DNA of 64,000 nucleotides, taken from contig QHBT01000018.1 in the NCBI GenBank assembly GCA_003244185.1, positions 1 to 64,000 of the forward strand. Reading direction: 5' to 3'. Of the stretch, positions 1-64,000 are shown one piece after another. The stretch is from Candidatus Dormiibacter spiritus (GTDB lineage: Bacteria; Chloroflexota; Dormibacteria; Dormibacterales; Dormibacteraceae). The position numbers and the translations under genes are program-made. Position 1 is the stretch's first letter. Every line of letters begins with the position of its first letter. Under the pieces are notes generated by a model. That model searched no databases and was not told the origin of the DNA. It saw only the letters and a list, made by a program, of their open reading frames with translations.

Positions 1-114
1 CCCTTCCTGCCGCCGGTCACCGACGACGTTCGGCTAGACCTGGTCGAGACCAGGACGTTCGGCTCGCGCGTGATCTACGAGCGCTACAGGCGCGCCCGCG
101 ATGAGTCGGACTGA
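1..114 (+). CDS. C-terminal end of an unidentified protein (possibly 5-formyl-THF cyclo-ligase)
   Basis: The first frame is open from the window edge to a TGA at 112-114 and gives 37 residues ending in RARDESD. A stretch reading DDVRLDLVETR loosely resembles the C-terminal strand of 5-formyltetrahydrofolate cyclo-ligases, but there is too little sequence to decide. The gene lies 77 bases upstream of the YmdB-type gene on the same strand and may belong to the same unit. The identification is a guess; only the existence of a coding end is reasonably supported. Confidence 0.35.
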   Translation, partial: PFLPPVTDDVRLDLVETRTFGSRVIYERYRRARDESD

Positions 115-191
115 CACCGCCGTCCCGAGTCATCAGCGCCTCGCCGGACCCGTCAGTAGTGGCGGCGGTTGCGGAGTGATACTGGACAGTC

Positions 192-986
192 GTGCCCGAA
201 GCCCATTTCCGGCTGCTCTTTGTGGCCGACGTCTACGGCCGTGCCGGCCGCGAGACACTGGCCGATCTGCTGCCACAGGTGAAGGCCGAATTCAAGCCGG
301 ACCTGACAGTGGTCAACGGCGAGAACGCTGCGGCTGGCCACGGCCTCACTGGCAAACTCGCCCAAGAACTCCGCCAGGCCGGCGCCGATGTGCTCACGAC
401 AGGCAATCACGTCTGGGATCAGAAGACTTTCTTGGCCGAAATAGAGGACGAGCCCAACCTGCTGCGGCCCTACAACTATCCACCCGGGGCGCCGGGGATC
501 GGCTGCCTGGTGATCGAGGCAGCCGGCCTGAAGGTGCTGGTCATGAACCTGCAGGGCCGGATCTTCATGCCGCCACTGGACGATCCCTTCCGCGCCGCTG
601 ACGAGATCTTGGCAGCCCATCCCGACGTGGATGCCATCTTCTGCGACTTCCACGCCGAGGCAACCTCGGAGAAGCAGGCTTTCGGCTGGCACCTGGACGG
701 CCGGGTGAGCGCTGTCGTCGGCACTCACACTCATGTGCCGACCGCTGACCATCGCGTTCTGCCCGGCGGCACCGCCTACGTGACTGACGTCGGCATGGTC
801 GGACCCCGCGACTCAGTGATCGGAGCCGACAAGGAATCCGCTCTCCGCCGCTTCCTCACCGGCCTGCCGCACCGGTTCGAGGCGGCGGATGGAGTTGTGA
901 CTTTCAATTCAGTACTGGTTACCATTAGCAGGCTCACGGGCCGCGCCGTGTCCATCCAGCGAATCGATCGAGAACACCTTTGTTAG
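192..986 (+). CDS. ymdB: YmdB-type calcineurin-like phosphoesterase (TIGR00282 family)
   Basis: This 264-residue protein matches the usual length of the TIGR00282/YmdB family of metallophosphoesterases, which hydrolyse 2',3'-cyclic nucleotides in studied members. Metal-ligand motifs are all present: FVADVYGRAGRE near the N-terminus, VNGENAA, TTGNHVWD, DFHAEATSEK and GTHTHVPTAD. The start is GTG at 192; a GATACT hexamer at 177-182 lies about nine bases upstream, so the transcript may be nearly leaderless. The stop lies 14 bases before the SpoVS start. A ymdB-spoVS neighbourhood is familiar from Firmicutes, where an RNase Y gene usually precedes; that gene is not visible here. Function is assigned from the family. 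Confidence 0.9.
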   Translation: MPEAHFRLLFVADVYGRAGRETLADLLPQVKAEFKPDLTVVNGENAAAGHGLTGKLAQELRQAGADVLTTGNHVWDQKTFLAEIEDEPNLLRPYNYPPGAPGIGCLVIEAAGLKVLVMNLQGRIFMPPLDDPFRAADEILAAHPDVDAIFCDFHAEATSEKQAFGWHLDGRVSAVVGTHTHVPTADHRVLPGGTAYVTDVGMVGPRDSVIGADKESALRRFLTGLPHRFEAADGVVTFNSVLVTISRLTGRAVSIQRIDREHLC

Positions 987-1000
987 GGAGCGTTGCAGCA

Positions 1001-1285
1001 ATGACAGGTCAGGGCCGGGCAGAGATCGAGGTGCTCAAAGTCTCGGCCGGCTCCAAGCCGGTCGCCGTCGCCGGCGCGATAGCGGGCGTAATCCGCAGCC
1101 AGGGCAAGGTTGAGGTCCAGGCCATCGGCGCCGGGGCCATCAACCAGGCGGTCAAGGCCATAGCCATCTCGCGCGGGTACGTGGCCCCCGGTGGAATCGA
1201 GATAGTCTGCATCCCCTCCTTCATCGACATCTCGATCGACGGCGAGGAGCGAACCGGTATCCGCCTCTTGGTGGAGGTGCGTTAG
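1001..1285 (+). CDS. spoVS: SpoVS family protein (stage V sporulation protein S)
   Basis: The protein is 94 residues from ATG 1001, with a GGGAG ribosome site at 986-990. It follows the SpoVS pattern closely: EVLKVSAGSKPVAVAGAIAG, then VQAIGAGAINQAVKAIA, and an end reading EERTGIRLLVEVR. SpoVS is an Alba-like small protein, known in Bacillus for stage V sporulation but also present in non-sporulating Thermus and Chloroflexi, so it does not prove sporulation here. A TTG at 980 could extend it by seven residues into the previous gene; ATG 1001 has the better ribosome site. Its stop codon is in the same frame as the following miaB, which matters for how miaB starts. Confidence 0.93.
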   Translation: MTGQGRAEIEVLKVSAGSKPVAVAGAIAGVIRSQGKVEVQAIGAGAINQAVKAIAISRGYVAPGGIEIVCIPSFIDISIDGEERTGIRLLVEVR

Positions 1286-1330
1286 CCCACGGCCCAGATC
1301 CCCCTGCCCGTTATCGGCGAGCCGCGAGAT

Positions 1331-2632
1331 CTGTCCCGGCAGGCGGCCGGGCCGGCCAATGCCGGCGCCCGCAGCTTCCACGTCTGGACCATCGGCTGCC
1401 AGATGAACCTGGCGGATTCCGAGAGTCTCGCGCGCCGTCTGCTGGCGGCAGGCTACAGTGAAGCCCCCGACCTGGAGCGGGCCGACATAGCCGTGCTCAA
1501 CACCTGCGTGGTGCGTCAGGCGAGCGAGGAGAAGGTGTACTCGAAGCTCCACGAGCTCCGCAGCTGGAAGAGCCCCGAGCGCACCATCGCTCTCACGGGC
1601 TGCCTGGTGGGGAAGGAAGGAAACACCCTCCTATCGCGCTTTCCGCACCTGGATGCGGTGGTGCCGATCGGCGATTACGATCCTTTCCTGCGCGATCTGG
1701 AGGCGCGTTACGACTGGGCGCAGGGCGAGCCGCTGCCGGCGGCGGGACGCACCCTGGTCAGCCACTACATCAATGTGATCCAGGGCTGCGATCACAACTG
1801 CACGTTCTGCATAGTGCCCAAGGTGCGCGGCCGTGAGGTGCACCGACCGATGGCCCAGGTGGTGAAGGAATGCCGCCAGGCCGTGCAGGAGGGCGCTCGA
1901 GAGGTCATCCTGCTGGGCCAGAACGTCGACGACTATCACGACCCGGCGACCGGCGCCGGGCTGGCGGCACTGGTCAGCGCGGTGAGCGAGATCGAGGCAC
2001 TGCTGCGCGTGCGTTTCATGACCTCGCATCCGCAGGACCTGGAGCCCGAGCTGCTGCGTGTGATGGCCGCCAACCCGAAGGTCGCCCACGAGCTTCAGCT
2101 GCCTGTGCAGTCAGGTGACGACTTGATCCTGCGCCGGATGGCGCGTGGCTACCAGATGCGGCATTATCTCGCGATCGTGAACGAGGCGCGTGGCCTGATG
2201 CCCGACTTGGGTCTCTATACAGACGTCATCGTCGGCTTTCCAGGCGAAAGCGAGGAGGCGTTTCTCAACACGCGGCGGCTCCTACAGGAAGTCGAGTTCG
2301 ACGTCGTTCACCTTGCCCAGTACTCGCCCCGACCCGGCACCCACGCCGGCGAGAAGTGGCTCGACGACGTGCCTGCCGAGGAGAAGCGGCGCCGGATCAA
2401 CGACCTGCTGCAGCTTCAGCGAGAGATCGCTGCCCGCCGCAGTGCGCGTTGGCTAGGTCGCACAGCCGAGGTTCTGATCGAGGGCTCTGACCAGCTTGGC
2501 CGGCCCTACGGGCGCAACCGCCAGGGCAAGCGCGTGACGGTTCTGCGCTCCCGGGTACAGCCTGGGGAACTGGTCACCGTCAGCGTCACCGAAGCTACGC
2601 CCGGTCATCTGGCCGGCCCACGGGCCTGCTGA
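1331..2632 (+). CDS. miaB: tRNA-2-methylthio-N6-dimethylallyladenosine synthase MiaB
   Basis: Radical-SAM methylthiotransferase adding the 2-methylthio group to i6A37 of tRNAs. Visible are the UPF0004 cluster motif WTIGCQMN with later cysteines (NTCVV, TGCLVG), the radical-SAM motif CDHNCTFCIVP and a C-terminal TRAM domain. The first conserved cysteine lies before the first in-frame ATG (1403), so that ATG cannot be the true start. Between the SpoVS stop (1283-1285, same frame) and the motif there is no ATG, GTG or TTG; the candidates are CTG 1331 (chosen, giving 24 residues before the cluster), CTG 1304, or ATC codons. A sequence error or read-through from spoVS is also possible. The partner MiaA is encoded 4 kb downstream in the same run. 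Product very sure, start unsure. Confidence 0.93.
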   Translation: MSRQAAGPANAGARSFHVWTIGCQMNLADSESLARRLLAAGYSEAPDLERADIAVLNTCVVRQASEEKVYSKLHELRSWKSPERTIALTGCLVGKEGNTLLSRFPHLDAVVPIGDYDPFLRDLEARYDWAQGEPLPAAGRTLVSHYINVIQGCDHNCTFCIVPKVRGREVHRPMAQVVKECRQAVQEGAREVILLGQNVDDYHDPATGAGLAALVSAVSEIEALLRVRFMTSHPQDLEPELLRVMAANPKVAHELQLPVQSGDDLILRRMARGYQMRHYLAIVNEARGLMPDLGLYTDVIVGFPGESEEAFLNTRRLLQEVEFDVVHLAQYSPRPGTHAGEKWLDDVPAEEKRRRINDLLQLQREIAARRSARWLGRTAEVLIEGSDQLGRPYGRNRQGKRVTVLRSRVQPGELVTVSVTEATPGHLAGPRAC

Positions 2633-2663
2633 CCTGAACCGGCCAGGCGGTGAAACGCCGGCC

Positions 2664-5105
2664 ATGCGTCAGTACTGGTCGGCCAAAGCGGCCCACCCCG
2701 ACGCCATCTTGCTCTTCCGCATGGGTGACTTCTACGAGATCTTCTTCGATGACGCCAAGGAGGCGGCGCCGCTGCTGGGCATCACGCTGACGTCGCGCCC
2801 GGCCAAAGACGGCCGCCTGCCCATGTGCGGCGTGCCGCATCACGCCTGGCAGAGCTACGTGGGCCGGCTTCTCAAAGCAGGTAGGAAGGTGGCGATCTGC
2901 GACCAGACTGAGCCACCGATGAGCGGCAAGCTGGTGGCGCGCGAGGTGACGCGCGTTCTTACGCCCGGCACGGTGCTGGACGACGTCTACCTCGATCCCT
3001 CAAAGTCGAACTGGCTGGTCGCCGCCTGGAGCAGCGGCGATGAGTCAGGCCTGGCCGCCTGCGACGTGTCGACTGGGGAAATGCAGCTCTGCCAGCTGCC
3101 CACCACAGGTCTGACAGCTGAGCTGGACCGGCTTCAGGCGGCCGAGCTGCTCAGCCCACCGGACGTGGAGCGCTATCGATTCGATCCGGCGCGCGGCCGC
3201 CACCGACTGCGGACGCTGTTGGGCATCCACTTCCTGGCCTCGATCGGGGCCGAGGGCGCCCCGCTGGCAGTGGGCGCGGCAGGCGTCGTGCTGGAGTATC
3301 TGGAGCACAACCGGGTGCCCCTCGATCCGCGCAGCCTGCGCATCAGCACGCGCTCGATCGAGTCCAGCATGCAGCTGGACGCGGCCACCCTGCGCAACCT
3401 AGAGGTGGGTGCGCTGTTCGAGCTCTGCTGCCGCTGCGTCACCCCTGTCGGCGCCCGGTGCCTGCGCCGCTGGCTCTGGTCGCCGCTGCGCGACCCCGAG
3501 GCGATCGAGCTTCGGCTGAGCGCAGTGGCCGAGCTGACCGATGCCGAACGCCTGGAGCTGGCAGCCGCCCTGCGTGGGTTGGGCGACCTGGAGCGGCTGG
3601 CGAGTCGGGCGGCGAGCGGGCTGGCCACGCCGCGCGAGCTCGCGCAGCTCTGCCGCGCCTTGGCGACCCTGCCGGCGGCGAAGGTTTGCGCAGGGGCCGG
3701 CAGCGCGCTTCTGCTCCGCCAGCTGGCCGCGGACCTGACTGAACAGCCGGAGCTCGTGGCCTTGCTGAGCCGCGCGCTGGTCGACGACCCACCGGCTCAG
3801 GTGAGCGCGGCGGGCGCCATCCGGCCCGGCTACGACGCCCAGCTGGACGCCATCGCCTCGGCCTCGGCCTCGGCGCGGGAGTGGCTCGCCGGTCTCGAAG
3901 CGGCCGAGCGCGAGCGCACTGGCATCAAGTCGCTCAAGGTCGGCTACAACCGTGTCTTCGGCTATTACCTGGAGGTCAGCCACAGCCAGGCCGCGGGCGT
4001 GCCCGAGCATTACATCCGCAAGCAGACCCTGACCGGCGGCGAGCGCTACATAACGCCCGAGCTGAAGGAGCGCGAAGCAGTGGTGCTGAACGCCGACCAG
4101 GATCGCGCGGCCCGGGAGCAGGAGATTCTCGCCGAACTCGGCCGGAGAGTCGCCGCTGTAGGCAGGGAGCTGCTGAGCACCGCTGCAGCGATCGGCCAAC
4201 TCGATGCTCTGGCCAGCCTCGCGGCGACCGCCGCCGACTGTGAGTGGGTGCGACCGCTGATCTCCAGCGGCCGGGAGCTGAACATCAGCGGAGGGCGGCA
4301 CCCGCTGGTCGAGCGCTCCGTGGGCACCGGCAACTTTGTCGCCAATGACACCCAACTGGAGCCGGAGAGAGGCAACATGGTGGTGCTGACAGGCCCCAAT
4401 ATGGCAGGCAAGTCAACCTACCTGCGCCAGGTGGCGCTGATCGTCCTGCTGGCCCAGTGCGGCAGCTTCGTCCCGGCTCGCTCGGCCCGAATCGGCCTGG
4501 TCGATCGCATCTTCACCAGGGTCGGCGCACACGACGACCTGGCGGGCGGCATGTCGACCTTCATGGTCGAGATGACCGAAACGGCGAATATCCTGAACCA
4601 CGCCACGCCCGCATCCCTCGTGGTGCTGGACGAGGTGGGGAGGGGCACCTCCACCTACGATGGGCTCTCCATCGCCCAGGCTGTGGTCGAGTACCTGCAT
4701 GACAACCCCCGGCTCAGCTGCCGGACTCTCTTCGCGACCCACTATCACGAGCTCACAACGCTGGCCGAGCGGCTGCCGAGAGTGCGCAACGAGCGGGTGG
4801 AGGTTGCGGAAGAAGGGAACCAGGTCAGCTTCCTGCATAAGGTGGTCCCCGGCGGCGCCGACCGTTCGTACGGCATTCATGTAGCGGCGCTGGCAGGCCT
4901 GCCGTCACACCTGATCGCCAGGGCCCGGCAGATCCTGGCTGAGCTGGAGAGCCACCGACCACTGGAGCCCGCCGCCCAGCAGCTGGGGCTTGACCTGCAG
5001 CCGGGGGAGGCCGAGCTGCGCCGGGAGCTGGCGGCGATCGAGCTGGATCAGCTCAGCCCCTTGGAGGCTCTGCGCAAGCTGTACGAGCTGCGCGGCCTGA
5101 CATGA
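2664..5105 (+). CDS. mutS: DNA mismatch repair protein MutS
   Basis: MutS (813 residues, slightly short of the usual 850) recognises mismatches and recruits MutL. The mismatch-reading Phe-x-Glu lies in FRMGDFYEIF near the N-terminus, followed by connector, lever and clamp regions, and the ABC ATPase with Walker A GPNMAGKST, signature STFMVEM, Walker B LVVLDEVGRGTS and a switch histidine in FATHYHEL. The start at ATG 2664 removes the usual 10-15 residue leader but keeps the conserved QYWSAKAAHPDAILLFRMGD block. It lies 31 bases after miaB and overlaps mutL by ATGA. A MutS1-MutL pair is absent from most Actinomycetota, which helps argue for another lineage. Confidence 0.98.
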   Translation: MRQYWSAKAAHPDAILLFRMGDFYEIFFDDAKEAAPLLGITLTSRPAKDGRLPMCGVPHHAWQSYVGRLLKAGRKVAICDQTEPPMSGKLVAREVTRVLTPGTVLDDVYLDPSKSNWLVAAWSSGDESGLAACDVSTGEMQLCQLPTTGLTAELDRLQAAELLSPPDVERYRFDPARGRHRLRTLLGIHFLASIGAEGAPLAVGAAGVVLEYLEHNRVPLDPRSLRISTRSIESSMQLDAATLRNLEVGALFELCCRCVTPVGARCLRRWLWSPLRDPEAIELRLSAVAELTDAERLELAAALRGLGDLERLASRAASGLATPRELAQLCRALATLPAAKVCAGAGSALLLRQLAADLTEQPELVALLSRALVDDPPAQVSAAGAIRPGYDAQLDAIASASASAREWLAGLEAAERERTGIKSLKVGYNRVFGYYLEVSHSQAAGVPEHYIRKQTLTGGERYITPELKEREAVVLNADQDRAAREQEILAELGRRVAAVGRELLSTAAAIGQLDALASLAATAADCEWVRPLISSGRELNISGGRHPLVERSVGTGNFVANDTQLEPERGNMVVLTGPNMAGKSTYLRQVALIVLLAQCGSFVPARSARIGLVDRIFTRVGAHDDLAGGMSTFMVEMTETANILNHATPASLVVLDEVGRGTSTYDGLSIAQAVVEYLHDNPRLSCRTLFATHYHELTTLAERLPRVRNERVEVAEEGNQVSFLHKVVPGGADRSYGIHVAALAGLPSHLIARARQILAELESHRPLEPAAQQLGLDLQPGEAELRRELAAIELDQLSPLEALRKLYELRGLT

Positions 5106-6757
5106 CCATCCGCCGCCTGCCCCAGCAGGTCGCCGACGCCATCGCAGCCGGTGAGGTGGTGGAGCGCCCGGCGTCAGCCCTGAAGGAGCTGATCGAGAAC
5201 GCGCTCGATGCCGGGTCGGGCCGGCTCGGCATCGAGGTGCGAGGTGCCGGCCGCACGCTGATCCGGGTGGTGGATGACGGGGCCGGAATCCCCGCCGAAG
5301 AGTTGGAGCTTGCCTTCCAGCGGCACGCCACAAGCAAGGTGAGAAGCCTGGCTGACCTGGAGGCCATCTCCAGCCTGGGCTTCCGCGGCGAGGCGCTGGC
5401 CAGCCTGGCCGCCGTTGCCGATGTAGAGTGCCGCAGCCGAGGCCGGCGTATCCGGCTGCTGGCCGGCGAAGTGGTGGAGAGTGCGGCAGCGGTGCCAGTG
5501 CCGGGAACCGTTCTCGAAGTCCGCGACCTCTTCGCCAACACGCCGGCCCGGCTGCGATTCCTGAAGAGCGACGCGACCGAATTGGCAGCCTGTCTGAAGG
5601 TGGTGCAGGCGTATTCGCTGCTCTACCCGGAGGTGCGCTTTGAGTACACCAACGAAGGCCGCGTGGGCTTGAGGACCCTTGGCCGCGGTGACGCGACGGC
5701 CGCCGCCGCTGCCGTGCTGGGCACCGCAGTGGCGGCGGAGCTGCTGCCCGTGGAAGGAGAAGGTATCCGCGGCCTGACCTCGCAGCCACGGCTGCACAGG
5801 GGCAGCCGTGACAGCCTCCTGCTGGCCGTGAACCGGCGGCCGATAGCCTCCCGGGCTCTCGGCTACGCGGTGGAGGAGTGCTACCTGGGCCAGCTGGAGC
5901 GCGGCCGCTACCCGATCGCCGTGTTGGAGCTGACAGTGCCGCCCGGCGAGCTCGACGTCAACGTCCATCCGGCCAAACGCGAGGTGCGCTTTCGAGACGA
6001 GCGCGTCGTCTTCGGCCGGCTGCAGCGAGCGATCAGAGCTGCGCTCAACGGCAGCCAGCCTTACCGGATGGCTGAGGCGCTCTCGAGTGCAGGCTCTGCG
6101 TGGCGGACGCCGCAGGTGCACAGCGCACCCGCCTTTGCCGGTCTCGAATCAGTCGTGGCGGAGGCCTTCCCGGCCGCGCCGGGGGCCGAGGGTCCGCTCC
6201 GGCCGCTGGGCCAGGTGCAGGACGCCTACCTGGTGGCCGAGAGTGGGGAAGGGATAGTGCTGGTGGATCAGCATGCCGCGCATGAGCGGGTGCTCTACAA
6301 CCGCTTCCTGGCCCAGCTTCGGGCCGGCGCCGGGGCCAGTCAGGCCCTGCTGCTGCCGGAAACCGTGGAGCTGGAGCCCGCCCAGACGGCGGCAGCCAGC
6401 GACCATCGCGATTGGCTGGCCGCGCTCGGCTTCGAACTGGAGGAGTTCGGGCCCCAGACGGTGAAGCTGCGGGCCGCGCCCCTGGCGACTCCCGCGGCGC
6501 GGGCCCGCGAGGCGCTTTCAGAACTCCTCCAAACACTGGCTCATTCGCTGCCTCAGGCTGCCCTGGCGAATGCGGCAGCCTCGCTCGCCTGCCACTCCGC
6601 CGTTCGCTTTGGCGACCGCCTGGAGCCTGTCGAGCAGCGCCGGCTCCTGGAAGAGCTGGAGCAAGCCGAAGAGTCGATCACCTGCCCGCACGGGCGCCCG
6701 ACGCGGCTCCTGCTCGACTGGTCGCAGCTGAAGCGGCACTTCCGGCGCAATTACTGA
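5102..6757 (+). CDS. mutL: DNA mismatch repair protein MutL
   Basis: MutL (551 residues) couples MutS recognition to strand processing. The GHKL ATPase motifs are clear: ELIENALDAGS, DDGAGI, SLGFRGEALASL. The C-terminal dimer domain carries endonuclease-type motifs ACHSAVRFGD and CPHGRPT, as in MutL of bacteria lacking MutH. The metal motif reads DQHAAHERVLYN; the usual form DQHA-x2-E-x4-E would end in Glu where this protein has Asn, so nicking activity is uncertain. It starts at ATG 5102 overlapping the mutS stop (ATGA), which implies coupled translation. A variable linker of about 80 residues follows the ATPase part. Confidence 0.97.
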   Translation: MTIRRLPQQVADAIAAGEVVERPASALKELIENALDAGSGRLGIEVRGAGRTLIRVVDDGAGIPAEELELAFQRHATSKVRSLADLEAISSLGFRGEALASLAAVADVECRSRGRRIRLLAGEVVESAAAVPVPGTVLEVRDLFANTPARLRFLKSDATELAACLKVVQAYSLLYPEVRFEYTNEGRVGLRTLGRGDATAAAAAVLGTAVAAELLPVEGEGIRGLTSQPRLHRGSRDSLLLAVNRRPIASRALGYAVEECYLGQLERGRYPIAVLELTVPPGELDVNVHPAKREVRFRDERVVFGRLQRAIRAALNGSQPYRMAEALSSAGSAWRTPQVHSAPAFAGLESVVAEAFPAAPGAEGPLRPLGQVQDAYLVAESGEGIVLVDQHAAHERVLYNRFLAQLRAGAGASQALLLPETVELEPAQTAAASDHRDWLAALGFELEEFGPQTVKLRAAPLATPAARAREALSELLQTLAHSLPQAALANAAASLACHSAVRFGDRLEPVEQRRLLEELEQAEESITCPHGRPTRLLLDWSQLKRHFRRNY

Positions 6758-6821
6758 GGCGACCGACGAGCCAGTGGAGTTGTGACCTGTCGATCAACGC
6801 CACCCCGGCTGTCGTAGCCCC

Positions 6822-7751
6822 GTGCTAGGCGCAGCTCACCGTTCCCAGCCCTTGAGCCAGCTGACAGTCCCCGTGCTGCTCGGCCCCACAGGCGTAGGCA
6901 AGAGCGAGGCAGCCTTCAGGATCGCGCGCGAGCTGGGGGCTGAGATCGTCGTCTGCGACTCGCGCCAGGTGTACGACCGGCTGGACATCGCCACCAACAA
7001 GCCGAGCCCCGACAACCTGCGCCGCGTGCCCCACCATCTCGTCGGGGTGGCTGATCCGCGCGAGGTCTTTTCGGTCAAGGACTTCGTGGAGCTGGCCGGA
7101 GCCAGGATCGCGGAGGTGGCCGGCCGCGGTCGGGTGCCCATTGTCGAGGGCGGCAGCATGCTCTGGGCCGACGCGCTGACGGACGGCTTTTCGCTCTCGG
7201 GCGTGCCACCCGATCCGGCGCTCCGCCGCCGGCTGGAGGGGATGCCGCTCGAGAAGCTGGACGCGTTGCTGCGCCGCCTTGACCCGGAGGCGACTGTCGA
7301 CCGCCGCAATCCCGTCCGTCTCATCCGAGCGATCGAGGTCCTCGAAGCGGTGGGGCCGCCGCTGGCCCGCACCCGGACCCGCACGCCACCGGTCTGGCGC
7401 CCGCTCCGCCTCGGCCTCACAGCGTCCTTGGCGACCATCGATGCCCGGCTCGCAGAGCGCTCGCGCCGGCAGCTGAGGCGCGGCTTGGTCGAGGAGACGC
7501 GGGCGGCGCTGGAGGCGGGGGTGCCACCGCAGGCGCCAGTACTGACCGGCATCGGTTACGCCCAGGCGGTCGCGCACCTACAGGGCGAGCTGCCTGAGGC
7601 CGAATTGGAGCCGGCAATGAACCTGGCCAACCGGCGCTACGCTCGCCGCCAGCTGCGCTGGCTGCGCAGGGATACCCGCATCCGCTGGTTCCTGGCCGAG
7701 TCCGACCCTGTGCCAGGTATTCTGGCCTACTTAAGAGAAACGCTGATTTGA
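6822..7751 (+). CDS. miaA: tRNA dimethylallyltransferase MiaA
   Basis: MiaA (309 residues) transfers dimethylallyl to A37 of tRNA, the substrate for MiaB encoded upstream. Seen are the P-loop LLGPTGVGKSEAA, the DSRQVYDRLDIATNKP motif and VEGGSMLW, a variant of the usual GGTGLY-type motif. RNRNPVRLIRAIEV is present in the form DRRNPVRLIRAIEVLE. The start is GTG at 6822; a TTG at 6853 is an alternative that would trim ten poorly conserved residues. The gap to mutL is 64 bases. The stop overlaps the HflX start as TTGA. Confidence 0.94.
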   Translation: MLGAAHRSQPLSQLTVPVLLGPTGVGKSEAAFRIARELGAEIVVCDSRQVYDRLDIATNKPSPDNLRRVPHHLVGVADPREVFSVKDFVELAGARIAEVAGRGRVPIVEGGSMLWADALTDGFSLSGVPPDPALRRRLEGMPLEKLDALLRRLDPEATVDRRNPVRLIRAIEVLEAVGPPLARTRTRTPPVWRPLRLGLTASLATIDARLAERSRRQLRRGLVEETRAALEAGVPPQAPVLTGIGYAQAVAHLQGELPEAELEPAMNLANRRYARRQLRWLRRDTRIRWFLAESDPVPGILAYLRETLI

Positions 7752-9022
7752 TCGAGACTCAAGCCGGCCCGGAACGGGCCTACCTGCTCGGGGTCGTCCT
7801 GCCCGGCGAGCGGCTGGAACGAACCCAGGAGCAGATGCTGGAGCTGGAGGAGCTCACCCGCACAGCTGGCGGCGAAGTCATCGCGACTGACGTGCAGAGG
7901 CGGCAGCAGGTGGAACCGGCGCTCTTTGTCGGCAGCGGCAAGGTGGCTGAGATCAAGGAGCGCAGAGCCGAGTTGGGCTACGACCTGGTCATCTGCAACG
8001 AGGACCTGAGCCCGCGCCAGCAGCGCAACCTGGAGCGGGAGCTGGAGACTCGCGTTGTCGACAGAACCGAGCTCATCCTCGACATCTTCGCTCAGCACGC
8101 CCGCACCCGCGAGGGACGCCTGCAGGTGGAGTCGGCACAGCTTCATCACCTGCTGCCGCGCCTGATCGGCGCCTGGGACTACCACCGCCAGGGAGGCGGC
8201 ATCGGCACTCGCGGCGGTCCCGGTGAGCAGCAGATCGAGGTCGAGCGCCGGCGCATTCGCAAGCGGCTCAAGGACCTGGACAGCGAGCTGGAGCAAGTGC
8301 GTGGTCAGCGGCAGCAGCAGCGCGCCAGCCGGCACCGTTCTGAAATCGACACGATAGCGATAGTGGGCTACACGAACTCCGGCAAGTCGACCCTGCTCAA
8401 CGCCCTCACAGGTGCCAAGGTGCGGGCGGAAAACCAGCTCTTCGCGACACTCGACCCGACCACCCGGCGCTTGGCGCTGCCGGGCGGGCGCGAGGTGTTG
8501 GTCACTGACACCGTCGGCTTTATCCAGAAGCTGCCCACCGATCTGGTTGCCGCTTTCCGCGCCACTTTGGAGGAGGTGACCTACGCCGACGCAGTGCTGC
8601 AGGTGGTGGACGGATCGAGCCCGGCCGCCCAGCAGCAGGCAGAGGCTGTCGACGAAGTTCTGGTCGAGCTCGGCGCGGCGGCCAAGCCGCGGGTGGTGGC
8701 TCTGAACAAGGTCGATCTGCTGGGCCCAGCCGGCCTGCGCCGGGTCAGGCAGTGGTTCAGCGATCGCTACGCGAACGTGGTGCCGATCTCGGCGCTCCAG
8801 CAGCGCGGGCTCCAGCAGCTGGGCGCTGCTCTCCACACGCTGGCCGAGGGCGACATGGTCCCTCTCCAGCTGCTGGTGCCCTACGGCAGCGAGAGCGTGC
8901 TGCGCGAGCTCCGCGCCGTCGGCGGCGTGGAGCGAACCGAGTACACGCCGACTGGGACCCGTGCGCTGGGCCGCGCGCCGCGCGCTGCGCTTCATCGCTT
9001 CCAGAGCTACCTGCTGGTTTGA
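7748..9022 (+). CDS. hflX: GTPase HflX
   Basis: HflX (424 residues) is a ribosome-associated GTPase that splits stalled or heat-damaged 70S ribosomes. The N-terminal glycine-rich domain ends in GGGIGTRGGPGE, followed by a coiled helix and the G domain with G1 GYTNSGKST, G3 DTVGFIQKLPTDLV and G4 NKVD. The start is TTG 7748, whose last two bases are the first two of the miaA stop (TTGA). The same overlap is repeated at its own end, where dapE starts. miaA-hflX is a common neighbourhood in many bacteria. Confidence 0.96.
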   Translation: MIETQAGPERAYLLGVVLPGERLERTQEQMLELEELTRTAGGEVIATDVQRRQQVEPALFVGSGKVAEIKERRAELGYDLVICNEDLSPRQQRNLERELETRVVDRTELILDIFAQHARTREGRLQVESAQLHHLLPRLIGAWDYHRQGGGIGTRGGPGEQQIEVERRRIRKRLKDLDSELEQVRGQRQQQRASRHRSEIDTIAIVGYTNSGKSTLLNALTGAKVRAENQLFATLDPTTRRLALPGGREVLVTDTVGFIQKLPTDLVAAFRATLEEVTYADAVLQVVDGSSPAAQQQAEAVDEVLVELGAAAKPRVVALNKVDLLGPAGLRRVRQWFSDRYANVVPISALQQRGLQQLGAALHTLAEGDMVPLQLLVPYGSESVLRELRAVGGVERTEYTPTGTRALGRAPRAALHRFQSYLLV

Positions 9023-10080
9023 CGCCGCCCAGGCAGCTCGCTGAACTTCTGCTCTCGCTGATCAACATTCCCTCGGTCAGCCGTGAGGAGCAGGAGGTGA
9101 CCGGGTGGATAGCGCAGCAGGTCGCCGCCAAGGACGGTCTCCAAGTGGTGCACAGACAGGCAGACGCCATAGTCTTCGGCCTCGGCGGCCGGCCAGACGT
9201 GGTGCTGGCCGGCCATTCGGACACAGTGCCGGAGCAGGGCAACCTTCCGGGCAGGATTGAGGCCGGCGAGGTTCTTGGACTGGGCGCGGCTGATATGAAG
9301 GGCGCCCTCGCAGTGATGCTGGCGCTGGCGGCCGAGCTGGCCGCGGGCACTGAGCGCCGGCTCAACCCGCTCTTCGTGATCTTCGGCCGCGAAGAGGTGG
9401 CGCTGGCGGAGAGCGTGCTGTCAGGTCTCTTTCGCAGCTGCCCGGCAATTCTCGCCGCCCAGCTGGCTCTGGTCATGGAACCGACTGCGAATCAGCTCCA
9501 GGCGGGCTGCCTGGGCAACATAATGGCTGAGCTGACCTTCGCCGGAGTGGCCGCGCATTCAGCCCGGCCCTGGCTCGGCCGCAATGCCATCCATGAGGCC
9601 GTGCGGGGGCTACGGAGGCTGGCCGAGCTCGAACCGCATGAAGTCGTTCTGGACGGTCTCGAATTCCGCGAGGTCGTCAGCGTGACGGAGATCCGCGGCG
9701 GCGTGGCCGGCAACGTGGTGCCGGACAGCTGCGTCGCGGGCTTGAATTTCCGCTTTGCGGGCGACCGGACTCCGGCTGAAGCCGAGGCACGGCTGCGCGA
9801 GCTGGTCGGCCCCGCCGGAGAGCTGACTATAAGCAGCAACGCGCCCGGCGCACCTGTCAACCTGGCCAATCCTTTGCTCCAGCGCCTGCGCGACACCCGC
9901 GGTCTCGCCCTAGAACCCAAGCAGGCCTGGACGCCCGTAGCGGAGTTCGCCGCCCAGGGCGTGGATGCCATCAACTTCGGCCCCGGCGACCCGGACTTCG
10001 CGCACCGGCGGGATGAGAGGGTTAGCATCGAGGCGCTCGGCACCAGCCTCTCGATCCTCCGCGAGTACATATGCGGCTGA
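9019..10080 (+). CDS. dapE: Succinyl-diaminopimelate desuccinylase (M20 family)
   Basis: M20-family zinc hydrolase of 353 residues. It would remove succinate from N-succinyl-LL-diaminopimelate for lysine and peptidoglycan synthesis. Motifs: LAGHSDTVPEQGN with the metal His and catalytic Asp, GLGAADMKGALAVM with the bridging Asp, and FGREEVALAESVL with the catalytic and metal Glu. The start is TTG 9019, overlapping the hflX stop as TTGA and giving TPPRQLAELLLSLINIPSVS; a longer reading from 8752 runs through hflX in another frame and is not credible. The context with dapC and dapD immediately downstream fixes the substrate better than sequence alone. Confidence 0.93.
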   Translation: MTPPRQLAELLLSLINIPSVSREEQEVTGWIAQQVAAKDGLQVVHRQADAIVFGLGGRPDVVLAGHSDTVPEQGNLPGRIEAGEVLGLGAADMKGALAVMLALAAELAAGTERRLNPLFVIFGREEVALAESVLSGLFRSCPAILAAQLALVMEPTANQLQAGCLGNIMAELTFAGVAAHSARPWLGRNAIHEAVRGLRRLAELEPHEVVLDGLEFREVVSVTEIRGGVAGNVVPDSCVAGLNFRFAGDRTPAEAEARLRELVGPAGELTISSNAPGAPVNLANPLLQRLRDTRGLALEPKQAWTPVAEFAAQGVDAINFGPGDPDFAHRRDERVSIEALGTSLSILREYICG

Positions 10081-11219
10081 ACCCAGTCCTCACAGGCATG
10101 CGGCCCTATCCCTTCCTGGCGCTGGACCACGCTCGGCAGCGGGCACTGGACCGCGGCCTGGACTTGATTGACTTCAGCGTCGGCGACCCGCACGAACCCA
10201 CGGATGTGGCCATTCGCCAGGCCCTGATCGACGCCGTCGAAGAACGTTCGACGTATCCCAAGGCGACAGGGCTGCCCGAGCTGAAGGAGGCGATAGCGGC
10301 CTGGCTGGCTCGCCGCTACGGCGTCCAGCTGGAGCCCAGCCGCGAGATCATGCCCACCCTGGGCAGCAAGGAGGCGGTGTTCAGCCTGCCCTTCATCGCG
10401 CTGGACAGGAGCAGCGGCAAGGACACGGTGGTCATCTGTGAGCCCTGCTATCCGATCTACGAACGGGCGGCCCTGCTGGCCGGAGCCCGGGTGCTGAAGC
10501 TGCCTCTGCGGGAGGAGAACCGCTTCCTGCCCGATCTCAGCGAGCTGCCTGATGCCGAGTGGGAAAGGGTTGGCATCGTGTGGGTCAACTATCCGAACAA
10601 CCCAACAGCTGCTCTGGCGCCGCTCGATTTCTATCAGGACCTCACACGGCTGGCGGCCGAGCACGACTTCCTGATCGCGTCGGACGAGGCCTACAGCGAG
10701 ATCTACTTCGGCGCCCCGCCTGTTTCGGCGCTCCAGACGCAGGACCGCTCCCGCGTCTGCGTGTTCAATACTCAAAGCAAGCGCTCATCGATGACTGGCT
10801 ATCGCAGCGGCTGGCTGGCCGCCCCGTCGGAGCTGGTCCAGGGCTACAACCTCTGGCGGCCGCTGGCCGGCGTGGCGGTACCCGAGTTCATCCAGCGAGC
10901 CGCGATCCGAGCCCTGGCCCAAGAAGGACATGTCGCTCGCATGCGGGCCGCCTACGCGGCCAAGCGGGACCTGTTCTTGGAGCTCTTCAGCGACCACGGG
11001 GTGGAGGTCGTCGGCAAGGAGGCCACCTTCTACCTCTGGTGCCGCGTGCCCGGCGAGCAGACGTCCGAGGCGTTGGCGGCGCGTCTCTTGGAGCAGGGTG
11101 TGGTGGTGGCGCCCGGTTCGTTCTTCGGCGCCTCAGGTGAGGGCTACTTCCGCGTGGCGTTGGTGCCCACCATGCTTGAGTGCCAGCGCGCTGTCGAGAT
11201 CCTAGCCGAGGTGCTCTGA
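10071..11219 (+). CDS. dapC: Succinyldiaminopimelate transaminase (class I/II PLP aminotransferase)
   Basis: Fold-type I aminotransferase of 382 residues. The PLP lysine lies in NTQSKRSSMTGYRSGW, the substrate-binding Asn in NYPNNPTAAL and the pyridine Asp in SDEAYSEIYFG; the C-terminal arginine is in GYFRVALVP. It overlaps dapE by ten bases and abuts dapD, so the assignment to N-succinyl-LL-2-amino-6-oxopimelate transamination rests mainly on the operon. Standing alone, it could be called a general aspartate/LL-DAP-type aminotransferase. Confidence 0.9.
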   Translation: MRLNPVLTGMRPYPFLALDHARQRALDRGLDLIDFSVGDPHEPTDVAIRQALIDAVEERSTYPKATGLPELKEAIAAWLARRYGVQLEPSREIMPTLGSKEAVFSLPFIALDRSSGKDTVVICEPCYPIYERAALLAGARVLKLPLREENRFLPDLSELPDAEWERVGIVWVNYPNNPTAALAPLDFYQDLTRLAAEHDFLIASDEAYSEIYFGAPPVSALQTQDRSRVCVFNTQSKRSSMTGYRSGWLAAPSELVQGYNLWRPLAGVAVPEFIQRAAIRALAQEGHVARMRAAYAAKRDLFLELFSDHGVEVVGKEATFYLWCRVPGEQTSEALAARLLEQGVVVAPGSFFGASGEGYFRVALVPTMLECQRAVEILAEVL

Positions 11220-12050
11220 ATGGCAGGGTCGGGCGAGGAGAAACTGCCTACCGAGGTCCTCCGGCAGCGGGTCGACTCCGCCTTCGAGTCAGGGGAGATG
11301 GACGCCGAAGCCGTCGAGCTGACGATTGCCGAGCTGGACAGCGGCCGGGTCCGCAGCGCGGAACCCACAGCCGGAGGCTGGCAGGTCAACGAGTGGGTGA
11401 AGAAGGCGATTCTGCTCTACTTCCGGCTGCGCCAGATGGAGACCATCGACGTGGGCCCCTTTCACTACCGCGACAAGATCCCTCTGAAAGCCGGCTTGGT
11501 GGAGGCTGGCGTGCGCGTGGTGCCTCCGGCGGTGGCCCGCTACGGCAGCCATCTGGCGGAGGGCGTGATTCTGATGCCCAGCTACGTCAACATCGGTGCC
11601 CATGTCGGCACCGGCACCATGGTCGACACCTGGGCCACCGTCGGTTCGTGCGCTCAGGTCGGAGCCAGCGTTCATCTCGCCGGGGGGGTTGGCATCGGTG
11701 GGGTGCTGGAGCCACTCCAAGCCAGGCCGGTGATCGTCGAGGACAACTGCTTCATAGGCTCTCGCTCGATAGTCACCGAAGGCGTATTGGTCCGAGAGGG
11801 CGCGGTGCTGGGCGCGCACGTGGTCCTGACGGCGACCACGCCCATCGTCGACGTCACCGGCCGTGAGCCCATCGAGCACAGGGGCGAGGTCCCACCGCGC
11901 GCGATAGTCATACCTGGAAGTCGGGTCAAGCGGTTTCCTGCTGGCGACTACCAGGTGGCGACCGGGCTGATCATCGGCTGGCGCAGCGCCAGGACCGACG
12001 AGAAGGTGTCCCTCAACGAGGCGCTCCGCGAGCACGGGCTCGCGACCTGA
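11220..12050 (+). CDS. dapD: Tetrahydrodipicolinate N-succinyltransferase
   Basis: A 276-residue trimeric left-handed beta-helix acyltransferase giving N-succinyl-2-amino-6-oxopimelate from tetrahydrodipicolinate and succinyl-CoA. Conserved parts include NEWVKKAILLYFRL, then the hexapeptide helix with ILMPSYVNIGAHVGTGTMVD, GSCAQVGASVHLAGGVGIGGVLEP and ISSRS-like FIGSRSIVTEG. It begins at the base after the dapC stop. The trio dapE-dapC-dapD shows that this organism makes lysine/DAP by the succinylase route. It converges on lexA 28 bases downstream. Confidence 0.97.
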   Translation: MAGSGEEKLPTEVLRQRVDSAFESGEMDAEAVELTIAELDSGRVRSAEPTAGGWQVNEWVKKAILLYFRLRQMETIDVGPFHYRDKIPLKAGLVEAGVRVVPPAVARYGSHLAEGVILMPSYVNIGAHVGTGTMVDTWATVGSCAQVGASVHLAGGVGIGGVLEPLQARPVIVEDNCFIGSRSIVTEGVLVREGAVLGAHVVLTATTPIVDVTGREPIEHRGEVPPRAIVIPGSRVKRFPAGDYQVATGLIIGWRSARTDEKVSLNEALREHGLAT

Positions 12051-12078
12051 ACTGCCGGAGAACCCTCGCCGCTGCCGC

Positions 12079-12693
12079 TCAGTAGGTTCGGACCAGCCCC
12101 TTGACCGCTCCGACCATCTCCACGTGGCCGGGTTCGATGGGCGCGTAAGCGTCGTTCTCGGCGAGCAGCCGAACTCGACCCCGCGACCGATCCAAGCGCT
12201 TGACCGTGGCTTCGTCCTCGACCAGAGCCACGATGATCGTTCCGTCAGGGGCATCCTTCTGCGGCTTCACGATCACCAGATCCTCGGGCAGGATGCCTGC
12301 GTTGATCATGGAATCGCCCCTGACGCGCAGGGCGAACCAGCCCTCCTGGGCCAGCCCGGGCGAGAGCAGAACATGGTCTTCGATGTTCTGTTCGGCCAGG
12401 ATGGGCACGCCGGCAGCCACGCTGCCCACTATCGGCAGAGCTATGGCGTTGCGCCGCTGCTCCTCTTGCGGGGCCTCCGCGACGAGCTGCACGGTTCTCG
12501 ACTTGCTCGCATCGCGGCGGATGAGGCCGCGCCGCTCGAGCTGGTTCAAGTGGTTGTGCACTGTGGAGCTGGAGGAGAGGCCAACGGCCTCGCCGATCTC
12601 CCGGACGCTGGGGGGATAGTTCCGAGCGCGGGTTACCTGCCTGATGTAGGTCAGGATCTTTTCCTGCCGCTCACTGACTGGTGATTCGTTCAC
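12079..12693 (-). CDS. lexA: SOS repressor LexA
   Basis: LexA (204 residues) has the N-terminal winged helix (SVREIGEAVGLSSSSTVHNHLNQLERRGLI), a cleavage site in GSVAAGVPI (Ala-Gly), and the catalytic dyad Ser in RGDSMINAGI and Lys in DEATVKRLDR. The start is GTG 12693 with ACGAGG ahead of it. It is transcribed away from the LysM gene at 12839, and the shared region carries three LexA-box-like sequences including one overlapping its own -35 region, so autoregulation is expected. The recognition helix agrees with the CGAAC-N4-GTTCG boxes seen nearby. Confidence 0.97.
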   Translation of the reverse strand: MNESPVSERQEKILTYIRQVTRARNYPPSVREIGEAVGLSSSSTVHNHLNQLERRGLIRRDASKSRTVQLVAEAPQEEQRRNAIALPIVGSVAAGVPILAEQNIEDHVLLSPGLAQEGWFALRVRGDSMINAGILPEDLVIVKPQKDAPDGTIIVALVEDEATVKRLDRSRGRVRLLAENDAYAPIEPGHVEMVGAVKGLVRTY

Positions 12694-12746
12694 GCTGGCT
12701 ACCTCGTTGAGTTGATCTAGCGCCGCCGGTCTTCCCGGCTGGAGCC

Positions 12747-12786
12747 ATCCTAGCAGCTTTCGGCTCTGAAAGCAAACCTTTGTTCG
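12747..12786 (-). promoter_or_regulatory. lexA promoter with imperfect LexA box
   Basis: On the minus strand there is a -35 TTGCTT (12775-12770) and a -10 TAGGAT (12752-12747) separated by 17 bases. A LexA-box-like sequence, CAAAC-CTTT-GTTCG on the plus strand (12773-12786), differs from CGAAC-N4-GTTCG at one base and overlaps the -35. A leader of about 45 bases with a ribosome site follows. This fits weak autorepression of lexA; inference from position and sequence. Confidence 0.7.
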
Positions 12787-12799
12787 GCAGGCCCCGTGC

Positions 12800-12845
12800 T
12801 TGACATCGAACGGGTGTTCGCTATACTGAGACGAACATATGTACG
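12800..12845 (+). promoter_or_regulatory. SOS promoter of the LysM gene with two LexA boxes
   Basis: A near-consensus promoter, TTGACA (12800-12805) and TATACT (12822-12827) with a 16-base spacer, contains a perfect LexA box CGAAC-GGGT-GTTCG at 12807-12820 between the hexamers. A second box, CGAAC-ATAT-GTACG (12832-12845, one mismatch), spans the expected transcription start and the ATG at 12839. The predicted RNA would have a leader of only about five bases. The arrangement predicts tight repression and strong SOS induction. Confidence 0.85.
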
Positions 12846-13150
12846 CGCCAGCTTGCGACTACGCACTGAAGCGACCACGCCCGAGCCACACGAGTCAGGT
12901 TCACCGCTTGGCCATCGGTCTCGCGCTCCTCTGCCTGCTCACCTTTGTTTTGGCCCGCTCAGCCTTCGGCGGCGCGCCAGGCGCCTATGAGACGGTCACC
13001 GTCCAGCCGGGGGACACCGTTTGGAGCATTGCCGCTGAGCACTATCCCCAGAGCGACACCCGGGTCAAGGTGGATGAGATCGAGCGCGACAACTCTCTTT
13101 TCGGGCCTGAGCTGCACCCAGGTCAGCGGCTGAAGCTGCCCACCAGCTGA
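12839..13150 (+). CDS. SOS-induced LysM membrane protein, YneA/DivS/ChiZ-like cell division inhibitor
   Basis: A 103-residue protein with a short cytoplasmic N-terminus, one membrane segment (about residues 24-44, LAIGLALLCLLTFVLARSAF) and a C-terminal LysM domain (YETVTVQPGDTVWSIAAEHY to LHPGQRLKLPTS). The size, topology, divergent position next to lexA and LexA-box promoter are those of YneA (Bacillus), DivS (Corynebacterium) and ChiZ (Mycobacterium), which halt septation during DNA damage. Those families are not clearly homologous outside LysM, so the role is inferred from context. The ATG at 12839 is close to the predicted transcription start. Confidence 0.82.
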   Translation: MYAPACDYALKRPRPSHTSQVHRLAIGLALLCLLTFVLARSAFGGAPGAYETVTVQPGDTVWSIAAEHYPQSDTRVKVDEIERDNSLFGPELHPGQRLKLPTS

Positions 13151-13197
13151 GCCTGCCATCGAGGGACGCCCAACTCCCTTGCCTTAGGCTCTTCTCG

Positions 13198-13422
13198 ATG
13201 CGAGTACAGCTGGTCGGTCGGAAGGACTGTCACCTATGCGGCGAGGCTGCTGCCGCACTGCGGTCCCTTGGCACCGCGTTGGAAGAGCTCGACGTCGCCG
13301 CCGACCCTGAGCTGTTCAGGCTGTATGACTTCCGGGTGCCGGTGCTGCTCATCGATGGTCGGGTGGTGGGGGAGGGACGCCTGACAGAAGCCTCGCTGCG
13401 CACACTTCTGGCGCGCGGCTGA
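13198..13422 (+). CDS. Glutaredoxin-like thioredoxin-fold protein
   Basis: A 74-residue protein with the redox motif CHLC near residue 11 (GRKDCHLCGEA), a cis-Pro strand in YDFRVPVLLIDGRVVGEG and a final helix. This is the DUF836/NrdH-like glutaredoxin pattern. A TAGGCT hexamer at 13185-13190 lies seven bases before the ATG, suggesting a leaderless transcript. No partner enzyme is adjacent, so its substrate is unknown. Confidence 0.8.
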   Translation: MRVQLVGRKDCHLCGEAAAALRSLGTALEELDVAADPELFRLYDFRVPVLLIDGRVVGEGRLTEASLRTLLARG

Positions 13423-13443
13423 GCCCGATCTATCCTGGACGGC

Positions 13444-13995
13444 ATGGCTTTGACGTGGCTGCTGCTGGGCCTGCTCGGTGGGCTGGCGATTGGAATTCCG
13501 GCTGGCTGGCTGGGCTCTCGGTGGGTTGGTGCCCGACGGCAATCCGCGGCGCAGGCTTCCCCGCCCGAACCGCAGGCGATCGCCACGGCTGCCCCTCCGA
13601 CCGCCACCAGGACCGCGCCCGCGCCCGCGCGCAGCACAGTGGTGAACACCACGACGGCCGGCCACATGTCTCCGCTCGGGACTGCTCAACCGGCCGGCCC
13701 CGAAGAGGCAGGTGGCACACCCATAGACTCTGGCGCCGGCGTTCAACCGACCGGCATCGCCACCAGTTCGGTCCCGGACCCCGCCTCACCGGCCGGGACT
13801 CCCCGGCAGCCCTTTCTCGGTGAGGAGGCTGACCCTCACCGGGGCGAGAGCCAAGGGCCGATCGGGATGAGCAGCTCAACCGAGGCGGAGGGAGCCGAGC
13901 CGCCCGACTTGGAGTCGGCCAGCCGGCGGCTTATAGAGGAGATGGAGCGGCGCTACGGCAGCCACAACGCCCAACCGCGGCGGCCGGGCAGCTGA
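13444..13995 (+). CDS. Hypothetical protein with N-terminal membrane anchor and Pro/Ala/Thr-rich tail
   Basis: The protein has 183 residues: a hydrophobic first segment (about residues 3-25), a long low-complexity region rich in Ala, Pro, Thr and Ser, and a short helical end (ESASRRLIEEMERRYG). I do not recognise a family. A TATCCT hexamer (13431-13436) seven bases before the ATG again points to leaderless transcription. It lies 22 bases after the glutaredoxin-like gene and converges on the glycosyltransferase at 14027. Confidence 0.6.
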   Translation: MALTWLLLGLLGGLAIGIPAGWLGSRWVGARRQSAAQASPPEPQAIATAAPPTATRTAPAPARSTVVNTTTAGHMSPLGTAQPAGPEEAGGTPIDSGAGVQPTGIATSSVPDPASPAGTPRQPFLGEEADPHRGESQGPIGMSSSTEAEGAEPPDLESASRRLIEEMERRYGSHNAQPRRPGS

Positions 13996-14026
13996 GTGGC
14001 CGAAAAAGCGGCAAACGGCGAGCCGG

Positions 14027-15301
14027 CTAAGGAGCGGCGGCGACGCCTCGGGCGGCTACTGCGCCGGCGATCACAGCTTCCAGCTGCTCCATGACAACCG
14101 GCCAGGAGTAACGCTGGAGCGCATGGCGGCGGCCGCGGGCGACCACTGTGTCCAGTGCTTTGAGCAGCGCCTCAGCGATTGACGCGGGGTCCCCGGAAAC
14201 CGGGAAGGGGTAGATCTCGCCACCGCTGATCTCTTGGAAGACGGGAAGCGCTGCACAGACGACGGGCACCCGGGACAGAGCCGCCTCGAGCAAAGGCAGG
14301 CCGAATCCTTCTGCTCTGCCTGTCAGCAGGACCACGTCGCTCAAGCGGTACAGCATCGCGATATCGTCGGCGTTGATCGGGTGGGCTCGCCCGGCAACTG
14401 CCTGCTCGGCAAGAAAATAAACTGTTCCGTTCAGGCCCAGCTCCTGCCGGCGACGGAGTAGCTGCGAGAGCAACTCGCCCTGGTGGGAATGCGGGTCACT
14501 CGGCCCGGTGACCAGCACCGTCAGCCTCGGCAAGCGCTGACGCAGTTGCGCCGCGGCCGCCAGAGCCAGCTCGATGCGCTTGTTCTCGGTCACGCGCTGT
14601 GGGATGAGAATAAGTGGCCAAGCCCGGTCCACCGGGATCGGGGAGAGTAGCCCCATCAGCTTCCTCGAAAGCCCCGCAAACCGCTGGCTATCAATGCCGT
14701 TGGGGACGACCTCCGCCTTGGCTTCGGGCTCCCGCCAGAGCCGGCGCAGATCCTCCCGGCGGGTCTCCGAGATCGCTACATAACTCACGCCCGGTTGCCG
14801 CTGGTTGATGAGACTGAAAGGATAGTTGACGCTCTCGACCGGGGAGCCGTCGTCGTCTCGGATCACCACGTCGTGGACCCACGCAACAAGCCGCCGGCGT
14901 GAGGCTAGGAGAGCGGCAGTGAACGGCAGGTTGAAGGGCATCGAAAGCACGTTGTGGACTATCACACAGTCCCGATCGGCCAGCAGCGGCTGGAGGCTGC
15001 CGGCGATGGTTGAGCTCAACTCGCGGAACTCGGTCTCCGAGCCCCGACCGGCCAGGAGCTCCCGGAAGAGGCGCCGGACCCTGGGATGAGCGGTATCCAA
15101 CTCCGGGAGTAGCTCGCCGTCTCCCCGGCCAGCGATCATTCGGACGTCGTAGCCGGCGGCAGCAAGGCGGCCTGCCTGCTCCCCAAGCACTGATTCAACG
15201 CCGCCGGTTACCGGGGGAGCGCTGTAGTGCAGCAGGGCCAGCCGTGGCTTGAGGGGCAATCCCGAAAGCGAATCAGGCGGTTGCTGGGAGGCGTCGTCCA
15301 T
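14027..15301 (-). CDS. GT4-type glycosyltransferase
   Basis: A 424-residue GT-B glycosyltransferase. The N-terminal domain opens with RLALLHYSAPPVTGGVESVL, typical of GT4 acceptor domains; the C-terminal donor domain has VVPNGID, PQRVTENKRIELAL and GRAEGFGLPLLEAA (the E-x7-E type motif). It is a clear paralogue of the gene at 38312-39529, sharing LLHY-APPVTGGVE, LVHNV-MPFNLP and the donor-site motif. The sugar and acceptor are unknown. It starts at ATG 15301, divergent from the DUF3147-like gene. Confidence 0.88.
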   Translation of the reverse strand: MDDASQQPPDSLSGLPLKPRLALLHYSAPPVTGGVESVLGEQAGRLAAAGYDVRMIAGRGDGELLPELDTAHPRVRRLFRELLAGRGSETEFRELSSTIAGSLQPLLADRDCVIVHNVLSMPFNLPFTAALLASRRRLVAWVHDVVIRDDDGSPVESVNYPFSLINQRQPGVSYVAISETRREDLRRLWREPEAKAEVVPNGIDSQRFAGLSRKLMGLLSPIPVDRAWPLILIPQRVTENKRIELALAAAAQLRQRLPRLTVLVTGPSDPHSHQGELLSQLLRRRQELGLNGTVYFLAEQAVAGRAHPINADDIAMLYRLSDVVLLTGRAEGFGLPLLEAALSRVPVVCAALPVFQEISGGEIYPFPVSGDPASIAEALLKALDTVVARGRRHALQRYSWPVVMEQLEAVIAGAVAARGVAAAP

Positions 15302-15375
15302 GGTTAAGCTCAGGTAATATGCTCCCTAAGTTCTGGAGCAAATCATACAGTCTTGCTATCAAAGAAGGGTTTGAG

Positions 15376-15723
15376 ATGCACAGCATTCCCTGGAGCGAAG
15401 TACTTGTCAAGTCGGTTGCGGCAGGTCTCTTCGTAGTGGTGATCAGCGTACTCAGCACCATGTTTCGGCCCAAGTTCTTCGCCGGCCTTTTTGCGGGAGC
15501 ACCAAGCGTCGCGACAGTTGGCCTGCTGCTGAGCGGCCTGAACCAGCCGCCAAAAGCGGCAACCGAAGCCGGGGGCATGATCCTGGGTGCGGTCGGCCTC
15601 GTCGGCTCAACCGTGACCGCTGCGGTTCTTCTGCCGAGGTTGGGGGCGCTGGGGGCCTGCGGCGGTGCTTGGGCCGTCTGGGGCCTCGTTGCCGGCCTGC
15701 TCTATTTGCTGGTGCCCCGATGA
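15376..15723 (+). CDS. DUF3147-like small membrane protein (first of a tandem pair)
   Basis: From ATG 15376, preceded by AAGGG, the protein has 115 residues and about four membrane segments (VKSVAAGLFVVVISVL, FAGLFAGAPSVATVGLLL, a glycine-rich segment and WAVWGLVAGLLYLLV). The motif FRPKFFAGLFAGAPSVA resembles DUF3147 proteins. An upstream ATG at 15319 would add 19 residues with no family support. It is coupled to the next gene, a relative, by an ATGA overlap. Function unknown. Confidence 0.7.
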   Translation: MHSIPWSEVLVKSVAAGLFVVVISVLSTMFRPKFFAGLFAGAPSVATVGLLLSGLNQPPKAATEAGGMILGAVGLVGSTVTAAVLLPRLGALGACGGAWAVWGLVAGLLYLLVPR

Positions 15724-16172
15724 GCGTCAGGCAGGAGATTGCTGAGGAGCGCTTCGAGAAGGTTTCGGTCAACTGGTCCAAGCTGAAGCAACAGACCTGG
15801 CAGCAGCTGCTGCTTCGCTTCGCCTTCGGGGCCGGCATCGCCATTGTGGCCAGCCTCGCCGGTGACCTGGTCGGTCAGCGTTTCGGCGGCCTCTTTCTGG
15901 CCTTTCCGGCCATCCTGCCCGCAGCGCTGACAATGGTGGAGCGCCAGGAGGGGGAGGGGAAGGCTGAGGTCGACGCCATGGGTGCCAGCCTCGGTGGTCT
16001 GGCTATGATCGGCTTTGCAGTCGTTGTCAAGACCTTGATGCCGCGGCTCGGCGCTCCCCTGGCGGAGGCGGCTGGCTGGATCGTCTGGCTTGCTCTGGCG
16101 TTGGGACTGTTCCTGCTGGTCCGGGGCATTCTCCAGATCATGCGTGACCGCCGCGACCAGGACCGGCGCTGA
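15720..16172 (+). CDS. DUF3147-like small membrane protein (second of a tandem pair)
   Basis: ATG 15720 overlaps the previous stop (ATGA); the product has 150 residues with a charged, helical N-terminus of about 35 residues and four membrane segments. QRFGGLFLAFPAILPAALTMVE mirrors the RPKFFAGLFAGAPSVA block of the upstream gene, so the two probably arose by duplication and may form a heteromer. A longer reading from 15669 lies inside the previous gene and is less likely. Function unknown. Confidence 0.7.
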   Translation: MSVRQEIAEERFEKVSVNWSKLKQQTWQQLLLRFAFGAGIAIVASLAGDLVGQRFGGLFLAFPAILPAALTMVERQEGEGKAEVDAMGASLGGLAMIGFAVVVKTLMPRLGAPLAEAAGWIVWLALALGLFLLVRGILQIMRDRRDQDRR

Positions 16173-16236
16173 CGGGAACCCGGCTGGCCTGATCAGCCCC
16201 GCCGCCAGTCAGTTGTCGCTGAGCAGTTCGCCGGTA

Positions 16237-17922
16237 TCAGGCAGCAGGCGTCTCAGGCAGCTCCGCCTCCTCAGCCGTCAGCTCTCGGACGTACGTCGTC
16301 GCCCGCTCGGGAGCCAGGCGCACCCTCATCGCCAGGTAGTAGATCACGGCAGCGAAGATGGCCATCACCGCCATATCGACCCCGAAGCCCAACCAGCCCA
16401 AGGGGACCTTGACGCCGAAGAGCACTTCGGCCTTCTTCAAATCAAACGAGCTGAGAAAGGAAATCACGAGCAGCCCGATCAGCCAGGGCCAGAGCCAGCG
16501 GGCACCGTCCCAGTCCAGCGATGGACGCCGGTCGCGAGGCGTCGTGGCCAGGGAGATCGCCAACAGGGCGAATCCGATGAGGATCGCGACTATGAGCTTC
16601 CAAACCACCGCGAAGCTCGCGAACAGGATGAGCTCGTTGGCAACTATGAAGCCCAGTGGCGCCAGCACCGACGCGGCCGGCAGGCGAAACGGCCGGGGCC
16701 TGTCTGGTTCCTGCAGGCGCAGCGCTCCCACCGAAAGAGGAACCAGTGCATAGGTGATGACGGCAGCCGAGGAGATGAAGCCGACCAGTCCTCCCCAGCC
16801 GGGGAAGGGCAGGAAGACAAAGAGGCCCAGCACAAACGAAAGCACTATCGCTGTCAGTGGGACGCCGCGGGTGGTGAGCCCTGCGAAGAAGTCTGGGATG
16901 TAGCGGTTTCGAGCCAGGGCGAAGATTGTGCGGGCGGCGGCTGCCAGACTCAGCAGACCAGTTCCGCCTGGCGAAACCACAGCGTCGATGTAAAGCAGAA
17001 TCGCCAGCCAGCTCAATCCCAGCGTTTCGGCGAGTGCAGCGAAGGGCCCCAGAGTGCTGCCCTTGAATTGCAGCGCCGACCACCCCTTGCTGAGTGCGGA
17101 GGGCTGCAGAGCGGCGATGAAGGCAATCTGGAGCCCGATGTAGATGATGAAACCGATAGCCATTGAGCCGATCACCGCTAGAGGGATGTCGCGGCCGGGA
17201 TTCCGGCTCTCGGCACCGAAGGACACAGCGCCCTCAAAGCCTGTATAGGCGAAAACTATCCCGCCGGTCGACACTGCTATGAAGATGCCTTGGACTCCCA
17301 GGGGGATGAAACCGCCTCCGGCTGTGAAGTTCCCGGGGTGAAAGGAGACCACCACGAGCACTATCACCGTCAGCAGCGGGATGGCTATCTTCCACCAGAC
17401 GGCGTATTTATTGACCTCCGACATCCAGCGCACGCCTGCCACGTTCAGGATCGTGAAGAGGAACATGACTATCGCGGCCACACCCAGGCCGAGCAGCGTC
17501 AGGTTCCCGCTGCTGCCTGGCTGGAGCAGACCGGGGATGTAGTTCGACGCATAGGTGAGGGCGGCCTCGGTTTCGATCGGCGCCACGGTGACGGTGGCCA
17601 GGAAGAAAAACCAGCCGCTGGCGAAGCCGACCATGCTGCCGAAGGCAAAGTGCGGGAAGCGAACCAGGCCGCCGGCCACCGCGTACATGCCGCCCAACTC
17701 GGCCAAGTTGAGGCCCAGAATCAGGATCGCAATCGCTCCGATCAGCCAGGAGAGAAGCGCGGCCGGTCCCGCGATCTCGGCGCCCTTCAGCGCACCGAAG
17801 AGCCAGCCGGAGCCGATGACTATGCCGACCGAGGTGAAGAGAATGCCGATAGGACCGATTTCGCGGCGCATCCGCCGCTGCGTCTCGGGCCGAGCCTCGC
17901 TGGGCTGAGAGGTGACGGTCAT
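16237..17922 (-). CDS. APC superfamily amino acid permease
   Basis: A 561-residue transporter with about twelve to fourteen membrane segments. The first segment carries the APC motif GIVIGSGWLFGAL; later come PIETEAALTY and GFEGAVSFGAESRNPGRDIPLAVIGS, the latter the hallmark segment of amino acid/polyamine/organocation permeases. I choose ATG 17920-17922 because GGAGGGAG lies just before it; a TTG five codons upstream would include that ribosome site inside the coding region. Substrate not predictable. It converges on the DUF3147 pair. Confidence 0.9.
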   Translation of the reverse strand: MTVTSQPSEARPETQRRMRREIGPIGILFTSVGIVIGSGWLFGALKGAEIAGPAALLSWLIGAIAILILGLNLAELGGMYAVAGGLVRFPHFAFGSMVGFASGWFFFLATVTVAPIETEAALTYASNYIPGLLQPGSSGNLTLLGLGVAAIVMFLFTILNVAGVRWMSEVNKYAVWWKIAIPLLTVIVLVVVSFHPGNFTAGGGFIPLGVQGIFIAVSTGGIVFAYTGFEGAVSFGAESRNPGRDIPLAVIGSMAIGFIIYIGLQIAFIAALQPSALSKGWSALQFKGSTLGPFAALAETLGLSWLAILLYIDAVVSPGGTGLLSLAAAARTIFALARNRYIPDFFAGLTTRGVPLTAIVLSFVLGLFVFLPFPGWGGLVGFISSAAVITYALVPLSVGALRLQEPDRPRPFRLPAASVLAPLGFIVANELILFASFAVVWKLIVAILIGFALLAISLATTPRDRRPSLDWDGARWLWPWLIGLLVISFLSSFDLKKAEVLFGVKVPLGWLGFGVDMAVMAIFAAVIYYLAMRVRLAPERATTYVRELTAEEAELPETPAA

Positions 17923-17982
17923 GTGATCTCCCTCCAAAAACCTTGCACGAGCTTGCAGCTACGCAGCCACCACAATCACTGG

Positions 17983-18192
17983 CTAAGACAGGAAGATCAC
18001 GCTGCCATTGTTGTGGCTAATGACCAAGACGCCTTCCGCCCCCTGCTCTGTGCGAATATGGTACACGAGGGGATGCAGCGTGTCATCCATCTCGACCGAG
18101 CGCCCATCCCAGCGCTTATGGAGGGCGAGAGCCGAAGCAAAGTTGAAGTTCGCAGCGAATACCGCGCCTGTCCGAACGACTGGCGCACCGAA
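17983..18192 (-). other. Open minus-strand frame without a start, possible gene remnant
   Basis: Between the permease and the universal stress gene one minus-strand frame is open for about 70 codons to a TAG at 17983-17985. It reads like real protein in its last part (MDDTLHPLVYHIRTEQ, then VLVISHNNGSVIFLS) but has no ATG, GTG or TTG near its beginning and runs antisense into the start of the universal stress gene. It may be a truncated gene or chance; the region otherwise holds only the divergent upstream sequences. Confidence 0.2.
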
Positions 18193-18204
18193 GGGGATGC
18201 AGCC

Positions 18205-18618
18205 ATGAAGATCTTGGTAGGTTATGACGGCTCGGTCGAATCCAGGCGGGCAGTGGAATGGGCCTCGCGAATTGCCGCGGGAGATGCTGACGGCTCAGTC
18301 ACGGTGATCGGCGTCGCAACTGCATTGGAGCTCTCGCCCCGGATCCGCGACGCCGAGGATCCCGCCGGGGACTCCTCAGTCCGCCAGACTCAGCTGGACG
18401 AAGCCACTGCGCTGCTCAGGGAAGCGGGCGTGACAGGTCAGACTGTGATGCGAGCGGGGCGGCCCGCCGAAGAGATCCTGGACATGGCGGACGAGGGAGG
18501 CTTCGACCTGATAGTCATCGGCCATCGGGGCGTCTCCCGAGCCCAGCGATTCCTGATGGGCTCCGTCTCGGAGCGAGTCGTCCGACACGCCTCCCGACCG
18601 GTCCTCGTCGCCCGCTGA
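18205..18618 (+). CDS. Universal stress protein (UspA family)
   Basis: The protein has 137 residues from ATG 18205. It starts MKILVGYDGSVESRRAVEWA and ends with the ATP-binding signature GHRGVSRAQRFLMGSVSERVVRHASRPVLV (G-x2-G-x9-G-S), so it is probably of the nucleotide-binding type. A much longer reading from 17290 is open only because it runs antisense to the permease. No operon partner is seen. Role: probably stress-responsive, as for the family. Confidence 0.92.
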   Translation: MKILVGYDGSVESRRAVEWASRIAAGDADGSVTVIGVATALELSPRIRDAEDPAGDSSVRQTQLDEATALLREAGVTGQTVMRAGRPAEEILDMADEGGFDLIVIGHRGVSRAQRFLMGSVSERVVRHASRPVLVAR

Positions 18619-18778
18619 GAGGAGAGGACCGCCCGAGAGTGGGGGAGGAGAAGACGCCGCGGCCCCTCCGCCGACGCACTTCTGGACGTTCGTGGCGCAC
18701 TGTCGCGGAACCGCTGAAGGGGCGCCCTTCGGCCTTCGGGTGGCTGGCGGCCCGGTGGGCAGTGGTTAGACTCGGCCT

Positions 18779-19354
18779 GTGAGCGGTGCCGCGCAGAGCC
18801 AGATCATCGGCCTGCTGATGATGGTCTTCTTCATGGGCATCGGGCTACGCCGGCGGATGCGGCCCCAGCCGGTCAGGCCCGGTCGGATAGCTGTTTCGGG
18901 CCTCATCATCGTTCTGCTGCTGGGCAGCAGCCTTGCCTTCACCGGCTCCCGGATCCTCTCTGATACCTGGGCGCTGCTCCTGGCTCCTGTGTTTTTGGTC
19001 ATTGGCGGGGCCGTCGGCTGGTATCTGGTCAGGACCATGAAGTTTTGGACCGACCCCGGCACCGGCGCCCTCTGGATGCAGGGAGGCGTTCTCTTCGCCC
19101 TGATCCTGCTGGGCACTATCGCTCTTCGCTTCGGCGCCCGGGCTCTGCTGACCGGCAACGCCTTCAGCGGTGGCTACGGCAGCAACCCGTACAGCGCCAC
19201 CGGCTACTCGGGCCCGCATGGGTTCCTCTACGACCTGTCCGCCGACTTCCTATTCCTCAGCCTCGGCCTTTGGGCGGCACGTGCCGGCTCCCTTCTGCTC
19301 CGGTACAGAGGGCACACAGCTGCCAACGCCCCGGCAGGAATCGAAAGCACTTAA
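18779..19354 (+). CDS. CcdC-like membrane protein (DUF1453 type)
   Basis: GTG 18779 begins a 191-residue protein with about five membrane segments (SQIIGLLMMVFFMGIGLRRR, ISGLIIVLLLG-like, LLAPVFLVIGGAVGWYLVR, WMQGGVLFALILLG, FLFLSLGLWAARAGSLLL). The order VGWYLVRTMKFWTD followed by a gain of aromatic loops resembles CcdC-like proteins. A TAGACT hexamer (18766-18771) lies seven bases before the start, another leaderless-type promoter. Function unknown. Confidence 0.65.
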   Translation: MSGAAQSQIIGLLMMVFFMGIGLRRRMRPQPVRPGRIAVSGLIIVLLLGSSLAFTGSRILSDTWALLLAPVFLVIGGAVGWYLVRTMKFWTDPGTGALWMQGGVLFALILLGTIALRFGARALLTGNAFSGGYGSNPYSATGYSGPHGFLYDLSADFLFLSLGLWAARAGSLLLRYRGHTAANAPAGIEST

Positions 19355-19589
19355 GTCAGGACTTGCTTTCTCGCCGGAGCCTTGCGTTTCGGCGGCTCCG
19401 GGCCGCCGAACCTGTTCCCACTGCACCACTGCCGGCCGGGCGGCAAAGCGAGATTGCGGTGGGGAACGGAACCGGAAGCAAGCACGAATCGGAGACACAG
19501 GTTGCTAACGATAATGACCGTTTACCGTAGCAGTAGAGCGAGGCCAAGCGTGCTCGGGACTGGGCGGAAGCCAAGCCTGGAGTGGCCGA

Positions 19590-19793
19590 TCAGTGGCGGT
19601 GGGCACCGGAAAGCCAGCGAAGCGCGGGGATCTTTCTGGCCCAGCCGGGCAGTTCCGGTGCATCCGGCCGAGGCGGCGCGCCGGCCGGAGTGGATTCGGC
19701 GCCGTTGTCTTCAAGGATCAGTCGGGCAACGTCGTTGGCCGGCCTCGACCCGTCAGCCAGCGCCGGAACCGGGTTTGGCACCGCCAGCAGCAC
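19590..19793 (-). CDS. Small hypothetical protein, second gene of an SOS-type unit
   Basis: GTG 19793 lies ten bases after the stop of the preceding gene (19803) and opens a 67-residue frame ending at TGA 19590-19592. It is Pro/Ala-rich with no motif I recognise (ILEDNGAESTPAGAPP in the middle). Codon use is typical for the window. It is listed because it is close-spaced behind a LexA-controlled gene; it could equally be non-coding. The 235 bases from 19355 to 19589 beyond it hold no gene I can support, only a 7-bp GC hairpin at 19390-19408. Confidence 0.35.
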   Translation of the reverse strand: MLLAVPNPVPALADGSRPANDVARLILEDNGAESTPAGAPPRPDAPELPGWARKIPALRWLSGAHRH

Positions 19794-19802
19794 CCCCAGC
19801 TG

Positions 19803-20210
19803 TCAGGCCGGTCGCCTGAGAGGCGTCTCTGCCACTTTCAACCAGGCCCGCATTGTATCCGGCTGTGTGCTCTCGAGGCCTCGGAGCAGCAGCAGCAGCG
19901 ATACGCAAGACTCCCGGAAGTCCGCGTCGAGCAGCAGCGGGTCCGCAGCCGGCTGCTCCAAGCTGACGCAAGGCCCAGCCAGCTCGCTGATCGATCGCGT
20001 CACTCGGCTGCGCAGCGGTCCGAGATCAGTGCCGGCGCGCGCCACTTCGGCCCGCCAGGACTCCTGCACATCGGCGACTGCCTTCAGCAGTTTGCGAACC
20101 GCTGCCGACGCCAGCCGCGGATCGGTGCCCGGCGCGGCCAAGCGCTCTGCCAGCTCGCCGTGGAGCCGGAGCAGTCGCTGCAGACGGAGCTGGGTCATCA
20201 GCGTGTGCAT
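19803..20210 (-). CDS. Unknown all-helical protein under a LexA-type promoter
   Basis: A 135-residue protein predicted almost wholly helical and rich in Leu, Arg and Ala (for example LLRLHGELAERLAA and VSLLLLLRGLESTQP). I recognise no family. The ATG at 20210 coincides with the transcription start expected from the promoter at 20217-20245, whose spacer holds a perfect LexA box; the mRNA would be leaderless. This predicts induction by DNA damage, in the same manner as the LysM gene at 12839. Candidate roles such as a damage-checkpoint or repair accessory are speculation. Confidence 0.65.
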   Translation of the reverse strand: MHTLMTQLRLQRLLRLHGELAERLAAPGTDPRLASAAVRKLLKAVADVQESWRAEVARAGTDLGPLRSRVTRSISELAGPCVSLEQPAADPLLLDADFRESCVSLLLLLRGLESTQPDTMRAWLKVAETPLRRPA

Positions 20211-20216
20211 GCTTCC

Positions 20217-20245
20217 AGCCTAGACGAACATGCGTTCGCTGTCAA
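20217..20245 (-). promoter_or_regulatory. LexA-controlled promoter
   Basis: Minus strand: -35 TTGACA (20245-20240), 17-base spacer, -10 TAGGCT (20222-20217). A perfect box CGAAC-ATGC-GTTCG lies in the spacer at 20225-20238, exactly the geometry seen in front of the LysM gene. The -35 overlaps the end of the tetR gene. Expected transcription start is about 20210, the A of the ATG. Confidence 0.82.
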
Positions 20246-20883
20246 GACCCGAATCGGCGTTCTCCAGGCTTCCGACCACCGCTGCCGAAGACCAGACCCA
20301 GCTGCTCCGCCAGGCGGGCCGGGTCGACGCTTCCTCCCTCTCTCAGCGCGGCTCCCACGACCTCGTTGACGGCTCCCACCACGGCTCGGGACCAAACGGT
20401 GGCGTCGACCGCTTGGAAGTCACCCGCGGCGCGGCCGCGCCGCACCTCTTCTTCGACCAATGCGGCGAAGGCGGCATGCAGCGTTGCTCTTACAGTCTCG
20501 ATCTCCGCCGCGAGACCTACCGACTCGACCAGGAGCAGGCGCGCGACCGCCGCCCGTCGGAAGCAGGCGGCCACGAAGCCGTGAATGCCCGCCGCGATCT
20601 TGGCCCGATGGTCCCCCCCACTCCGCAGTGCAGCTTCCTGGGCGGCCGCCAGGAGCTGGCCGCCCTCCTGCTCCAAGAGAACGCGAAAGCAGTGCTCTTT
20701 GGAGCCGAAGCTGGCGTAGAAGGCGCTCTTCGACGTTCGGGCGGCGGCCACCACCTGGTCCACAGACGTCTCATGGAAGCCCTGGCCGGCAAAGAGCGCC
20801 AGGGCCGCTGCCAGCAGGCGCTGGTGACGGTCCTGGCGCCGCTGGGAGAGGCGCGGGGCGGCCGGGGCACGGCCGCTGAGCAC
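20242..20883 (-). CDS. TetR family transcriptional regulator
   Basis: From GTG 20883 the protein has 213 residues. The N-terminal helix-turn-helix reads ALALFAGQGFHETSVDQVVAAARTSKSAFYASFGSKEHCF, a standard TetR domain; the rest is the helical ligand domain. A longer reading from 20985 overlaps the acyl-CoA dehydrogenase gene and lacks family support; GTG 20883 lies five bases after that gene's stop, so the two form an operon. The palindrome at 22111-22132 upstream of the pair is its likely operator. By context the ligand may be an acyl-CoA. Confidence 0.88.
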   Translation of the reverse strand: MLSGRAPAAPRLSQRRQDRHQRLLAAALALFAGQGFHETSVDQVVAAARTSKSAFYASFGSKEHCFRVLLEQEGGQLLAAAQEAALRSGGDHRAKIAAGIHGFVAACFRRAAVARLLLVESVGLAAEIETVRATLHAAFAALVEEEVRRGRAAGDFQAVDATVWSRAVVGAVNEVVGAALREGGSVDPARLAEQLGLVFGSGGRKPGERRFGS

Positions 20884-20887
20884 TATC

Positions 20888-22081
20888 TCAAATCCCTGCC
20901 AGCGTCCGGCTGATGACCACCCGTTGAATCTCGGAAGTCCCCTCGAAGATGGTGTAGATCTTGGCGTCACGGTGCCATTTCTCAACCGGAAAGTCGCGGA
21001 TGTAGCCGTAGCCGCCGCAGATCTGGATCGCCTCGTCGGTCACCTTGACGGCGACTTCACTCGCCTTGAGCTTGGCCATCGAGCCTTCGGCGTGCTCAAA
21101 GCGAGCTTCGTTCTTGCCTTCCCAGAGAGCGCGCCAGATGAGTCCCCGGGCTGCCTCGATCTCCAGCGCCATGTCAGCGAGTTTGAAGGCGATGGCCTGG
21201 TTGTCGATCAGCGGGCGGCCGAACTGCCTGCGCTCCTTCGCGTATCGCAGTGCAAATTCGAATGCCGCCCGAGCCACGCCGAGGGCCTGGGCGCCCACTA
21301 TCGGCCGGGTGGTCTCGAAGGTCTTCATGGCCACGTTGGAGCGAGAGGAGACGCCCTCCCGAGCGCGCCGCAGCCGCGCCTCCAAGCGATCTTCGCCGCC
21401 CAGCAGGCAGTCGGTCGGGACGCGGACGTCATCGAGCAGGACCTCTGCTGTATGCGAGGCGCGGATCCCCATCTTCTTTTCCTTCTTGCCCTGGCGCAGA
21501 CCTGGCGTGGCCTTGGGGACGACGAAGGAGGCGTGACCGCGGCTGCCGAGTGCCGGGTCCACGCTGGCGACCACAACGTGGACGTCGGCTATGCCACCGT
21601 TGGTGATGAACACCTTCTGCCCGTTCAGCACCCAGTCGCCGTTCTGCTTCACAGCTCGCGACTTGTAGGCGCCGACGTCTGAGCCGGCGTCCGCCTCGGT
21701 TGCGCAGAATGCACCCAGGGCAGGCTCGCGGGCGCTGCCGTAACAGGCGGGAATCCAGGTTGCGATCTGCTCAGGTGTGCCCTGAGCGAAGATCGCGGCC
21801 ACCGGCAGCCCGGTGCCCTGGATGGCCAGGGCAATGCCCGCGCAGCCCCAGCACAGCTCCTCCGCCACGATCGCCGGCAGGATCCCTGTCTCATCCTGGA
21901 AGCCCTGGAAGATGAATTCCGGCGAGTAGATGCCCAGATCGGCCGCCTTGCGCACCACGTCCCACGGGAATTCCTCAGTCTCGTCGTAGTGAGGCGCCAC
22001 CGGCCGGATCTCCTTCTCGGCGAACTGGTGCACCCAGTCGCGCATCTCGCGCTGCTCTTCCGTCAGTTGAAAGGAGATCAT
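20888..22081 (-). CDS. Acyl-CoA dehydrogenase
   Basis: From ATG 22081 (MISFQLTEEQREMRDWVHQFAEKE) the protein has 397 residues, the normal length for the medium/short-chain acyl-CoA dehydrogenase family. FAD and substrate motifs include AFCATEADAGSDVGA, VFITNGGIADV, KMGIRASHTAEVLLDDVRVP, YAKERRQFGRPL and the catalytic-base region YTIFEGTSEIQ. An upstream extension to 22249 has no family support. It precedes the TetR gene, and a 22-bp palindrome sits 30 bases upstream of its start. Substrate chain type is not determined. Confidence 0.93.
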   Translation of the reverse strand: MISFQLTEEQREMRDWVHQFAEKEIRPVAPHYDETEEFPWDVVRKAADLGIYSPEFIFQGFQDETGILPAIVAEELCWGCAGIALAIQGTGLPVAAIFAQGTPEQIATWIPACYGSAREPALGAFCATEADAGSDVGAYKSRAVKQNGDWVLNGQKVFITNGGIADVHVVVASVDPALGSRGHASFVVPKATPGLRQGKKEKKMGIRASHTAEVLLDDVRVPTDCLLGGEDRLEARLRRAREGVSSRSNVAMKTFETTRPIVGAQALGVARAAFEFALRYAKERRQFGRPLIDNQAIAFKLADMALEIEAARGLIWRALWEGKNEARFEHAEGSMAKLKASEVAVKVTDEAIQICGGYGYIRDFPVEKWHRDAKIYTIFEGTSEIQRVVISRTLAGI

Positions 22082-22110
22082 GCAAACCCTCGTTCGGTCC
22101 TGCCAGGAGA

Positions 22111-22132
22111 AGTACTGGTACGTACTAGTACT
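22111..22132. promoter_or_regulatory. Palindromic operator upstream of the acyl-CoA dehydrogenase/tetR operon
   Basis: A 22-bp inverted repeat with outer arms AGTACT and AGTACT and a self-complementary core GTACGTAC; only one base pair of the eleven (the seventh, G opposite T) fails. It lies 30 bases before the acyl-CoA dehydrogenase start, where a TetR repressor would block transcription. Assignment to the adjacent TetR protein is inference from position. Confidence 0.7.
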
Positions 22133-22188
22133 GCTCAAGTCTAACTGCCTCCCCTGGTCGCCGACCGCCGGGACGCGGGAAGGCCGAC

Positions 22189-22590
22189 TCAGGTCTGAGC
22201 GCCGGTCTCGTCGACCGGCGTCTGGGGCACTCTCTTGCGGCGCGGCCACAGGCGATAGGCGGAAAAGAGGAGGAAGGCGCCGAACACGCGCGCCAGCACC
22301 TCACCGTGCAGCCAGAGAGCGAGGGTGGCCCCAAAGATCACGACCAGAGCTCCCGCCACGCCCATGATGAGGGCTTGCTTCAGCGCGACATTGCCGCTGC
22401 GGGAGTGAGTCAGCGCGCCCACTATCGAGGTCGGCAGGATCGCGGCCAGCGACGTGCCCTGGGCCAGGTGCTGCTCGAACTTGAAGCCGATCACCATGAT
22501 CGGCACCAGCAGGACTCCCCCACCTATGCCTATCAGCCCGCTGACGACGCCGACGAGAAAACCGCTGGTCACCGCCAGCACATCGCTCAA
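22189..22590 (-). CDS. TauE/SafE family exporter, second half-protein
   Basis: From TTG 22590, which overlaps the stop of the preceding half (TTGA), the protein has 133 residues and about four membrane segments. It carries its own copy of the family motif in GVVSGLIGIGGGVLLVP and a QGTSLAAILPTSIVGALTH segment. TauE/SafE exporters normally consist of two such halves in one chain of about 250 residues; here each half is a separate gene, so a heterodimer is expected. Substrates in the family are sulfite or sulfonates and other organic anions; not determined here. Confidence 0.85.
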   Translation of the reverse strand: MSDVLAVTSGFLVGVVSGLIGIGGGVLLVPIMVIGFKFEQHLAQGTSLAAILPTSIVGALTHSRSGNVALKQALIMGVAGALVVIFGATLALWLHGEVLARVFGAFLLFSAYRLWPRRKRVPQTPVDETGAQT

Positions 22591-22964
22591 GGAAAGAGCA
22601 CCTGCTTCACGCCCACCACGCCAAGGACCACCGCCACCCCCCGCGCCAGCCATATGTCAGGCACCCGGGAAGTCAGCCGAGCGCCCACGAAGGCCCCGAA
22701 AACCCCACCGGCGGCCAGCAGCAGCGCAAAGCGGAAGTCCACCTGGGGCGCCCCGCGCCCACCGAGGAAACCGCCGAAGTAGTAGATCAGGATGCCGGCG
22801 ATGGAGATCGGCACTATGGCCGTGAGCGAGTTGGCGGTCGCCTCAACCTGGCGGGTCCGCGCCAGCATCACCTGCAGCGGCACCATCAGGAAGCCCCCAC
22901 CCACGCCGAGCAGCCCACTGAGCAGGCCGGCGATGACGCCGATGAAAGCGTAGACCCTGGCTAT
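22587..22964 (-). CDS. TauE/SafE family exporter, first half-protein (ATA start)
   Basis: The half reads ARVYAFIGVIAGLLSGLLGVGGGFLMVP and so on for 125 residues with about four membrane segments. The first in-frame GTG (22904) falls inside the conserved GLLGVGGG motif, and a TGA blocks extension upstream, so a non-standard start is needed. ATA 22964-22962 overlaps the previous gene's stop as ATAG, and AGGAGG lies four bases before it. This gives a normal hydrophobic N-terminus. Product family sure, start codon inferred. Confidence 0.82.
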   Translation of the reverse strand: MARVYAFIGVIAGLLSGLLGVGGGFLMVPLQVMLARTRQVEATANSLTAIVPISIAGILIYYFGGFLGGRGAPQVDFRFALLLAAGGVFGAFVGARLTSRVPDIWLARGVAVVLGVVGVKQVLFP

Positions 22965-24232
22965 CTGGCCTCCTCTCCGGCCGGGTCAGCTTCGATGGCT
23001 CGAACCAGCTCGCGCAGGAACGACTCCACGTCGGTCACCAGTCCAATCGACTGCCAGGTGCCGCGATCGGCCAGCTTGGTCACCACCGCCGGGTTGATAT
23101 CGACACAAACCGTGCGGACGGCAGCCGGAAGCATGTTGCCGGTCGCGATGGAGTGAAGCATGGTCGAGAGCATCAGCGCCAGCCGGACTCCAGGCTCGAA
23201 GTCGTCGCCACCCTGCCAGATGGCGGCCCGCATCCGGCGCTGCGCCTCGCCCATCTCAGTGATCACATCCGGCAGCGGGCCGTCGTCTCGGACACTTCCC
23301 CCGAGGACCACCTCCACGCCGTTGTCGATGGCTGTCTTCATGACGCCCGAGGTCAGCTGGCCCGACTCCACCATGGCCTCGAGGCTGCCTGCCGCCCGAA
23401 CCCGGTTGATGGCCCGCATGTGGTGCTCGTGGCCGTGCTCGATCGCCAGGCCACTCTTCAGATTCACCCCGAGCGCCGTTCCGAAGAGCGCCGCTTCGAC
23501 ATCGTGCACTGCTATGGCGTTGCCGGCGAAGAGCACCTGGACGTAGCCCAGCTCGATCAGCCGGGATAGGTAGTGGCCGGCGCCCGTGTGCACGACGCCC
23601 GGTCCACCCACCACCAGGATGCGACCTCCCGCGTCCCGCACCGCCTTCATCTCAGCCGCGATCTGGCCGATCAGGACGTTTTTCGGCTTTTCCGAGGAGA
23701 CCTCGCTGGACATGAAGCCGAAGATCTCCGTGTCGCGCGAGCGCTCACGGGGAGTGATCCGAACGCCTCTGTGGCCGACGACCACCTCGACTCCCGGCCT
23801 GGCGTCGTAGAAGGGGATGCACCAGGCCTTGCGCAGCTGACGGTCCACCGCCAATGCACAGTCCATCTCCTGTTTTGCCACCCGCACCCAGCCGCCGTCC
23901 AGGAGCACTGACGTGGGCATGTTGCTGGTGGAGTAGAAGCCCTCCGGGTAGACACCCTCCTGCTCCACTCGAGCGGTCTCGACAGGCTCGTCGTGCTCGG
24001 CTCGCGCGCCCAGGTCGCGAGCCCGGCGGACTATCTCGTCCAGCACCTGGGGCTGATCGGCAAAGACCTCGATCCGGCAGAGCGAGGGATCGTCGTTCCG
24101 CTGCCCGACCTTCAGCTCCCGGACCTCGAACGAGCCGCCCAGGTCCATGACCATGTCCATGAGCTGCGGCAGCATCATCGAGTCGATGATGTGGCCCTCC
24201 AACCGCAGCAGAGTCGAAGCGCGTTCGCTCAC
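22961..24232 (-). CDS. TIGR00300 (LOR/SDH) family protein, ornithine cyclodeaminase-like
   Basis: From GTG 24232, overlapping the pyrF stop (GTGA), the protein has 423 residues and spans the LOR/SDH conserved region. An N-terminal ferredoxin-like part (HIIDSMMLPQLMDMVMDLGG) is followed by a Rossmann-type part with GGRILVVGGPGVVHTGAG and LFAGNAIAVHDVEAALFGTALG. Archaeal and cyanobacterial members act as ornithine cyclodeaminases giving proline. There is no arginine dihydrolase domain here as in AgrE/ArgZ. Function assigned by family only. It is coupled to pyrF upstream and to the TauE halves downstream. Confidence 0.8.
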   Translation of the reverse strand: MSERASTLLRLEGHIIDSMMLPQLMDMVMDLGGSFEVRELKVGQRNDDPSLCRIEVFADQPQVLDEIVRRARDLGARAEHDEPVETARVEQEGVYPEGFYSTSNMPTSVLLDGGWVRVAKQEMDCALAVDRQLRKAWCIPFYDARPGVEVVVGHRGVRITPRERSRDTEIFGFMSSEVSSEKPKNVLIGQIAAEMKAVRDAGGRILVVGGPGVVHTGAGHYLSRLIELGYVQVLFAGNAIAVHDVEAALFGTALGVNLKSGLAIEHGHEHHMRAINRVRAAGSLEAMVESGQLTSGVMKTAIDNGVEVVLGGSVRDDGPLPDVITEMGEAQRRMRAAIWQGGDDFEPGVRLALMLSTMLHSIATGNMLPAAVRTVCVDINPAVVTKLADRGTWQSIGLVTDVESFLRELVRAIEADPAGEEAR

Positions 24233-25020
24233 AGCGCTGTCAGCACTGCGTTGATCTGATCTTTCAACCGCCTTGCCGCTCCGCCCGGATCGTCGGCGTA
24301 GAGCACCGATCGGCTGCTGCTGATCAGGCACGACGCATCGTCACCGTTCCAGGCAGCCCGCACCGATGCCTCCAACTCCCCGTCCTGGGCCCCAATCCCG
24401 GGGATGAGAAACGGCAGGGGCGTGGTCTGACGCACACGTGCGATCTCCGCCGGCGCGGTCGCGCCAACCACCAGTCCCACGTTCTCGAACTCGTTCAGGC
24501 TCTGCGCCAGACGGGCGACTCGGAGATAGAGCGGCTCTCCGCCGGAATCCTGTTCCTGCAGATCCGCCGCACCCGCGTTGGAGGTGCGACAGACCACGTA
24601 GACGCCCCGGGCGCGGTGCTGGGTCAGCTCCCGCAGGGAGTCCCCCCCGAGATAGGGTTGGGCGGTCACGGCGTCCATCTCGAGGGCTTCGAAGATCCCG
24701 CTGGCATAGGCCCGCATGGTGTGATCGATGTCGCCCCGCTTCGCGTCATAGAGCACGGGGATGTCCTCCGGGATGCGCCGCCTCAGCTCGCCCAGAGCCT
24801 TCAGGCCGTCGGCGCCGTACTGCTCCCAGAACGCCGCGTTGGGCTTGTAGCAGCAGACGTGCTCCTGAGTTGCCCGCACCACCTCCGTGCAGTGAGCAAG
24901 GGCGCCGGCCGCGCCGCCCCGCAAGCGAACGGGGTCCGGATCGAGTCCAACACAGAGGAGGGAGTGACGGCTGGCGGCGGCTCGTCGCAGTCGCTCGAAG
25001 AAGCCAGGTTCAGCCGGCAT
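24229..25020 (-). CDS. pyrF: Orotidine 5'-phosphate decarboxylase, type 2
   Basis: PyrF (263 residues) decarboxylates OMP to UMP. The subfamily 2 pattern is seen in LLCVGLDPDPVRL, CYKPNAAFWEQYGADG, VLYDAKRGDIDHTM (catalytic Lys and Asp) and PFLIPGIGAQDG. The type 2 enzyme is typical of Actinobacteria, Myxococcus and Chloroflexi rather than Firmicutes or enterics. No other pyrimidine gene is adjacent. It starts at ATG 25020 and its stop overlaps the next start. Confidence 0.95.
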   Translation of the reverse strand: MPAEPGFFERLRRAAASRHSLLCVGLDPDPVRLRGGAAGALAHCTEVVRATQEHVCCYKPNAAFWEQYGADGLKALGELRRRIPEDIPVLYDAKRGDIDHTMRAYASGIFEALEMDAVTAQPYLGGDSLRELTQHRARGVYVVCRTSNAGAADLQEQDSGGEPLYLRVARLAQSLNEFENVGLVVGATAPAEIARVRQTTPLPFLIPGIGAQDGELEASVRAAWNGDDASCLISSSRSVLYADDPGGAARRLKDQINAVLTAL

Positions 25021-25138
25021 GGTTCTCGGTGTCGGCGGCCGGCGGGCCGCTCATGCTCTGCGTTGCGCCCACCATCAGCAGCCGAGCGTCGCCTGATCGG
25101 CTGAGCTGGGCGACCAGCTCGCCTGTCGTCGCCTTCAC
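25010..25138 (-). CDS. Possible small protein upstream of pyrF
   Basis: GTG 25138 opens a 42-residue frame (start KATTGELVAQLSRSGDARLL) whose stop lies 11 bases inside pyrF. No family is recognised and it could be chance. The rest of the 290-base interval 25021-25310 contains only the nadE upstream sequence, with a CACAAT hexamer at 25296-25301 nine bases before the nadE ATG. Confidence 0.2.
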   Translation of the reverse strand: MKATTGELVAQLSRSGDARLLMVGATQSMSGPPAADTENHAG

Positions 25139-25310
25139 TGCTTCACGTCAGTCTCAAACATCCCGCATCGCCACTTCATCGTAGTCAGGCGCGATCCCCG
25201 ATCCGCCATTGGGTGCGCGCTGCCGCGCGGTGCTCAACCTGGGCCTCACGCCGCGGCAAGGGTCCGCTGGTTCGCGTGGCGCTCGGGAAGCGGGGCACAA
25301 TTAGGTTCGT

Positions 25311-27092
25311 ATGAAAGTTGAGCTGGCGCGCCCTCTGCGCGTGGCCCTGGCCCAGATCAACCCGACTGTGGGCGACCTGGCGGAAAACGCCAGGCGCATG
25401 ATCGAGTGGATCGAACGAGCCAAAGGCCAGAGCTGCGATCTCCTAGTCTTTCCCGAGCTCTGCCTCACCGGTTACCCACCCGAAGATCTGCTGTTGAAGC
25501 CTACATTCATCCGCGACAACCTGGCTCAGCGCGACCGGGTGGTGGCCGCTACCAGGGGCATCGCCGCGATCGGCGGCTTCGTCGATCGCGAACTGGACCT
25601 CCACAACGCCGCCTTCTTCGCAGCCGAGGGCGAGCTGCGGGGCGTCTACCACAAGGTCTACCTGCCCAACTACGGCGTCTTCGACGAGGAGCGCTACTTC
25701 CAGCGCGGCCGGCGCTGCCCGATTTTCGAATACTGCGGCGTTCGGATCGGCGTCTCCATCTGCGAGGACGCCTGGTACCCGACGGGACCCATCTCGCTCC
25801 AGGCAACCCACGGCGCGGAACTGCTCGTGAACATCAACGGCTCTCCCTACCACCACGGCAAGCGGGAGGCGCGCGAGACGATGATCAGGACGCGAGCGAT
25901 GGACTCAGGTGCCTTCCTTGCCTGGAACAACCTGGTCGGCGGCCAGGATGAGCTCGTCTTCGACGGCAACAGCGTCATCTTCGCTCCCGATGGCGGGACA
26001 GTGGCTCGCGCCGCCAGCTTCGAGGAGGAGCTGCTGATTACCGATCTTGAACTCGGCAGCGTATTCGGTGGCCGCCTGCACGACAGCCGTCTGCGCAAGG
26101 AAGCGTCGCAACCGGCTCACATCGATCTCGCCGTGGCGGAGATCGTCGTGTCGGAGGCGCCGGCTGAGCGGAGTGAACCTCGGCTGACCGCCCGCCTGGC
26201 TGAGCCTCTGAGCGGGCCGGCCGAAGTCTATGCGGCTCTGGTCTGCGGCACTCGCGACTATGTGCGCAAGACAGGGGCCTTTGAGAGGGTGCTGCTTGGT
26301 CTCTCCGGTGGCGTCGATTCCGCACTCACAGCCGCTGTGGCCGCGGACGCCCTGGGCGCGGAGAATGTCACAGGCGTCCTGATGCCCTCCGCTTACACGT
26401 CGCCCGAGAGCGTGGAGGACGCCGAGATGCTGGCGCGCAGTCTGGACCTCAAGTTCTACTGCCTGCCGATCGATGAGCTCCGCCGCGCGTATGAGGCAGC
26501 GCTGGCCGACGCCTTCCAGGGGCTCAAGCCAGGTCTGGCGGAGGAGAACATCCAGGCTCGCGTCCGGGGCAACCTGCTGATGGCCCTGTCCAACAAGTTC
26601 GGCTGGATGGTGCTCACCACCGGCAACAAGTCGGAGATGGCGACCGGCTACTGCACCCTCTACGGGGACATGGCGGGCGGCTTCGCAGTCTTGAAGGACA
26701 TTCCCAAGACGCTCGTGTACGAGCTGTGCGAGTACCGCAACTCAGCCGGCCCTGAGGTGATCCCGCGGCGGATACTTGACAAGCCGCCCTCGGCCGAGCT
26801 CCGCCAGGACCAAAAGGATTCGGACAGCCTGCCTCCGTACGGGGAGCTGGATCCGATTCTGCAGGCCTACGTGGAGGACGATCGCAGCTTTGAGGAGCTG
26901 GTCGCCCAGGGCCACTCGCCGGAAACGGTTCGCCGGGCGATCGCTCTGGTGGACGCCAGCGAGTACAAGAGGCGGCAGGCGGCTCCCGGCATCAAGATCA
27001 CTCCCCGGGCCTTCGGCCGAGATCGGCGGATGCCGATCACCAACCGCTACCTACCGAACGGCGGGCGGGAGCCGACCCCCAGGCATAATTAG
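25311..27092 (+). CDS. nadE: Glutamine-dependent NAD+ synthetase
   Basis: The protein (593 residues) fuses an N-terminal nitrilase-type glutaminase to a C-terminal NAD synthetase. The glutaminase triad is Glu in FPELCLTGYPPEDLL, Lys in YHKVYLPNYGVFDE and Cys in GVSICEDAWY. The synthetase has the PP-loop LGLSGGVDSALTAAVA, TGNKSEMATGYCTLYGD and a C-terminal KITPRAFGRDRRMPITNRY. It starts at ATG 25311 with CACAATTAGGTT just upstream; a very similar stretch, CATAATTAGGTT, precedes the pyruvate dehydrogenase operon at about 27,086, hinting at a shared promoter type. Confidence 0.97.
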   Translation: MKVELARPLRVALAQINPTVGDLAENARRMIEWIERAKGQSCDLLVFPELCLTGYPPEDLLLKPTFIRDNLAQRDRVVAATRGIAAIGGFVDRELDLHNAAFFAAEGELRGVYHKVYLPNYGVFDEERYFQRGRRCPIFEYCGVRIGVSICEDAWYPTGPISLQATHGAELLVNINGSPYHHGKREARETMIRTRAMDSGAFLAWNNLVGGQDELVFDGNSVIFAPDGGTVARAASFEEELLITDLELGSVFGGRLHDSRLRKEASQPAHIDLAVAEIVVSEAPAERSEPRLTARLAEPLSGPAEVYAALVCGTRDYVRKTGAFERVLLGLSGGVDSALTAAVAADALGAENVTGVLMPSAYTSPESVEDAEMLARSLDLKFYCLPIDELRRAYEAALADAFQGLKPGLAEENIQARVRGNLLMALSNKFGWMVLTTGNKSEMATGYCTLYGDMAGGFAVLKDIPKTLVYELCEYRNSAGPEVIPRRILDKPPSAELRQDQKDSDSLPPYGELDPILQAYVEDDRSFEELVAQGHSPETVRRAIALVDASEYKRRQAAPGIKITPRAFGRDRRMPITNRYLPNGGREPTPRHN

Positions 27093-27125
27093 GTTCTATC
27101 GCACCCTTGGGAAAGAGGAATATCT

Positions 27126-29639
27126 GTGCCCGAAAGCTTTGACGTCGCCGTGATCGGCGGCGGCCCCGGAGGTTACGTCGCGGCGATCCGCGCCGCTCAG
27201 CTCGGGGCCCAGGTGGCCCTGGTCGAGAAGGAGCGGCTCGGCGGCACCTGCCTGGTCAAAGGCTGCATCCCGACCAAGGCGCTGCTGCAGTCGTCCGAGC
27301 TGTACCACACGGTGAGCAAGCAGGGCGCCGAATTCGGCGTGATCGCCGAAACCGTCCGGTTCGATCTACCGGCCGCCCAGGCGCGACGGGAAAAGGTGGT
27401 CGATGGACTTGTCAACGGGGTTGGCAGTCTGCTCAAAGCGAACGGCGTGACAGTCCTCAAAGGAGGCGCCTCGCTGGCCAGAGGCGGCAAGTTCCAGGTC
27501 GGCGGCGCCGCCTACATGGCCCGCAACACGATCATCGCCACTGGCTCAGCGGCCAGCCGCCTGCCGGTCCCAGGCGGCGAGGGGACTATCGACTCCGACG
27601 GCATGCTTGAGCTTCGCCAGGTGCCTGACAGCATGACGGTGATCGGCGGCGGCGTGGTCGGCATGGAGTGGGGCGCCCTCTATGCCGCGCTGGGCACGAA
27701 GGTGACTGTGATCGAGATGCTGCCGCAGATCCTGCCCACTGTCGAGAGCGACCTGATTGGGCTCTATCGCAAGCACTTCGAGGGCCTGGGCGGAACCATC
27801 CACACCGGGGCCAAGGTCGAGGCTGTCAAGCAGACCCGCGGCGGGCTGACGGTCAGCTTCACCGTCGGCGGCGAGAAGCAGCAGATCGACTCAGAGGTGG
27901 TGCTGCGCGCCACCGGCCGGGTTCCCTACACCGAGGGGCTGAGCCTGGAGGCAGCCGGCGTGGAGACCGAGCGAGGCCGCGTCAAGGTCGATGAGCAGCT
28001 GCGCACCTCCGCCGACGGCGTCTGGGCGATCGGCGACGTGATAGGCGGCATCATGCTGGCGCACGTCGCCTCCTACGAGGGCGTGTGCGCAGTCGAGAAC
28101 ATCGTCGCCGGCGCCGGTCGCGCACCCGATTACCACGCGGCGCCAAACTGCATCTACACCGATCCTGAGATCGCCCACGTCGGTCTGGGCGAGAAGGAAG
28201 CCGGCGAACAGGGCTATCAGGTCAAGGTAGGCAAGTTCCCGTTTGCGGCTTCCGGCCGCGCCATGACGCTGGGCCAGACCGAGGGCGCCATCAAGGTGAT
28301 TCTCGACGCCAAGGACGAAACGGTCTTGGGCGTGCACATGGTGGGCCCGCGAGTGACCGACGTGGTGGCAGAAGCCACACTGGCCGTCCAGCAGCGGCTC
28401 AAGCTGCACGAGCTCGACCTCACCATGCACGCCCATCCCACCCTGGCCGAGTCGCTGCTCCAGGCAGCGCTGGCGGCCGACGGGCGCGCCATCGAAATCC
28501 CCAATCGCCGCCGCCCGGCTCCGGCCGCCGGCGGCGCCAGCACGGAGGAAAAGCCGGTGTCCAGCACTGTGAAGACCGAGACGAATGCAGCCGGCGCCAG
28601 CAACGGAGCCGCCCCTGGGCACAACGTGGACCAGTCCAAACTTGAGCTCAAGAAGCAGAACAAGGCTGAGCTGCTGAAGCTCTACCGGCTGATGTACCTG
28701 ATCCGCCGCTTTGAAGAACGGGCCCAGGTGGAGTACACGAGGGCCAAGATTGGCGGCTACTGCCACCTCAATCTGGGCGAGGAGGCGACGGTCGTGGGCG
28801 GCATCTTGGCGCTCAGGCCCGAGGATTACATCTACACGAGCTACCGCGAGCACGGCCACGCGATCGCGCGCGGCTTGGACCCGAAGGCGGTGATGGCCGA
28901 GCTCTTCGGTCGGGAGGGCGGAGTCGCCCACGGCCGGGGCGGCTCCATGCACATCTTCGACTACGACGCTCGCTTCATGGGCGGCTACGGCATAGTGGGC
29001 GGCCACCTTCCGCTGGCGGTGGGCGCCGCCTTCGCCAGCCGCTACGCCGAATCGTCCGAGGTCACTTTCTGCATGTTCGGCGATGGGGCTACCAACATCG
29101 GCGCCTTTCACGAGTCGCTCAACTTTTCGAAGGTGTTCAAGCTGCCGGTCGTCTGGTTCTGCATCAACAACCAGTACGGCATGGGTACCGCCGTCGACCG
29201 GGCATCAGCCCTGTCCGAGATCTACCGCAAAGCCTGCGCCTACGACATGGAGTCGATTCGGATTGACGGCAACGACGTGCTGGAAGTGCTGCGCAAAACT
29301 TCCGAAGTGGTCGAGAAGACGCGCCAGGACATGGAGCCGCGCTTCATCGAGGCGGTCAACTACCGCTTCAAGGGCCACTCGGTGGTCGATCCTGATAAGT
29401 ACCGCGATGCGGAGGAGAAGGCGCGCTGGAACAAGAACGACCCGATAGGCCTTTTTGAACACCGTTTGACCTCTGCCAAGATCGCCGCCGAGGAAGACTT
29501 GAACCAGGTTCGCGAGGAGGTGCAGGAGCAGGTCGACGCCGCTGTCAAGTTTGCGGACGAAAGCCCGAACCCGCCGGTGGAAGAGCTCTTCCGTTACCTC
29601 TACGCCGACGAATTCGAGACAGTGAGAACCAATGCCTGA
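27126..29639 (+). CDS. Fused dihydrolipoyl dehydrogenase (E3) and pyruvate dehydrogenase E1 alpha
   Basis: One open frame of 837 residues from GTG 27126. Residues 1-460 are an E3 flavoprotein: FAD motif VIGGGPGGYVAAIRAAQLG, redox disulfide in GGTCLVKGCIPTK, NAD motif TVIGGGVVGMEWG and catalytic HAHPTLAES. A Pro/Ala/Thr-rich linker of about 50 residues follows, then E1 alpha (about residues 510-837) with RRFEERAQVEY, YREHGHAIARG and the thiamine diphosphate motif GDGATNIGAFHESLN. Inside the linker an in-frame GTG at 28557 is preceded by GGAGG eight bases upstream, so free E1 alpha may also be made. E1 beta follows with an eight-base overlap. The fusion seems unusual. Confidence 0.93.
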   Translation: MPESFDVAVIGGGPGGYVAAIRAAQLGAQVALVEKERLGGTCLVKGCIPTKALLQSSELYHTVSKQGAEFGVIAETVRFDLPAAQARREKVVDGLVNGVGSLLKANGVTVLKGGASLARGGKFQVGGAAYMARNTIIATGSAASRLPVPGGEGTIDSDGMLELRQVPDSMTVIGGGVVGMEWGALYAALGTKVTVIEMLPQILPTVESDLIGLYRKHFEGLGGTIHTGAKVEAVKQTRGGLTVSFTVGGEKQQIDSEVVLRATGRVPYTEGLSLEAAGVETERGRVKVDEQLRTSADGVWAIGDVIGGIMLAHVASYEGVCAVENIVAGAGRAPDYHAAPNCIYTDPEIAHVGLGEKEAGEQGYQVKVGKFPFAASGRAMTLGQTEGAIKVILDAKDETVLGVHMVGPRVTDVVAEATLAVQQRLKLHELDLTMHAHPTLAESLLQAALAADGRAIEIPNRRRPAPAAGGASTEEKPVSSTVKTETNAAGASNGAAPGHNVDQSKLELKKQNKAELLKLYRLMYLIRRFEERAQVEYTRAKIGGYCHLNLGEEATVVGGILALRPEDYIYTSYREHGHAIARGLDPKAVMAELFGREGGVAHGRGGSMHIFDYDARFMGGYGIVGGHLPLAVGAAFASRYAESSEVTFCMFGDGATNIGAFHESLNFSKVFKLPVVWFCINNQYGMGTAVDRASALSEIYRKACAYDMESIRIDGNDVLEVLRKTSEVVEKTRQDMEPRFIEAVNYRFKGHSVVDPDKYRDAEEKARWNKNDPIGLFEHRLTSAKIAAEEDLNQVREEVQEQVDAAVKFADESPNPPVEELFRYLYADEFETVRTNA

Positions 29640-30624
29640 GAAGCTTTTCCGCAACGCGCTGAGGGAAGCCCTGGATGAGGAGATGGCGCGCGACGACGAT
29701 ATCTTCCTCATCGGCGAGGACATAGGCGTCTTCGGCGGCGCCTACCGCGTCACCGAGGGCCTGATCGACAAGTACGGCGCCCGCCGGGTGGTCGACGCAC
29801 CCATCTCGGAAGAGGTGATCGCCGGCTGCGCGATCGGCGCCGCGATGAGTGGGTTGAGGCCCGTGGTGGAGATGATGACCATCAACTTCTCACTCCTGGC
29901 CTACGACCAGATAGTCAACAACGCGGCCAAGGTGCGCTACATGTTCGGCGGCAAGGTCAGCGTGCCGCTGGTCATCCGCCTTCCGGGCGGCGCCGGTCAT
30001 CAGCTTTCGTCCCAGCACTCGCACAGCTTCGAGGTTCTCTATGGCTTGATCCCGGGTCTGATAGTGGCGGCGCCGACCAGCCCCGAGGACGGCAAGGGCT
30101 TGCTCAAGTCGGCCATCAGGACCAACAACCCGGTCATGTTCCTGGAAAGCATGAGCCTTTACAACCTTCGGGGCGAGGTGCCCGATGGTGACTACACGAC
30201 CCCTCTGGGCAAGGCGGCGGTTCGCCGACGAGGCTCGGATCTCACGATCATCGGCGTGTCCCGTCAGTCGGTGCTGGCGACGCTGGCCGGACAGAAGCTG
30301 GAGGAGGAGGATCTGGACGCTGAGGTGATCGACCTCCGCAGCATCCGGCCGATCGACTGGGAGACGATCACCGAGTCTGTCGACCGAACATCTCGCTGCT
30401 TGGTGGTCGAGGAGGGCTGGCCCACCTATGGGGTCGGGGCGGAGATTGCCGCCGGCATCCAGGAACGCTGCTTCGACCACCTCGACGCTCCCGTCCGCCG
30501 GTTGGGCGGCGCCGAGGTTCCCATGCCCTACAACAAGGGCTTGGAAAAAGCCTCCATCCCCGCTGTCGATGACATAGTGCGCCACGCCCTGGTCACTGTC
30601 GGCAAGCAGTCCGCCGCGGTCTAG
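29632..30624 (+). CDS. pdhB: Pyruvate dehydrogenase E1 component, beta subunit
   Basis: A 330-residue E1 beta subunit with the pyrophosphate-contact region IGEDIGVFGGAYRVTEGL, APISEEVIAGCAIGAAMSGLRP, and IRLPGGAGHQLSSQHSHSFE near the active site. It pairs with the E1 alpha part of the preceding fusion, with which it overlaps by eight bases. The substrate could also be another 2-oxoacid (acetoin or branched-chain), but the complete E3/E1/E2 set and residues around the active site fit pyruvate best. Seventeen bases separate it from the E2 gene. Confidence 0.93.
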   Translation: MPEKLFRNALREALDEEMARDDDIFLIGEDIGVFGGAYRVTEGLIDKYGARRVVDAPISEEVIAGCAIGAAMSGLRPVVEMMTINFSLLAYDQIVNNAAKVRYMFGGKVSVPLVIRLPGGAGHQLSSQHSHSFEVLYGLIPGLIVAAPTSPEDGKGLLKSAIRTNNPVMFLESMSLYNLRGEVPDGDYTTPLGKAAVRRRGSDLTIIGVSRQSVLATLAGQKLEEEDLDAEVIDLRSIRPIDWETITESVDRTSRCLVVEEGWPTYGVGAEIAAGIQERCFDHLDAPVRRLGGAEVPMPYNKGLEKASIPAVDDIVRHALVTVGKQSAAV

Positions 30625-30640
30625 TCAGCGGGAGGAAACC

Positions 30641-32047
30641 ATGTCAGAAGTCAACATGCCCAAGCTCTCCGACACGATGGAGGAGGGCACGGTGCTGGAG
30701 TGGAAGCAGCAGGACGGCGCCGAGGTGAAGAAGGGCGAGGTGCTGGCCGAGATCGAGTCGGACAAAGCCAGCTTCGAGATCGAAGCCGAGGCGGACGGCG
30801 TTCTCCACATAGCCGTCCAGAAAGGTCAGGCCGTCCCGGTTGGTGAGAGGATCGCTAGCATCGGCGGCGAGCCGGCAGCCGCCTCAGCGGAGCCGGAGGA
30901 GAAAGCGGTTCAGGCGGCCGCCTCGCAAGGTGGTGGCGACGGGCAGGGCAGCAGCGCGGACGGCACCGAGCATGAGGTTGCGGCAGGTGAGCAGGAGCCC
31001 GGCCCGGATCAGGCCGAGGCCCCAGCCGAAGAGCCCGAGAAAGCACCCAAACCTGAAGCCGGCAGCCAGCCTGAGGCGGCTTCGGCAGAGCCGAGCCAGG
31101 CGCAGGCCGCAGCGGCGCAGCGCCCCGAGGCCGCAGGCGCGGCCGGAACGAAGGCCTCCCCTCTCGCCCGCCGGCTCGCCTCTGAGATGGGCGTTGATCT
31201 CGGCTCAGTCCAGGGCAGCGGTCCGGAGGGCCGGGTAGTCAAGGAAGATGTTGTGGCTGCCGCGGAGCAGGGCGGCACGTCCCAGGCCCGACCGGCCGCC
31301 GCCGCGCCAGCACGGGCCGCAGGTGCTTCCCGCCGTCCCGCCTCAGGCAGCGAAACTGTGGAGCCCAACCGCATGCAGGCGACCATCGCCAAGCGCATGG
31401 CGCAGTCGAAGACGACGGTTCCCCACTTCTACGTAACCGTCGAAGCGGAGGTCGATGAAGCTGTTCGCCTTCGGGAGCAGCTGAAGAGCTCTTATCCGGG
31501 CGCCGAGAAGGTCACGATGACCGATCTCCTCACCCGCGCCTGCGCGATAGTCCTGACCCGCTTTCCTGAGGTGAACAGCTCCTGGGTCGAGGGCAGGTTC
31601 GAACGCAAACACGGAGTCAGCATCGGGCTCGCGGTGCCGCCCAGTGAGGGCCTGGGCCTGCTGGTACCTGTGGTGCACGACGTCGATCGGAAGGATCTGG
31701 TCCAGATCTCGATCGAGACGCGGCAGGTGATCGAGCGGGCGCGCTCGGGCAAGCCTGGCGCGGGCGACTTGGAGGGAGGCAGCTTCAGCATCTCCAACCT
31801 CGGCATGTATGGCGTGGATGAGTTCTCTGCCATCATCAACCCGCCCGAGTCAGCGATCCTGGCGGTGGGCGCGATCAAGGATGTCGCTCTGGTTCGAAAT
31901 GGGCAGCTGGTTGTCGGCAAGGTGATGCGCATGACGCTGTCGGTCGACCATCGGGTCTTCTACGGCGCCACCGCCGCCCAGTTCATGGCGGAGCTGAAGC
32001 GCCTGCTCGAGAACCCGATCAGTCTCGTTCTGCCGCCGGAAGAGTAG
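30641..32047 (+). CDS. pdhC: Dihydrolipoamide acetyltransferase (E2) of pyruvate dehydrogenase
   Basis: E2 of 468 residues starting at ATG 30641 after GGGAGGAAACC. One lipoyl domain (residues 1-78) has the lipoyl Lys in IESDKASFEIEA. A long Ala/Pro/Glu-rich hinge follows, then a peripheral subunit-binding domain (ASPLARRLASEMGVDLGSVQGSG), a second hinge and the catalytic acyltransferase domain ending with SVDHRVFYGATAAQFM, which contains the catalytic His. It completes a contiguous E3-E1a-E1b-E2 operon. Confidence 0.95.
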   Translation: MSEVNMPKLSDTMEEGTVLEWKQQDGAEVKKGEVLAEIESDKASFEIEAEADGVLHIAVQKGQAVPVGERIASIGGEPAAASAEPEEKAVQAAASQGGGDGQGSSADGTEHEVAAGEQEPGPDQAEAPAEEPEKAPKPEAGSQPEAASAEPSQAQAAAAQRPEAAGAAGTKASPLARRLASEMGVDLGSVQGSGPEGRVVKEDVVAAAEQGGTSQARPAAAAPARAAGASRRPASGSETVEPNRMQATIAKRMAQSKTTVPHFYVTVEAEVDEAVRLREQLKSSYPGAEKVTMTDLLTRACAIVLTRFPEVNSSWVEGRFERKHGVSIGLAVPPSEGLGLLVPVVHDVDRKDLVQISIETRQVIERARSGKPGAGDLEGGSFSISNLGMYGVDEFSAIINPPESAILAVGAIKDVALVRNGQLVVGKVMRMTLSVDHRVFYGATAAQFMAELKRLLENPISLVLPPEE

Positions 32048-32113
32048 AGCCCTGGCGCCTGACAGCGACTGCAGCACTGGCCCCGCGTGCCGGCCCGCTT
32101 GTGACGGGCCCTC

Positions 32114-32536
32114 GTGACCCCTGCCGAGGAACTGGAGAGACTACTTTCCGGTGGCCTGCGGCCTGGGGAGCCCCAACTGGACGAGCTGGCAGCCCCGGTA
32201 CCGGGCCGAGCTGGGGCGACGCTGGCGAGGGTGCGCGAGGTGCTGGAGCCGGTCGTGCGTCATTCCAGTGGTGAATGGCCCGCTCTGAGCGAATGGCCGG
32301 CCGAGCTGCCTGAATGGTTCCTCCAGCAGTGTGTGGACGATGAGCTGCTGCGCGACTGCGTGGTCGATCGCTGGTCGCTGCGCGGCTGGCTTTACTGGCT
32401 CCACCCCGATCGGCGCAAGTGGCGCTGGGCCGGCGCCGGCGCTGGCGCCGACGAACTCCGCATCCAGCTGCAGGTTCTAGAGCGGCCCTATCTGCGGGGC
32501 GCGCTCGAGTGGCTGCTGAAAGTAGCCACTGCCTGA
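32114..32536 (+). CDS. Hypothetical protein, tryptophan-rich
   Basis: The frame opens at GTG 32114 and gives 140 residues with many Trp (WPALSEWPAELPEWFLQQC, WSLRGWLYWLHPDRRKWRW). No signal peptide or family is recognised. It follows the pyruvate dehydrogenase E2 gene after 66 bases and may be co-transcribed. It ends five bases before the end of the convergent histidine kinase gene. Confidence 0.6.
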   Translation: MTPAEELERLLSGGLRPGEPQLDELAAPVPGRAGATLARVREVLEPVVRHSSGEWPALSEWPAELPEWFLQQCVDDELLRDCVVDRWSLRGWLYWLHPDRRKWRWAGAGAGADELRIQLQVLERPYLRGALEWLLKVATA

Positions 32537-32541
32537 GGCCG

Positions 32542-34116
32542 TCAGCCTGAAGGTGGCTTGATCGGCTGCTTGACCAGAGGCGCCGGCCGGGGCTCGACGG
32601 CGCGAGGCACAGCAGCCGGGGCCCGCGACGGCAAGGTCAGGGTGAGGGTGAGCTGCCCATCATCGGCCAGTTCACTGCGGAGGTCGCCCCCTTGGGCGCG
32701 GGCCAGCTCACGCGAGATGGCCAGGCCCAGGCCGACGCCGCCGGCCGCTGAAGAACGGGAGGGATCTGCCCGGTAGAAGCGATCGAACATGCGAGTTGGG
32801 TCAGGCCTGTGAGGTCCGACGCGGTTGTTCACGGCAACTGTCACCACCCCGCTGGACCAGCCGGCCGTCACGCTTACAGCCGTCTTGGCAGGCGCGTACT
32901 TCACTGCGTTGTCGAGCAGGTTGTCAAGGATCTGATGCAGACGCTCGGGGTCTGCCAGCGCCGGCGGCAGGTCTTCCGGCGCTCTCAGCTCCAGCTTCAG
33001 CTGACGCTCGTCGGCGCGCTGTCGGAGCAGCTCGATCTCCTGCTGCAGCTGGCTGGTCAGGTCGACAGCCGTCGTCTGCAGCGACATCTGCCCGGACTCG
33101 GCCCGCGCTAGATCCAGCAGCTCCTGGGAGAGGCGCAGGACCCGCTCCGCCTCCTCGTGCAGGATGGCGGCGGCGCGCTGCTTGTCGCTTTCGCTCGAAA
33201 GGCTGCCGTCGGTGAGGGCCTGACTGAAGCCGATCAGGCTCGTCAGCGGCGTCTTCAGCTCGTGCGACACGTTGGCCAAAAAGTCTCGCTGCAGAGCACG
33301 CGATCGCTCCACCGCCTCCGCCATCCGGTTGAAGGAGCGGCCGACCAGGCCTATCTCGTCTCGACCTGAGACATCCACCCGGCGCCCGTAGTCACCGGCA
33401 GTTATCGCCTCCGCTCCGGCCTGCAGCTCGCGCAATGGCCGGGTGAACATGCGCCCCAGCAGCACTGTCGCCAGCAGGGCCACCAGCAGCCCGACGGCGC
33501 CGGCCAGCAGCAGCCGGGGCAGGAGCTGCTGCGTGGTCTGGGCGGTGATGTCCTGGGTCGGCCTGACCAACAGGATCCAGGTGGCGAAGCGGTTCTGCGT
33601 CGTCTGGGCCGCCACCACCAGGTAGCTGCGATCAGAGATCTTGACAGTTCCTTCTCGCACGCGCTGGCCGGCAACAACGGTTTCCGCGCCGAGTGGGATC
33701 TTCTCTCCGACGCCCAGCTGAGACTGGCTGTCATAGATCACGAACGGCTCGCCCACCGGCCGCCGCGCCCCATTCCGAACCTGGTCCAGCAGCACCAGCC
33801 GGGCGCCGTCCAGGTTGAGCGAGGCGACCCTGGCGTTCACGACGGCGGCGAACTCATCCTCGCTCCCGACTGTCTCGGTGCACCTGTTGCTGACCCGGCT
33901 GACGCAGTCGAGGCCGACTATCTGGGGCTTGATGAGGAGCGCATTCTTCGCCAGCTGGTCTCTGGCCGTCTGCTCCTCCAGCCGGCTGACGAACGCCCAG
34001 GTGAGTCCACCGCTCAGGATCAGACTCACCGCCACTATGCCCACCGCGGCCAGCAGCAGGCGAAGTCGGAAGCTCAGGGCCGGTTCACCCCGTCTAGCTT
34101 GTAACCGACGCCCCAC
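32542..34116 (-). CDS. Two-component sensor histidine kinase
   Basis: Up to 524 residues: an N-terminal membrane segment (LRLLLAAVGIVAVSLILSGGL), an extracytoplasmic domain of about 150 residues, a second membrane segment (LLLAGAVGLLVALLATVLLG), a HAMP domain, the phosphoacceptor helix FLANVSHELKTPLTSLIGF and the ATPase with ILDNLLDNAVKYAP and GVGLGLAISREL. Start is either GTG 34116, overlapping the regulator by 43 bases, or CTG 34077, which overlaps its stop as CTGA after GGGGTGA. The second is plausible given other CTGA junctions in the window. The signal sensed is unknown. Confidence 0.94.
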   Translation of the reverse strand: MGRRLQARRGEPALSFRLRLLLAAVGIVAVSLILSGGLTWAFVSRLEEQTARDQLAKNALLIKPQIVGLDCVSRVSNRCTETVGSEDEFAAVVNARVASLNLDGARLVLLDQVRNGARRPVGEPFVIYDSQSQLGVGEKIPLGAETVVAGQRVREGTVKISDRSYLVVAAQTTQNRFATWILLVRPTQDITAQTTQQLLPRLLLAGAVGLLVALLATVLLGRMFTRPLRELQAGAEAITAGDYGRRVDVSGRDEIGLVGRSFNRMAEAVERSRALQRDFLANVSHELKTPLTSLIGFSQALTDGSLSSESDKQRAAAILHEEAERVLRLSQELLDLARAESGQMSLQTTAVDLTSQLQQEIELLRQRADERQLKLELRAPEDLPPALADPERLHQILDNLLDNAVKYAPAKTAVSVTAGWSSGVVTVAVNNRVGPHRPDPTRMFDRFYRADPSRSSAAGGVGLGLAISRELARAQGGDLRSELADDGQLTLTLTLPSRAPAAVPRAVEPRPAPLVKQPIKPPSG

Positions 34117-34793
34117 ACCGTCTGGATGGCCGGCTCCCGGATGCCGGCGGCCGTCAGCTTCTCCCTCACCTGCTGGACGTGGACGTCGACTGTGCGGGTA
34201 TAGCCGGGAAAGTCATATCCCCACACCCTCTCCAGCAGTTCATTGCGGGGAAAGACACGACCGGGATGGCGAGCCAGGAGCGCGAGCAGATCGAACTCCT
34301 TCGGGCGCAGCTGAAGGCGCGCGGTCCCGCAGCGGACCTCGTGCCGCTCCAGATCCACCTCCAAGCCGCCGGCGCGGATCACCTTGATCTGGTCGGGCTC
34401 CAGCCGTGCCCGACGCACCAGTGCTTTCGCCCGCGCCACCAGTTCCTGGGGGTGGAACGGCTTGGTCAGGTAGTCATCCGCCCCGACCTCCAAGCCGACC
34501 ACCTTCTCGGTGATGTCGTCCCTGGCGGTGAGCATGATGATCGGGATCTGGCTCTGGCGCCTGATCTCCTTGCAGATGGTCAACCCGTCGACATTGGGCA
34601 GCATGAGGTCGAGCACAACGAGGTCAGGCTTAACCTGACCGAACCGGCGCAGCGCATCGGCTCCGTCCCGCACAGCCTCGATCTGGTAGCCCTCGCGAGC
34701 CAGATAGAGACGCGCCAACTCGAGGATGTGATCCTCGTCATCGACGATGAGCACCTTCTGTTTAGCCACCGGAGGAGTGGACATGCCCATCAA
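34074..34793 (-). CDS. OmpR/PhoB family response regulator
   Basis: A 239-residue regulator with a receiver domain (acidic pair in IVDDEDHI, phospho-Asp in LVVLDLMLP, Thr in IMLTARDD, Lys in YLTKPFHPQELVAR) and a C-terminal winged helix (FDLLALLARHPGRVFPRNELLERVWGYDFPGYTRTVDVHVQQVR). It is the partner of the downstream kinase. Of the candidate starts, ATG 34793 is the longest; a start at the fourth residue is also possible. Upstream there is TTCAC-N5-GTCAC, which could be a direct-repeat site for a PhoP/PhoB-like regulator, but this is weak. Confidence 0.95.
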   Translation of the reverse strand: MMGMSTPPVAKQKVLIVDDEDHILELARLYLAREGYQIEAVRDGADALRRFGQVKPDLVVLDLMLPNVDGLTICKEIRRQSQIPIIMLTARDDITEKVVGLEVGADDYLTKPFHPQELVARAKALVRRARLEPDQIKVIRAGGLEVDLERHEVRCGTARLQLRPKEFDLLALLARHPGRVFPRNELLERVWGYDFPGYTRTVDVHVQQVREKLTAAGIREPAIQTVWGVGYKLDGVNRP

Positions 34794-34865
34794 TCATCGG
34801 GCCAGAGGCACCGCAATCCGCATTCAAAGCGTGTGACAGGCGTGAACTCTTTGTAAAGGCTGACT

Positions 34866-36176
34866 TCAATCGCGACCTGACCCTGCCCGAAAGACAAGGC
34901 GAACAGGATTTCCAGCGAAGCTGTAGCGCTGGCGCAGCCGGTTCTCCAGGTAGCGCCGATAGGAGAAGTGGACAAGCCCTGAGTCATTCACGAAAAGCAC
35001 CACCGTCGGGGTCTCCGAGTTCGCCTGCGTCGCATACTTGAGGCTCAGGCGGCGACCGCGGTAGGACGGCGGCGGCCGTTCTGCGAATGCCTCCCGCAGG
35101 AGCCGGTTCAACTCGTTGGTAGGGATCCTGATGCGGCGCTGGCCAACCACCTCCAGCGCAGTCGGCAGCAGCTTGCCCACACCCTGGCCGGTCTTGGCCG
35201 ATAGGGTGATCACTGGAGCATGGGAGACGAACTTGAACTCGTGCAGCATCTGTTTTTGCCAAACCGCCTGGTTCCGCTCCCCTTTCTCCAGCAGGTCGAT
35301 CTTGTTGACGACGAGAATCAGGCCCTTGCCCGCCTCCAGCGCGTAGCTCGCCACGTGCTGATCCTGGCTCAACACGCCGGTGGTTGCATCCAGCACCAGC
35401 AGCACAGCATCCGCGCGCTCCATGGCCTTGATGCCCCGCAGCAGGCTGAAGTGCTCGAGCCGATCGCGGGCCGCCGCCCGCCGCCGGATGCCAGCGGTGT
35501 CGACGAGCACCACCGGTAAGCCGTCGAAGCGGATCTCGGTGTCTACCGGGTCCCGCGTGGTGCCGGGCTGTTCCGAGACCAGCGAGCGCTCATCACCCAG
35601 CAGATGGTTCAAGAGCGACGACTTGCCGACGTTCGGCCTGCCCATGATGGCCAGGCGAGCAGCCGCCTCTTCCCCCTCCGGCTCGGCCTGGAAGGGCGGC
35701 AGCAGGTCCAGCACCCTGTCCAGCAGGTCGTCAACGCCTATGCCGTGCTGACCGGAGAGCATCACAGGTTCCGGAAAGCCGAGCTCCAGGACCTCGTTGC
35801 GGAGGTATTCGCGGCGAGGATCATCCGCCTTGTTGGCGGCGACGAGCACCGGCCGACCGGACCTGCGCAGCAGCTCGGCCAGATCCCTGTCGATCGCCGT
35901 CAATCCCTGCCGCACGTCGAGCAAGAAGACGAGTACCTGAGCCTCCTCGATGGCTACCCGGGTCTGCCCCTGCGCGTCGTTCTGATCCAGTCCCAAGCCG
36001 GCGGTGTCAACCACTGAGAGCTCTCGGCCTCGCCACTCCGTGACGCCGTAGAGCCTGTCGCGGGTCAGTCCCGGAACGCTGTCCACTATCGCCTTTCGCC
36101 AGCCGACGAGGCGGTTGAAGAGAGTGGACTTGCCTGTGTTGGGGCGGCCGACAAGAGCTATCAGTGGACGCGCCAT
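34866..36176 (-). CDS. der: Ribosome biogenesis GTPase Der (EngA)
   Basis: Der (436 residues) has two tandem GTPase domains: G1 GRPNTGKSTLFNRL with DTAGLG, and the second GRPNVGKSSLLNHL with DTAGIR, NKID and a C-terminal KH-like domain (SETPTVVLFVNDSGLVHFSYRRYLENRLR). The protein acts in 50S subunit assembly. It diverges from the debranching-type gene, which starts only 21 bases away, so the two promoters must overlap. Confidence 0.97.
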   Translation of the reverse strand: MARPLIALVGRPNTGKSTLFNRLVGWRKAIVDSVPGLTRDRLYGVTEWRGRELSVVDTAGLGLDQNDAQGQTRVAIEEAQVLVFLLDVRQGLTAIDRDLAELLRRSGRPVLVAANKADDPRREYLRNEVLELGFPEPVMLSGQHGIGVDDLLDRVLDLLPPFQAEPEGEEAAARLAIMGRPNVGKSSLLNHLLGDERSLVSEQPGTTRDPVDTEIRFDGLPVVLVDTAGIRRRAAARDRLEHFSLLRGIKAMERADAVLLVLDATTGVLSQDQHVASYALEAGKGLILVVNKIDLLEKGERNQAVWQKQMLHEFKFVSHAPVITLSAKTGQGVGKLLPTALEVVGQRRIRIPTNELNRLLREAFAERPPPSYRGRRLSLKYATQANSETPTVVLFVNDSGLVHFSYRRYLENRLRQRYSFAGNPVRLVFRAGSGRD

Positions 36177-36197
36177 GCCAAAGCATTCTTACAATTC

Positions 36198-38315
36198 GTG
36201 GCCTTGCTCGAAGACCGGATCATCCTGAAGCAGAACGACCTCTTCGCCGCCTCCGAGCTGGACGGTGACATCCCCGCCGACAACGAGGACGGCATGGGTC
36301 TCTACAGGTCCGACACCCGGTTCCTCTCCAGCTACGAGCTGCGAATCAACGACGTCCGGCCGATCCTGCTCTCCAGCAGCGTGGACAGGGCCTACGTCGC
36401 CACGTTCCAACTGGTCAATCCGGCGCTCGGCGAACCGGATCAAGCTGGCTACATCCCGAAGCAGACGCTCAGCATCAGGCGCACGCGTTTCGTCCACAAC
36501 GGGATGCACGAGAGAATTGGTCTGCAGAACTGGAACACGCATCCCGTCCAGGTGGAGCTGCAGCTCAACTTCGCTGCCGACTTCCTCGACATCTTCGAAG
36601 TCCGCGGCTACCACCGCCCCCTGGAGATGGGCCGGCGTGAGCCTGTCGCTCGCACGGCTGAGGGCATGCGTTATTCGTATCTGGGACTGGATCAGGTCCA
36701 GCGCCGCACGGAGATCTGTTTTGACCCCATGCCCAGTCAGATCGGTGAGGCTGCCACCTTTCAGCTCGAACTGGCAGCTCAGGAGCGCTTCGTTCTGCTT
36801 GTGGACATCCTGCCCCGGCTGGGCGTTGAGGCCGAGCCTGACGGCTTCCACTTCGACGGGGCGCTAGAGTCGCTCGAACACACGTATGCCGGCTGGAATG
36901 CGACCTGCACTCATTACGGCACCGACAACGAGGTGCTCGATTCAGAGCTGATCTGGCGGAACCGGGAGGACCTCCGCGTCCTCTGCGACGATCGCTCGAC
37001 AGGCCTCTTCCCCACCGCGGGGCTGCCCTGGTACGCAGTCCCCTTCGGGCGCGACGCGCTGATCACCTCCTTTCAGACCCTTGCTTTCAACCCAGATTTG
37101 GCCCGTGGCAGCCTGCGCTATCTGGCTCGGCGGCAGGGCACCGAGGTCAACCACTTCCGCGAGGAGGAGCCCGGAAAGATCCTGCACGAGATGCGGTTCG
37201 GGGAGCTGGCCAACCTGAAGCAGGTCCCCCACACGCCCTACTACGGGACTGTCGACGCCACCCCGCTCTTCCTGGTCCTGCTTGTCGAGCTCGTCGACTG
37301 GACAGGCGACACCGACCTCTTTGACGAGCTGCGTGCCAACGTGACTGCAGCGTTGGAGTGGATCGACAGCTATGGGGACCACGACGGGGACGGTTTCGTC
37401 GAGTACTCCCAGCACGGCAGCGCGGGAGTCCGGAACCAGGGCTGGAAGGACTCCACGAATTCGCTCATGGACGGCGACCGGCTGGCGTCCCTGCCGGCGG
37501 CGCTGGTTGAAGTCCAGGGCTACGTTTACCACGCCAAGGCGGGGTTGGCTCGAATCCTGCGCCATCTGGGCCGCCGTCAGGAGGCGGACAAGCTGCAAGC
37601 GCAGGCGGAGGAGCTGTTCAGGCGCTTCAACGAAGCTTTCTGGATGCCTGATGAGAGCTTCTACGCTCAGGCGCTGGACGGTGAGAAGCGGCAGGTCCGG
37701 TCGATCACCAGCAACCCCGGCCACTGCCTCTGGTCGCGGATTGCGACAGCGGAGCGCGCGAACCAGGTGGTCGATCGGCTGCTCGCGCCCGACCTCTTCA
37801 GCGGCTGGGGCGTCCGCACCCTCTCGGCTCAAGAGCCCAGCTACAACCCCATGAGCTACCACAACGGCTCCATCTGGCCGCACGACAACTCGATCATCGC
37901 CGCGGGCATGAGTCGCTACGGCCGCCGTGATGCGACTGAGCTGGTTGCGCACTCAATGATGGATGCGTGCATGCGGTTCTCCGACAAGCGAGTGCCGGAA
38001 CTCTTCTGTGGCTTTGCGCGAGACGGTCGCTTCGGCACAGGGCCCGGCGAGTACCTGGTCAGCTGCAGCCCGCAAGCTTGGGGGGCCGGAGCCCTGTTCC
38101 ATTTCCTGCAGACTCTGGCCGGCGTGCAGGTGAGTGCACTGACCGCGCAGCTCAAGATCGACCCCCTGCCCTCGTCGCTCTACAAACTGCTGCGCGTGGA
38201 GGGCATGCGCGTAGCGGACGGGGAACTGGACTTCACAGTTCGCCAGTCTGACGGGCAGGTCCGGGTCCAGGTGGATCGGCAGCCGGTGGGCCTGCGGCTG
38301 GGGCTACCCGCCTGA
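36198..38315 (+). CDS. Amylo-alpha-1,6-glucosidase family protein (glycogen debranching type)
   Basis: The protein (705 residues from GTG 36198) has an N-terminal GDE_N_bis-type domain (IILKQNDLFAASELDGDIP, GLYRSDTRFLSSYEL) and a C-terminal (alpha/alpha)6 barrel resembling COG3408 enzymes: TAGLPWYAVPFGRDALITS, GNQGWKDSTNSLMDGD-like NQGWKDSTNSLMDGD and YHNGSIWPHDNSIIAAGM. Such proteins debranch glycogen or hydrolyse other alpha-glucosides; some relatives act on glucosylglycerate-type solutes. The following glycosyltransferase and GpgS-like genes make a compatible-solute or storage-carbohydrate role likely. Exact substrate unknown. Confidence 0.85.
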   Translation: MALLEDRIILKQNDLFAASELDGDIPADNEDGMGLYRSDTRFLSSYELRINDVRPILLSSSVDRAYVATFQLVNPALGEPDQAGYIPKQTLSIRRTRFVHNGMHERIGLQNWNTHPVQVELQLNFAADFLDIFEVRGYHRPLEMGRREPVARTAEGMRYSYLGLDQVQRRTEICFDPMPSQIGEAATFQLELAAQERFVLLVDILPRLGVEAEPDGFHFDGALESLEHTYAGWNATCTHYGTDNEVLDSELIWRNREDLRVLCDDRSTGLFPTAGLPWYAVPFGRDALITSFQTLAFNPDLARGSLRYLARRQGTEVNHFREEEPGKILHEMRFGELANLKQVPHTPYYGTVDATPLFLVLLVELVDWTGDTDLFDELRANVTAALEWIDSYGDHDGDGFVEYSQHGSAGVRNQGWKDSTNSLMDGDRLASLPAALVEVQGYVYHAKAGLARILRHLGRRQEADKLQAQAEELFRRFNEAFWMPDESFYAQALDGEKRQVRSITSNPGHCLWSRIATAERANQVVDRLLAPDLFSGWGVRTLSAQEPSYNPMSYHNGSIWPHDNSIIAAGMSRYGRRDATELVAHSMMDACMRFSDKRVPELFCGFARDGRFGTGPGEYLVSCSPQAWGAGALFHFLQTLAGVQVSALTAQLKIDPLPSSLYKLLRVEGMRVADGELDFTVRQSDGQVRVQVDRQPVGLRLGLPA

Positions 38316-39529
38316 CCCGCCGGACGTCCCGCCGGATAGCGCTGCTGCATTACACGGCACCGCCCGTCACCGGCGGCGTGGAAGCCATCCTGGCCGCTCA
38401 GGCCGATCTCCTCCGAGGCGCGGGGCACGATGTGAGAGTGCTGGCCGGGCGCGGCGACGCCGAACTGATCCCGGAGCTGGACTCACGCCACCCGGAGGTG
38501 GAATTGGTGACCCGGGCCCTGGCCGCCGGCGATGACGCCGGCGAAAAGTTCGGTCAGCTCCAGAGCCGACTGCGGACCGTTCTCTCGGACAGGCTCTCAG
38601 ATCGCGAGCTGGTGCTGGTCCACAACGTGATGACCATGCCGTTCAACCTGCCCGCCGCCGCGGCCCTGGCTGATTTGGGACTGCCCAAGGTGGCCTGGAC
38701 GCACGATCTAGCCTGGGTGGATCCTCGCCATGCGGCTTACCAGCGCCGGAGCTGGCCGACCTCGCTGCTGCGGCTTCCTCAGGAGCGGACCACCTACGTG
38801 GCCATCTCCGAGGTCCGCCGGGGGGAGATCTGCTCGGTGCTCGGCCTCCCGGTTGATCAGGTGCCCATCGTGCCCAACGGCATCGATCCGGCCCAGGTCT
38901 TCTCGCTCGGCAGCCACGTGCTGCAGTTGGCGGCCGCGGCCGGCTTCAACGACGCGGATCCCCTGATCCTGGTCCCGGTTCGCATCACTCGCCGCAAACG
39001 CCTGGAGCTGGCCTTGGCGGCAGCGGCTATCCTTCGCCGGCGTGAGCCCGCCCTCCGGCTGGTGGTGACTGGACCACTGGGCCCGCACTCCGGCGACAAC
39101 CTTGCCTATTGGCGGGAACTGGAGAGGCTTCGCTCGCAGCTCGGGCTAGAGGCTGTAGTTTCCTTCCTGCATGAGCAGACCCCGCTTGAGGCGCCGCATC
39201 CCATCAGCCAGCAGGACGTCTTCGAGCTCTACCGGCTGGCTGACATGATCCTGCTGCCGAGTGAGTCAGAGGGTTTTGGCCTACCGGTCTTGGAAGCGGC
39301 TCTGGTCCGCGCACCGCTGGTCTGCGCTGACCTGCCTGTGCTGCGGGAACCGGGAGCCGGCAACTTCACCTTCCCCCCTTTCGCCTCAGCTGAGGTCGTC
39401 GCCGAGACGTTGGCTCAAGCGTTGAGCAGCCCTGCCGCCGACCTGCGCCGGAACGTCCTGCGCACCTTCGCCTGGCCCAGGGTGTTGCGAGCCACCGAGC
39501 AGGTCATGGAGCAGGTGCTTGGCGGATAG
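38312..39529 (+). CDS. GT4-type glycosyltransferase (CTG start)
   Basis: A GT-B enzyme of 405 residues, paralogous to the one at 14027-15301. The conserved opening IALLHYTAPPVTGGVE lies before the first in-frame GTG (38378), while no ATG, GTG or TTG exists between that motif and an in-frame TGA at 38249. CTG 38312 overlaps the previous stop as CTGA and restores the full N-terminus. Donor-site motifs: VPNGIDPAQV, VPVRITRRKRLELAL and SESEGFGLPVLEAAL. With the debranching-type and GpgS-like neighbours it may finish or extend a glucosylglycerate-type product; acceptor unknown. Confidence 0.87.
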   Translation: MTRRTSRRIALLHYTAPPVTGGVEAILAAQADLLRGAGHDVRVLAGRGDAELIPELDSRHPEVELVTRALAAGDDAGEKFGQLQSRLRTVLSDRLSDRELVLVHNVMTMPFNLPAAAALADLGLPKVAWTHDLAWVDPRHAAYQRRSWPTSLLRLPQERTTYVAISEVRRGEICSVLGLPVDQVPIVPNGIDPAQVFSLGSHVLQLAAAAGFNDADPLILVPVRITRRKRLELALAAAAILRRREPALRLVVTGPLGPHSGDNLAYWRELERLRSQLGLEAVVSFLHEQTPLEAPHPISQQDVFELYRLADMILLPSESEGFGLPVLEAALVRAPLVCADLPVLREPGAGNFTFPPFASAEVVAETLAQALSSPAADLRRNVLRTFAWPRVLRATEQVMEQVLGG

Positions 39530-41411
39530 GCGGCCGCGCCTGCTGATTCCCATCATTCGGGAAAGCTCAGCCGGAGAGCTGCTGGGGATTGCTGAGGCGG
39601 TGCTCAGAGGGGAGAACGGAAGCGGCCAGATGCTTGGCGTGGTCGCCCATCCCTTCGGTAGGCCGGTGGCTGAGAACGTGACGGTGGCACGGCGCTACCG
39701 AGCGCTGCTGCGCCGGATCAGCGCGCTGCAGGGCCGGCGCCACCGCAGTCTGGGGGCGCAGGTCAGAGTGGCCAACACTGTCGCTCAGGGCGTTCGCGAG
39801 GCAGCCTACGAGAACTCGACCGACCTCATAGTCATGGACTGGCCGGACGCCGACGTGACAATGAGGGCCAGCATCGAAGATCTGTTGGAGAGCCCACCCA
39901 GCGATCTGGTGCTCGTGAGGGCGGCCCAGCCGGACCGCGCTGCCGCACTTGGGGTGCTGGTGCCGGTCAGGGGTGGTCCCAGCGCCCAGCTCGCGCTTCG
40001 TGTGGCCGCCGCCATAGCTACAGCCTGGCAGCAGTCACTGACCGTGCTGCACGTGCGTGACGGCAGGCACTCGCCTGATCGCCGGGAGCGCGAGTCGGAC
40101 CAGTTTCGCCAACTGGTCAGCGAGTCGGGTCACGACTGCCAGGTGGTCGAAGTCGATTCCCGGAGCCCCAGCGAGGCCATCATCGCCGAAGGCCAGAAGT
40201 ACGGCGCTGTCGTCCTTGGCGCCTATGCCGAGGTCAGCCGGACCCATGTGGTGGTGGGGTCTCGCCTGGCGCGGGCGGTCGACGCGCTGCACGGCTATGT
40301 GATCCTGGCCAAGAGCCCCCAAGCGCTGCCGGCGATCAGCGACAGCGAGGCCCCCACCCCGCTCACGCTTCGCCGCCCCCAGGACATCTCAGCTGTCGTC
40401 GATCGCTGGTTCGCGGAGAACACCTTCCACTCGCGTGAGTTTCGAGATGTGGGGCGGCTGGTGGAGTTGAAGCGCCGGCAGGGGCTCACGATCAGCCTGG
40501 CCCTGCCCACGCTGAATGAAGCCGGCACGATCCGTGAGGTGGTCACAGTGATGAAGACATCGCTGATGCAGCGCCACCCGCTGCTGGACGAGATAGTGGT
40601 GGTCGATTCAGGGTCCGACGACGGCACCATAGACATCGTCCGTTCCCTGGGCGTGCCGGTTTATCCGCATCCCCAGATTCTCTCCGAGCTGGGTGCCTTT
40701 CGGGGCAAGGGGGAGGCTTTGTGGAAGAGTCTCCACCAGGTGAGGGGCGACATCGTCGCGTGGTGCGACACGGACATCTCGAACATTCACCCCCAGTTCG
40801 TCTATGGCACAGTGGGGCCGCTGCTGACCGATCCCCGGATCGGCTACGTCAAGGGCTTCTACCGCCGACCCCTCCAGTTCGGGGGGGAGCTGCGCACCGC
40901 CGGTGGCGGCCGAGTCACCGAGCTGGCGGCCAGGCCTCTGCTGAACCTCTTCTATCCCGAGCTCTCAGGCCTGGTCCAACCGCTGTCGGGCGAGTACGCC
41001 GGCAGGCGCGAGGTCCTGGAGCGGCTGCCCTTCTTCACAGGCTATGGAGTAGAGGTCGGCCACCTGATCGACCTGCTGGAGAACTTCGGCCTGAACACCA
41101 TCGCGCAGACGGATCTGGGCGTGCGCATCCATCGCAACCAGGAGCTCTTGAACCTTTCCAAAATGGCCTTTGCGATCATGCAGGTGGCGCTGAAGCGGCT
41201 GGGTGATCGGCACCGCATGCACCTGGTCGAAGAGGTGAACCGCTCAATGAAGCTGATCCACTACGCCAACGGTCCCTTCTTCCTAGAGGTGGTGGAGATT
41301 GCCGATCACGAGCGACCGCCGATGGCTTCGATTCCCGAATATGAGCACAGCCGTCGACTGCTCGAGTCGGTGGCAGGAGCTGAGCCGCGGCCTGCCCTGG
41401 CGGCTTGGTAG
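39519..41411 (+). CDS. Glucosyl-3-phosphoglycerate synthase-like GT2 fused to two universal stress domains
   Basis: A 630-residue protein from TTG 39519 (overlapping the previous gene by 11 bases). Residues 1-140 and 145-270 are two UspA-like domains, as in RRPRLLIPIIRESSAGELLG and AALGVLVPVRGGPSAQLALRV. Residues about 300-615 are a GT-A glycosyltransferase matching GpgS: ISLALPTLNEAGTIREVV, EIVVVDSGSDDGTIDIV, RGKGEALWKSL, the metal motif VAWCDTDISN, and GEYAGRREVLERLPFFTGYGVEVG. GpgS makes glucosyl-3-phosphoglycerate for glucosylglycerate or polymethylated polysaccharides. No GpgP phosphatase is in the window. The stress-domain fusion suggests nucleotide- or stress-linked control. Confidence 0.87.
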   Translation: MADRRPRLLIPIIRESSAGELLGIAEAVLRGENGSGQMLGVVAHPFGRPVAENVTVARRYRALLRRISALQGRRHRSLGAQVRVANTVAQGVREAAYENSTDLIVMDWPDADVTMRASIEDLLESPPSDLVLVRAAQPDRAAALGVLVPVRGGPSAQLALRVAAAIATAWQQSLTVLHVRDGRHSPDRRERESDQFRQLVSESGHDCQVVEVDSRSPSEAIIAEGQKYGAVVLGAYAEVSRTHVVVGSRLARAVDALHGYVILAKSPQALPAISDSEAPTPLTLRRPQDISAVVDRWFAENTFHSREFRDVGRLVELKRRQGLTISLALPTLNEAGTIREVVTVMKTSLMQRHPLLDEIVVVDSGSDDGTIDIVRSLGVPVYPHPQILSELGAFRGKGEALWKSLHQVRGDIVAWCDTDISNIHPQFVYGTVGPLLTDPRIGYVKGFYRRPLQFGGELRTAGGGRVTELAARPLLNLFYPELSGLVQPLSGEYAGRREVLERLPFFTGYGVEVGHLIDLLENFGLNTIAQTDLGVRIHRNQELLNLSKMAFAIMQVALKRLGDRHRMHLVEEVNRSMKLIHYANGPFFLEVVEIADHERPPMASIPEYEHSRRLLESVAGAEPRPALAAW

Positions 41412-41470
41412 GGCAAACTTCCTAGAGAGTGACCACTGCCGGATGCACTGCCGTGCGGAGGCGGCCCTCC

Positions 41471-41551
41471 TCTCCTGAGGTGATCGAGAACTCCGCGATA
41501 CACCGCTGAGCGTGGGGCGCGAATGTGACGAAAGACCTGGGTTGACGACAC
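41471..41551 (-). pseudogene. 5' fragment of an SRPBCC/AHSA1 gene
   Basis: A minus-strand GTG at 41551 begins SSTQVFRHIRAPRSAVYRGVLD, which is the standard first strand and helix of AHSA1/START-like proteins, but the following residues (HLRRGGPPPHGS) lose the family. It appears to be the first ~25 codons of a gene cut off by deletion. The 178-base interval between convergent genes also has an inverted repeat GGGTTG-N6-CAACCC near 41538-41555. Confidence 0.4.
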
Positions 41552-41589
41552 AACCCCTACTCTGTTGGCGTCGTCGGCGGCGGAACCTG

Positions 41590-42000
41590 CTAGGCGACTA
41601 CCAGCTCCTCTTGGCGCAGCGGGCCGCCGTCACGCTCGGCGCGGAAAGAGTTCTGGTCCACACAGCGCCCCTGCACGCAACTGACAATGAGGTAGGAGGC
41701 GCCGGCCCAGGAGCGCTCAGCATCAGTGCTGGATGCCTGTGCCGGGTGATCAGGATGGCTGTGGTAGTAGCCCAGCACGTCCAGACCGCGCTCGTCGCAT
41801 TCCTTCTGAGCCCGGATGTACTCGATCGGGTCAAGCTCGTAGCGATCGCGGGCCCTGTCGACAACAGTGTTCCGGATGGGCCGCGTCTCAGCGACGACCG
41901 AGTCGCCCTTGGCGGCGACCAGCAGCCCGCAGATCTCGTTCGGATAGCCCGCTTCAGCGTGGCGCCGGATCTCGTCCAGCGCCATCCGGTCGATTTTCAC
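41590..42000 (-). CDS. JAMM/MPN+ metalloprotease, Mec-like
   Basis: A 136-residue protein with the complete JAMM zinc motif: Glu in NEICGLL and HSHPDHPAQASSTDAERSW (H-x-H-x10-D). In Mycobacterium the homologue Mec cleaves cysteine off the CysO carrier after CysM action. Its start overlaps the stop of the cysteine synthase gene by four bases (ATGA), supporting that role. A CysO-type carrier gene is not visible between or beside them. Confidence 0.9.
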   Translation of the reverse strand: MKIDRMALDEIRRHAEAGYPNEICGLLVAAKGDSVVAETRPIRNTVVDRARDRYELDPIEYIRAQKECDERGLDVLGYYHSHPDHPAQASSTDAERSWAGASYLIVSCVQGRCVDQNSFRAERDGGPLRQEELVVA

Positions 42001-42914
42001 AGGCGGTAGAGGCCGGTCGAGAGGTAACGGTCGCCCGAGTCGGGGAGGACTGTCACGACGACGCCGGTCTCCAGCTGCTCGAGCAACCGCTCGACGGCCC
42101 AGAGCGCCGCCCCGCAGGAGTGGCCGACCAGGATGCCCTCGTTGCGCGCCAGCCGGCGCGCCAGCTCGTAGGAGCGTTCCGTGGGGGCGCCCCAGACATG
42201 ATCCGCGACGCTCGCATCCCAGATGGCGGGCACTATGGAGCTGGGCAGGTGCTTCAACCCTTCGAGGCCGTGAAACGCATCCTCGGGCTGGACTGCCACT
42301 GTGACGATCTTGGCGTTGTGTTCCTTCAGCCGCCGGGCGGTGCCGGTGAATGTGCCAGTGGTGCCCAGACCGGCCACGAAATGCGTTACGCGAGACTCCG
42401 TCTGGGCCAGGATCTCGAGCGCCGTTCCGTTGTAGTGCGCCAGGGCGTTGGCCGGATTGTTGTACTGGTCGGGGTAGAAGTAGCGGTCGGGATGAGCTGC
42501 AATCAGCTCCCGACAGAGGCGGATTGCCCCATCCGAACCCTCCATGCTGTCGGAGAAGACGATCTGGGCGCCGTAGGCCTGAACCAGCAGCTTCCGCTCC
42601 TCGCTGGCGTTGGCCGGCATGACCAGCAGGACCCGGTAGCCCTTGGCAGCCCCGTAGAGCGCATAGGCGATGCCGGTGTTGCCGGACGTGGAATCGATGA
42701 CTGTTTTATCGGGCGTGAGCTCGCCGCTGCTCTCGCCGGCTTCTAGCATGGCCAGAGCGGCCCGGTCCTTGACCGAACCGGCGGGATTGAACCATTCCGC
42801 CTTCCCGTATACCTCGACTCCCGGTCGGTGTTCTTGGAACAGCCGCAGTTGGAGCAGCGGGGTGTCACCCACCAATTCGGTCAACGTGTGCTTGTCGGGA
42901 GCCCTGACTGGCAT
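41997..42914 (-). CDS. cysM: PLP-dependent cysteine synthase, CysM-like
   Basis: A 305-residue fold-type II PLP enzyme. The PLP lysine is in NPAGSVKDRAAL, the sulfate/substrate loop is STSGNTGIAYAL, and the phosphate loop is GLGTTGTFTGTARRL. KAEWFNPAGSVKDR and YNNPANALAHYNGTALEI follow the CysM pattern that accepts O-phosphoserine and CysO-thiocarboxylate, but an O-acetylserine sulfhydrylase cannot be ruled out. Neighbours: Mec-type protease downstream (overlapping), a small membrane protein and a Cys/Met PLP enzyme upstream, together a sulfur amino acid cluster. Confidence 0.9.
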   Translation of the reverse strand: MPVRAPDKHTLTELVGDTPLLQLRLFQEHRPGVEVYGKAEWFNPAGSVKDRAALAMLEAGESSGELTPDKTVIDSTSGNTGIAYALYGAAKGYRVLLVMPANASEERKLLVQAYGAQIVFSDSMEGSDGAIRLCRELIAAHPDRYFYPDQYNNPANALAHYNGTALEILAQTESRVTHFVAGLGTTGTFTGTARRLKEHNAKIVTVAVQPEDAFHGLEGLKHLPSSIVPAIWDASVADHVWGAPTERSYELARRLARNEGILVGHSCGAALWAVERLLEQLETGVVVTVLPDSGDRYLSTGLYRL

Positions 42915-42989
42915 GAATTGTTTCAGATGTCGAAACCCGGCGGAATCCCGCTCTGTTCCTTCGGCCTGCGGTCTCAGCGTGGCTCGGGC

Positions 42990-43235
42990 CTAAACCCGGA
43001 CGAGCCGGATGACCAGTTCCCCGGCCAGGGCGAGCAGACCGCCGGCGGCGTAGCCGACGACTGACCGGCGCAGCACAGTGCCTCCTTCAACGGCAAGGAT
43101 GTTGAGCAGGGCTTTGCCGGCCAGGAGGCCGGCTCCCAGCAGCACCAGGCTGGGGCTGTGCAGAACCAGGCCAGTGATCAGCACGAGGCTGAACAGCAAC
43201 ACCTCCAGCATCTGGACGACCGTGTAGACGTTCAC
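42990..43235 (-). CDS. Small membrane protein of the sulfur amino acid cluster
   Basis: The protein has 81 residues with three hydrophobic segments (VVQMLEVLLFSLVLITGLVL, LVLLGAGLLAGKALLNIL, VVGYAAGGLLALAGELVIRL). No family recognised, although similar small integral proteins accompany other genes of metabolism. It lies 19 bases after the Cys/Met enzyme and 75 bases before cysM on the same strand. Confidence 0.6.
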   Translation of the reverse strand: MNVYTVVQMLEVLLFSLVLITGLVLHSPSLVLLGAGLLAGKALLNILAVEGGTVLRRSVVGYAAGGLLALAGELVIRLVRV

Positions 43236-43254
43236 AGGAGCGCCGGTGACAGGT

Positions 43255-44447
43255 TCAGCCGCTGCCCAACGCCTGCCGGAAATCGCTCAGCAGGTCTTCG
43301 GCAGCCTCGATGCCTGCCGAAACGCGAACAGTGCCCGGCCCGATGCCGCGGCTCATCTGTTCCGCGAGCGAAAGGGAACGGTGGGAGGCCAGCGCCGGAT
43401 AGGAGATGGTGGTCTCGACGCCACCGAAGCTGGCTGCGAAACGCACCAGCCTGAGGCGATCCAGCATCGCCTGCACGGCAGGCCTTCCACCGGCCAGGTC
43501 GAAGGCGAACATGCCGCCAGTGCCATCGGGCAGCAGTCGCGCGCTGAGCGCCTGGCCAGGCGGGGTTGAGAGTGAAGGGTGCCAGACTCGCTCCACTTGG
43601 GGCAGCTTCGCGAGCCCCTCGGCCAAACGCAAGGCATTGGCGCTCTGTCGAGGCACCCGCAGGGCCAGTGTGCGCAGGCCGCGCAGCGCCAGCCAGGCCT
43701 CGAAGGGCCCTAGCGAGCCGCCTGTGCGGATGACGCGTTGGCGCACGGCCTCGATCAGCTGCTGCTCAGCGCAGACGACGCCCGCGATGAGGTCCGAATG
43801 GCCCGCCAGGTATTTGGTCACGCTGTGGACTACGGCTGTCGCCCCCCAGGCAAGCGGGCGGCAGAGCAGCGGTGTGGCATAGGTGTTGTCCACCACCACC
43901 GCGCTCCCCTCTGTGCTCGCCAGCGCGGAGATGCGTTGCACATCGTTCACGCGAGCCAGCGGGTTGGTGACTGTCTCGCAGATGACAACAGCCGCGCCAG
44001 GCAGCGCTGCCTTCAGCGCATCTTCGTCGGCGAGGTCGACCTCTCGGATCTCATAGCCCAGCGGCTCCAGGTCGGAGCGAAGAAGCGCCAGACTGACGCC
44101 GTAGGCGTCGCGATCGACGACGAGTGGACGCGGCCTTGAGGCAAGCGCCAGCACAGTGCAGAGGATTGCGGCCATCCCCGACGCAGTAGCCACTGCCGCA
44201 GTCGCGCCCTCCAAGTCCGCGACGGCCGCCTCGAGGCTGGCCACGTTTTCGTTGGAGTTCCGGCCGTAGAGATGACCCGGCCGGCGCCCAGCGGCCACAT
44301 CGTCGTAGTCGTCAAGGCTGTCGAAGACCTGGGCCGAGGCCTGGACCAGTGGCGGCGCCAGCGACTCGCCTGCCGCCGGGCGCCAGCCCGCGTGAACCAC
44401 GCGGGTCTCCGGCCGCAGGTGGCCTTCATCGTTCCGATCGGTCGCCT

Positions 44448-44451
<4 letters not shown>
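43255..44451 (-). CDS. Cys/Met metabolism PLP-dependent enzyme (cystathionine gamma-synthase/lyase family)
   Basis: A 398-residue fold-type I enzyme: RPETRVVHAGWRP at the start, YGRNSNENVASLEAAVADLEG, TASGMAAIL, VVDNTYATPLLCRPLAWGA and the PLP lysine in VVHSVTKYLAGHSDLIAG. The family includes cystathionine gamma-synthase, gamma-lyase and methionine gamma-lyase, which cannot be separated from sequence by eye. The context with CysM and Mec suggests trans-sulfuration or reverse trans-sulfuration feeding cysteine. ATG 44451 lies in an ATGA overlap with a possible small gene. Confidence 0.88.
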
Positions 44452-45895
<1,444 letters not shown>

Positions 45896-45917
45896 TTAGT
45901 GTCCTGGCACTACGCGT

Positions 45918-45937
45918 AGCCGGCGGAATCGCCGGCT
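45918..45937. terminator. Hairpin between the carboxypeptidase gene and eno
   Basis: A perfect 8-bp stem, AGCCGGCG and CGCCGGCT with loop GAAT, lies in the 63-base gap between the two minus-strand genes. There is no T-run after it, so it is not a standard intrinsic terminator; it may attenuate or stabilise the eno transcript. Confidence 0.4.
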
Positions 45938-45946
45938 GGTGGCTGT

Positions 45947-47119
45947 TCAGGGAGATCGCTGGCTCGGCTGCACTGAGAACCCGTAGTCCAGCAGCCGCTC
46001 GGCGTCGTCGACCATCACGTTCGAGTGCATGACCACCGCCAGCAGATGACGGTTGCCCCTGGCCGCCGTGGCCGCTATGCAGGGGCCTGCTTCATCTGTG
46101 TTGCCGGTCTTGATCCCGTTGGCTCCCGGGTAGGTGGTGAGAAAGCGATGCAGCCAGTTGTTGGCGTCAAAGGCGGGATGGCCTGCATTCGCCGCCAGGT
46201 GCATCTCCGGAATGCTGGCCATCTGGACCAGCTCCTGGTAGTGGTTTTCGATCGCCATGGCCGCCAGCGCCAGATCGTAGGCGCTGCTTCGCATGCCTGG
46301 TGCATCCAGGCCCACAGGAGTCGTGAAGTGGCTGTTCTTCATGCCGAGCTTGGCCGCCTTGGCGTTCATCGCGGCGATGAAGTCGTCACGCGGTCCGAGC
46401 CCCGAGGCCAGCGTATCGGCAGCGTCGTTGCCAGAGACGACGAAAAGGCCTGTGAGCAGCTCGCGCACTGTCAGCACCTGGCCTGCCTTGATGCCCATCA
46501 ACGTGGCTTCCGGCTCGATCGCCTTCTCCGCGTCCATGTCGGTTTGCGGAGTGACGGTCACCGTCTTGTCCAGCGACCCGGCCCGCTCGTAGGCGACCAT
46601 GCCGGTGACAAGCTTGGCCAGGCTGGCAGGCGCACGCTGGGTCTGGGCGTCGCGAAGCCAGAGGATCTCGCGCGCGTCAACGTCCACCAGAATCCCGGCT
46701 AGACCGTGGAAGTCGATCTTCACGTCAGGATGCTGATCTGCCCAGTTGCTGGAGAGATCGAGGTCCGCCGGCGCGTTCGGCACCACGCTTGGATGCGCCA
46801 GCGGCGAGTTGGGGACGGCCGGGCTGGCACCGAGGAGAGGTAGGGCGCCGGCCACTGGGCGCCCGGTCAGAGTCGGGCTGGCTCGAAACTCGCGCACGAG
46901 CATGAAGCTGGTGGCCACAACAACTGCCAGCACCAGAACGCTGAGCAGCGTCAGATCACGGCGGAAGCGACGCCTCCCCCGGTTGTGACGACTGCCTGGG
47001 CTGGGGGTCGAGAAGGGTTCAGGCGCTGACGTGGTGGCTGGATTGTAGTCGAGCCCGCCAAGCGGACGAGTCGCGCGCGGCCCGAGCCGCCTGAGCCGCC
47101 TTCTGACAGCGGCGCTCAG
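45947..47119 (-). CDS. D-alanyl-D-alanine carboxypeptidase (CTG start)
   Basis: Serine peptidase of the S11/PBP5 type: S-x-x-K in [12 protein letters not shown]-x-N in [10 protein letters not shown] and the K-T-G triad in [11 protein letters not shown]. The first GTG (46933) falls inside the N-terminal membrane segment ([19 protein letters not shown]), which in the same frame is preceded by an Arg-rich stretch ([12 protein letters not shown]). No ATG, GTG or TTG exists in the 62 codons back to CTG 47119, which overlaps the isocitrate dehydrogenase stop as CTGA. Read from there, it has 390 residues with a 55-residue cytoplasmic tail and a membrane anchor. It trims peptidoglycan side chains outside the membrane. 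Confidence 0.88.
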
Positions 47120-48207
47120 GCCGCCGCGTCCAGCCTCTCGATGATGGCGTCCGCCACCTGGCTGGTGCCGACAGCTGTCGGATCGTTGCGATCGGGCTTC
47201 AGATCGTAGGTCAAGGATCGCCCTTCTGCTATCACGCCCGCGATGGCCGATTCCAGTGCGTCGCCGGCCTCCACCTCCTGCAGATGGCGCAGGAGCAGGA
47301 CGCCGGAGAGCATGACAGCCATCGGGTTGACCTTGTTCTGTCCGGTGTACTTGGGCGCACTGCCGTGCGTCGCCTCGAAGACGGCGCCATTGACGCCGAT
47401 GTTGGCGCCGGGCGCCAGCCCCAGACCACCTATCATCCCGGCGCCCAAATCCGAGATGATGTCCCCGTACAGATTGGGGCAGCAGAGCACGTCATATTCA
47501 GTCGGACGCAGCACCAACTGCATGCACATGTTGTCGACTATGCGATCTTCGAACTCGAGGTCCGGATTCCGCTGCGCGACCTCACGGCCGACAGCCAGAA
47601 AAAGGCCGTCGGTGTGCTTCATGATGTTGGCCTTGTGGACCAGCGTCACCTTCCGACGGTGGTACTGCCGCGCGTAATCGAACGCGTACTGAACTATTCG
47701 TTCGCTCCCGGAAACGGAGATGGGCTTGATGGAGAGCCCGCTGTCGGGCTGGATTCGCTTGCCGCTCAGCTGCGAGATCTCACTCAGCAGCCGGTCACAG
47801 TCGGGCGTCCCCCGTTCGAACTCGATACCCGCATAGATGTCCTCGGAATTTTCCCGAATGATTACGAAGTCCAGGTCGTCGCGCAGGTTGCGGGCGCCCT
47901 CATAGGCCTTGATGGGTCTGACGCAGGCGTAGAGCTCCAGTTCCTGTCGCAGGGCTACGTTGACACTCCGAAACCCGGTTCCAACAGGAGTGGTGATGGG
48001 ACCTTTGAGAGCGACGCCTGTGCGCCGGATGGAATCGAGCACGTGCTTGGGCAGCGGTGTGCCGTGCTCTGCCATGACGTTCTCACCAGCCTGCTGAACG
48101 TCCCAGTCAAACTGGACCCCTGTCGCCTCCAGAACTCGGGTGCTGGCCTCGCAGATCTCGGGCCCGACGCCGTCGCCAGGGATGAGAGTTACCGAATGGC
48201 GCGCCAA
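47116..48207 (-). CDS. Isocitrate/isopropylmalate dehydrogenase family protein, probably NAD-dependent isocitrate dehydrogenase
   Basis: From TTG 48207 ([20 protein letters not shown]) the protein has 363 residues. Seen are [22 protein letters not shown] with the substrate Ser and Arg residues, the [13 protein letters not shown] loop, [12 protein letters not shown] with the catalytic Lys, and [17 protein letters not shown] with the metal Asp residues. The [14 protein letters not shown] form is that of NAD-dependent isocitrate dehydrogenases rather than LeuB. The start follows GGGGAG and lies 11 bases after the ferredoxin stop. A longer reading to 48342 is antisense-like extension inside that gene. 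Confidence 0.85.
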
Positions 48208-48217
48208 TGGAGCTCCC

Positions 48218-48460
48218 CTACTTGTTGAAGTAGTCGGCGTTGATCTTGATGAAGGAAACCCACTCTGACGGCACCTCGTCCTCGGGAAAGATCGCATCGA
48301 CAGGGCAGGGGTCGACGCAAGCGCCGCAGTCGATGCACTCATCAGGGTCGATGAAGTACATGTCCGAGTCGTCGTCGGTGTGGATGCAATCGACAGGACA
48401 GACCTCGACGCAGGAGGCGTCCTTGATCGAGATGCAGGGTTGGGTGATGATGTAGGCCAC
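48218..48460 (-). CDS. fdxA: 7Fe ferredoxin
   Basis: An 80-residue ferredoxin with C-x7-C-x3-CP ([14 protein letters not shown]) for a 3Fe-4S cluster and C-x2-C-x2-C-x3-CP ([12 protein letters not shown]) for a 4Fe-4S cluster, plus the long acidic tail of the FdxA type. The start is GTG 48460; a TAGAAT hexamer on the minus strand (48475-48470) lies nine bases upstream, suggesting an internal near-leaderless promoter. It sits between a globin gene and the isocitrate dehydrogenase gene. Confidence 0.95.
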
Positions 48461-48492
48461 TACGCCGCCATTCTAGAGATTGAGCGGGCCCG

Positions 48493-48903
48493 TCAGGAGC
48501 GTGCGGCGGAGGGGTCGGCCCGGTTCATCATGGCCAGGGCGGCGCTCTCGAAGTAGTCCAGGAATGCCTCCCGGATCTGGGGCTGGAGGTCGACGGACTC
48601 AACCGCCGCCGTCATGTGCCGGAGCCAGGCCTCGCGCTCGGCGTGACCGATCGGAAATGGTGCGTGGCGCATGCGGAGCCGAGGATGGCCGCGTTGATCG
48701 CTGTACCAGGTAGGACCGCCCCAGTACTGGATCAGGAACAGGCGCAGGTGCTCGGCCGCGCGCCAGAGCTCCTCCTCGTCGGAGCCATAGAGTGGGCGCA
48801 GGACCGGGTCCTTGGCGACGGCTGAGTAGAACCTTTCGACGATCAGGGTGAAGGTGCGCTCGCCGCCAGCCTGTTCGTAGACAGTCGCCGCAGCCCCCCT
48901 CAG
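48493..48903 (-). CDS. glbO: Group II truncated hemoglobin (TrHbO), CTG start
   Basis: This 136-residue frame has no ATG, GTG or TTG until the middle of the protein, so simple gene finding misses it. It reads as a complete TrHbO: YEQAGGERTFTLIVERFYSAV (helices A/B with Tyr B10), HLRLFLIQYWGGPTWYSDQRGHPRLRMRHAPFPIG containing the proximal His, and AWLRHMTAAVE with the group II Trp G8. CTG 48903 overlaps the ABC exporter stop as CTGA and is preceded by GAGGAGG at seven bases, an ideal ribosome site. Role: oxygen/NO or peroxide chemistry, as in the family; it is followed by the ferredoxin gene after 32 bases. Confidence 0.9.
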   Translation of the reverse strand: MRGAAATVYEQAGGERTFTLIVERFYSAVAKDPVLRPLYGSDEEELWRAAEHLRLFLIQYWGGPTWYSDQRGHPRLRMRHAPFPIGHAEREAWLRHMTAAVESVDLQPQIREAFLDYFESAALAMMNRADPSAARS

Positions 48904-50924
48904 GACAGCGCCTCCTCGGGATCCAACGCCGGCACGTCGTCGGTGTAGGCCGAAGCCTGCATGTTGAACAGTTTGGCGTAGCGGCCGTTGAGCCTCATCA
49001 GCTCCGTGTGGGGGCCCTCCTCGACCAGCCGGCCGTGCTCCAAGAAGAGGATGCGATCCGCCTGGCGCACGGTTGAGAAGCGGTGGGAGATGTAGAGCGC
49101 GCTCCGGCCTTCGCTGAGGCGGCGAAGACGCGCGAAGAGCTCGTACTCAGCCTGGGCGTCGAGGGCTGACGTGGGCTCGTCCAGGACCAGGATGGGCACC
49201 TCGCGCATGAAGGCGCGGCCCAGCGCGACCTTCTGCCATTCCCCGCCGGAGAGGTTGGCGCCATCGTCGAACCACTTGCCGAGAGGCGTGTCGTAACCGT
49301 CAGGCAGCTCCTCCAGCAGCTTGGCGGCGCCCGCCTTCCGGGCGGACTCCTGGATCTTCAGCCTGTCCTCGAGGCCCGGGAGGTCGCCGAGGCCAATGTT
49401 CTCACCGGCTGTCGCCTGATAGGTCACGTAGTCCTGGAACATGGCGCCGATGGTCTGTCGGAGCTCGTCAGGGTCGAGCTCGCGGATGTCGATGCCGTCC
49501 AGCAGGATCCTGCCCCCGCTGGGATCGTAGAGGCGGCAGAGCAGCTTGATCAGGGTGGACTTGCCGGCGCCGTTGCGACCGACGACGGCCACTGTCTCGC
49601 CCGGCGCTATTCGGAAGCTCAGGTCGGTCAGGGCCTGGGCGCCGGAGCCGGGGTAGGCGAAGGAGACGTGCTCGAACACGATCTCGCCTCTTACGGGACG
49701 CGGCAGCTGCCGGGGCTCAGAGGGTCGCTGGATGCTAGTCGGCGTTTCTAGCAGCTTGTAGAGGTTGTTCAGGTAGAGGTTGTTCTCATACATCGAGGAG
49801 AAGCCGCTCATCAGACCCTGGATGGAGGTCTGGACCGACGAGGCCGCCTGAGTGAAAAACGTCAGGTCGCCCAGAGTCAGACGTCCCGCGATCGCCTGGA
49901 CGGCGACGTAGAGATAGGTGGCCGAGCCGGCCAGGATGGAGATCAGGCCCCAGAGACTGCCCACCAGGTAGCGGGTGGTCACCAGCCTGCGCTGTCTGGC
50001 GTAGTAGCTGTTGGCCAGGAGCCGAAAGCGCTGCAGGAAGTAGCCGCTCAGACCGAACAGCTTCACTTCCTTGGCGAAGGTGTCGGTCGTTACCAGGCTG
50101 GTCAGGTAGACCATTCGCCGCCGGATCGGCGAGGCCCACCGGGCGACGTTGTACCCCCGCCAGCCGTAGCGGGTATCGGAGATGAATTGCGGGATCGGGG
50201 AGATGAGGGCGACGAGAGCCAGGAGCGGGCTCAGTTTCACCAGTGCCACGACCATCGTTGTGAAGGTGATGGCGGTCTGAATGAGTCCGAACGCTGTCGA
50301 GATCATCACCACCGGCCGCATCGCGGCCTCCTGCTGCGCCTGCCGGAGCAGGTCATAGGAGGCGGAATCCTCGAAGAACTGCAGGTCCAGCTGGCCGGCG
50401 TGGTCCATGACCATCGACTGGATCGTCAGCGAAACCTTCTCCTGCAGCAGCTGCTGGGTGATGTTGCGAAGGGTGCTGAGGACCGAGCTCACTGCATAGA
50501 TGAGGAACTGCAGGACGGCGAGTTCAACGATGACCATGAGCGTGGTGGTGACAGGCAGCTGGATCAAACCCAGGCTCAGGCTCGCCTGGTCGGGTGCGTG
50601 CAGAGCCCGCACCTTGATGCCCTCCACCACGGCGTTGATGAGCAGCCTTGCCGTGTAAGCGGTGGCCAGAGGGATGAAGCCGCTGAACACAGTGGCGATG
50701 GCGAGCCCGATGGTCAGCGCGGGGCTTGCCTGCCAGACGAGCCGCAGGACGCGCGGCAGCGACGCCAGGGTGCCGGCTGCCGCCCCGCGGGCGCTCTGCA
50801 GGCGGCTGCGAAGGTCCTGAGGCTGGTTCTCGGGCTCGGGCTCGGGGATGTCGGCCGGACCGGTGATCCCGCTCTGCGGGGTCTTTCCGCCCTGCCGCCT
50901 CCTAATCCACCAGTGAGGGTCCAC
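48900..50924 (-). CDS. ABC exporter, fused permease and ATPase
   Basis: A 674-residue half-transporter: a Pro/Gln-rich N-terminal tail (1-55), six membrane segments (about 70-370), and an ATPase with Walker A VGRNGAGKSTLIKLL, Q-loop FQDYVTYQ, signature NLSGGEWQKVALGRAF, Walker B ILVLDEPTSALD and switch His in YISHRFSTV. It would work as a homodimer. The substrate is unknown; being followed by a globin and ferredoxin says little. It begins a long minus-strand run that extends to 41590. Confidence 0.93.
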   Translation of the reverse strand: MDPHWWIRRRQGGKTPQSGITGPADIPEPEPENQPQDLRSRLQSARGAAAGTLASLPRVLRLVWQASPALTIGLAIATVFSGFIPLATAYTARLLINAVVEGIKVRALHAPDQASLSLGLIQLPVTTTLMVIVELAVLQFLIYAVSSVLSTLRNITQQLLQEKVSLTIQSMVMDHAGQLDLQFFEDSASYDLLRQAQQEAAMRPVVMISTAFGLIQTAITFTTMVVALVKLSPLLALVALISPIPQFISDTRYGWRGYNVARWASPIRRRMVYLTSLVTTDTFAKEVKLFGLSGYFLQRFRLLANSYYARQRRLVTTRYLVGSLWGLISILAGSATYLYVAVQAIAGRLTLGDLTFFTQAASSVQTSIQGLMSGFSSMYENNLYLNNLYKLLETPTSIQRPSEPRQLPRPVRGEIVFEHVSFAYPGSGAQALTDLSFRIAPGETVAVVGRNGAGKSTLIKLLCRLYDPSGGRILLDGIDIRELDPDELRQTIGAMFQDYVTYQATAGENIGLGDLPGLEDRLKIQESARKAGAAKLLEELPDGYDTPLGKWFDDGANLSGGEWQKVALGRAFMREVPILVLDEPTSALDAQAEYELFARLRRLSEGRSALYISHRFSTVRQADRILFLEHGRLVEEGPHTELMRLNGRYAKLFNMQASAYTDDVPALDPEEALS

Positions 50925-51381
50925 GCCGTCTTCCTACCCCTTTAGCCCTCTCGCCAATTCCCCGTCGCTTCGCAAGACCAGCAGGCCGGCGATGGCAGGT
51001 CCACCGGCGTGGGACGTGCGGCGGGCACGAGGATCAGCCGCCGCCGGTCCTCGGATGCGTCAGCCGCCGCTACACCAGCGGTGTAGGTGACGTCCTGCGC
51101 ATGGGGGCGGCGAAATTGTCGATGGTCGTCCTGACGCAGAAGACCGCGGAATCTCTCGTCCTTGCCCACGCCTGCGAAGGTGTTCCTCGGGCGATGGTAC
51201 GCGCCAACCGGGCGCCGGACCATGGCGGGTTCCCTCAGTGGCAAGCATGGATCGGCGGGACGGAGAGGCCCCTAGACACGTGTTGACGATAGCCCGGCTT
51301 GCGGCCAGCGTGGCTGGCTGCACCCCGGTCACCGATACACCCACGGGGCGACTGAGATGACCAGCTGTGGCTCTTAGGTAG
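50925..51381. other. Intergenic stretch with no supported gene; contains a perfect inverted repeat
   Basis: Several overlapping frames of 60-100 codons occur on both strands (for example minus 50942-51244 and 51060-51344) but none resembles a family or has a convincing start. A perfect inverted repeat, CTACACC-AGC-GGTGTAG, lies at 51070-51086 and could be an operator. The area looks like decayed coding sequence at the edge of the accessory region. Confidence 0.4.
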
Positions 51382-51834
51382 TCAGCGGCCGGGTCTCGCT
51401 TCGAGACGTTGCTTGAGTCTGAGGCAATTCGATGGCATCTCCTTACGGGCTTGCCTGCGGATGACGAGGGGCACGAGTAGCTTGCCGATGCCGTGTCCCT
51501 CGAAGTCGACCTCGATCATGACGCGCGACTGTGCGGTCCCGTTGTGGGGCCGGACGGTGACGTTGACTGTCGCCCTGATCGGTCCGTCGATGCCATGAAT
51601 GGCCCACCTCGTTGACGGGTCGAGCGTCGTAATCTCCGACGTCACTTCCCGCTCGGCACCGCCGATGCGACGCGTCGTTAGACACTTTGAGCCCACACTC
51701 GGGGTCTTGTCGGCTTCCATGCTTCCCCCGACCACGCCCGTCTGCCATTCGGCGAACCTGGCGGGGTCGGTCACGTAGGCGAATACTTCGTCCTGCGGAC
51801 GGGCGATATCGATGCTCGACACGATCGGTGCCAT
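51382..51834 (-). CDS. SRPBCC family protein
   Basis: From ATG 51834 the protein has 150 residues of the START-like/polyketide-cyclase type: VSSIDIARPQDEVFAYVTDP ARFAEWQTGVVGG at the start, a strand-rich middle and a C-terminal helix (KLLVPLVIRRQARKEMP). Such proteins bind hydrophobic ligands in a helix-grip pocket; the ligand is unknown. AAAGGTG precedes the start. It is the last gene of an operon with a second SRPBCC gene and an ArsR regulator. Confidence 0.85.
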   Translation of the reverse strand: MAPIVSSIDIARPQDEVFAYVTDPARFAEWQTGVVGGSMEADKTPSVGSKCLTTRRIGGAEREVTSEITTLDPSTRWAIHGIDGPIRATVNVTVRPHNGTAQSRVMIEVDFEGHGIGKLLVPLVIRRQARKEMPSNCLRLKQRLEARPGR

Positions 51835-51880
51835 CACCTTTGTCCCAGGGTTGTCGTTGGTCGGTGTCCTTTGACGGGAC

Positions 51881-52360
51881 TCACGCGCCCAGGATGTCCG
51901 CAAATCGCCGCAGATAGAGCGGCCAGCCGCCCTCGGAGTCGACTCCTCCGCGCACTGCCTGCCAGCCCGCGCCGTGTCGATCGAGGTTGCGATGCTCCAG
52001 CTCGACGCGCGTGCGGTCTGGCGCCTCGGCGATGAATCGCACCTCAACCTCGCTGGTTTTGTCAAGGTCGGTTTCGATTTGCCAGTTGGGGTCGATGTCC
52101 CAGCTGAGGACGACCCGATCCGGAGGCTCATAGGCGAGGACGCGCGCCCAGCGGCATTCGCTGCCGTCCGTACCACGGTCATAGACATGCCCGCCCTTGC
52201 GCGGTTCGAAGACCGTCTCGGCAATCTCGACGCTGAGTAGGTTGTGCTCGCGCGGCTTGAAGGTGCCGAAGCGCTCGGTGAACACCGAGAACGCGCGCTC
52301 GATCGGCACCTCGACGACGACCTCATGGCGGATGGACGTGGCTTCTGCTGGTGTGGTCAT
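51881..52360 (-). CDS. SRPBCC/AHSA1 family protein
   Basis: From ATG 52360, overlapping the arsR stop (ATGA), the protein has 159 residues with the AHSA1 pattern: IRHEVVVEVPIERAFSVFTERFGTF, EPRKGGHVYDRGTDGSECRWARV, VVLSWDIDPNWQIETDL and the final helix GGWPLYLRRFADILG. ArsR plus AHSA1 pairs are common and usually of unknown function. A longer reading up to 52789 merely runs through arsR in another frame. Confidence 0.9.
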   Translation of the reverse strand: MTTPAEATSIRHEVVVEVPIERAFSVFTERFGTFKPREHNLLSVEIAETVFEPRKGGHVYDRGTDGSECRWARVLAYEPPDRVVLSWDIDPNWQIETDLDKTSEVEVRFIAEAPDRTRVELEHRNLDRHGAGWQAVRGGVDSEGGWPLYLRRFADILGA

Positions 52361-52677
52361 GAGCTCTCCTTTTGGGGTTGTTCCACGGCGGCTTTGTAGG
52401 CTCCAAGGGCGCTGCGCCAGTACCGGTCGAGGTCGGCGCGGAGCTCGGCCAGACCGTCGGGGTTGATCCGGTAGATGCGGCGGTTGCCAGCGGATTGGTC
52501 GACGACCAGCCCGGCGTCCTTGAGGACCTTGAGGTGCTGCGAGACGGCAGGTCGGCTGACCGGGAGCCGACTCGCGAGCTCCGCCACGGCGCAGGGGCGA
52601 TCGGCGAGCCGTTCGAAGATTGCTCGTCGCGTGTGATCGCCAAGAGCGGTCCAGCCGGAACCTTCGTAAGTCTGCAC
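52357..52677 (-). CDS. ArsR family transcriptional regulator
   Basis: A 106-residue winged-helix repressor: GDHTRRAIFERLADRPCAVAELASRLPVSRPAVSQHLKVLKDAGLVVDQ followed by the wing GNRRIYRINPDGL. Metal-binding cysteines of the ArsR/SmtB class are lacking, as is usual for ArsR partners of AHSA1 proteins. The start is GTG 52677. A palindrome covering its -10 element is a probable autoregulatory operator. Confidence 0.92.
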   Translation of the reverse strand: MQTYEGSGWTALGDHTRRAIFERLADRPCAVAELASRLPVSRPAVSQHLKVLKDAGLVVDQSAGNRRIYRINPDGLAELRADLDRYWRSALGAYKAAVEQPQKESS

Positions 52678-52682
52678 GCACC

Positions 52683-52714
52683 GTAAGTATAGACTTACAC
52701 GATTTCCGTGTCAA
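52683..52714 (-). promoter_or_regulatory. arsR promoter with palindromic operator
   Basis: Minus strand: -35 TTGACA (52714-52709), 17-base spacer, -10 TATACT (52691-52686), all consensus-like. A perfect palindrome GTAAGT-ATAG-ACTTAC (52683-52698) covers the -10, and a third GTAAGT copy lies near the start codon at about 52666. The GTG at 52677 is eight bases beyond the -10, so the mRNA should be nearly leaderless. Repression by ArsR is inferred. Confidence 0.75.
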
Positions 52715-53084
52715 CCTTGCGACCACCACCCACCTCACCGGGGCGCTGGGCAGGCGGACCCCGCTGGTCGCCTTCAACGCACGCCTCAAGGCCAGGCCCC
52801 CTCAGCCCGAAGCACCCACTCACTACAGGGTCCGTCAGGATCGCATCGATGCCAAGGGCAAGGTCACTCTGCGCTACCTCGGCAAGCTGCGCCACATTGC
52901 GGTCGGCGCCGCCCACCGCAACCGTAAAGTCCTCCTCCTGGTCGCCGGCCCCGAGGTCCGGGTCGTAACGACCGATGGCGCCCTGCTTCGTCGACTCACC
53001 CTCGACCCGAATCGGAACTATCAGCCACTCGAAGGCCGCTGGCCTGTGCACAATGTCTTGCGACAAGTGTCAACGATGTCCTGA
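52715..53084 (+). pseudogene. C-terminal remnant of an IS481-type transposase
   Basis: The frame resembles the end of IS481-family transposases of high-GC bacteria: HLTGALGRRTPLVAFNARLKARP, THYRVRQDRIDAKGKVTLRYLGKLRHIAVG and LTLDPNRNYQPL. The catalytic DDE core is missing; the sequence joins directly onto the arsR promoter region, so the 5' two thirds were lost. It ends at TGA 53082-53084 within a repeated TCAACGATG sequence typical of such element ends. Confidence 0.8.
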
Positions 53085-53115
53085 GACATGACAGTGGCGG
53101 GGCATCGTTGACACT
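53066..53115. repeat. Inverted repeat at the end of the IS remnant
   Basis: Thirteen bases AGTGTCAACGATG (53066-53078) are repeated inverted as CATCGTTGACACT (53103-53115) with 24 bases between. It overlaps the last codons of the transposase remnant. It may be an IS terminal structure or a terminator without a T-run. Confidence 0.55.
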
Positions 53116-53673
53116 CTTCGAACTCGTCTGGGATCGCCAGCGGCGACTTGAGATCGACGCTGCAGGGGCTTGGGCCTTCCGCCGAGCAGCCGACAGGTCA
53201 TAGTCCGTCCTTGATCAGGAGCGGGAAGCTCCCAGGTTAGTAATTGGTCGGGGGCCAAGCGCGTTCGGGCGGTCACGCACCTGGGGCAAGACTGAGATGT
53301 GGGCAGCGTTGAAATGCAGGCGGCGGCCGGAGAAAGGTCGCGGGCTCGACGGTGGCAGGAGACCGAACTGAGGAGCCACACCGCCGGCGGTCCTGCCCTC
53401 GCTCCCAGTGGGATGGGTACTGGAAACTGGTCACTCGGCCCTCTTCGAGGTGGGCGTAGTGTCGTATTCACCGGGGTTGCGATAGCGAAGGTCGCGGATG
53501 ATTGACTTGGCACTCGGGCAAGTGATGGCCGACCCTGACTTCGCAGAGAACGGCACGCCGCTGATAGAAATCTGCCCAAAGGAAGTAGTCGCCTTAGTGG
53601 GTTCGATTCCGATCCACCCCGCCAGACCGCTAGTCTTCAGCTGTTGTCCAACCGATAGTCAGGAGGCGGAGCC
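53116..53673. other. Intergenic stretch upstream of trpB2, no supported gene
   Basis: No frame here has family resemblance; two plus-strand frames of 65-68 codons (53299-53505, 53498-53695) look accidental. The first part continues the IS-associated sequence. TTGACT near 53508 could be a -35 region for trpB2. A stretch near 53617-53645 resembles the 3' end of a tRNA (GGTTCGATTCC and CGCCA) but does not fold as one. Confidence 0.4.
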
Positions 53674-55041
53674 ATGGTCAAGAAGATCCTGCTAGCCGAG
53701 AGCGACATCCCGGAGCGCTGGTACAACATCCTGCCCGACCTTCCGGGCCCCCCCGCACCGTATCTGCACCCGGGGACACTGCAGCCGATGGGCCCCGCCG
53801 ACCTGGCGCCGATCTTCCCGCAGGCGATCGTCGCCCAGGAGGTTTCGGCCGAGCCCTGGATCGAGATCCCCGACCAGGTCCGTGACGTCTACCGGATCTG
53901 GCGCCCGAGCCCCGTCTACCGCGCCGAACGCCTGGAGAAGGCGCTGGACACGCCCGCTCGGATCTACTTCAAGTACGAGGGCGTCTCGCCGGCCGGCTCC
54001 CACAAGCCAAACACCGCCGTTCCGCAGGCCTACTACAACGCGCAGGAGGGCGTGAAGCGCCTGACCACCGAGACGGGCGCCGGGCAGTGGGGCTCGGCGC
54101 TGGCCTTTGCGGGTGCGCTCTTCAACCTCGAGGTGACCGTTTACATGGTCAAGGTCTCGTACGAGCAGAAACCCTACCGACGAGCCATGATGGAGGCCTG
54201 GGGTGCAACGGTGCATGCGTCGCCCACGGACCTCACCAATGCCGGGCGCGGCATCCTCGAGCAGGATCCGGACTCCCCTGGCAGCCTAGGCATCGCGATC
54301 TCCGAGGCGGTCGAGGACGCCGCCACCCATGACGATGCCAAGTACTCGCTGGGTTCGGTGGTCAATCACGTCCTGCTCCACCAGACGGTCATCGGCCTGG
54401 AGGCCAAGAAGCAGATGGAGATGGCGGGGGAGTACCCCGACGTGGTCATCGCGTGCGTCGGCGGCGGGTCCAACTTCGCAGGCCTGACCTACCCGTTCAT
54501 CGGTGACCGCCTCAAGGGCGAGCGGTCGAAGACGCGTTTCATCGCCGCCGAGCCCGCCGCCTGCCCCACCCTGACGCGGGGCGCCTACGCCTACGACTTC
54601 GGAGACGCGGTGGGCCTGGGCCCGGTCGTCAAGATGTTCACCCTCGGCCACAGCTTCGTGCCCGATCGCATCCACTCCGGCGGCCTCCGCTACCACGGCG
54701 ACGCGCCCTCCCTGTGCACGCTGGTCGATCAGGGCATCGTCGAGGGCCGCGCCTACAAGCAGAACGAATGCTTCGCCGAGGCCGTGCGTTTCGCGCGCTC
54801 CGAGGGCTTCCTGCCGGCGCCTGAGGCCGCGCACGCGCTGCGGGCGGTGGCGCAAGAGGCCGCTGCCGCGCGGGAGGCGGGTGAGCCGCGGACGATACTC
54901 TTCGGCTTCTCCGGCCATGGCCATTTCGACATGTCGGCCTACGACGCCTACTTCGCCGGCAAGCTGGAGGACGTGGAGCTGTCGCAGTCGCGGATCGACG
55001 CCGCCATTGAGGAGCTGCCGAGAATCCCAGCCGGGGTCTGA
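53674..55041 (+). CDS. trpB2: TrpB2-type PLP-dependent tryptophan synthase beta-like protein
   Basis: A 455-residue TrpB2 (TIGR01415 type), starting at ATG 53674 after AGGAGGCGGAGCC. The PLP lysine is in [17 protein letters not shown], the Glu/Gly region is [20 protein letters not shown], and the phosphate loop is [15 protein letters not shown]. TrpB2 proteins have the long N-terminal extension seen here ([12 protein letters not shown]) and can work without TrpA or with a special TrpA. No trp gene is adjacent; the gene stands alone next to an IS remnant, so transfer is possible, though its codon use is ordinary. Confidence 0.95.
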
Positions 55042-55223
55042 AGCCGCATTGGCGGAATGGCGAGAAAAGGGGTCATCGGCCTGGGCATGGTAACCCTTTA
55101 CCGCCTCGAAAAGAGGCACGTCATCGGCAGAACGATGCCAGCAAGGCGACCACCCGCCGGCGGCTGGCATCGGCGCGCCCGCTATGGGGCCCTAATCGGT
55201 CAATCCACTGAGGTGTGCTGATC

Positions 55224-55421
55224 ATGGTCGGCCAACATATGAGTCCCGCGCGTCTCGCCCTCGTCTTGGCCGCTGTTGTTGTCGTGGGGTGTGCTTGCTT
55301 AATCGCCGGTAGCGTAGCCGGCTTCCTGCCACGTGTTGCTGCTGTGACAGCGGCGACTGCACTGGTGGGGTACTTTATCGTATACGGAGTGCTGTACTAC
55401 CTTCGCTTCCTGCGTGGTTAA
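55224..55421 (+). CDS. Small two-segment membrane protein
   Basis: From ATG 55224 (GAGGTG eight bases upstream) the protein has 65 residues with two hydrophobic segments (LALVLAAVVVVGCACLIAGSVAGF and VTAATALVGYFIVYGVLYYL). A GTG at 55215 would add three residues. No family recognised. It stands between trpB2 and the Rhs remnant. Confidence 0.5.
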   Translation: MVGQHMSPARLALVLAAVVVVGCACLIAGSVAGFLPRVAAVTAATALVGYFIVYGVLYYLRFLRG

Positions 55422-55617
55422 CTGGCCGCGAGCTGGGTCGCTCAAGATCCGTCTCGGCTTCGCGGCGCTTAACGGCGCGCTCCCGATCGCATTTTATGGC
55501 GCCGCCACGACTCTTGATCGGAGCCCGCCAGCCCGGTGAGCATCCGTCCGAATTTGTTCACGCCTGCGGAGGAAGGAGAGCCGCAACTGTGTCAACGCTA
55601 GCCCTCTATCGTCCGGT

Positions 55618-57024
55618 TTGGCTGCTTTCGAGAGCCACAAGCTCAGCGACCGCTCTGACCTCCAGGTCAACCTCGCCAACGGCAACCTGGTCATCCATGG
55701 CCAGGATCTCTCAATCCGCGGCTATGACGCCGGCAACAGCCTGACCGCACTCGCCGAGCCGGGCGGCAGCATCAGTGGCAGCGCCTGCGGGAGCAACCCC
55801 TGCTCCAGCTTCCAGTACAACAACAACGGCCAGCGCACCAAGAGCACCTTCCCCGGCGGCGCCACGCTGAACATCGGCTACGACAACGCCGGCAACGAGA
55901 CCTCGGTAGTCGGCAAGAGCTCCAGCTCGGCGGTGCTGACCAGCTTCAGCTAGACCTACAACGTCGGCACCAAGGACACCGCGCTGCGCAAGACAGTGAC
56001 CGAGTCCGACGCCGTCTTCAGCGGCACCAGCACCTATGTCTACGATGCCTTCAACCGGCTGACTTCGGCCCTCAACACCAAGATCGGCAATATCAACTTC
56101 GCATATGATGCCGCCGGCAACCGGACCTCAGACACCAACGGCTCCTACAGCTACAACGCCGCCGACCAGCTGACCGCCGCACCCGGAGTTTCAAGCTGGT
56201 CCTACGATGGGGCCGGGAACCTGACCGGCAACTCGAGCGGGGCGAGCATCAGCTACAACGACCAGAATCAGTCGACCTCGATCACTAACAGCGGCAGCAC
56301 GCTCTCCTCGCTCGCCTATGCCGATGTCGACCAGACCGAGCGGACCCAGGCCGGCAGCAGCAGCTATGCCTCCAGCCCGCTGGGCGCCCAGGTCGCCAAG
56401 TCGGGTGGCAGCTCGACCTACTACGTCCGCGACAATCAGGGCAACCTGATCGGCGAGCGCATCGGCGCCAACCGCTACTACTACCTGAAGGACGGCCTAG
56501 GCTCGACCGCGGCACTGATCAACGACTCGGGCTCGACCGTGGCCAACCGCTACAGCTACGGGCCCTATGGCAAGACTGTCTACAAGTCGGAGACGGTCAG
56601 CAACCCTTGGCAATTTGCCGGCGGCTATCTAGACTCCACTGGGCTGATCAAGTTCGGAACCAGGTACTACGACCCCATCGTGGGCCGCTGGACGCAACGG
56701 GATCCGATCGCCGGGTCGATCGGTAGCGCAGGAGCGATGAATCGGTACACATATGCTGGTGACGATCCGACCGATTATTTGGACCCGTTAGGCACGCAGG
56801 CATCCTACGACTACGACAGATTGGGAGCAGGCATGTCCTGGCTCTGGCCGGGCGCGATCATTGGTGCGGCAGCGGGAATTGTGGTCGGCTGCATTATCGG
56901 TGCCATAGTTGGCGCGGGTGTTACATGTATTGGCGGGGCAATGGAGGGATTCTTCGTGGGCGCTACCCTGGGAGCCTTTGCCGGCGTGACTTACGGATTC
57001 ATCACCGACCAAACGTTCCCGTGA
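55618..57024 (+). pseudogene. Rhs/YD-repeat protein, 5'-truncated and interrupted by an amber codon
   Basis: One frame runs from 55618 to 57024 with a single TAG at 55951-55953. Before it are SDRSDLQVNLANGNLVIHGQDLSI, typical of the Rhs N-terminal region, joined directly to late repeats, so most of the shell is deleted. After it come YD repeats (YVYDAFNRLTSA, FAYDAAGNRTSD, WSYDGAGNLTGN), the core end RYYDPIVGRWTQRDPI and DPTDYLDPLG. The TAG sits where Gln (SFS-Q-TYNVG) would fit, a C-to-T change from CAG. The 70-residue tip after DPLG is hydrophobic with glycine-zipper pattern (GAIIGAAAGIVVGCIIGAIVGA) and less GC-rich, like exchangeable toxin tips. Confidence 0.85.
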
Positions 57025-57344
57025 CAAATTTAATAGGCGTGGCCCTCCATGCAGTCTTCGCGCTCGCCTTATTGGGCACGGCGGCTTACATTTATCGTGG
57101 CCCGACTTCGGCTCATCACTTCGCATTCGAACCACTCTTCCGTCGCCTGCCTGGGGTGGTGCCTGCCTCAATACCTGTGTCGCTTGCGATCATGGCCATA
57201 GGCCTCTCGGAGATCTCATTCGGAGTCGCTCGGCAAGTCTTCCTCATAATTGGTTTTGTCATCATATGTGCCGGCGTCATCTCCCTTGTTTGGCATCCTG
57301 AATGGATGCTGCCGCAATGGCTGCAATCGAGGCGCCATGACTAG
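57021..57344 (+). CDS. Membrane protein coupled to the Rhs tip, candidate immunity protein
   Basis: GTG 57021 overlaps the Rhs stop (GTGA) and gives 107 residues with three membrane segments (IGVALHAVFALALLGTAAYI, VPASIPVSLAIMAIGLSEIS, VFLIIGFVIICAGVISLVW). No family recognised. Its position directly after a polymorphic Rhs tip is the standard place for the immunity gene, and a membrane protein would suit a membrane-active toxin. Base composition is lower in GC than the surroundings, as for the tip. The immunity role is inference. Confidence 0.6.
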   Translation: MTNLIGVALHAVFALALLGTAAYIYRGPTSAHHFAFEPLFRRLPGVVPASIPVSLAIMAIGLSEISFGVARQVFLIIGFVIICAGVISLVWHPEWMLPQWLQSRRHD

Positions 57345-57430
57345 GGATAGGATGCCGTTTGCGAGGGCTATCGTTGGCTGTGATCTTGGCCAATATCGAC
57401 GATGGATTCGTGGTTACTTGGCGCCGCCGA

Positions 57431-57633
57431 CCAGCGACCGCAGCTGACCAGGCCAGAGAAGGCGAACTCATGGCGGCGCTTCTTGGGCCTCTTGGCAAAG
57501 CGGTTGTCCAAGACCTCCTGCACCCGCTGCCAGAGTTCGCGAGAGATAAGCGGTTGGTATTTGCCCTTGTAGGTCCGGCCGCCATAGTCGAAGTCGCCGG
57601 TGTAGATCCGCTTGCGCAGGATCTTGCCGCTTC
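57431..57633 (-). pseudogene. Inverted middle fragment of a large serine recombinase
   Basis: The minus strand reads GKILRKRIYTGDFDYGGRTY, KYQPLISRELWQRVQEVLDN, then KRRHEFAFSGLVSCGR, the recombinase domain and the first half of the zinc ribbon of large serine recombinases. No catalytic N-terminal domain is present. The sense is opposite to the matching C-terminal part that begins seven bases further on, so an inversion split this gene. Confidence 0.8.
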
Positions 57634-57639
57634 GAGCCC

Positions 57640-58233
57640 CAGATTCTAAGTTGGGTCACCACTGCGCTGCGCCAGAGCCATCGGGACGAAAAGCGCTTCC
57701 ACGAGCAGTCGATCCGCCGCATCCAGGCCGAGCTCAGCAAGCTCGACACCCGACTCGAGGGGATCTACCTGGACAAGCTCGACGGCAAGATCAACCTGCC
57801 CTTCTACGAACGCAAGTCGGCCGAGTGGGAAGCTGAGCGCGAGCGCCTGATGTCCCTCATCAGCGGCCACCAGCGGGCGGAGAGCGCCTACTTCAAAGAA
57901 GGCGTCGACCTGCTCGAGCTGGCTTCACGTGCCCGCGAGCTGTTCCAAAGTCAGGAACCGGCCGAAAAACGAAAGCTCCTCAATTTCGTACTTTCGAACT
58001 CCTCCTGGAGAGAAGGCCGGCTCACCGCCAGCTACCGCAAACCCTTCGATTTGATCTCAGAAACGGCCATCGAGGCTGCCGAGCTGGCCCAGACCGAGCC
58101 CTTCACGGTGGACGATGGGGTGGTTTCTGAGAACTGGCGGAGCATCGTAGACACTTTTCGAACTCTGCTTGCTGACTCGCGGTCAGACCAGGCCTGCGGA
58201 GCCGGCCCAAGACAAGCGGCTATCCAAGCATGA
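57640..58233 (+). pseudogene. C-terminal fragment of a large serine recombinase
   Basis: The plus strand, open from about 57640, reads TALRQSHRDEKRFHEQSIRR, a coiled-coil (LSKLDTRLEGIYLDKLDGKI), FYERKSAEWEAERERLM, LLELASRARELFQ and EKRKLLNFVLSNSSW. This is the coiled-coil and C-terminal region of transposon-type serine recombinases. It has no start and no catalytic part. The frame passes a TAG-free path to TGA at 58231. It marks a former mobile element at the edge of the 58-64 kb cluster. Confidence 0.85.
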
Positions 58234-58876
58234 ACTTCGGCGCTTCACCGCTCGCGATGGTGGCCCTTGTTTCGAGGGCATGTGTCTTGCACAGCGGAAC
58301 GTCGATCGTCACGGCCTTGCCCCGAGGGTCAGTGTGAGTCAGGGTGACGAGTTCAGTCGCCCCAGCCTTACACCCGCTCTTCCGGCAAGAGTCGCCGATC
58401 CTGCCGTAAGTGAAGACAGTCGACTGATGCGGCCCGGGGCCCCAGCCGCCACCGCTCTCGGCCAGAAGCGGGAGCTGCGCCGCCAGCGGTGAGCGCACCC
58501 TGTCGAAGGCGTCCTCACCGACGAACCACTCTCGATTGAGGGTTATCGCATAGCCGGCGACGCTCAGACCGATGACCTTCCCATCCATCTCGAGACACTC
58601 AACGAGGACCGCGGCGAGCTGCTGTTCGAGCACCACTTCCTTGGTTACCCACTCGTGGATAGCATCGACTGGAAGCAGAAGACGCGTCCAGCCCTCTCCG
58701 CCGGCGCACCATGCCTCCACAGCCCGCCCGTACTCCTCGTTGATGGATCTCCCGGCGGTGCGAGCCCTGACCTCCATCTGCTGCTTATAGATGTGTGGCG
58801 TGCGGATAGTCACTCGCTCTCCCGTTGCATCCAGTACCCGCTCCCAGTCGTCGATGCCTTGCAACCGGATATTCAT
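58220..58876 (-). CDS. Unknown protein with N-terminal RHH-like part and Cys-rich C-terminus
   Basis: From ATG 58876 (GAGAGG six bases upstream) the protein has 218 residues. The first 60 resemble a ribbon-helix-helix domain (ATGERVTIRTPHIYKQQM then AGRSINEEYGRAVEAWC). The C-terminal part has CRKSGCKAG and later PLCKTHALE, a possible zinc site. I do not recognise the family. Upstream direct repeats of GCGTCACT spaced ten bases suit RHH binding and self-control. Its end overlaps the recombinase remnant by 14 bases. Confidence 0.6.
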   Translation of the reverse strand: MNIRLQGIDDWERVLDATGERVTIRTPHIYKQQMEVRARTAGRSINEEYGRAVEAWCAGGEGWTRLLLPVDAIHEWVTKEVVLEQQLAAVLVECLEMDGKVIGLSVAGYAITLNREWFVGEDAFDRVRSPLAAQLPLLAESGGGWGPGPHQSTVFTYGRIGDSCRKSGCKAGATELVTLTHTDPRGKAVTIDVPLCKTHALETRATIASGEAPKFMLG

Positions 58877-58893
58877 CCTTAACCTCTCTATAA

Positions 58894-58917
58894 GCGTCAC
58901 TCGGCGTCACTGACGCC
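58894..58917. promoter_or_regulatory. Direct and inverted repeats upstream of the RHH-like gene
   Basis: GCGTCACT occurs at 58894-58901 and 58904-58911, one helical turn apart, and the second copy is half of a perfect inverted repeat GGCGTC-ACT-GACGCC (58903-58917). The sites end 17 bases before the start codon of the minus-strand gene at 58876. Likely an operator; the binding protein is inferred to be the adjacent RHH-like product. Confidence 0.5.
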
Positions 58918-59152
58918 AGCTGCCACATCATACATCTCTGGACACGAACATGGACAGGCGCAGTAGCCCTGCGCGCTGCCCATACCGCGAGAGCAGCTCC
59001 GAGCGACCTTGCTGACCCACCCGCGCCGCCAATCCGACATGAGTCGGAGGTGGTTGTCTAGGATTGCGCAGTGCCACCACAGGGTCGAAGTCAGCGCTAT
59101 AATCAAGATCATCTACAGCCCGTTAGATAGACCCTCTAAGGAGGAACCCACG

Positions 59153-59479
59153 ATGAGCGGCAAGCCATCTGCCGAAGCGAAAGTTGCGTTACGTGACCTC
59201 GTTCGGGCGACAGCCCGACGCCGAGCTGTGATCACCTATCCGGAAGCTGCCGAAGCTCACCCGGAGCTTCCCAAGACAGGCACTCACATGGGGAAGGTGA
59301 TCGGCAACCTGCTCGCGGACATCAACAAGGACGAGGGGATACTGCTCTCTTGCGTGGTCGTGCAGAACGGGACGCTGCTACCTGGCCCAGGGTTCTACAC
59401 CCTGAAGGGAGCGCCGCGCACGCTCGACCGCTATTACGCTCTGCTGCGCAAAGTCTGGAAGAGGTATGGCTCCAACTGA
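59153..59479 (+). CDS. Small conserved-type hypothetical protein
   Basis: ATG 59153 after AAGGAGG gives 108 residues: an N-terminal helical part (AKVALRDLVRATARRRAVITYPEAAEA), then GTHMGKVIGNLLADINKDEG and LLSCVVVQNGTLLPGPGFYTL. The last part resembles a pattern (LLSAVVV...PGPGF) I associate with small unknown proteins of actinobacterial islands. A TATAAT hexamer at 59098-59103 could be the -10, giving a leader of about 45 bases. Function unknown. The 276 bases before it, shared with the divergent gene at 58876, hold no other gene. Confidence 0.7.
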   Translation: MSGKPSAEAKVALRDLVRATARRRAVITYPEAAEAHPELPKTGTHMGKVIGNLLADINKDEGILLSCVVVQNGTLLPGPGFYTLKGAPRTLDRYYALLRKVWKRYGSN

Positions 59480-59690
59480 CCGATGGCGATCTCGGTCTCG
59501 AGCTGGCCGGCGGCAAGCGACGGCCGGCCGACTCCTTGGGCAAGAGGTTTGCCCCTTGGTGCGCGAGTTCGCCTCGCCGAGGAGAGCGCGGCTTCGTGGA
59601 TAGTTCGAACTCTACTCGAATCTTCCAGACCGACCTTTGCGGCCAGACCGCCTATAGCATGGACTTCGCCTGATAATTCTCGCGCCTCCC

Positions 59691-59792
59691 ATGCCGCCTA
59701 CTGATCCCCAAACCGGCATCACCCCTTCGGACATGTTGCGAGCATTTGGGGAACCCTCGCGTCGCGATCCGGTGATCGGCTCGCCCAGCTGA
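59691..59792 (+). CDS. Possible 33-residue leader peptide or N-terminal part of the next protein
   Basis: ATG 59691 opens a frame (PPTDPQTGITPSDMLRAFGE...) that stops at TGA 59790-59792 in a CTGA overlap with the following frame. It may be a separate short peptide coupled to the next gene, or the true N-terminus of that protein lost by a one-base frameshift. No family support. Confidence 0.35.
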   Translation: MPPTDPQTGITPSDMLRAFGEPSRRDPVIGSPS

Positions 59793-60250
59793 TCAGCCCG
59801 AGACCGGGTGCGGCGCGGGAGGCGGCCGCCGCTGAGTTCTTCTACGGATTCGTATTTGTCGCTCTGCAGCATGTTGGCCACTCCCTCGATCAGCGGGGTT
59901 GGCCGGCCGACGGGCTGGATCGGGTTCTGCGCATGGTTGCCGGAGGATTGCTACATCACGCGATAACCGCGCCCGTGAAGGACGACGAGTATGAGCGCCT
60001 CCTGACGATCCATCTGGTGGCCTTTCAGGATCGGGCGGCGGAATATGTCACGATCCCGATGCTTCCTCAAAAAAGCAAGCCGCCGGCTGGAACCTTGGTC
60101 TGGGAACTTCCGAAGCGGGCTGTCGCGGCGGCCGGTGTCGGGGTAGACGGATCGGTCAGGTTGACTCTTCCGATCGCCGTCATTACCGAGCTGTCCGAGC
60201 TCCGCGCGCCGGCTTTCGCTGATATGTTCGCCGGAGCGATGCGACCCTAA
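59789..60250 (+). CDS. Unknown protein, CTG start or frameshifted N-terminus
   Basis: The frame is coherent from about 59740 but contains no ATG, GTG or TTG before 59933. Read from CTG 59789 it has 153 residues, beginning ISPRPGAAREAAAAEFFYGFVFVALQHVGHSL, with LTIHLVAFQDRAAEYVTIPML and TLVWELPKRAVAAAGV later. No family recognised. The first 48 residues would be lost with the ATG at 59933 although they look like protein. It converges on the minus-strand cluster 20 bases away. Confidence 0.5.
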   Translation: MISPRPGAAREAAAAEFFYGFVFVALQHVGHSLDQRGWPADGLDRVLRMVAGGLLHHAITAPVKDDEYERLLTIHLVAFQDRAAEYVTIPMLPQKSKPPAGTLVWELPKRAVAAAGVGVDGSVRLTLPIAVITELSELRAPAFADMFAGAMRP

Positions 60251-60270
60251 ATCGTCGATCGTGCGGCTAC

Positions 60271-60531
60271 TCACCGGTAAGCCGGAGACTCATCGCCGAA
60301 TACGATTCGCCAAAACCGAATAGCCTCCTCGTGGTCGCCGCGACCCTCGGCAGCCGTGGCCTTCTCACAGCGGTCATACGTCGCCGCGAAGCTGTCGATT
60401 ACCAGCTTGACTTCTCTTTCGGTGGTCGACGCGGCGAGGTCGGAGAGCCTGGAGAACTGATCGTCGGCGCTTGGGCCTCGCCCATCCTGAAAGCGAGCTG
60501 TCACGGCGCAGACAGGATCAGTACTTCTAAC
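60271..60531 (-). pseudogene. C-terminal remnant resembling a CD-NTase/SMODS-type nucleotidyltransferase
   Basis: The frame reads STDPVCAVTARFQDGRGPSA, FSRLSDLAA, then a helix and EAIRFWRIVFGDESPAY at the stop. CD-NTases of CBASS systems commonly end with a DP...N-type strand, a long helix and a final W-x2-hFGd-x-FP motif; this looks like that end without the catalytic part. Upstream residues in the same frame (to 60708) are Arg-rich and look out of frame. Identification is by pattern memory only. If right, a CBASS-like system has been here and decayed. Confidence 0.35.
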
Positions 60532-60589
60532 GGGTGCTTTCCGGAGCGTCGGTGATCGAGGTGCTTCAACGCCGGGTAGGGCGGAACAG

Positions 60590-60778
60590 TCAAGTCTTTG
60601 GCGGTCGCCGCTTGGCCTTCGCCCTGCCACGGGCCGACGTGGTTTTCCGCGATGTCTCCGGCTCCGCGATAGCGAGCGCCGCCGGAGCGTCTGGGGCCTG
60701 CGGCGCATTGGCCGACCTGCTCAGTTCTTCAACACCTTCAAGACTCGCGCCCACGACCTTCTCCGCAGGGCGCCACAC
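60590..60778 (-). CDS. Possible small basic protein
   Basis: GTG 60778 is one base after the stop of the membrane-anchored gene and opens a 62-residue frame (WRPAEKVVGASLEGVEELSR, then an Ala/Pro stretch and a Lys/Arg-rich end GRAKAKRRPPK). No family recognised. Close spacing suggests the operon continues, but coding is uncertain. Confidence 0.3.
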   Translation of the reverse strand: MWRPAEKVVGASLEGVEELSRSANAPQAPDAPAALAIAEPETSRKTTSARGRAKAKRRPPKT

Positions 60779-60779
60779 C

Positions 60780-62225
60780 TCAGTGAAGTGCGCGCACGAC
60801 CAAGATCGCTGTCAGGACCGCCAGCACGTAAGTCAACACCAGTAGTGCGTTGGTTGAGCGAATGTCCGAAAGCAGGCGGGCACGGTCGAGGGTCAGCCGG
60901 ACCTCGTGCAGGCCCTCCTTGGTCAGCCGATCCAGACCGTCCATTGCTGCCTGGCGGAGGTTGAAGGGCAGGGCTCCGGGCTTCGGCTTCGTGCTGGCCT
61001 CGCGAAGCCACTGGCCCACACGGGCTCCCCTGCCCAGCTTGGGAGCTGCGGCGGCAGGCTGCTCAGGACGCGGCACCAGCATCGGGAACTGCTGAAAGCC
61101 GCGGCGGCCGCCGTCGACGCCCGCCGCCTGCCTGACCCGCTCCAGGCGGTACTGAAGGTCCGAGAGGCGGCCGACCAAGGCGCCGAGCGTCAGCAGACGG
61201 AGCCAGCGGAAGCGGGCGTTCGCTCGCTTCGCGAGCTTCTCGCGCAGGCGTCCGGCCTCCTCGCCGAGCACCAGCGACCCCTCGTGGAGCAAGAGCAGGG
61301 GGAGGACGTCGTCCACCTCGTGCTCGAGGTAGTAGCGGTGCGCGGCCTCCGGTGATCGAAATTCCTGCTGGTCCGCTTCGGATGGGAGTTGAGTGACGAT
61401 CATGGAGTAGCCCCCGCGCTCGCCACGATCTGGATCTGCGACGGGGACGCCCGAGTAGAGCCGGCGGCCCGCCCCCTCCCACCAGTGCCAGGCCTCGATG
61501 CCGAGCACGCGGCTGACATCGGGCTGCCAGGCCAGAGCGTCCTGTGACGGGAACTGCTCGGCCGACCAGACCACCATCGTGCCCGCGGGAAAGCGCCTCT
61601 CCGCGAGCAGCCCGTGGCTCTCTGGCAGCAGACCAAGGCCCGCTAGCGCGCGCAGGCGCTGCTCCAGGTCCCGCGTCTTGGCGGTCTCCACAGGCTGGAT
61701 CTGCAGGCCGTAGTTGCGCAGCTGCCGGACCGGCGAGGCGTGGCTGGCTCCAAAAACCGCAGCTGCCGTGTCGGCCGGCGCCGCGATCACAGTCGCGGCC
61801 ATCACCATCCCCGGAGCGAACTGGTAGAGCACCAAGCCGAGGCGGTCGACGCCCGACGGCATCGCGAGCTCATGACCACCCCCGGGGTACTTCTTCGCCT
61901 CACCAGGCCGCCAGAAGTGGATGGCCCCAAGAGCCTCCCCGCCACCGGCCTTCGACTGCGCTCGGCGCAAGAGGTTGCGAACCCGCTCGCGATCCTGCCG
62001 ACCCTGCGTGTCCGGCGCCAGCCGCTTCACAAGGGTCTTGGAGAGATGGTCGATGTCGGTGTCCATGAAGGCGTCGGCGACGACGACGGCGACCAGCCGC
62101 AACGGATACTCGCCGTAGCTGGCGGCCAGCCGCTGGTTGTCCCTGATGTCGGACTGGGCCAGGTGCTCAAGAACCCGCCGGTTGTCCTCGATCATCAGCC
62201 GCCGACGCCGCCACCGCTTGAGCAT
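60780..62225 (-). CDS. Unknown protein with C-terminal membrane anchor
   Basis: A 481-residue protein starting MLKRWRRRRLMIEDNRRVLEHL, with a mixed alpha/beta N-terminal half (YPLRLVAVVVADAFMDTDID, HFWRPGEAKKYPGGGHELAM, LVLYQFAPGMVMAATVIAAP), a helical second half and a final membrane segment (TNALLVLTYVLAVLTAILVV). The tail-anchor topology places most of it in the cytoplasm. I do not recognise the family. It lies in a co-directional cluster with the two genes upstream and could be part of an unknown defence or stress system. Confidence 0.7.
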   Translation of the reverse strand: MLKRWRRRRLMIEDNRRVLEHLAQSDIRDNQRLAASYGEYPLRLVAVVVADAFMDTDIDHLSKTLVKRLAPDTQGRQDRERVRNLLRRAQSKAGGGEALGAIHFWRPGEAKKYPGGGHELAMPSGVDRLGLVLYQFAPGMVMAATVIAAPADTAAAVFGASHASPVRQLRNYGLQIQPVETAKTRDLEQRLRALAGLGLLPESHGLLAERRFPAGTMVVWSAEQFPSQDALAWQPDVSRVLGIEAWHWWEGAGRRLYSGVPVADPDRGERGGYSMIVTQLPSEADQQEFRSPEAAHRYYLEHEVDDVLPLLLLHEGSLVLGEEAGRLREKLAKRANARFRWLRLLTLGALVGRLSDLQYRLERVRQAAGVDGGRRGFQQFPMLVPRPEQPAAAAPKLGRGARVGQWLREASTKPKPGALPFNLRQAAMDGLDRLTKEGLHEVRLTLDRARLLSDIRSTNALLVLTYVLAVLTAILVVRALH

Positions 62226-62254
62226 CGGGTTGCTGGCTACGCGTCCAGGTCCGG

Positions 62255-62503
62255 TCAGCCAGCGCGCACCAGCTCGCGATAGAGCTGCTCCTGGGCCATC
62301 GCGACCACCAGCAGCTGCGCGCCATGGTCGCGGTCGAGGGCGTCCGGGCCCAGCTCAAGGCGGTAGAGGCGCTCCCGGCGCCAGGCCTGCAGGCGGAACT
62401 CCTCGCTGTCTCGGACGCGACTCCGGCGGCGGCCGCGCTCGGTCAGGGCCCGGGCTATGCGCTGCTCAGTCGTGATCGTCGGCTCCTGAACTATTAGCTC
62501 TAT
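62255..62503 (-). CDS. Unknown 82-residue protein (ATA start)
   Basis: The frame ELIVQEPTITTEQRIARALT to QEQLYRELVRAG is a coherent charged, helical protein with no ATG, GTG or TTG before its last fifteen residues. ATA 62503-62501 overlaps the stop of the preceding gene as ATAG, the same junction type as in the TauE pair, with GAGGCGG about eight bases upstream. It fills precisely the otherwise empty space between its neighbours. No family recognised. Coding is likely from composition and position; start inferred. Confidence 0.6.
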   Translation of the reverse strand: MELIVQEPTITTEQRIARALTERGRRRSRVRDSEEFRLQAWRRERLYRLELGPDALDRDHGAQLLVVAMAQEQLYRELVRAG

Positions 62504-62817
62504 GCCGCCGCCTCGATGGCGCCGCGAATTGCGGTGTAGAGGGCATAACGCGGAATCGGCATCGCCAGGAAAGTTCCAAGTGCGAGAAGGTGATGGTCCT
62601 CCGAGGCCTGAAACAGAACGCCGGCGAGAGAGTGGGCGACGAATCGGTCGGCATCCTCTCGTGCCTCAGCCAGTTCGGAGCCCTCCGCCGGATGGGCGTC
62701 GCAGTCGAAGTACAGCCCGGTGGCGATCGGCAGCAGGTTGTGTAAGTGGTTGTAGGCCGCGTTGACGGCCGCATTGTCCGCGGCATCCGCCGCCTGGGTC
62801 GTGGTGTTTCCGGTCAT
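62500..62817 (-). CDS. Hypothetical helical protein
   Basis: The protein has 105 residues from ATG 62817, rich in Ala and His, mostly helical (AAVNAAYNHLHNLLPIATGLYFDCDAHPAEG, then DADRFVAHSLAGVLFQASEDHHLLALGTFLAMP). No membrane segment or family recognised. It is 17 bases after the nuclease-like gene and overlaps the next gene, so it belongs to the same operon. Confidence 0.6.
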   Translation of the reverse strand: MTGNTTTQAADAADNAAVNAAYNHLHNLLPIATGLYFDCDAHPAEGSELAEAREDADRFVAHSLAGVLFQASEDHHLLALGTFLAMPIPRYALYTAIRGAIEAAA

Positions 62818-62834
62818 CGCCTTCTCCTCTGGAC

Positions 62835-64000
62835 TCAGTAGCGCCCAAACCGGCCCCGTGCCGGTGGGTCAGGCGCCGGAACGTCGCGACCAATGAGTGT
62901 CGCGAAAGTCTGGAGGTCGGGCGGCACTTCGGCCAGCGGCGTGAGTTGCTCTGCCGCGAGCACGAGTACGTCGTGGCGCTGGCAATCCGCAAGCTCGGAC
63001 GCTACGAGAGAGCTGGCAGGCTGGGTCGTGATGATCACCGGCCTCAACGTCCACTCGGGTTCCAGCGCAGGTGCCACATGCGGCAGCATCCCGAGCCAAG
63101 TTCGAAGCTTGGCGGCCAAATCGTTGCCGGTCGTCGCGCTGATGACGTAAGCCCGATGCAACCGGTCGTCGAAGGCGATCAGATCGACGCCGGCCGACTG
63201 CAGCAGGTGACCGGCGAACAGGACTGAGTAGCCGAGGGCGCCGAACGCATTAGCGAGCGCCAACTCGAAGGCGTCCGGTGGCCGGTCACCCTTACCCATG
63301 CCCGGCATCCGCACGGCAACCTCCTGGCTCAAGTCTTGGCGGCCGAAGCGATACCAGTCGGCTACAAAGCGCTCTCGCAGCAGCTCCGGCGAGCGCGCGC
63401 GTCCGAGATCGACGGACAGTTCCCACCCAAAATCAGCGACCATTCCTCGCTTGCTCAGCCAGACTTTCAGCAGGCCGCCGGGAGGAGTATTGAGATCGGC
63501 TCTCGCTAGGTCCCAACCATTGGCGTCTCGGCCTGCAGCCACGGGCACATGAACGTCCAGCGAAGAGTCGTATAGGCCCGTTCCCACGCGAACCTCAAAG
63601 TCTCCAGGCACCAGCGGCGGGCGATGGTGGACCTCGATTCGTGCCTGCTGCCCGTCGGGATCGTAATGGGCGTCCATCGCGACCGCCAAAGGCATGTGGA
63701 TCAGCAGGTACGGGGAGTCCATCCCCCACGGCGTCGCCAGGTAATCGCGAGAGAAAACGGCCGCCTGCCCACGCGAATTCGGATTGACGTCAAACAGCCG
63801 ATCCTGAAGCCAGGTGCGCGTCTCCTGCTCGAGGGTAGCGCCACCCCCGCTCAGCCGGGCCTCGCGGTACTTGCTTGGAAAGGCCGGGAGATCCTCGACT
63901 AGAGGAAAGTGATCCCCCGAGACGGGCACATCCTGCTGCCACCAGAAATTGGTGATCCCCTCGGGAGGTGGAACTGCCCAGTAGTCGATCTGACCGGACG
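62835..64000 (-). CDS. Unknown protein with C-terminal PD-(D/E)XK nuclease-like domain, 5' end outside the window
   Basis: The frame is open from the window edge (QIDYWAVPPPEGITNFWWQQD...) to 62835; a GTG at 63929 is possible, but the upstream residues look like protein, so the gene probably starts beyond 64000. At about residues 220-290 of the GTG reading there is FELALANAFGALGYSVLFAG, SAGVDLIAFDD, AYVISATTGNDLAAKLRTWLG, the layout of restriction-endonuclease-like domains (helix, D, strand, E/T-x-K). The position of the second acidic residue (usually ECTTG) is Ser-Ala here, so activity is doubtful. It heads the unknown operon running to 60590. Confidence 0.6.
   Translation of the reverse strand, partial: SGQIDYWAVPPPEGITNFWWQQDVPVSGDHFPLVEDLPAFPSKYREARLSGGGATLEQETRTWLQDRLFDVNPNSRGQAAVFSRDYLATPWGMDSPYLLIHMPLAVAMDAHYDPDGQQARIEVHHRPPLVPGDFEVRVGTGLYDSSLDVHVPVAAGRDANGWDLARADLNTPPGGLLKVWLSKRGMVADFGWELSVDLGRARSPELLRERFVADWYRFGRQDLSQEVAVRMPGMGKGDRPPDAFELALANAFGALGYSVLFAGHLLQSAGVDLIAFDDRLHRAYVISATTGNDLAAKLRTWLGMLPHVAPALEPEWTLRPVIITTQPASSLVASELADCQRHDVLVLAAEQLTPLAEVPPDLQTFATLIGRDVPAPDPPARGRFGRY

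Follow-up and report, generated by a model that had tools for sequence, protein, structure and literature searches.

Genes and operators around P135

The window, i.e., the whole 64,000-nucleotide stretch of Candidatus Dormiibacter spiritus DNA that was analysed, carries on its minus strand a gene for a small helical protein, here called P135. It lies directly downstream of a gene for a TetR-family regulator and on the same contig as lexA and a gene for a YneA-like LysM protein. The features on which the following analysis is based are, with matches to protein family models in parentheses:

19803..20210, minus strand: P135, very probably an SOS gene, encoding a 135-aa protein of a new family with a predicted four-helix bundle (homologues, dN/dS, AF2 model)
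20240..20245, minus strand: –35 element TTGACA (sequence), overlapping the stop codon of the upstream TetR gene
20225..20238, minus strand: putative LexA operator CGAACGCATGTTCG in the P135 promoter spacer, a perfect palindrome
20217..20222, minus strand: –10 element TAGGCT (sequence), 6 bases 5′ of the ATG
20242..20985, minus strand: TetR-family regulator (Pfam TetR_N, 1.3e-13; synteny)
19590..19793, minus strand: 67-residue frame, not a gene
12079..12693, minus strand: lexA (window ORF; linkage with P135 conserved in relatives)
12773..12786, plus strand: third lexA/LysM operator, one mismatch; CAAACCTTTGTTCG is common to several relatives
12807..12820, plus strand: LexA operator of the LysM promoter, perfect
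12832..12845, plus strand: second operator over the LysM start codon, CGAACATATGTACG, one mismatch
12839..13150, plus strand: YneA-like LysM SOS gene, divergent from lexA (Pfam LysM, 2.3e-10; NCBIfam YneA, 1.9e-11, below the model cutoff)
13153..13377, plus strand: glutaredoxin-like gene (Pfam Glrx-like, 2.2e-11)

Wherever the contig is long enough, the relatives show a conserved gene order: an acyl-CoA dehydrogenase (ACAD) gene, the TetR gene and P135 in one direction, the glutaredoxin-like and LysM genes convergent to them, then lexA and hflX. In Dormiibacter, a lineage-specific block puts about 7 kb between P135 and lexA. In the other families of the class, lexA and LysM are retained together with their boxes, and P135 is absent. 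The true start of the TetR gene is probably located further in than the start of its open reading frame. The LysM and glutaredoxin-like genes (12839-13377) appear to form an operon that is probably LexA-controlled; glutaredoxin, whose gene is kept throughout the family, is an uncommon partner in an SOS operon.

The first-pass annotation had described P135 and the trailing 67-residue frame as a gene pair. The latter is an open reading frame and, as had been stated, matches no family (Pfam, NCBIfam), but it is non-coding: directly 3′ of the P135 stop codon, the alignment with the sister species breaks into frameshifting indels that disrupt the frame, and no homologue of it was found in 18 other loci. 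The locus therefore contains one gene instead of two. Further downstream, about 100 intergenic bases (19420-19520) are nearly identical in two Dormiibacter species, while the adjoining stretch has diverged. The conserved stretch might belong to the gene at 18779-19354, as a regulatory sequence or as an RNA element; it matches no Rfam family, and a single sub-threshold match to an RNA element was taken as chance.

The P135 promoter and LexA operators in the genome

Read on the minus strand from 20245 to 20208, the P135 promoter has the order TTGACA-GCGAACGCATGTTCGTC-TAGGCT-GGAAGC-ATG. The 17-base spacer (20239-20223) holds a perfect CGAAC-N4-GTTCG palindrome (20238-20225), so that the operator overlaps the promoter, and the spacing between TTGACA and TAGGCT is as first described. 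The accompanying claim that this arrangement is exactly as at the LysM gene has to be softened to a close match, since the LysM promoter reads TTGACA-N16-TATACT and its spacer is 16 bases long. The start codon (20210-20208) had been placed at the expected transcription start, and indeed the A of the ATG lies 7 bases beyond the –10 element, which makes a leaderless start plausible; the P135 mRNA is likely leaderless.

The expectation that homologues would also be preceded by LexA boxes was borne out. Among the 28 homologues with enough upstream sequence, representing about 13 genera, 27 carry a perfect box 14-20 bases 5′ of the ATG; one additional locus shows a box with one mismatch. When the sequences are aligned on the box, none of its ten specified bases varies, a –35 TTG is conserved at the equivalent place (1.3-1.6 bits), and a TA-rich –10 element is present as well, whereas bases 9-22 upstream are nearly random (0-0.4 bits). 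All perfect boxes within 229 kb around 19 homologues are located either at the P135 promoter or between lexA and LysM, and three other palindromes of the same shape, used as control, do not occur there at all. A scan of the window itself revealed two perfect boxes, the one in the P135 promoter and the one at 12807 between lexA and LysM, and seven matches with at most one mismatch (2.4 expected); the whole genome contains 18 perfect sites, compared with five for a reversed control pattern.

Could the box nevertheless be fortuitous and P135 not regulated by LexA? Its loss in one genus (g12, see below) and the position of some perfect boxes inside genes elsewhere in the genome would agree with this view. 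It is strongly disfavoured, and we regard it as very improbable, by the conservation of a perfect box in nearly all relatives examined, always in the promoter spacer and next to almost random sequence, as well as by the restriction of perfect boxes to SOS promoters in the 229 kb. A cognate LexA and a recA gene carrying an equal operator (CGAACGCCTGTTCG) are both encoded in the genome. Judged from these sequence features, P135 is almost certainly under LexA (SOS) control.

Apart from recA, boxes are found in this genome 5′ of uvrB, imuA-imuB-dnaE2, a gene for an MrfA-type helicase, three DUF222-HNH genes and a 109-aa orphan, and these genes plausibly constitute a working SOS regulon. Several other genomic boxes lie inside genes and may be chance sites. 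The helicase gene (L001:1491-3746, on G000:C3) has its LexA box in the promoter, which suggests that a mitomycin-repair helicase is under SOS control. At the orphan gene (L015:2671-3000; G000:C61:11073-11399), a perfect box is located just before the ATG. Within the class, a copy was otherwise found in G014 alone; this orphan is a possible second, sporadically distributed and undescribed SOS gene.

A second putative operator lies over the start codon of P135 in most relatives, where the gene starts with CGAAC-ATG-CGTACG (CGAACATGCGTACG), a box with one mismatch. CGAAC directly precedes the ATG in 17 genomes, and the Arg2 codon is CGT in 23 of 25 related sequences, compared with only 5.6% of the other Arg codons of these genes; given the shared ancestry of the sequences, a binomial value for this bias should not be read as a true probability. 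In both the window species and its sister this second site has been lost at P135, the sequences being GAAGC-ATGC-ACACG and AGAGC-ATGC-ACACG, respectively. At the LysM start (CGAACNNATGTACG), an equivalent DNA site is present with the ATG shifted two bases on (CGAAC-NN-ATG-TACG). Of the 17 relatives with an identified LysM gene start, 15 have this site and two have a CAAAC variant. As the reading register shifts from gene to gene and the site persists, the constraint acts on the DNA. The three DUF222-HNH (13E12-type) genes carry a perfect box across the ATG (CGAACATGGGTTCG; L002:3049, L004:3013 and L008:3055 on G000 contigs C7, C19 and C37), so that LexA would cover their start codons. With operators embracing the start codon, one sees clearly how the sequence of an operator constrains the N-terminus of a protein.

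The first-pass annotation had named loss of the box in relatives as an observation that would refute its proposal. Outside genus g12 the operator is kept at the P135 orthologues, but the canonical upstream box is absent from both g12 genomes (L126, G012:C277; L046, G021:C186), of which G021 retains the start-codon operator. The lexA promoter of G012 contains only a one-mismatch box (L111, G012:C116), and both its P135 and lexA promoters share an AAC-N4-GTGCT site. LexA of g12 shows one substitution near the recognition helix, and canonical boxes are fewer. Drift of LexA specificity in this genus is possible.

Distribution and predicted structure of the P135 family

Profile searches of 110 genomes of the class identified P135 homologues in 36 of 42 Dormibacteraceae genomes and in none of the 68 others; a search with a single sequence recovered homologues in 32 of 61 relatives. 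All named copies belong to Candidatus Dormiibacterota, family Candidatus Dormibacteraceae, the closest being that of Ca. Dormiibacter inghamiae. The misses in the remaining six genomes of the family are compatible with poor assembly or nearby contig ends: lexA lies near a contig end in G017, G022 and G035, no lexA match was found in G015 and G106 either, and G013 is only 59% complete. Marginal matches elsewhere in the phylum lie inside longer frames and were judged chance, and a mobile origin was rejected, as plasmids, phages and viral contigs gave no match.

Between the window and its sister species, the P135 proteins are 97% identical. The genes differ at 35 bases, 29 of them at third positions, without any indel, and the resulting dN/dS of about 0.04 (0.014/0.336) indicates that P135 is under strong purifying selection. 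Taken together, P135 very probably represents a genuine, lineage-specific and previously unannotated SOS gene family confined to the Dormibacteraceae, which are uncultured soil bacteria. Since the gene is kept beside lexA and has a LexA site in its promoter, it is very probably an SOS component. This agrees with the original proposal of an undescribed SOS component under a LexA promoter, as do the conservation of the box across genera and the lack of a match in the protein family libraries.

The product had been described as 135 helical residues matching no known family. The open reading frame is exact, a helical bundle is predicted, and searches of Pfam, NCBIfam, PHROGs and PADLOC with 1-28 members, including the HMM search that had been suggested, returned no family and scattered weak matches only. 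No toxin or defence-system family, LysM domain or similarity to RecX, DinI and PsiB models was detected, nor was a SulA domain (Pfam) found in any of the 28 members at E≤1. P135 shows no obvious membrane segment and is predicted to be a soluble helical bundle. Two AlphaFold (AF2) models of different members (pLDDT 90; pTM 0.81 and 0.84) both predict four helices packed as a bundle; the longer copy of the window has an additional helix at its C-terminus. Foldseek comparisons of the two independent models with the PDB, and of one with viral models, gave nothing at E≤0.001; the best candidates (E about 0.05-0.14) were helical bundles of a generic kind, among them talin and chemoreceptor sensor domains, and were not accepted as relatives.

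Sequence conservation is concentrated in the N-terminal helix (invariant L4, L10, R12 and R15; motif TLxTQxxLRRLxR) and the fourth helix (invariant L105 and R110; motif PLxxFLRGL), and W52 is also invariant. The final residue is always Ala, although the length of the linker in front of it differs by up to about 14 residues, and the tails read RSA, RTA, KTA, KSA, RPA or LAA. In both models the lowest confidence falls on the tail (pLDDT 47-62 in a 121-aa member). The invariant terminal Ala may point to a C-terminal degron.

Possible functions of P135 and comparison with known SOS systems

With moderate confidence, we propose that P135 is a LexA-repressed, short-lived cytosolic effector that inhibits the cell cycle as a damage checkpoint alongside the LysM protein of YneA type. 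From what is established about LexA, the repressor on the P135 operator would block RNA polymerase in the undamaged cell. DNA damage would trigger RecA-driven self-cleavage of LexA, and a probably leaderless P135 mRNA would be made. The protein might then bind a partner via its conserved N-terminal and fourth helices and hold back cell-cycle progress, either division or replication, during repair. Afterwards, a Clp- or Lon-type protease might read the flexible, invariantly Ala-ending tail and remove it. P135 would thereby be the cytosolic counterpart of the neighboring YneA-like inhibitor. A growth-inhibitory product fits the double-operator repression and the possible rapid turnover. The searches gave no sequence or structural relative of known function; it is position, regulation and the tail that point to this role. 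What speaks against it is that the second operator is missing in the window species and the canonical box in g12, and that P135 has no obvious membrane segment, while most known SOS division inhibitors of Gram-positive-type bacteria are membrane proteins.

The main rival explanation, which we consider possible but doubtful, is that P135 is not a cell-cycle inhibitor but an SOS-controlled accessory of recombination or mutagenesis, acting on RecA filaments or the ImuA-ImuB-DnaE2 mutasome. SOS-controlled recA and imuA-imuB-dnaE2 genes are present in the genome, SOS genes elsewhere (DinI, RecX, PsiB, ImuA) act on RecA or the mutasome, and contacts with DNA or RecA are conceivable for the conserved, basic helix at the N-terminus. 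However, an ImuA-like protein is found class-wide (107 of 110 genomes, a count that includes RecA matches) and P135 in one family only, so that the two show no special co-occurrence, and G012 possesses P135 without a detectable ImuA match. The genome also encodes a separate RecX downstream of recA, and P135 does not resemble the RecX, DinI or PsiB models; the idea that P135 is itself RecX was rejected, and the Pfam RecX model gave no match.

A further reading, rather unlikely in our judgment, sees P135 as a regulator or adaptor that is induced by stress, acts on a different target (transcription, proteolysis, the nucleoid or a partner of the antitoxin type) and came under LexA control by recruitment within this family. 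The family-specific origin, the generic helical bundle and the strongly conserved N- and C-terminal faces would suit such a protein, but there is no conserved operon partner, the neighbors being the ACAD/TetR genes upstream and the convergent glutaredoxin-LysM unit, and toxin and defence-system matches are missing.

Returning to the checkpoint inhibitor, one may tentatively go further. P135 could found a new, non-homologous class of SOS checkpoint effectors, in which a four-helix bundle that is cytosolic and protease-labile would work in tandem with an envelope inhibitor of the LysM/YneA type encoded at the lexA locus. The checkpoint would then have two arms, and start-codon operators on leaderless mRNAs would serve as a second lock.

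Apart from the repair enzymes, SOS effectors change rapidly in evolution, and most are not related from one phylum to another. Our literature searches turned up no publication on the SOS response of Dormibacterota; the present results provide a concrete SOS regulon for this phylum and a near-universal, family-specific gene tied to lexA. With a conserved soluble SOS effector beside a YneA-like gene, a new checkpoint inhibitor becomes directly testable.

By analogy to SulA, the FtsZ inhibitor of enterobacteria, P135 is predicted to be cytosolic and SOS-controlled with a possibly protease-labile C-terminus, but it is an all-alpha bundle without a SulA Pfam match. It shares small size and SOS control with RecX and DinI, and RecX is likewise all-helical, but the long-helix bundle topology of P135 differs and neither protein's models match. 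Like LexA-controlled genes with Gram-positive/actinobacterial-type boxes (CGAAC-N4-GTTCG), P135 is linked to lexA and has an identical spacer operator, which also occurs at the recA, uvrB, imuA and DUF222-HNH genes of the genome. The differences are that this protein family was found in none of the described SOS regulons known to us, and that the P135 genes of the relatives have a second operator over the start codon. With the division inhibitors of the YneA and SosA type (YneA, PMC13396833; SosA, PMC6851548), P135 shares the features of a small, SOS-only gene near lexA, with a tight double operator in most relatives and a possible C-terminal turnover signal. YneA of Bacillus blocks septal wall synthesis through FtsW (PMC13396833). 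P135 differs from it in lacking a LysM domain and any obvious membrane segment, and the YneA-like gene of this locus is the adjacent LysM gene.
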